This document shows positions 1 through 21,050 of a stretch of 21,050 nt of DNA, in pieces. How positions within the stretch are numbered: position 1 is the first letter of the stretch; each line of letters starts with the position of its first letter. The notes under the pieces were generated by a model. The model had not been told where the DNA came from, ran no database searches, and was given only the letters and a program-made list of their open reading frames with translations. The position numbers were made by a program, and so were the translations under genes. This stretch comes from Pseudomonadota bacterium (GTDB lineage Bacteria > Pseudomonadota > Gammaproteobacteria > Xanthomonadales > Xanthomonadaceae), in assembly GCA_023423605.1 (NCBI GenBank), contig JAFAFF010000235.1, forward strand, positions 1 to 21,050. The letters are read 5' to 3'.

Positions 1-446
1 ACGCGCTGCTTCTGGCCGCCGGACAGCTGCGCCGGATACTTGTCCGCATGCGCCTGCAGGCCCACCGTTGCCAGCAGCTCGGACACCCGCGCATCGATCT
101 GCGCGCGTGGCGTACCGGCAAGCTCCAGCGGAAAGGCCACATTGTCGGCCACCGTGCGCGACGACAGCAGGTTGAAATGCTGGAAGATCATGCCGATACG
201 ACGACGCAGCGTACGCAGGCCATCGGTATCCAGCGCGGTCACGTCTTCGCCGCCAATCAGCAGGCGGCCACCACTGGGCTCTTCCAGGCGGTTGATCATG
301 CGGATGAGCGTGGATTTGCCCGCGCCGGAGTGACCGATGATGCCGAACACTTCGCCGGCCTCGATCGTCAGGTCCAGCGGCTGCAGCGCGCTTACGGCGC
401 GGCCGGCAACGGCATAGGATTTGTGCAGGCGCTCGAACTGGATCAC
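1..446 (-). CDS. metN: Methionine ABC transporter ATP-binding protein MetN (5' part; C-terminus lies beyond the left edge)
   Basis: About 148 N-terminal residues are visible, beginning [15 protein letters not shown]. They include Walker [10 protein letters not shown], the Q-loop in [21 protein letters not shown] and the ABC signature LSGGQKQRV at the edge of the window. The [16 protein letters not shown] stretch and the I-x-F-x-x-L-x-K-x-Y opening are typical of MetN, which powers high-affinity D/L-methionine import with MetI and MetQ. Those two genes would be expected further left on the same strand. A GTG start at 446 was chosen: the frame closes at a TAG at 489-491 with no other standard start between, and the ATG at 474 is out of frame and stops after five codons. 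Walker B, the H-loop and the C-terminal methionine-binding domain are outside the window. Identification is firm; the exact start is moderately firm. Confidence 0.93.
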
Positions 447-529
447 GGGAGGCGGCTCAGCGGAAGGTCGACATGGGGGGCGTGAAGCCTACCAGCGCCG
501 ACGATCGCGCGCCTGTGGCGTGGACCAGA

Positions 530-557
530 ATGTTATTCCTTTTGGTTCTAAGCACAA
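530..557 (-). promoter_or_regulatory. Candidate metN promoter overlapping a small palindrome
   Basis: In the 144-bp gap between the EamA gene and metN, the minus strand carries TTGTGC (557-552), a 16-bp spacer and TAACAT (535-530). This is a moderate sigma-70-type match and would give a leader of about 75 nt. The -10 lies inside GAATGTTATTC, an inverted repeat (GAAT-N3-ATTC) that could be an operator. I see no SAM riboswitch fold and no MetJ box. This is inference from sequence only. Confidence 0.3.
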
Positions 558-590
558 TGTGAATGCTCCCTGCGCCACCGTGACCGTTGT

Positions 591-1487
591 TCATGGGTGG
601 TCCAATGGCTTGGGCGGCTGCTGGCGGTTCACTCGCTCGCGGTGCAGCAGGTAGAAGCCGGAGGCCATGATGATGGCCGCGCCGGCCCAGGTCCATGCGT
701 CCGGCAACTGACGCCAGAACATCAGGTCCCAGCCGATCACCCAGACCAGCCCGGTGTATTCCAGTGGCGCGATCATCGATGCCTCGCCCAACTGGAAGGC
801 ACGCGTGAGCGCGATCTGCCCCAGCGCGCCGGCAAGCCCCATTCCCGCCACCAGCGGCGCGTCGGCCAACCGCAGCGGTACCCAGTCCGGCCAGGCCAGC
901 AGGCCGGCACCAATGGCCATGATGACCAGGAACCACACCACCATGGACTGCGAGGTGTCGGTCCGGGTCAGCAGGCTGACGGTGATCGCGGCGATGGCAT
1001 AGGCCGTTGCAGCCGCCAGCACCATCAGGCCGGGAATGGAAATGAAACCCTGCACTCCGGGGCGCAGTACCACGATCACGCCCAGCAGGCCGATGCCGAT
1101 GGCCACCCAGCGTCGCGGGCCGACGCGTTCGCCCAGCAGCGGCACCGACAGCGCCGCGACCAGCAGCGGAGCAACGAAATAGATGCTGTAGGCGGTGGAA
1201 AGCGGCAGATCCCGCAGCGCAAAGACGAAACAGCCGATCATCACCATGCCCAGCACGCCACGCAGCAGGTGCAGGGTCCAGCGGCGTGGCACCAGCGAGC
1301 GCGGGCCGGCGCTGGCAAGCACCCATACCAGCACGAACGGCAACGATGCCGCACCGCGCAGGAATGTCACCTGCAGCGAGGGATAGCCGGTGGACAGCTG
1401 CTTCATGCCCGCATCCATCAGCGAGAAGCAGGCCACCGCGGCAATCATCCAGGCCACGGCACGGGAAGGAGAGCGTTGCAGGTTCAT
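591..1487 (-). CDS. EamA/DMT-family transporter (10 TM drug/metabolite transporter)
   Basis: A 298-residue, very hydrophobic protein with about ten membrane segments arranged as two EamA-type repeats. The first repeat begins near residue 10 (AWMIAAVACFSLMDAGMKQL) and ends at the LGERVGPRRWVAIGIGLLGV motif. The second begins near residue 150. The conserved LRG, the YFVAPLLVAALSVPLLGER stretch and the second-half GALGQIALTRAFQLGEAS...PLEYTGLVW match the DMT superfamily of inner-membrane metabolite exporters. The tail is short, basic and cytoplasmic. The substrate cannot be read from sequence. The gene is divergent from yajQ and lies upstream of metN on the same strand, but the 144-bp gap and separate promoter candidates argue against one operon. 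The ATG at 1487 fits the expected start of TM1. Confidence 0.9.
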   Translation of the reverse strand: MNLQRSPSRAVAWMIAAVACFSLMDAGMKQLSTGYPSLQVTFLRGAASLPFVLVWVLASAGPRSLVPRRWTLHLLRGVLGMVMIGCFVFALRDLPLSTAYSIYFVAPLLVAALSVPLLGERVGPRRWVAIGIGLLGVIVVLRPGVQGFISIPGLMVLAAATAYAIAAITVSLLTRTDTSQSMVVWFLVIMAIGAGLLAWPDWVPLRLADAPLVAGMGLAGALGQIALTRAFQLGEASMIAPLEYTGLVWVIGWDLMFWRQLPDAWTWAGAAIIMASGFYLLHRERVNRQQPPKPLDHP

Positions 1488-1492
1488 TGCCC

Positions 1493-1521
1493 ATTATCGC
1501 CCCCGCCGCGGGCGGTTCCAA
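1493..1521 (-). promoter_or_regulatory. Strong sigma-70-type promoter for the EamA gene, possibly leaderless
   Basis: The minus strand reads TTGGAA (1521-1516), a 17-bp spacer and GATAAT (1498-1493). Only GGGCA separates the -10 from the ATG at 1487. Transcription would therefore be expected to begin at or within a base or two of the start codon, leaving no room for a Shine-Dalgarno. The spacing is measured directly; the leaderless mRNA is inference. Confidence 0.5.
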
Positions 1522-1531
1522 TCAGGTTGGT

Positions 1532-1537
1532 TAGAAT
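1532..1537 (+). promoter_or_regulatory. -10 element of the yajQ promoter
   Basis: TAGAAT lies 27 bp before the yajQ ATG, with no recognisable -35. The same hexamer recurs at equivalent positions before four other genes in the window. An AGGAG ribosome binding site follows at about 1554. Confidence 0.4.
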
Positions 1538-1564
1538 GGAGGCCACTGCAACCAGGAGTTCCCC

Positions 1565-2047
1565 ATGCCTTCTTTCGACGTTGTTTCCGAAGTGGACAAG
1601 CACGAACTGACCAACGCGGTCGACCAGGCCAACCGCGAGCTCACCACCCGCTTCGACTTCAAGGGCGTGGATGCGAAATTCGAACTGGAGGGCGATGTCA
1701 TCTCGCAGTCCGCGCCGAGCGATTTCCAGCTCAAGCAGATGACCGACATCCTGCGCATGCGCATGGCCGCCCGCAACATCGACGCCAAGAGCCTGGAATT
1801 CGGCGAGGTGGAAACCAACCTGGCCGGCGCGCGGCAGAAGATCACCGTCAAGCAGGGCATCGAGCAGAAGATCGCCAAGAAGATCGCGGCGACATTGAAG
1901 GAAGCCAAGCTGAAGGTGGACAGCCAGATCAACGGCGACAAGCTGCGGGTGACCGGCAAGAAGCGCGACGACCTGCAGGACGCCATTGCGCTGCTGAAGA
2001 AGAGCGATTTCGACCTGCCGCTGCAGTTCGACAATTTCCGCGATTGA
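1565..2047 (+). CDS. yajQ: YajQ-family cyclic-di-GMP-binding protein
   Basis: A 160-residue soluble protein beginning MPSFDVVSEVDKHELTNAVDQANRELTTRFDFKG, the hallmark of the YajQ/UPF0234 family, at the usual family length. The fold is two ferredoxin-like domains. The NREL..RFDFKG segment (about residues 27-39) and the VKQGIEQKIAKKIAATLKEAKLKVDSQINGDKLRVTGKKRDDLQ segment (about 97-140) are the conserved blocks. The Xanthomonas homologue XC_3703 has been shown to bind cyclic di-GMP and, with a LysR-type regulator, to affect virulence and biofilm. The same role here is inference by homology. A good Shine-Dalgarno (AGGAG, seven bases before the ATG) supports the start. The gene stands alone, divergent from the EamA gene, and is followed three bases after its stop by SMAG palindromes that may terminate or protect its mRNA. 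Confidence 0.95.
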   Translation: MPSFDVVSEVDKHELTNAVDQANRELTTRFDFKGVDAKFELEGDVISQSAPSDFQLKQMTDILRMRMAARNIDAKSLEFGEVETNLAGARQKITVKQGIEQKIAKKIAATLKEAKLKVDSQINGDKLRVTGKKRDDLQDAIALLKKSDFDLPLQFDNFRD

Positions 2048-2050
2048 CGC

Positions 2051-2156
2051 GTAGAGCGGGGCTCTGCCCCGCTGCACGACCACCCCCAGCCGGATGTAGA
2101 GCGGGGCTCTGCCCCGCTGCGCGACCCTGCCCCAGCCGGGCAGAGCCCGGCTCTAC
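2051..2156. repeat. Array of three SMAG (GTAG-headed REP) elements
   Basis: Two direct copies (2051-2073 and 2096-2118) share the same 23 bp: a GTAG head, then AGCGGGGC-TCT-GCCCCGCT, an 8-bp stem with a 3-base loop. A third copy at 2134-2156 is inverted and of a different subtype, with GCCGGGC stems, and ends in CTCTAC. The form matches the SMAG palindromes described in Stenotrophomonas maltophilia. Lying between yajQ and the next gene, the hairpins could act in termination or mRNA 3'-end protection. Confidence 0.88.
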
Positions 2157-2191
2157 GCGACCGCTGCCCGGCCCCACCCGGCACGAACGCC

Positions 2192-2197
2192 TACAAT
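2192..2197 (+). promoter_or_regulatory. -10 element before the DUF1415 gene
   Basis: TACAAT (5 of 6 to the sigma-70 -10 consensus) lies 33 bp before the chosen ATG at 2231, just downstream of the SMAG array. No clear -35 is seen. Confidence 0.35.
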
Positions 2198-2230
2198 GAT
2201 GGCCTGCTCCCTCCAGCCACCGTGCCCGCC

Positions 2231-2812
2231 ATGACTGCTTCCCCCGCACCTACCGACACCCCGCCGGCAGATGACCCCATCGCTGCCACCCGCCAGTGGC
2301 TGGAACGCATCGTCATCGGCCTGAACCTGTGTCCGTTCGCCAAGGCGGTATACGTAAAGGAGCAGGTCCGCTTCGTGCTGAGCGACGCCACCACGCCCGA
2401 AGCACTGGTCGAACAACTGGCCGAGGAACTGGTGCTGCTGCGTGACACGCCCGCCGAAGTGATCGACACCACCTTGATCGTGCACCCGCAGGTGCTCACG
2501 GATTTCCTGGATTACAACGATTTCCTCGATAACGCCGACGCCGCCGTCGAGGCACTGGACCTGCAGGGCATCCTGCAGGTCGCCAGCTTCCACCCGGATT
2601 ACCAGTTCGATGGCGTTGCCGCCGATGACGCCAGCAACTACACCAACCGCGCGCCCTATCCCACGCTGCATCTGCTGCGTGAAGACAGCGTGGCACGCGC
2701 GGTGGATGCCTTCCCGGATCCGGACGTGATCGTCGAGCGCAACATCGAAATCCTTGACCGCATCGGCGTGGAAGGATGGTGGCGGCGCCTGCGTGGCGAG
2801 GACCTGTCATGA
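2231..2812 (+). CDS. DUF1415-family protein, function unknown
   Basis: About 193 residues, soluble, with no signal peptide. It carries the family's conserved blocks: RQWLERIVIGLNLCPFAKAV near the N-terminus, with a Cys-Pro-Phe-Ala motif; a central FLDYNDFLDNADAAVEALDLQGILQVASFHPDYQF; and the Asn-rich SNYTNRAPYPTLHLLREDSV followed by IVERNIEILDRIG at the C-terminus. Members are widespread in Gamma- and Betaproteobacteria and I know of no established function. The conserved Cys, His and Asn residues would suit an enzyme or metal site, but that is speculation. A GTG at 2222 gives three more residues; the ATG was preferred, and neither has a clear ribosome binding site. The stop overlaps the next gene's start (ATGA), so the two are probably co-translated. 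Confidence 0.88.
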   Translation: MTASPAPTDTPPADDPIAATRQWLERIVIGLNLCPFAKAVYVKEQVRFVLSDATTPEALVEQLAEELVLLRDTPAEVIDTTLIVHPQVLTDFLDYNDFLDNADAAVEALDLQGILQVASFHPDYQFDGVAADDASNYTNRAPYPTLHLLREDSVARAVDAFPDPDVIVERNIEILDRIGVEGWWRRLRGEDLS

Positions 2813-3612
2813 GCATCGTACCGGCCATTGCGCCATGGCCAAGCGCCCCGCTGGCCGGCAAGGTGGTGCTGGTCACCGGCGGCGCGAACGGCATCGGTCG
2901 CGGCATCGCGCAGGCCGTGCTCGGCGCAGGTGGCCAGGTGATGATCGGCGATCTGGACGTGGATGCCGGCAAGGCCTGCCTGGAGGAGTGGCAACGTGGC
3001 CCGGATGCAGCCTTCCGCAAACTGGATATCTCCAGCGAGCGCAGCGTGCGCGCCTTCATTGCCGCCGCCACGGAACGCTTCGGCCACATCGACGGCCTGG
3101 TGAACAATGCCGGCATCGCCGGCGCGCACGGCACGCCGCTGCAGGACATGGACTGGAGCGAATGGCAGCGCCGGCTGTCCACGCTGCATGGCGCGTTCCT
3201 GTGCAGCAAGCACGCCCTGCCGGTGCTGGCACGTGACGGGGGCGGGGCGATCGTCAACATCGCTTCCACCCGTGCACACCAGTCCGAGCCGCACAGCGAA
3301 GCCTATGCGGCGGCGAAAGGCGGCATGGTTGCATTCACCCACGCGCTGGCGGTCAGCGCCGGCCCTGCCGTACGGGTGAACTGCATCAGCCCGGGCTGGA
3401 TCGCCACCGGCGCTTGGCAGGCCCCCGCGCGGCGACGCACGCCCAAGCTGTCCAGCACCGATCACGCACAGCATCCCGTCGGCCGTGCCGGCACACCGGA
3501 AGACACGGGCGCGCTGGCGGTACATCTGCTGTCCGACCTGTCCGGGTTCATCACCGGCCAGGAGATCGTCATCGATGGCGGCATGACCCGGAAAATGATC
3601 TACGCCGACTGA
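2809..3612 (+). CDS. SDR-family NAD(P)-dependent oxidoreductase
   Basis: A 267-residue classical short-chain dehydrogenase/reductase. The Rossmann dinucleotide motif TGGANGIG is at residues 23-30. An acidic residue at the end of strand 2 (IGDLDVD) favours NAD over NADP. NNAG is at 99-102. The catalytic Ser153 (NIAS) and Tyr166/Lys170 (YAAAK) have normal spacing. CISPGWIATG and the C-terminal SGFITGQEIVIDGGMTRKM are standard family ends. The substrate is not predictable, although the overall layout resembles sugar or 3-oxoacyl/alcohol dehydrogenases. The ATG at 2809 overlaps the DUF1415 stop, which fixes the start and implies translational coupling. A perfect hairpin follows the stop. Confidence 0.92.
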   Translation: MSIVPAIAPWPSAPLAGKVVLVTGGANGIGRGIAQAVLGAGGQVMIGDLDVDAGKACLEEWQRGPDAAFRKLDISSERSVRAFIAAATERFGHIDGLVNNAGIAGAHGTPLQDMDWSEWQRRLSTLHGAFLCSKHALPVLARDGGGAIVNIASTRAHQSEPHSEAYAAAKGGMVAFTHALAVSAGPAVRVNCISPGWIATGAWQAPARRRTPKLSSTDHAQHPVGRAGTPEDTGALAVHLLSDLSGFITGQEIVIDGGMTRKMIYAD

Positions 3613-3625
3613 TCGTGCCTGCCAC

Positions 3626-3652
3626 GGGTTGCCGGCCAACGGCCGGCAACCC
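3626..3652. terminator. Bidirectional hairpin between the SDR gene and prlC
   Basis: A perfect 12-bp inverted repeat (GGGTTGCCGGCC / GGCCGGCAACCC) with a 3-base loop lies between two convergent genes, 13 bp after one stop and 15 bp after the other. There is no long T-run, so it may block readthrough or stabilise 3' ends rather than act as a textbook intrinsic terminator. Confidence 0.65.
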
Positions 3653-3667
3653 CCATCCTTCAACCGC

Positions 3668-5698
3668 TCACGCCATGCCGGAATGGCGCAGCAGTGCATC
3701 CAGGCTTGGCGGCCGGCCGCGGAAGGCCTGGAAATTTTCCGCCGCAGCACGACTGCCACCGCGTCCCAGAATCTCATCGCGGAAGCGCGCGCCGGTCTCG
3801 GCCAGCGCACCCGGCGCTTCTTCGAACGCCGCGTAGGCATCCGCGCTCAGCACTTCGGCCCACTTGTAACTGTAATAACCGGCCGCATAACCGCCAGCGA
3901 AAATATGGCTGAACTGGTGCGGGAACCGATTCCACTCGGGCGGATGATTCACCGCCACCTCGTCGCGCACGCGGTCAAGCAGCGCCAGCACGGTGTCCTG
4001 GGTGGCATCGAAACGGCTGTGCAGCAGCATGTCGAACAGCCCGAACTCCAGTTGCCTCACGGTGGCCATGCCGCTCTGGAAATTGCGCGCGGCCAGCATC
4101 CTTTCATACAGCGCGCGTGGCAGCGGCTCGCCACTGTCCACGTGCGCGGTCATGCCCTGCAGGTGATCCCATTCCCAGCAGAAGTTCTCCATGAACTGGC
4201 TGGGCAGTTCCACCGCATCCCATTCCACGCCGTTGATGCCGGCCACGCCCAGCTCGCCGATACGCGTCAACAACTGGTGCAGGCCATGGCCCATTTCATG
4301 GAACAGCGTGGTGACTTCGTTGTGGCTGAAGGTCGCCGGGCGGCCATCACTGCCGCGCCCGAAGTTGCACACCAGGTACACCAGCGGCGTCTGCACGCTG
4401 CCGTCGGGGCGATCGCGGCGGTTGCGGCAATCGTCCATCCAGGCGCCACCGCGCTTGCCTTCGCGGGCATACAGATCCAGATAGAACTGGCCCACCAGGC
4501 CACCTTCGCCATCGACCAGCCGGAAGAAACGCACATCCGGATGCCATACCGGCGCCACATCCGGCTGCACACGCAGGCCGTAAAGCTGCTCGATCACCGC
4601 AAACAGCCCGCCCAGCACTTTCGGCTCGGTGAAATACGGTCTCACTTCCTGCTCTGAATAGCTGTAGCGCGCCTGCTTCAGCCTGTCCGCCGCATAGGCG
4701 AGATCCCATGCTTCCAGCGCATCCAGGCCCAGCCTCTCACGCGCGAACGATTCCAGCTCGGCGCGGTCCCTGCTGGCGAAGGGCCTGGCACGTGCGGCCA
4801 GATCACGCAGAAACGACAGCACCTCGTCCGGGTCCTGCGCCATCTTGGTGGCGATGGAATAGCTGGCATAGCTGTCGAACCCCAGCAGCGCCGCAAGCGC
4901 CGCGCGCAGGGCAAGGATGCGGTCGATGTTACCGGTGTTGTCCAGCGCCGCATCCCCGAATTCGGAAGCCCGCTGCGCGCTGGCGCGATACAGGGTTTCG
5001 CGCAGACTGCGGTCATCGGCATAGGTCTGTACCGGCAGGTAGCAGGGCATCTGCAGGGTCAGCTTCCAGCCGGCAACACCGTCCTTTTCGGCGGCGGCGC
5101 GGGCGGCGGCGCGTACATCATCCGGAATCCCCGCCAGCCGGGCTTCATCATCAATAACCAGCGACCAGGCATCAGTGGCATCCAGCACATTCTGCGAAAA
5201 CTTCGCCGACAGTGCCGACAGTTCTTCCTTGATGGCACTGAAGCGCTGCTGCTGCTCAGGGTCCAGCTCCGCACCACCGAGGCGGAAATCGCGCAGGGTG
5301 TTGTCGAGTACCTTGCGCTGTGCCGGGTCGAACGCCAGCGCTTCCTCGCCGGCGGCCAAGGCCTGGTATTGCCGGAACAGCGCCAGGTTCTGGCTGAGCG
5401 CGCTGCCGAACCGGGTGATGCGCGGCAGGTTTTCGTTGTAGACCGCACGCAGTTCCGGCGTGTTCACCACCGCCTGCAGGTGCCCCACCACGCCCCATGC
5501 ACGCCACAGGCGCTCGGTGGCATCGTCGAGCGGTGTGACGAAGGTTGCCCAGCGCACCGGCTGCACGGTTTCAGCCATGGCGACAGCCGCTTCGGCGTCG
5601 GCCAGCAGCACGTCCAGCGCGGGCCCCACGTGTTCCGGAGCGATGGCATCGAAGCGCGGCAGGCCGGAAAAATCGAGCAGGGGATTGGCGGGGGTCAT
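3668..5698 (-). CDS. prlC: Oligopeptidase A, M3-family zinc metallopeptidase
   Basis: A 676-residue cytoplasmic protein, normal for OpdA/PrlC. It opens NPLLDFSGLPRFDAIAPEHVGPALDVLL, which matches oligopeptidase A rather than the periplasm-type Dcp. The zinc-binding catalytic motif is HEMGH at residues 467-471. The expected third ligand is Glu497 in VELPSQFMENF, 26 residues after the second histidine. Conserved M3 blocks FYLDLYAREGKRGGAW and HIFAGGYAAGYYSYKWAEVLSADAY lie before and after. The enzyme degrades short peptides, including cleaved signal peptides, in the cytosol. The start at 5698 has a GGAG about seven bases upstream; an ATG 11 bases earlier is out of frame. There is no signal sequence. 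The gene stands alone, converging on the SDR gene. Confidence 0.95.
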   Translation of the reverse strand: MTPANPLLDFSGLPRFDAIAPEHVGPALDVLLADAEAAVAMAETVQPVRWATFVTPLDDATERLWRAWGVVGHLQAVVNTPELRAVYNENLPRITRFGSALSQNLALFRQYQALAAGEEALAFDPAQRKVLDNTLRDFRLGGAELDPEQQQRFSAIKEELSALSAKFSQNVLDATDAWSLVIDDEARLAGIPDDVRAAARAAAEKDGVAGWKLTLQMPCYLPVQTYADDRSLRETLYRASAQRASEFGDAALDNTGNIDRILALRAALAALLGFDSYASYSIATKMAQDPDEVLSFLRDLAARARPFASRDRAELESFARERLGLDALEAWDLAYAADRLKQARYSYSEQEVRPYFTEPKVLGGLFAVIEQLYGLRVQPDVAPVWHPDVRFFRLVDGEGGLVGQFYLDLYAREGKRGGAWMDDCRNRRDRPDGSVQTPLVYLVCNFGRGSDGRPATFSHNEVTTLFHEMGHGLHQLLTRIGELGVAGINGVEWDAVELPSQFMENFCWEWDHLQGMTAHVDSGEPLPRALYERMLAARNFQSGMATVRQLEFGLFDMLLHSRFDATQDTVLALLDRVRDEVAVNHPPEWNRFPHQFSHIFAGGYAAGYYSYKWAEVLSADAYAAFEEAPGALAETGARFRDEILGRGGSRAAAENFQAFRGRPPSLDALLRHSGMA

Positions 5699-5758
5699 GC
5701 GGGCTCCATGTCAGGCGCCACGCAACGTGGCATCACCACGGATATGGCGCCGCCGCGA

Positions 5759-5778
5759 CGCCGGCACAAGGGCCGGCG
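5759..5778. terminator. Hairpin downstream of the cysteine-synthase-like gene
   Basis: CGCCGGC / GCCGGCG with a 6-base loop lies in the 117-bp gap before prlC. A second, smaller stem (GCCAC-gcaac-GTGGC) is at 5717-5731. Neither is followed by a T-run, so a terminator role is only probable. Nothing else is recognised in this gap. Confidence 0.4.
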
Positions 5779-5815
5779 CAGCGGGCACGGATGCCTGCAT
5801 CCACCCCATGTGACC

Positions 5816-6925
5816 TCAGAGGGCTTCCAGGCTGCAGACCGGCAGCGTGGGCAGCACGCCGCCCTGCACCGCCGTGGCAAGCTGCGCATCGGCGCCGGCC
5901 ACGTCGATGCCGCGGCTTTCGTACCACGCCGGATCATAATAGCTGTGCGCATAACGTTCGCCGCTGTCGCACAGGATGGTGACGATGCTGCCGCTGCGGC
6001 CGGCATCGCGCATCCACTGCGCCGCCTGCAGCACACCGACGAAGTTGGTGCCCGTGGAGCCGCCGACGCGTCGCCCCAGGGTCGCGCTGACATGGCGCAT
6101 CGCCGCCAGCGACAGCGCGTCGGGCACCTTCACCATCGCATCCACGCTGGTCGGGATGAAGCTGGATTCAACCTTCGGGCGCCCGATGCCCTCCACCCGC
6201 GAACCGCCTTCACAGGTCACCTCGCGCCACGGCTGTCCGTCCACGGCCGCCTGGTAACCGGCGAAGAACGCGGAGATTTCCGGATCGGCGCAGAGAATGC
6301 GGGTGTCATGGCGCCGATAGCTGACATAACGGCCCAAGGTGGCGGCGGTGCCGCCGGTGCCCGGGCTGCAGACAATCCAGTCCGGCACCGGATGCGGCTC
6401 CTCGGCCATCTGCTTGAAGATGGATTCGGCGATGTTGTTGTTGGCACGCCAGTCGGTGGCCCGCTCGGCATAGGTGAACTGGTCCATGAAATGCCCGCCG
6501 GTTTCCCGCGCCAGCTGCTCCGAGGCGGCGTTCAATCCACAGGCACTCTGCACCAGATGGCAGCGACCGCCATGGAACTCGATGGCGGCGATCTTCTCGG
6601 GCGAGGTGCCGGCAGGAATCACTGCGATGAACGGCAGGCCAAGAAGGCGTGCGAAATAGGCCTCGGAGACAGCGGTGGAGCCACTGGACGCTTCGATCAC
6701 CGGCCGCCCCTCGCGCAGCCAGCCATTGGCCAGCGCATACAGGAACAGCGAACGTGCCAGGCGATGCTTCAGGCTGCCGGTGGGATGGCTGGACTCATCC
6801 TTGAAATACAGGTCGATGCCCGGATGACCCGGCAGGCCCATCGGGATGAGATGGGTATCGGCCGAGCGGTTGAAATCGGCTTCGATCTTGCGGATGGCGG
6901 CAGCCACCCATTCACGCTGCGACAT
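5816..6925 (-). CDS. PLP-dependent cysteine synthase-family protein (possible L-cysteine desulfhydrase, Cds1-like)
   Basis: A 369-residue fold-type II PLP enzyme. The likely Schiff-base lysine is Lys53 in [15 protein letters not shown]. The substrate loop reads [17 protein letters not shown], where CysK has TSGNTG, and the phosphate loop is [10 protein letters not shown]. The divergent substrate loop and extra C-terminal region make it a relative of the cysteine synthase branch that includes mycobacterial Cds1, which releases hydrogen sulfide from cysteine. It does not look like an ordinary O-acetylserine sulfhydrylase. Desulfhydrase activity is inference. The ATG at 6925 ([14 protein letters not shown]) begins the conserved part. 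An in-frame ATG at 6967 would add 14 residues but overlaps the candidate -10 box. The gene is divergent from gloA. Confidence 0.85.
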
Positions 6926-6965
6926 GGCGGAATTGTTTTCAGTAGTGGAACGGTGCGGTGCGGCC

Positions 6966-7005
6966 ATTCTACGTTGACGTGCCGATGGCCGCCCGCCGCT
7001 AGAAT
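6966..7005. promoter_or_regulatory. Back-to-back -10 elements of the divergent cysteine-synthase-like / gloA pair
   Basis: TAGAAT occurs on the minus strand at 6971-6966 (41 bp before the ATG at 6925) and on the plus strand at 7000-7005 (45 bp before the gloA ATG). The two face away from each other, with 28 bp between. A TTGACG at 6974-6979 could serve the gloA side but its spacer would be 20 bp, longer than ideal. The two promoters probably compete for polymerase. Confidence 0.4.
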
Positions 7006-7050
7006 GGGGCATCCGGCCGATCATCGGCCCTGCGACCGAAGGACATCCCC

Positions 7051-7569
7051 ATGACCCTGCCTGCCCTGCGCGACGTTCCCGGCGTGGCCACCCAGCCGCC
7101 AGCCGAAACCACCGGTTTCGTGTTCAACCACACCATGCTGCGGGTCAAGGACATCACCGCCTCGCTCGATTTCTACACGCGCGTGCTGGGCTACCAGCTG
7201 ATCGACAGGCGCGACTTCGCCGAAGCGCAGTTCAGCCTGTATTTCCTGGCCCTGCTGCCGGCCGGCAGCCGCGTGCCCGAAGATGACGGCGAGCGGCGCC
7301 TGTGGATGGCCGGCATTCCCGGCGTCCTGGAGCTGACCCACAACCACGGCACCGAAACCCAGGAGGGCGCGGTGTACCACGATGGCAACAGCGATCCGCG
7401 CGGCTTCGGTCACATCTGTGTTTCGGTTCCGGACATCGAAGCGGCCTGCCATCGTTTCGAGGCGCTCGGCGTGACCTTCCAGAAGCGCCTGAGCGAGGGC
7501 CGCATGAAGCACCTGGCCTTCATCAAGGACCCCGATGGCTACTGGGTGGAAATCATCCCCAACACCTGA
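7051..7569 (+). CDS. gloA: Lactoylglutathione lyase (glyoxalase I)
   Basis: A 172-residue VOC-fold enzyme that converts the methylglyoxal-glutathione hemithioacetal to S-lactoylglutathione. The metal ligands read from the alignment pattern are His27 ([10 protein letters not shown]), Glu94 (LELTHN), His121 ([11 protein letters not shown]) and Glu167 (YWVEIIP). With its N-terminal extension and long [13 protein letters not shown] region it resembles the longer, eukaryote-like and Pseudomonas GloA3-type enzymes, which tend to use zinc. It does not resemble the short nickel-type E. coli enzyme; metal preference here is inference. AAGGA eight bases before the ATG supports the start. A hairpin follows the stop and a second VOC gene lies 53 bp downstream. 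Confidence 0.94.
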
Positions 7570-7578
7570 CATCCTGAA

Positions 7579-7600
7579 GCAGCCGGAGCCCTCCGGCTGC
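7579..7600 (+). terminator. Hairpin between gloA and the second VOC gene
   Basis: A 9-bp perfect stem (GCAGCCGGA / TCCGGCTGC) with a GCCC loop begins 10 bp after the gloA stop. There is no T-run, so partial termination or attenuation of readthrough into the next gene is as likely as full termination. Confidence 0.5.
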
Positions 7601-7622
7601 CATCCCCGCTGCGGAGGTCGAC

Positions 7623-8051
7623 ATGGAAACGATGGAGCTGCACCGCGGACGCCTGATCGACCACCTGCAACTGGTGGTGCGTGACATGGAGGCAAGCCGC
7701 CGGTTCTACCGCGCGGTGCTGGATACGATCGGGATTCCGGTTGCCGGAGAAGGGCCGGATTTACTGTGGGCCGACGAACTGTTCATCTCCACCGCCGACA
7801 GCGAGGCCGCCGCCGGCCAGTTGACCGGCCGCCATCACCTGGCCTTCCAGGCACGCGACCGCGCAACCGTCGATGCCTTCCACCGGGCAGCGCTGGCAGC
7901 GGGCGGCACCGACAATGGCGCCCCGGGCGAACGGCCTTACCATCCGGGTTACTACGGCGCGTTCGTGCTTGATCCGGATGGCAACAACATCGAGGTGGTG
8001 TACCACGGGCCGGCGGACTACAGCGCCGCGTCGGTCAAGGTCACCTTCTGA
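7623..8051 (+). CDS. VOC-family protein (glyoxalase/dioxygenase-like fold)
   Basis: A 142-residue, single-domain vicinal-oxygen-chelate protein. It has the two expected half-repeats: LIDHLQLVVRDMEASRRFYRAVLDTIG at the start, and HHLAFQARDRATVDAFHRAALAAGG with the closing GYYGAFVLDPDGNNIEVVYH. Likely metal ligands are His14 (IDHLQ), a His of the GRHHLAF motif and the Glu of NNIEVV, so the metal site looks intact. The short form with the PGYYGAFVLDPDGNNIE ending is common among uncharacterised members; the substrate is unknown. The GGAGG eight bases before the ATG fixes the start. It lies 53 bp behind gloA on the same strand, separated by a hairpin. Confidence 0.88.
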   Translation: METMELHRGRLIDHLQLVVRDMEASRRFYRAVLDTIGIPVAGEGPDLLWADELFISTADSEAAAGQLTGRHHLAFQARDRATVDAFHRAALAAGGTDNGAPGERPYHPGYYGAFVLDPDGNNIEVVYHGPADYSAASVKVTF

Positions 8052-8073
8052 GCCTGCGCAGCCCCTGGACGAC

Positions 8074-8096
8074 GAAGCCGGGCAGTGCCCAGCTTC
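8074..8096. terminator. Bidirectional hairpin between VOC and CBS genes
   Basis: GAAGC-C-GGGC / GCCC-A-GCTTC: nine paired bases with one internal mismatch and a 3-base loop, located between two convergent genes. It probably serves as a shared 3' end. Confidence 0.5.
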
Positions 8097-8126
8097 CGCG
8101 CATTGCATGGAACAGCGGAATGCGTG

Positions 8127-8558
8127 TCAGTGCGCTGCCATGTAGATGTCCTGCAGGACGGCCTTTTCCAGCTCCAGTTCGCCCAGCAGATTCTTCACGA
8201 TATCACCCAGGCTGAGGATGCCGACCAGCGTGGTGCCTTCGGTGACCATCAGATGTCGGCGCCGCGAATAGGTCATCAGGGACATCGCCTGCCTGAGCGT
8301 CGCATCCGGTGCGATGCCTTCCAGGCCCGTCGAAGGCAGGCTGGAGATCACCCGGCGACCGGCCTGCGGGCCGTCATCGGCCAGGCTGCGCACGATGTCC
8401 TTTTCGGAAATGATCCCGACCGGGACACCTTCCTTCATGACCACCAGTGCGGCAATCCTGTTCGCGATCATCTTGTGCGCGGCGGCACCGATGGTGTCTT
8501 CGGTGTCGATGGTGATGACAGTTTCTTTCTTGGATTGCAGTAGTTCGCGAACGTTCAT
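8127..8558 (-). CDS. CBS-domain pair protein
   Basis: A 143-residue soluble protein consisting only of two CBS domains. The first spans about residues 5-60 (VITIDTEDTIGAAAHKMIANRIAALVVMKEGVPVGIISEKDIVRSL). The second spans about 70-130 (GIAPDATLRQAMSLMTYSRRRHLMVTEGTTLVGILSLGDIVKNLL). A short helical tail follows. Such stand-alone CBS pairs (Bateman modules) bind adenine nucleotides and act as energy or signal sensors. The partner is not evident from the neighbourhood. AGGAA before the ATG at 8558 supports the start. The gene lies downstream of glmS on the same strand but is separated by 283 bp, so it is probably transcribed separately. Confidence 0.9.
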   Translation of the reverse strand: MNVRELLQSKKETVITIDTEDTIGAAAHKMIANRIAALVVMKEGVPVGIISEKDIVRSLADDGPQAGRRVISSLPSTGLEGIAPDATLRQAMSLMTYSRRRHLMVTEGTTLVGILSLGDIVKNLLGELELEKAVLQDIYMAAH

Positions 8559-8841
8559 TCTGGTTCCTGTTGCAGATCACTGAAGACAAAAATGCGCCCT
8601 TCCGATACGCCCCCTCCAAGGGAACAGACCATCCAGCGCACACCAGGCACGCCCTCCTGACGTGGTGCCGCATCGGCAGGAGGCGTGTCGAATCGCGAAC
8701 GAGGTGGGTCGCCGACTCCAGCCAACGCGCGATCTCCAGAGAATGGCACCGCTACTCAAACCGTCGCTGAATGCCTTCGGATGACCGCGCTCAAGTTCAC
8801 CAACCGGCCGATACGGCAAAGGGCAGCAACCCGCGCCGCTG
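8559..8841. other. 283-bp gap between glmS and the CBS gene with a long hairpin
   Basis: No convincing coding frame is present: short frames on both strands have no family features. At 8648-8687 an inverted repeat (CACGCCCTCCTG / CAGGAGGCGTG, one bulge) encloses a small inner stem, TGCCG-cat-CGGCA. It could be the glmS terminator region or part of a small RNA. I checked for a tRNA and found none: a GTCGAATC stretch near 8686 lacks the matching arms. Confidence 0.4.
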
Positions 8842-10680
8842 CTATTCCACGGTCACGCTCTTGGCCAGGTTGCGCGGCTTGTCGACATCGGTGCCTCGCG
8901 CCAATGCCGTGTGGTACGCCAGCAGCTGCACCGGGATGGTGTGCACGATGGGGCTGAGCACGCCCGCATGGCGCGGGGTGCGGATCACGTGCACGCCTTC
9001 CGATGCGCTGAAGTTGCTGTCCTGGTCGGTGAACACGAACAGTTCGCCACCGCGTGCACGTACTTCCTGCATGTTCGATTTCACCTTCTCCAGCAGGGCA
9101 TCATTCGGTGCGATCACCACCACCGGCATGTCCTCGTCCACCAGTGCCAGCGGACCATGCTTCAGCTCGCCGGCCGGGTAGGCCTCGGCATGGATGTAGG
9201 AGATTTCCTTGAGCTTGAGCGCACCTTCCAGCGCGATCGGATAATGCAGGCCGCGGCCGAGGAACAGCGCATTGGACTTGCGCGCGAAGCGCTCTGCCCA
9301 CGCCGCGATCTGCGGTTCCAGGTTCAGCGCATGCTGCACGCTGCCCGGAAGGAAGCGCAGCTGCTCCAGGTAATCCGCTTCCTGCGCGGCATCGATGCGG
9401 CCATGCAGCTTGCCCAGCACCACCGTGAGCTGGAACAGCGCCGCCAGCTGAGTGGTGAACGCCTTGGTGGAAGCCACGCCGATTTCCGCACCGGCGCGCG
9501 TGTAGCAGACCAGCTCACTGGCTCGCGGAATGGCGCTTTCCGGCACGTTGCAGATCGACAGCGTATGTGCGTGGCCCAGCGACCTGGCGTACTTCAGCGC
9601 TTCCATCGTATCCAGCGTTTCGCCGGACTGGGAGATGGTCACGATCAGGTGCCTGGGGTTGGCATACGCGGCGCGGTAACGGTATTCGCTGGCAATCTCC
9701 ACGCTGCAGGGCAGGCCAGCGATGGATTCGATCCAGTAACGCGCGGTCAGTCCGGCGTAGTAACTGGTGCCGCAGGCCAGGATCTGCACGCCTTCGATGC
9801 CGGCCAGCACCGTCCCGGCGTTCCTGCCGAACAGCTCCGCCGGAAAGCCGCCGGCATCGATTGCCGCTTCCAGGGTGTCGCCCAGCGCGCGCGGCTGCTC
9901 GTGGATTTCCTTCTGCATGAAGTGCCGGTAAGGACCAAGCTCCAGCGAAGCCAGCGACACATCGGACAGATGCACCTCGCGCTGCACCGGCATATCCGCA
10001 GCGTCATACACCTGCACGCCATCGCGGCGCACATCGGCGGTGTCGCCTTCCTCCAGGAAGATCACCTTGCGCGTAGAGGAGACAATGGCTGACACGTCCG
10101 AAGCCACGAAATTCTCGCCCTCGCCCACCCCCACCAGCAGGGGACAGCCCATGCGCGCGCAGACGAAATGATCCGGCTCGGCGCGGCTCATCACCGCCAG
10201 CGCATAGGCGCCGGTGAGCTCCTTCACCGTGCGCTGCAGCGCGTCAAGCAGGCTGCCACCCTGCTTGAGATTGTGGTGCATCAGGTGGGCGATGACTTCG
10301 GTGTCGGTCTGCGATTCAAAGACGTAGCCGAGCGCACGCAGGCGTTCGCGCTGCTCCTCGTGGTTTTCGATGATGCCGTTGTGCACCAGCGCGACACCCT
10401 CGCTGACGTGCGGATGCGCGTTGGCTTCGGTCACCCCGCCATGGGTGGCCCAGCGCGTGTGTCCAATGCCGAGCGTGCTGTGGAAGCCCTCCGCTTCGGC
10501 TGCGCCGGCCATCTCGGCGACGCGGCCGGTGCGGCGCACGCGGCGGATCTCGGCGGTGGCGCCCTTGTCCAGCACGGCGATGCCGGAGGAATCGTAACCG
10601 CGATATTCCAGGCGCTTCAGGCCTTCGATGAGTACCGGTACCACATCGCGATCCGCGATCGCACCCACGATTCCGCACAT
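8842..10680 (-). CDS. glmS: Glutamine--fructose-6-phosphate aminotransferase (isomerizing)
   Basis: A 612-residue cytoplasmic enzyme that makes glucosamine-6-phosphate from fructose-6-phosphate and glutamine, the committed step to UDP-GlcNAc. The N-terminal glutaminase domain begins [33 protein letters not shown], with Cys2 becoming the nucleophile after Met removal; HTRWATHG and HNGIIENH follow. Two SIS isomerase domains carry CGTSYYAG and SQSGETLDT. The C-terminus [20 protein letters not shown] is the conserved end that closes the active site. The length matches the family. GAGGAAA about nine bases before the ATG supports the start. The gene is divergent from the exporter operon, and its promoter shares a 206-bp regulatory region with it. 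No glmS ribozyme is seen in the short leader. Confidence 0.97.
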
Positions 10681-10710
10681 GACAACGCTTTCCTCGATGT
10701 TGAGCTCGGC

Positions 10711-10716
10711 ATTCTA
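10711..10716 (-). promoter_or_regulatory. -10 element of the glmS promoter
   Basis: TAGAAT on the minus strand lies 30 bp before the glmS ATG. The expected -35 region (about 10734-10739) has no clear hexamer. It abuts the outermost TGTCCGC half-site at 10742-10748. Confidence 0.45.
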
Positions 10717-10741
10717 GCGTGGGTGCCGGACCGGGACGGCC

Positions 10742-10794
10742 TGTCCGCTTAACGAAAGTGTCCGCGACGTTGTCCGCGGACACGCGGACACTTT
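10742..10794. promoter_or_regulatory. Compound palindrome: probable upstream activator site for the NtrC-type regulator
   Basis: A perfect 12-bp palindrome, TGTCCGCGGACA (10771-10782), sits inside a larger inverted repeat. Its outer arms are AAAGTGTCCGCG (10755-10766) and CGCGGACACTTT (10783-10794), a perfect 12-bp match. A further TGTCCGC half-site is at 10742-10748, giving five half-sites in all. It lies about 50-90 bp upstream of the sigma-54 promoter, where enhancer-binding proteins bind as dimers or higher oligomers. The obvious candidate binder is the regulator encoded at 15615-16958. Confidence 0.7.
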
Positions 10795-10805
10795 TCGCCA
10801 CCCCG

Positions 10806-10818
10806 CAAATCGCTGATT
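10806..10818 (-). promoter_or_regulatory. IHF-like site between the activator palindrome and the sigma-54 promoter
   Basis: The minus strand reads AATCAGCGATTTG, matching 12 of 13 positions of the IHF consensus WATCAANNNNTTR. It lies in an AT-rich stretch between the palindrome and the -24/-12 element, where IHF bends DNA at many sigma-54 promoters. The consensus is degenerate, so this rests largely on position. Confidence 0.45.
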
Positions 10819-10834
10819 TAAATGGGAAAAAATC

Positions 10835-10850
10835 TGGCACGTTCCCTGCA
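10835..10850 (+). promoter_or_regulatory. Sigma-54 (RpoN) -24/-12 promoter of the exporter operon
   Basis: TGGCACGTTCCCTGCA matches the consensus TGGCACG-N4-TTGCW at every defined base except one (C for the first T of the -12 half). The invariant GG (10836-10837) and GC (10848-10849) are exactly 10 bp apart. Transcription would begin near 10861, about 26 bases before the ATG at 10887. Confidence 0.82.
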
Positions 10851-10886
10851 TTGTCTTCCAGCAGTTCCATCCATCCAGGCCCTTCG

Positions 10887-12164
10887 ATGATCCGCGACAC
10901 TTCCGCCCAGGACCAGATTGTTTCCACAACGCCCCGCAGCGCCGCCGCCGGCGCGTGGCAGCGCTGGCGCTGGCCCGCGCTCATCGCCCTTGTGGTGGTG
11001 GCCGGCATCGCCTTCGCCATCCATGCCTGGCTCAACGCCAGCCGCTCGTTCGACAGCAGCCGGGTACGCATCGCGCAGGTGCAGCGTGGCGACCTGGTGC
11101 GCGACATCGCCGCCGATGGCCGGGTGATCGCCGCCAACAGCCCGGTGCTGTATGCGATCTCGGCCGGCACGGTGGACCTGAAGGTGGTCGCCGGCGACGT
11201 GGTGAAGAAGGGCCAGGAACTGGCGATCATCGACAGCCCCGAACTGCGCAGCAAGCTTGCGCAGGAGGAAGCCACGCTTGCGGGCCTGGAAGCCGAAGCC
11301 AGCCGTGCCGCCCTGGATGCCACCCTGGCACGCGCGAAATCGCGCAAGGACACCGACCAGGCCAACATCGAGCGCCAGGCCGCCGAGCGCGACCTGCAGC
11401 GCTACCAGCGCGGCTTCGACGGCGGCGCGGTGCCGCAGATCGATCTGGCCAAGGCCCAGGACAGCATGAAGAAGGCCGACATCGAGTTGGCCAACGCCCG
11501 CACCGATGCACGCCTGCAGGGCCAGGGCGCCGATCTGGACGCACGCAACAAGCGCCTGCTGGCCGACCGCCAGCGCGCGGTGGTGGCCGAAGTCCGACGC
11601 CAGGTGGATGCACTGACCCTGCGTGCGCCGTTCGATGGCCAGGTCGGTCAGGTACAGGCCACCCAGCACACCAATGTTGCCGCCAACGCGCCGGTGCTGG
11701 GCGTGGTGGACCTGTCCAACTTCGAGATCGAGATCAAGGTGCCGGAAAGCTTCGCCCGCGATCTGGCCATCGCCATGCCGGCACAGCTGACCAGTGGCAG
11801 CGGGCAACCGTTCGCTGGCGAGATCAGCGCGGTCTCGCCGGAGGTGGTCAACGGTGAGGTGAATGCCCGCGTGCGCTTCGCCGACAAGCAGCCGGCCGGC
11901 CTGCGCCAGAGCCAGCGCATGTCCGTGCGCGTGCTGCTGGATACCCGCCACGACGTCATGAAGGTCGAGCGCGGTCCGTTCGTCGAACAGGGCAACGGCC
12001 AGGCCTACGTGATGGACGGAAACACCGCGGTGCGCCGCCCGGTGGAGCTCGGCGTGAGCAGCCTGGGCGAAGTGGAAATCCTGTCCGGCGTGCAGCCGGG
12101 CGATCGCATCGTGGTCGCCGGCAGCGACCTCTTCGGCGACGCCGAACGCGTCTCCGTCAACTGA
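10887..12164 (+). CDS. HlyD/MacA-type periplasmic adaptor of an ABC exporter
   Basis: A 425-residue membrane-fusion protein with a short cytoplasmic N-terminus and one membrane anchor at about residues 30-47 (PALIALVVVAGIAFAIHA). A biotinyl-lipoyl half follows (about 60-110, VLYAISAGTVDLKVVAGDVVKKGQELAIIDSPEL), then an alpha-helical hairpin rich in Ala/Gln/Arg/Glu (about 115-235), the second lipoyl half (LRAPFDGQVGQV), a beta-barrel and a membrane-proximal domain ending VQPGDRIVVAGSDLF. It should link the inner-membrane transporter to an outer-membrane channel. The frame is open upstream to 10719, but that extension runs through the sigma-54 promoter, so the ATG at 10887 is the sensible start although its ribosome binding site is weak. 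It is the first gene of the putative operon; 31 bp separate it from the ATPase gene. Confidence 0.9.
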   Translation: MIRDTSAQDQIVSTTPRSAAAGAWQRWRWPALIALVVVAGIAFAIHAWLNASRSFDSSRVRIAQVQRGDLVRDIAADGRVIAANSPVLYAISAGTVDLKVVAGDVVKKGQELAIIDSPELRSKLAQEEATLAGLEAEASRAALDATLARAKSRKDTDQANIERQAAERDLQRYQRGFDGGAVPQIDLAKAQDSMKKADIELANARTDARLQGQGADLDARNKRLLADRQRAVVAEVRRQVDALTLRAPFDGQVGQVQATQHTNVAANAPVLGVVDLSNFEIEIKVPESFARDLAIAMPAQLTSGSGQPFAGEISAVSPEVVNGEVNARVRFADKQPAGLRQSQRMSVRVLLDTRHDVMKVERGPFVEQGNGQAYVMDGNTAVRRPVELGVSSLGEVEILSGVQPGDRIVVAGSDLFGDAERVSVN

Positions 12165-12195
12165 CAACATCCATACGCAACACAGGAGAGAACCC

Positions 12196-12912
<717 letters not shown>

Positions 12913-12920
12913 GGTTGCCC

Positions 12921-14222
12921 ATGTTCGCCTACTACGCCCGCCTGGCCGTACGCAGCTTCCGCCGCAACAAGGTACTCACCGCGCTGATGGTGGTCGCCAT
13001 CGCGTTGGGCATCGGCGCTTCGATGACCACCCTGACCGTCTTCCACGTACTGTCCGGAGATCCCATTCCGGGCAAGAGCGAACGGCTGTTCTACGCCCAG
13101 GTGGACCCGCGTCCACGCAACGGTTATGTCGCCGGCGAGGAACCGGAAACGCAGATGACCCGCTTCGATGCCGAAGCCCTGCTGCGTGGCCGGCACGCCG
13201 AACGCCAGGCGATGATGAGCGGCGGCGCGGCCACCATCGAACCGGAAAACGCCAACCTCAAGCCCTTCAGCGTGGACACCCGCTGGACTTCGGCGGACTT
13301 CTTCCCGATGTTCGAGGTGCCCATGCAGTACGGCCGGCCCTGGACACGCGAGGACGACGAAGGACGCGCGCGGGTGGCGGTGATTTCCAGGATGCTGAAC
13401 GACAAGCTGTTCAATGGTGCCGACAGCGTGGGCCGCGAGCTGCACGTCAACGGCCACGTACTGCGCATCGTCGGCGTGCTCCGGGACTGGAAACCGCAAC
13501 CCAGCTTCTTCGACCTGACGTTGGGAAGTTTCGGCCGTGACGAGGACATCATCGCGCCGATCTCCACCGCCCTGGACCTGCAGCTGGGCAGCAACGGCAA
13601 CATGAACTGCTTCGGCGAGAACCCCAACGACGACAGCTACTCGGTGAACGCGCCCTGCGCCTGGATCCAGTACTGGGCGGAGATGGACCCCTCGAAGGCT
13701 GACGAATATCGCCAGTACCTGGTGAACTATTCCAACCAGCAACGCGAAGGTGGACGCTTCGAGCGCCCGGCCAACGTGCGGCTGCGCAATGTCATGGACT
13801 GGCTGGATTTCAACGGTGCGGTACCCAGCGACGTGCGGCTGCAGATGTGGCTGGCCCTGGGTTTCCTGGTCGTCTGCCTGATCAATACCGTTGGCCTGCT
13901 GCTGGCCAAGTTCCTGCGCCGCAGCGGCGAGATCGGCGTGCGGCGTGCACTGGGTGCAAGCCGCGGACAGATCTTCCTGCAGTGCGTGGTGGAGGCCGGT
14001 GCAGTGGGCGTGGTGGGCGGGCTGCTCGGCCTGGGACTGGCGGCGCTGGGCTTGTATGCGGTACGCCAGCAACCGGTGGAATACGCAACCCTGGCGCACC
14101 TGGACGGCAGCATGCTGCTGCTGGCGCTTGGCATGACCCTGCTGGCCAGCCTGGCCGCCGGCTTCCTGCCTGCCTGGCGCGCCATGCAGGTGACCCCGGC
14201 CATCCAGCTCAAATCGCAGTAA
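12921..14222 (+). CDS. MacB/FtsX-type ABC permease, subunit 1
   Basis: About 433 residues with the MacB topology. TM1 is near residues 18-40, followed by a periplasmic MacB_PCD-type domain of about 265 residues. TM2-TM4 lie near 310-331, 351-381 and 397-417, with the FtsX-family cytoplasmic motif RRSGEIGVRRALGASRGQIF between TM2 and TM3. The C-terminus (FLPAWRAMQVTPAIQLKSQ) is the usual family end. The periplasmic domain contains Cys230 and Cys246, flanking an Asn/Asp-rich loop and well placed for a disulfide. A GTG at 12909 overlapping the ATPase stop would add four residues; the ATG at 12921 was preferred because GTGAGG lies just upstream. It probably pairs with the next gene product as a heterodimer. 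The transported substrate is unknown. Confidence 0.9.
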   Translation: MFAYYARLAVRSFRRNKVLTALMVVAIALGIGASMTTLTVFHVLSGDPIPGKSERLFYAQVDPRPRNGYVAGEEPETQMTRFDAEALLRGRHAERQAMMSGGAATIEPENANLKPFSVDTRWTSADFFPMFEVPMQYGRPWTREDDEGRARVAVISRMLNDKLFNGADSVGRELHVNGHVLRIVGVLRDWKPQPSFFDLTLGSFGRDEDIIAPISTALDLQLGSNGNMNCFGENPNDDSYSVNAPCAWIQYWAEMDPSKADEYRQYLVNYSNQQREGGRFERPANVRLRNVMDWLDFNGAVPSDVRLQMWLALGFLVVCLINTVGLLLAKFLRRSGEIGVRRALGASRGQIFLQCVVEAGAVGVVGGLLGLGLAALGLYAVRQQPVEYATLAHLDGSMLLLALGMTLLASLAAGFLPAWRAMQVTPAIQLKSQ

Positions 14223-14243
14223 GCACCGCATAGAGGACACCCC

Positions 14244-15458
14244 ATGGACATCCGCCCCATCCTCAGCACACTGCGCCGGCACAAGACCGCTGCCGCCCTG
14301 ATCGTGCTGGAAATCGCGCTGACCTGCGCCATCGTATGCAACGCGCTGTTCCTGGTCAGCCAGCGCATCGACAAGATCAGCCTGCCCAGTGGCATCGCCG
14401 AGAGCGAACTGGTGATGGTGCGCGTGAGCGGCATCGGCAAGCAGACCAACGCCATGGCCCGCACCCGCGAAGACCTGGCCTCGCTGCGGGCACTGCCGGG
14501 CGTAAAGGCCGTCACCGTGATCAACCAGCTGCCGTTCCGCAACAGTTCGTCCAACAGCAGCATCTCCCGCAATCAGGAGCAGGAACGTCCAACCACCAGC
14601 GTGTCGTTGTACATGCTGTCCGAAGACGGCATGCGCACGATGGGCATGAACCTGGTCGCCGGGCGCGACTTCCAGCCCAGCGAGTACGTGGACCTGGATG
14701 ACGTGCTGAAGAGCGGCGGCAGGGACCAGGCCGTTCCGGTGATCATCAACCAGGCCGTGGCCGCCAAGATGGCACCGGACGGCAACGCGCTGGGCCAGAC
14801 CTACTACATGGGCCGCCAGCCACTGCATGTCATCGGCATCATCGACCACCTTGCAACGCCGACCGGCTGGAACAACAACCGTGTCGAATCCATGATCATG
14901 CCGGCACGTGCCACCTTCGGTTCCGGCATCTACATGCTGCGCACCGATCCGGCACGCCGCGACGAAGTGCTCAAGGGCGCGCTGGCGGCGCTGGAACGCA
15001 ACGATCCGAACCGCCTGGTCCGGGAAAAGCTCAGCTACGAAGACCAGCGCAAGGACTACTTCAAGAATGACCGGGCGATGGTCGGCCTGCTGGTAACGGT
15101 GTGCGTGGCGCTGCTGGTGGTGACTGCACTGGGCATCGTCGGCCTGGCCAGTTTCTGGGTGCAGCAGCGCAGCAAGCAGATCGGCATCCGCCGTGCGCTG
15201 GGCGCTACCCGCGGCCAGATCCTGCGCTACTTCCAGACCGAGAACTTCCTGCTGGCCACGCTGGGCATCGTACTGGGCATGCTGGCGGCCTATGCGATCA
15301 ACCTGGCGCTGATGAACCAGTACGAGCTGCCACGCATGCCGCTGATCTATCTGCCGGTGGGTGCGGTGCTGCTGTGGCTGCTCGGCCAGGCGGCCGTATT
15401 GGGGCCAGCGCGGCGCGCCGCGGCGGTGCCACCAGCCGTCGCCACCCGCGGCACCTGA
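14244..15458 (+). CDS. MacB/FtsX-type ABC permease, subunit 2
   Basis: A 404-residue paralogue-like partner of the preceding permease with the same four-TM layout. TM1 is near 16-38, a periplasmic domain spans about 40-275, and three C-terminal membrane segments start near residue 278. The FtsX motif QQRSKQIGIRRALGATRGQILRYF follows TM2. Sequence similarity to subunit 1 is limited to the membrane and coupling regions. The periplasmic part differs (Ser/Asn-rich FRNSSSNSSISRNQEQERP around residues 100-115) and lacks the cysteine pair. Two distinct permeases with one ATPase suggest an asymmetric heterodimer. GAGGAC before the ATG supports the start; 21 bp separate it from subunit 1. A hairpin and a SMAG element lie between it and the regulatory genes. 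Confidence 0.9.
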   Translation: MDIRPILSTLRRHKTAAALIVLEIALTCAIVCNALFLVSQRIDKISLPSGIAESELVMVRVSGIGKQTNAMARTREDLASLRALPGVKAVTVINQLPFRNSSSNSSISRNQEQERPTTSVSLYMLSEDGMRTMGMNLVAGRDFQPSEYVDLDDVLKSGGRDQAVPVIINQAVAAKMAPDGNALGQTYYMGRQPLHVIGIIDHLATPTGWNNNRVESMIMPARATFGSGIYMLRTDPARRDEVLKGALAALERNDPNRLVREKLSYEDQRKDYFKNDRAMVGLLVTVCVALLVVTALGIVGLASFWVQQRSKQIGIRRALGATRGQILRYFQTENFLLATLGIVLGMLAAYAINLALMNQYELPRMPLIYLPVGAVLLWLLGQAAVLGPARRAAAVPPAVATRGT

Positions 15459-15484
15459 CGACGCCCCCACCGTTTGGCTATGCT

Positions 15485-15520
15485 GCAGCCATCGCCGGGC
15501 CATGCCCGGCGGATGGCTGC
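15485..15520. terminator. Strong hairpin after the exporter genes
   Basis: A 16-bp stem (GCAGCCATCGCCGGGC against GCCCGGCGGATGGCTGC, one bulged base) with a CAT loop lies 26 bp after the second permease gene. It has no T-run. It may attenuate transcription into the regulator genes or protect the exporter mRNA 3' end. Confidence 0.5.
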
Positions 15521-15529
15521 GGCCCCGGA

Positions 15530-15552
15530 AGCCGGGCAGAGCCCGGCTCTAC
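15530..15552 (-). repeat. SMAG (GTAG-headed REP) element inside the exporter/regulator gap
   Basis: An inverted copy: read on the minus strand it starts GTAGAGCCGGGC-TCT-GCCCGGCT. It lies between the permease gene and the response-regulator gene, 10 bp after the long hairpin. It is identical in sequence to the copies at 18298-18355. Confidence 0.85.
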
Positions 15553-15614
15553 GATGGCACCTCCGCCGTGCAGGGGCCGCAGTCCGCCCCCCTTCCCTCA
15601 TACAGAACCCGTGC

Positions 15615-16958
15615 ATGCCTGCGATCCTGATCATCGATGACAACACCAGCGTGGGCACCGCGCTGGACGTGCTGTTCTCGCTGCACGACATCGATACCGT
15701 GCACGCGCATTCGCCAGCCGAAGGCCTTGCGCTGCTGCAGGACCACCCCGTGGACCTGGTGATCCAGGACATGAACTTCAGCGAGGACACCACCTCCGGC
15801 GAAGAAGGCGAAGCCTTGTTCGCCCGCATCCGGCAGCAGCATCCGGACCTGCCGGTGATTCTGCTCACGGCGTGGACGCATCTCAGCAGCGCGGTGGATC
15901 TGGTCAAGGCCGGCGCCGCCGATTACCTGGCCAAGCCCTGGGATGACCGCAAGCTGCTGACCACGGTCAACAACCTGCTGGAACTTTCCGAAGCCCGGCG
16001 CGAACTGGACCATCGGCGCCAGCGCGAACGGCGCCAGCGCGATGACCTGCAGCAACGCTACAACCTGTGCGATGCCGTGTTCGCCGACCCCGCCAGCGAG
16101 CGGGTGATCGCGCTGGCCTGCCAGGTGGCACGTTCGCCGCTGCCGGTACTCATCACCGGTCCGAATGGCGCGGGCAAGGAAAAGATCGCGCAGATCATCC
16201 AGGCCAATTCGCCGATGGCCAAGGGACCGTTCGTGACGGTGAACTGCGGCGCACTGCCTTCCGAACTGATCGAGGCGGAGCTGTTTGGTGCCGATGCGGG
16301 GGCATACACCGGCGCCAACAAGGCACGCGAGGGCAAGTTCGAGGCCGCCGATGGCGGCACGCTGTTCCTGGACGAAATAGGCAACCTGCCGCTGGGCGGG
16401 CAGATGAAACTGCTGCGCGTGCTGGAAACCGGACGCTTCGAGCGCCTGGGTTCCAACCGCGAACGCCAGGTCACGGTACGCGTGGTCAGCGCCACCAATG
16501 CTGATCTGGCGTCGATGATCCGCGATGGCAGCTTCCGCGAGGATCTCTATTACCGCCTCAATACGGTGGAACTGGCGCTGCCGCCACTGACCGAGCGCCC
16601 GGGCGACATCGTGCCACTGGCCGAACGCTTCCTGTCCGGCGACAAGCCACTGTCGGCGGCTTCGGTGGCCGCGCTGAAACGGCATGCCTGGCCTGGCAAC
16701 GTGCGCGAGCTGCGCAACGTCATCCAGCGGGCCGAACTGCTGGCCACCGGCAACCGCATCGAAGTGGCCGACCTCAACCTGCCGCGTGCGCCGGCCAGCA
16801 CGCGCACGGCCACTCCGACGGCCGACCCGGACCGCCAGCGCATCGAGAGCGTACTGGCCAGCAACCACGGCATCATCGCGCAGGCCGCCGCCGAGCTGGG
16901 ACTGAGCCGGCAGGCGCTGTACCGTCGCATGGACCGGCATGGCATTCCACGCGAATGA
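15615..16958 (+). CDS. NtrC-family sigma-54-dependent response regulator
   Basis: A 447-residue transcription activator. The receiver domain (about 1-120) has the acidic pair Asp8/Asp9, phosphoacceptor Asp52 (VIQDMNF), Thr85 and Lys107. The AAA+ domain has Walker A GPNGAGKE (182-189), the sigma-54 contact loop GAYTGA (229-234, Tyr for the usual Phe), Walker B GGTLFLDE (247-254) and FREDLYYRLN. The C-terminal Fis-type helix-turn-helix ends AQAAAELGLSRQALYRRMDRHGI. Such proteins open sigma-54 promoters with ATP, and the promoter at 10835-10850 is the natural target. The frame is open further upstream through the SMAG repeat, but the ATG at 15615 starts exactly at the receiver fold (MPAILIIDDN). 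It overlaps the kinase gene by four bases (ATGA). Confidence 0.95.
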   Translation: MPAILIIDDNTSVGTALDVLFSLHDIDTVHAHSPAEGLALLQDHPVDLVIQDMNFSEDTTSGEEGEALFARIRQQHPDLPVILLTAWTHLSSAVDLVKAGAADYLAKPWDDRKLLTTVNNLLELSEARRELDHRRQRERRQRDDLQQRYNLCDAVFADPASERVIALACQVARSPLPVLITGPNGAGKEKIAQIIQANSPMAKGPFVTVNCGALPSELIEAELFGADAGAYTGANKAREGKFEAADGGTLFLDEIGNLPLGGQMKLLRVLETGRFERLGSNRERQVTVRVVSATNADLASMIRDGSFREDLYYRLNTVELALPPLTERPGDIVPLAERFLSGDKPLSAASVAALKRHAWPGNVRELRNVIQRAELLATGNRIEVADLNLPRAPASTRTATPTADPDRQRIESVLASNHGIIAQAAAELGLSRQALYRRMDRHGIPRE

Positions 16959-18301
16959 GGCTGCGATCGTTCACCTTCCGGTTGTTCCTGCGCCTGTTGC
17001 CGGTACTGGCGCTGGCTGCGGCATTGCCATGGATGCTGGCCTACTGGATGGATCGTGGCTGGCTGGTGGCGACGGTATCGACGGTCGTGCTGCTGGCACT
17101 GATGTGGTTCAGCCTGAGCCGCGCCACGTCCCCGGTACGGTCATTGATGCGCGCCCTTTCCGGCACCGTCAGCAGTTACCGCGATGGCGAGTTCAATTTC
17201 AGCGTGCACTGGGCCGGGCATGATGAGCTGGGCAACCTGGTGCAGGCCCATCGCGAACTGGGCGACGTGCTGCGCGCTCAACGGCAGAGCCTGGTGCAGC
17301 GCGAACTGCTGCTGGACACCATGGTGCAGAACACGCCGGTGGCGATGCTGCTGCTGGCCGATGGCGGCGATGGACTCGCGCGCGTGGTGTTCTCCAACCT
17401 CGCCGCGCGCAAGCTGCTGCATGGCGGCTGGAAACTGGAAGGCCGCCGCCTGGATGAGCTGCTGGAGCAGATGCCGGTGGCGCTGCGCGATGCCATTTCC
17501 CGCGGCGGCGACAGTCTGTTCGCGGTGCGCGACGAAGACAACGAGGAGGAGGACGATGAGCAGATCTACCATCTGTCGCGACGCGCATTCCACCTCAATG
17601 GGCGCCCGCACGACCTGCTGCTGATCCGCCTGCTCACCGCCGAACTGCGCCGGCAGGAAGTGCAGACCTGGAAGAAGGTGATCCGGGTGATCAGCCACGA
17701 GCTCAACAATTCACTTGCGCCGATCGCCTCGCTGGCGCATTCCGGCGGCGAACTGGTGAGGCGGGAACGCTTCGACCGCCTGCCGGAGATCTTCACCACC
17801 ATCGAAGACCGTGCCCGCCACCTGGAAGGGTTCATCCGCGGCTACGCGCGCTTTGCCAAGCTGCCGCAGCCCCAGTTGCAGACCGTGCACTGGGCGCCGT
17901 TCCTGGCAGGGCTGCAGCAGCAGATCCCGTTCGACATGGATGCCATCGCCGAGGATGTGCACAGCCGGGTGGACGTCGCCCAGTTGGGCCAGGCGCTGCT
18001 CAACCTGCTGAAGAACGCACATGAAGCCTGCGCCGAAGCGGATCCGCCGAACGAGGACGTGCGGGTGCAGCTGGGCCGCCTGCCGCAGTGGCTGCGGCTG
18101 GACATCCTGGACCGCGGCAAGGGCATGAACGAAGCAGTGCTGCAGAACGCCCTGATGCCGTTCTATTCCACCAAGCGCAACGGTACCGGCCTCGGCCTGG
18201 CGCTCACGCGCGAGATCATCGAAGCGCACGGTGGACGGATATCGCTGCAGAACCGCCCTGACGGCGGCCTTTGCGTATCGCTGCTGCTGCCAACCGCGTA
18301 G
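16955..18301 (+). CDS. Membrane histidine kinase of the NtrB/NtrY type, partner of the preceding regulator
   Basis: 448 residues. Two close membrane segments (about 10-30 and 37-54) leave a periplasmic loop of only a few residues. HAMP-like and PAS-like regions follow (about 55-110 and 115-225), the latter with an acidic run at 193-203. The phosphoacceptor His248 lies in ISHELNNSLAP, an NtrB/NtrY-class H-box. The ATPase domain has an N-box (NLLKNAHEA, 350-358), DRGKG (386-390), FYSTK and GTGLGL (410-415). With no real external domain it probably senses the membrane itself or the transporter state. The start overlaps the regulator stop and has no Shine-Dalgarno, implying translational coupling. 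The TAG stop is formed by the head of a SMAG element. Confidence 0.94.
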   Translation: MRLRSFTFRLFLRLLPVLALAAALPWMLAYWMDRGWLVATVSTVVLLALMWFSLSRATSPVRSLMRALSGTVSSYRDGEFNFSVHWAGHDELGNLVQAHRELGDVLRAQRQSLVQRELLLDTMVQNTPVAMLLLADGGDGLARVVFSNLAARKLLHGGWKLEGRRLDELLEQMPVALRDAISRGGDSLFAVRDEDNEEEDDEQIYHLSRRAFHLNGRPHDLLLIRLLTAELRRQEVQTWKKVIRVISHELNNSLAPIASLAHSGGELVRRERFDRLPEIFTTIEDRARHLEGFIRGYARFAKLPQPQLQTVHWAPFLAGLQQQIPFDMDAIAEDVHSRVDVAQLGQALLNLLKNAHEACAEADPPNEDVRVQLGRLPQWLRLDILDRGKGMNEAVLQNALMPFYSTKRNGTGLGLALTREIIEAHGGRISLQNRPDGGLCVSLLLPTA

Positions 18302-18355
18302 AGCCGGGCTCTGCCCGGCTGAGGTGACGCATAGCCGGGCAGAGCCCGGCTCTAC
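18298..18355. repeat. Inverted SMAG pair joining the kinase and glmU 3' ends
   Basis: Copies at 18298-18320 (plus) and 18333-18355 (minus) are exact reverse complements over 23 bp, separated by 12 bases. They can form either two small hairpins or one 23-bp stem. Each GTAG head supplies a TAG stop: the kinase's at 18299-18301 and glmU's at 18354-18352. The pair is probably a bidirectional transcription end or 3'-protection element. Confidence 0.9.
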
Positions 18356-19716
18356 TTCTTCTTCGGGCGCTGCCAGCCTTCGATGACCTGCTGGCGTGCA
18401 CGCGCCACGGTCAACCTGTCCTCCGGCGCGGCGCGGGTGATCACCGAACCGGCGGCGATGGTGGCACCTTCGCCCACCACCACCGGCGCCACCAGCGAAC
18501 TGTTGGAGCCCACGAATGCGTTGTCGCCGATGGTGGTCTGCGACTTGTTCACGCCATCGTAGTTGCAGGTGATGGTGCCCGCGCCGATGTTGACCTTGCT
18601 GCCGATCACCGCATCGCCCAGATAGGTCAGGTGGTTCGCCTTGCTGCCCACGCCCATTGTGATCTTCTTGGTTTCCACGAAATTGCCCACGTGCACGCCA
18701 TCAGCCAGCACGGTACCGGGACGCAGCCGCGCATATGGGCCGATCTGCGCGGCGCCTTCGGTGACCACTCCATCAAGATCGCAATGCGCGCGCACCTCGG
18801 TGCCTGGCCCCAGCGTCACGTCCTTGAGGCGCGTGAACGGTCCGATGCTGACACCGTCGGCCAGCTGCACGCGGCCTTCGAAGATCACGTCGATATCGAT
18901 CTGCACGTCGCTGCCGACGATGACCTCACCGCGGATATCCACACGCGCCGGATCCAGCACGCGCGCGCCCTGCGCGCACAATGCCCGTACCGCCCGCTGC
19001 TGCCAGGCGCGCTCCAGCTGCGCCAGCTGCCACGGATCGTTGGCGCCCTCGGCATCGCGCGGGTCGTCCACCAGGCACATCTCGGCGGCGGTGTATTCGT
19101 TGGCGGCGAACGCGAAGATGTCGGTCAGGTAGTACTCGCCCTGCGCGTTGGCGCTGGACAGCTGCGAAAGCCAGCGGCGCAGCGCCGTCGATTCGGCGGT
19201 GATGATGCCGGTGTTGATGATGTTGATGCGGCGCTGCTCGTCGTCGGCATCCTTCTGCTCGACGATGGCGCCGACGTTGCCCTCCGCATCGCGGACGATG
19301 CGTCCGTAGCCGGTCGGGTCGGCCACCTCGGCGGCCAGCACCGCCAGCCGACCGGACTGCGCCAGCAGGTGGCGCAGGGTATGGGCACGGATCAACGGCA
19401 CATCGCCATACAGCACCAGCACCTGCGCGGCGTCGGGCACGTCCGGCATCGCCTGTGCCACCGCGTGGCCGGTGCCCAGCTGCTGCGCCTGTTCGGCCCA
19501 CAGCAGGTCCGGCTGGTCCATGAAGCGCGCGCGCACCGCATCGCCACCATGGCCATGCACCACGTGGATGGCCGCCGGACCCAGCTCACGGGCGGTCGCG
19601 ATCACGTGCGCCAGCATCGGTTGCCCGGCAATCGGCTGCAGCACTTTCGGCAACGCCGATTTCATGCGCTTGCCGGCGCCGGCGGCGAGGATGATCACGT
19701 GCAGGGGCTGGGTCAT
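18352..19716 (-). CDS. glmU: Bifunctional UDP-N-acetylglucosamine pyrophosphorylase / glucosamine-1-phosphate N-acetyltransferase
   Basis: 454 residues, the normal GlmU length. The N-terminal uridylyltransferase domain has the nucleotide loop [17 protein letters not shown] (about 10-26), the QLGTGHAV motif, YGDVPL and the GYGRIVRD block. The C-terminal left-handed beta-helix shows hexapeptide repeats and the acetyltransferase active-site region ([49 protein letters not shown]). It catalyses the last two steps to UDP-GlcNAc for peptidoglycan and LPS. The ATG at 19716 starts at the conserved N-terminus ([13 protein letters not shown]), although the ribosome binding site is poor. The stop TAG is part of a SMAG repeat, directly after a Lys-Lys-Lys end. 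Confidence 0.97.
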
Positions 19717-19746
19717 GAACAGGGCGGTCCGTAGGGGTCTGCGGAT

Positions 19747-19752
19747 ATTCTA
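19747..19752 (-). promoter_or_regulatory. -10 element of the glmU promoter
   Basis: TAGAAT on the minus strand lies 30 bp before the glmU ATG, at the same distance as in glmS. The sequence is in the short divergent region shared with the gtrA-like gene. No clear -35 is seen. Confidence 0.45.
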
Positions 19753-19799
19753 GAACGCGCACCGTTACCATGGCTCACGCTTCCTGCATGCGTTGCCCG

Positions 19800-20183
19800 A
19801 TGACCCTCATCCGCCAAGGCAGTTCCTACTTCGTCATCGGCCTGCTGCAGCTGCTGCTGGACTGGGTGGTGTTCGTGGCCGCCACTGCGGCCGGCATGCA
19901 GGTGATACCGGCGAACATCAGCGGGCGCCTGGCCGGCATGCTGCTGGGCTTCTGGCTCAACGGGCGCTATACCTTCGCCGAACGGGGGCAGCGGCGGCTG
20001 GGATGGTCGCGCTTCGCGCGCTTCCTTGCCCTGTGGCTGCTGCTTACCGCGGCCAGCACACTGCTGGTGGGCGCCGCGGCCCACGCACTTGGACTGCGCC
20101 ACGCATGGCTGGCCAAACCACTGGTGGAAGGCAGCCTGGCGATGGTGTCGTTCCTGCTGATGCGGCACGTGGTGTACCGGTAG
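19800..20183 (+). CDS. GtrA-family small membrane protein
   Basis: About 127 residues with four membrane segments (near 8-28, 35-52, 75-95 and 100-122) and the GtrA-family features: RQGSSYFVIGLLQLLLDWVVF at the start, NISGRLAGMLLGFWLNGRYTF in the middle and a basic end, LLMRHVVYR. Family members are thought to help move lipid-linked sugars such as undecaprenyl-phosphate-glucose across the inner membrane, usually beside a glycosyltransferase. No glycosyltransferase is adjacent here. The start is uncertain: an ATG at 19770 gives ten extra residues, but the ATG at 19800 begins the conserved part. Neither has a clear ribosome binding site. The TAG stop coincides with a SMAG-like head. Confidence 0.8.
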   Translation: MTLIRQGSSYFVIGLLQLLLDWVVFVAATAAGMQVIPANISGRLAGMLLGFWLNGRYTFAERGQRRLGWSRFARFLALWLLLTAASTLLVGAAAHALGLRHAWLAKPLVEGSLAMVSFLLMRHVVYR

Positions 20184-20202
20184 CGCCGGGCCCTGCCCGG
20201 CT
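20180..20202 (+). repeat. Variant SMAG element at the end of the gtrA-like gene
   Basis: GTAGCGCCGGGC-CCT-GCCCGGCT differs from the local consensus at two positions (C for A after the head, C for T in the loop), and the 7-bp core stem is kept. Its head again contains the upstream gene's TAG stop (20181-20183). Confidence 0.75.
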
Positions 20203-20244
20203 GCATGCCGATGGCCCCGGCCAGGCCGTTACCGCGCCCACATG

Positions 20245-20271
20245 AAAAACGCCGGCGCAAGACCGGCGTCT
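20245..20271 (-). terminator. Intrinsic terminator of the ATP synthase operon
   Basis: On the minus strand the stem is ACGCCGG / CCGGCGT with a 7-base loop, followed immediately by a run of T (five A on the plus strand at 20245-20249). This is a textbook rho-independent terminator 22 bp after the atpC stop. On the plus strand it could also stop the convergent gtrA-like transcript, but with a weaker T-run. Confidence 0.82.
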
Positions 20272-20292
20272 TTCACTCCCCTGCGGGAAATC

Positions 20293-20715
20293 TCAGTGCT
20301 TCAGGTTCTTGCGCAGGCGCTCCAGCGCCTGCAGCTGCGCCGTCACCTCGGCCAGCTTCTGCTGCGCTTCGGCGATGTCCATGGCTTCACCACGGTTGGC
20401 CAGCATGCGCTCGGCTTCTTCCTTGGCCTTGCGGACCGAGGCTTCGTCGATGTCCTGCGCGCGGATCGCGGTATCGGCCAGCACGGTCACCACCTGCGGC
20501 TGCACTTCCAGGATGCCGCCGGAAATGGCGAAATCCAGCTGCTCGCCGTTCGGCGTGGTAACCACCACCTTGCCCGGCTTCAGGCGGGTGATCAGCGGTG
20601 CGTGCTTGGGCGCGATGCCCAGCTCGCCCAGCTCACCGGTGGCCACGACCAGGGTCGCTTCGCCCCGGAAGATTTCCTGCTCGGCGCTGACGATGTCGCA
20701 ACGGATCGTGCTCAT
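20293..20715 (-). CDS. atpC: F0F1 ATP synthase subunit epsilon
   Basis: 140 residues, normal for the family. The N-terminal beta-sandwich starts [48 protein letters not shown], with the conserved GELGI-P-HAPL motif. The [29 protein letters not shown] stretch follows, then a C-terminal two-helix hairpin rich in Ala, Glu, Lys and Gln (about 90-138). The subunit sits in the central stalk and inhibits ATP hydrolysis. It is the last gene of the atp operon, 113 bp after atpD and followed by an intrinsic terminator. A GAAGAGA stretch shortly before the ATG serves as ribosome binding site. Confidence 0.97.
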
Positions 20716-20736
20716 GCAAATCTCTTCGCTGTTCGC

Positions 20737-20786
20737 GGTGGCGGCATGCCACCGGGGAGGAACTCCGGGGCTGGCGCGTGCCAGCC
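20737..20786. other. Two hairpins in the atpD-atpC gap
   Basis: GGTGGC-ggcat-GCCACC (20737-20753) and GGCTGGC-gcgt-GCCAGCC (20769-20786) lie in the 113-bp space between the two genes. They could adjust mRNA stability or the relative output of epsilon and beta subunits. There is no T-run, so full termination is unlikely. Confidence 0.45.
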
Positions 20787-20828
20787 ACCGGAATCAGGCC
20801 GGGCAGGATCGCTCCCGCCCGTCCCGGA

Positions 20829-21050
20829 TCAGGCCTTCTCGGCCATCTTCTTGGCCTTCTCGACCGCTTCTTCGATGCTGCCGACCATGTAGAACGCCTG
20901 CTCCGGCAGGTGGTCGTACTCGCCATCGACGATGGCCTTGAAGCCACGGATGGTGTCCTTCAGCGACACGTACTTGCCCGGCGAGCCGGTGAACACTTCG
21001 GCCACGTGGAACGGCTGGCTGAAGAAGCGCTCGATCTTGCGGGCGCGCGA
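20829..21050 (-). CDS. atpD: F0F1 ATP synthase subunit beta (C-terminal 73 residues; N-terminus beyond the right edge)
   Basis: The visible part reads [56 protein letters not shown] and ends [15 protein letters not shown]. This is the conserved C-terminal helical domain of the catalytic beta subunit, including the [14 protein letters not shown] block and the [12 protein letters not shown] motif. The catalytic Walker motifs lie outside the window. Its position directly upstream of atpC is the standard bacterial atp operon order. Confidence 0.96.

Follow-up and report, generated by a model that had tools for sequence, protein, structure and literature searches.

The window considered here, a stretch of 21,050 nucleotides from a member of the Xanthomonadaceae, carries on its plus strand a six-gene operon in which a putative ABC exporter is combined with regulatory genes. 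According to profile matches, complemented by hydropathy for the adaptor and the kinase and by alignment for the regulator, the genes encode, in this order, a HlyD/MacA-type periplasmic adaptor with one N-terminal membrane helix (10887–12164), an ABC ATPase of the LolD/MacB/DarD type (12196–12912), permease 1 (12909–14222) and permease 2 (14244–15458), both of the MacB_PCD plus FtsX architecture, an NtrC-type response regulator (15615–16958), and a histidine kinase with two membrane helices, a very short loop and a HELNN box (16955–18301). The operon is followed by glmU on the opposite strand. An earlier note on this DNA had let it end with the NtrC-family activator; its last gene is, however, the kinase gene, which had been missed and which shares 4 bp with the end of the regulator gene. 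None of the six operon genes codes for an outer-membrane channel. On the other side, glmS (8842–10680, minus strand) is a divergent neighbour sharing the regulatory region and is considered as context, not as a claimed target. Between permease 2 and the regulator, inverted sequences of the form GCCGGGC...GCCCGGC are found at 15495–15560, which we take to resemble a Stenotrophomonas REP element; the regulator gene may have an extra promoter near this stretch.

With its nearest regulator orthologs being 87–88% identical, the window is Stenotrophomonas-like. A scan yielded at least 548 relatives of the regulator, the best 80 of which were kept for locus comparison; the operon was also found in Betaproteobacteria. 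Across 65 Xanthomonadaceae loci, the median identity to the window was 88% for the ATPase, 79% for the regulator, and 66 and 61% for the permeases, the number of which ranges from 2 to 8 per operon among the relatives (the stretches with 7–8 exclude the ATPase end). Operons with 4–8 permease genes apparently contain one adaptor and one ATPase (e.g., L012, L022, L023, L026, L028–L030, L036, L045, L054, L057, L059), and their make-up suggests an amplification of substrate specificities. One contig labelled Bacillus subtilis (L024) is Stenotrophomonas-like in sequence and gene order and is, hence, a mislabelled or contaminated record.

MacA-MacB and LolCDE/ADOP-type ABC exporters belong to the type VII ABC superfamily, and the present exporter shares with them the HlyD/MacA adaptor, the LolD/MacB-like ATPase and the MacB_PCD-FtsX permeases. 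In contrast to the fused MacB, it has one gene for the ATPase and a further one for each of the two permeases. The adaptor is of the MacA/HlyD type found in MacAB; with 69.6 of 342 bits it stays under the cut-off of the MacA equivalog and is, thus, not MacA itself. The ATPase reaches 211.1 of 966 bits for the MacB equivalog and lacks the fusion to a permease, and the permeases reach 173.1 and 183.1 of 622.3 bits for the ADOP model TIGR03434 (NCBIfam). Since the MacA, MacB, LolD, LolC/E and ADOP models all remained under their cut-offs, an identification as MacAB itself, LolCDE or ADOP was rejected. The best match of the ATPase is DarD of the darobactin system DarB-DarC-DarD (NCBIfam), accompanied by weak matches of the adaptor to DarC and of a permease to DarB; however, these matches, too, lie under the respective cut-offs (252.9 of 375, 43 of 450 and 35 of 700 bits for DarD, DarC and DarB).

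Upstream of hlyD, a predicted sigma-54 promoter of the -24/-12 type, TGGCACG-TTCC-CTGCA (TGGCACGttccCTGCA; 10835–10850, plus strand), is recognizable by sequence, spacing and conservation in relatives. Its GG (10836–10837) and GC (10848–10849) are separated by exactly 10 nt, and 36 bp lie between its end and the hlyD start codon (ATG 10887); assuming the usual spacing rule, transcription would start near 10861 and produce a 26-nt leader. The -12 half, CTGCA, is one base away from the TTGCA consensus. A perfect TGGCACG-N4-YTGCW occurs once in the whole window, while three copies against 1.23 expected are found if up to one mismatch is allowed. The exact GG-N10-GC spacing reported earlier for this element was borne out, and it recurs upstream of hlyD in 70/70 testable regions (69 relatives and the window); eleven of the 80 loci were left out because the hlyD start is missing or unaligned (L026, L028, L029, L030, L036, L045, L054, L056, L057, L059, L066).

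Farther upstream, positions 10742–10790 are occupied by a predicted activator-binding array (no strand assigned) of five TGTCCG half-sites, which start at 10742, 10759 and 10771 on the plus strand and at 10777 and 10785 on the minus strand. Thus, five of the window's 22 half-sites (whole-window expectation 14.4) fall within 49 bp. Nested inverted repeats are present within the array, and its centre is the perfect palindrome TGTCCGCGGACA (10771–10782), the sole exact copy in the window; the nested palindrome described in the earlier note is, hence, real. With up to two mismatches, TGTCCGCGGACA is found twice against 1.69 expected, so that the 12-mer alone is little proof. In the genomes of six relatives, the exact 12-mer occurs at just 1–3 places each; since four of these ten places (L081–L084) are without a -24/-12 element within ~500 bp by the regular expression used, the palindrome alone was rejected as a mark of targets.

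The gap between the last GGACA and TGGCA measures 44 nt in the window, which is also the commonest value at exporters (26/70), and 43–44 nt at a second promoter present in relatives. A TGTC-N4-16-GACA expression finds no match in 11/70 regions, all of them among L065–L080, where GGACA half-sites are visible by eye. Likewise by eye, TGTCCG/CGGACA spacings are N0 and N8 at the exporter and mostly N4–N5 at the second promoter, so that a single dimer geometry would be insufficient for both. The arrangement shares with NtrC-type sigma-54 promoters such as those of glnA and zraP the upstream palindromes, an IHF-like site in between, the GG-N10-GC spacing and an activator encoded nearby. It differs from them in the TGTCCG half-site, in an array of five half-sites with more than one spacing and in its targets, i.e., an exporter plus, in relatives, a secreted-looking protein.

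Given its location between glmS and hlyD, the array might serve another DNA-binding protein, or glmS, with a different activator acting at the sigma-54 promoter. A conserved GCATTCTAGC at 10712–10717 reads TAGAAT on the minus strand and was noted by eye as a possible glmS -10 box; hence, the array could also affect glmS. However, similar arrays at equal distance precede promoters at trmL sites and at Betaproteobacterial loci without a glmS match, which makes a role as a glmS element unlikely, and the composite of array and promoter co-occurs with the regulator, so that we regard this explanation as a whole as very improbable.

Between array and promoter lies an IHF-like site, AATCAGCGATTTG (10806–10818, minus strand), which matches the consensus WATCAANNNNTTR at 12 of 13 positions. 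This score agrees with the earlier note, but it is not beyond chance on its own (shuffle p 0.067). Over the 70 regions, the best match is 13/13 in 21, 12 in 31 and 11 in 18 cases, at a mean shuffle p of ~0.10. Most Stenotrophomonas have an 11–12/13 match at about -29 on the minus strand, displaced by ~12 bp relative to the other genera. Most loci of Xanthomonas, Pseudoxanthomonas and Betaproteobacteria have it on the plus strand instead, starting 17–19 nt before TGGCA. An IHF bend site is plausible, but it is the weakest element of the control region.

Conservation is confined to distinct blocks. Averaged over 25 Stenotrophomonas-group sequences including the window, identity to the window reaches 1.00 in the palindrome, 0.99 in the -24 box and 0.97, 0.91 and 0.99 in the remaining half-site blocks, whereas the -12 box is less conserved (0.69). 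By comparison, the IHF stretch and the upstream stretch have values of 0.62 each, and the spacer stretches between and after the conserved blocks have 0.42, 0.52, 0.37, 0.59, 0.36 and 0.46. An exception among the spacers is TTAACGAAA (10749–10757), between the first two half-sites, which is conserved about like the half-sites (0.92). The proposed enhancer order—activator array, possible bend site, -24/-12 element—is conserved as a unit, and control of the operon by sigma-54 and the NtrC-type regulator is very likely.

The regulator, the presumed binder of the array, combines a receiver, an AAA domain with a GAFTGA-type loop and a Fis-type helix-turn-helix, as NtrC-type activators do. The loop reads GAYTGA in 80/80 orthologs (the best 80 of at least 548 relatives), and in the receiver, QDM around the presumed acceptor aspartate is kept. 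Between Xanthomonadaceae and Massilia, the Fis-type helix SRQALYRRM hardly varies, with one SRQAFYRRM and one sequence cut before the helix among the 80 orthologs; this agrees with a GGACA half-site that is constant as well. For the kinase of the window, which has a HELNN box, hydropathy points to two hydrophobic helices and a loop of ~4–8 residues, hence, to a kinase without a large periplasmic sensor; over the relatives, the helix count is rough, since 11/79 kinases have a miscalled start or show no helix up to residue 260. Kinases with such a short loop often perceive their signal via the membrane or via a transporter partner, and cell-envelope sensors are of this class. BceRS-BceAB is alike in that a short-loop membrane kinase adjoins a MacB-superfamily transporter; by contrast, the regulator here is NtrC-type and would work with sigma-54 rather than being OmpR-type, and the permeases are MacB_PCD-FtsX pairs.

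For a genome-wide view, a composite pattern (GTCCG, CGGACA, then TGGCA-N7-TGC at 35–65 nt) was searched in 149 genomes drawn from the family. It is present in 113/149 genomes as compared with 19/149 for a reversed-letter control. A regulator ortholog (E <= 1e-120) was found in 126/149 genomes, and the composite in 105/126 genomes with and 8/23 without such an ortholog (Fisher p 5e-6). The composite, thus, co-occurs with the regulator, which supports the earlier interpretation. The exceptions, these 8/23 and the 21/126 regulator-bearing genomes without the pattern, are probably due to a strict pattern and to assemblies that are incomplete.

The composite occupies 157 distinct places, of which 89 lie upstream of the regulator (4.6–16.5 kb, same strand), 39 just upstream of trmL (181–744 bp, same strand)—a gene we take from its sequence to be tRNA methyltransferase-like—and 29 elsewhere; 31 genomes have both main places. 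When checked against the rows of their own genomes, none of the 29 is just upstream of trmL (G120 and G013 are without a trmL match). Twelve of them were read: three precede exporters where a contig end cuts in or the regulator does not adjoin (G107, G010, G036), one a distant exporter (G052) and eight neither, including four with small ORFs of 76–101 aa downstream (G073, G100, G028, G039). In G011, G063 and G041, the exporter promoter follows the trmL match at a distance of 133, 192 and 370 bp, which makes the two targets neighbours.

Could all this be a chance resemblance, or a conserved but non-regulatory sequence? Single elements have modest odds, as the IHF match illustrates; nevertheless, the conserved footprint marks a control region beyond chance, and together with the concentration at two loci genome-wide and the reversed-pattern controls it led us to discard chance, leaving this explanation a practically negligible likelihood.

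The second locus shows the pattern in 18/18 chosen Stenotrophomonas- or Xanthomonas-like genomes, and in all of them (L106–L123) its first gene encodes a protein with a signal-peptide-like N-terminus, as judged by eye, and repeats of the form TLxxVQVRPSAxQ. Inspection covered, incompletely, 32 of the 39 trmL places or their like; 14 of the 39 genomes belong to the chosen 18. Similar repeat proteins occur in four more genomes (L098, L100, L103, L140), while ten other trmL sites (L091, L092, L096, L133–L139) have unrelated small ORFs of 54–84 aa, often with a hydrophobic N-terminus, which are putative genes; in the exception L136, the ORF frame continues into trmL. We infer a second promoter of this kind in the window's own genome, too. 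The same switch in front of a pump and of a small secreted-looking protein in many relatives suggests joint work of the two. Hence, of the dedicated response once proposed for the exporter, the switch itself stands as conserved, whereas the exporter is not its sole target. Downstream of trmL, L091, L092, L100 and L103 encode what is presumably an Ax21-like outer-membrane protein; none is found within the L106 stretch. Ax21 proteins occur in vesicles of S. maltophilia, according to PMC4396451.

A database search with the repeat protein returned 166 relatives. Among the 120 matches listed, none has a Pfam domain, and source names are "hypothetical" or missing, with few other labels; Pfam and PDB searches with the protein itself gave nothing above threshold. 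As judged from these searches, it belongs to no known family. Three homologs labelled Acinetobacter baumannii, nematode and Salmonella (P0002, P0003, P0036) are 94–100% identical to the Stenotrophomonas query and are probably contamination. In 33 aligned homologs, T-L-x4-V-R-P in the first and T-L-xx-V-x-V-R-P in the second repeat are invariant, and an AlphaFold2 model of low confidence (mean pLDDT 57.6) places helices between extended repeat motifs. Before the gene, ~110–135 nt downstream of the second promoter's -24 box, there is a near-invariant leader element, GGTGTACTACCTTACTACC (L106–L123), which looks like a GntR/YtrA operator (GGTG-N16-CACC), and through which a second regulator may act. 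In a paper on YtrA-type motifs (PMC4494728), no passage on Xanthomonas or Stenotrophomonas was found that would support the GntR/YtrA link.

The repeats are similar to the segment that carries the TonB box in TonB-dependent receptors, which we treat as a lead, not as a result. In its strict form, T[LM]xx[VI]x[VI], the motif has 2–4 copies in 33/33 repeat proteins. Among the receptors from a single relative, G001 (30 out of 55 Plug matches, scanned over 60 residues ending 12 residues into Plug), it occurs in 10/30 at a shuffle expectation of 0.33, one of the ten matches (L159) lying inside the Plug start, away from the usual place. A looser motif, picked after the data had been seen, gives 28/30 against 0.65. 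The residues after the motif differ, with VTG or VTA in many receptors versus VRP in the repeats.

Beyond the family, a looser pattern with an IHF core matched 11/15 genomes, mostly Betaproteobacteria, and 0/15 in the control. Five non-exporter matches were read. Two precede dienelactone-hydrolase-like proteins (L126, confirmed in Pfam, and L127, alike), two a metallopeptidase of the TldD/PmbA type (L128, confirmed likewise and with another gene of this kind behind it, and L129, alike), and one a beta-lactamase-fold protein (L130).

Taken together, we consider it quite probable that 10742–10850 is a sigma-54 control region whose array is bound by the operon's own regulator, driving the exporter operon and, in relatives, a second promoter, as part of an envelope-stress regulon. 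In this scheme, the short-loop kinase would phosphorylate the adjoining regulator (15615–16958), which would then bind the TGTCCG array; with IHF bending the intervening DNA, the regulator would contact RNA polymerase-sigma-54 at 10835–10850 and open it through its AAA domain, transcription being dependent on RpoN and IHF. Exporter and regulators would be co-produced, implying positive autoregulation; very likely, this regulator also drives the second, like-built promoter found elsewhere in the genomes of relatives, where the second protein would rise along with the pump. The signal could be a damaging compound within or close to the inner membrane. In response, the cell would make a tripartite pump that operates from the periplasm and, together with it, a secreted partner, with peptidases or hydrolases in this role in some Betaproteobacteria.

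As to what the pump expels, defence against an envelope-active compound is favoured, since the permeases are least conserved and number 2–8 per operon, and since the second promoters stand before genes for secreted-looking proteins, peptidases or hydrolases. Accordingly phrased, the exporter would expel a toxic compound, while the second target would be a protective partner—peptidases or hydrolases in Betaproteobacteria and a binding or decoy protein in Xanthomonadaceae. To this reading we give slightly less than an even chance. It accommodates the TldD/PmbA pair, the dienelactone-hydrolase-like and the beta-lactamase-fold proteins behind the Betaproteobacterial second sites, the variable permease number and a short-loop kinase as in cell-envelope sensors; however, the second-site enzymes differ among genomes, and some sites may be unrelated regulon members. 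Alternatively, the repeat protein could itself be the cargo, reaching the periplasm via Sec and being released outside by the pump, as in MacAB with periplasmic peptides. The common switch at both promoters, the repeats behind a signal-peptide-like N-terminus, the small secreted-looking ORFs at other trmL sites and the periplasmic mode of action of MacAB-type pumps would all fit, whereas permeases that evolve fastest and vary in number are at odds with well-conserved repeat units, and the Betaproteobacterial second sites that were read precede enzymes; we rate cargo as rather unlikely. The repeat protein might also be periplasmic and largely unfolded and occupy TonB via its 2–4 TonB-box-like repeats, so that a toxic compound is pumped out and TonB-dependent uptake is throttled at the same time. 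This is a long shot; if true, sigma-54 would govern a response of the "close the doors and bail out" kind.

The earlier note held that MacAB-type exporters are usually not described as sigma-54-controlled. However, a study of sigma-54 regulons reports an enrichment of COG1136 exporter ATPases in Opitutia (PMC12316311), and sigma-54 control of this exporter class is, thus, not unique. In other papers, sigma-54 is portrayed as a controller of the bacterial exterior (PMC3162934), a review lists three NtrC-family proteins of Xanthomonas oryzae as unstudied (PMC8657755), and RpoN of S. maltophilia is studied for flagella, with a main text containing neither "ABC" nor "NtrC" (PMC8229486). Within titles and the beginnings of abstracts, no account of the operator, regulon, signal or cargo was recognised, even though the regulator is present in most of the sampled genomes of the family and the operon extends to Betaproteobacteria. 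With a defined operator and a compact regulon, the question is directly testable, and it links the pump to a family of secreted-looking repeat proteins.
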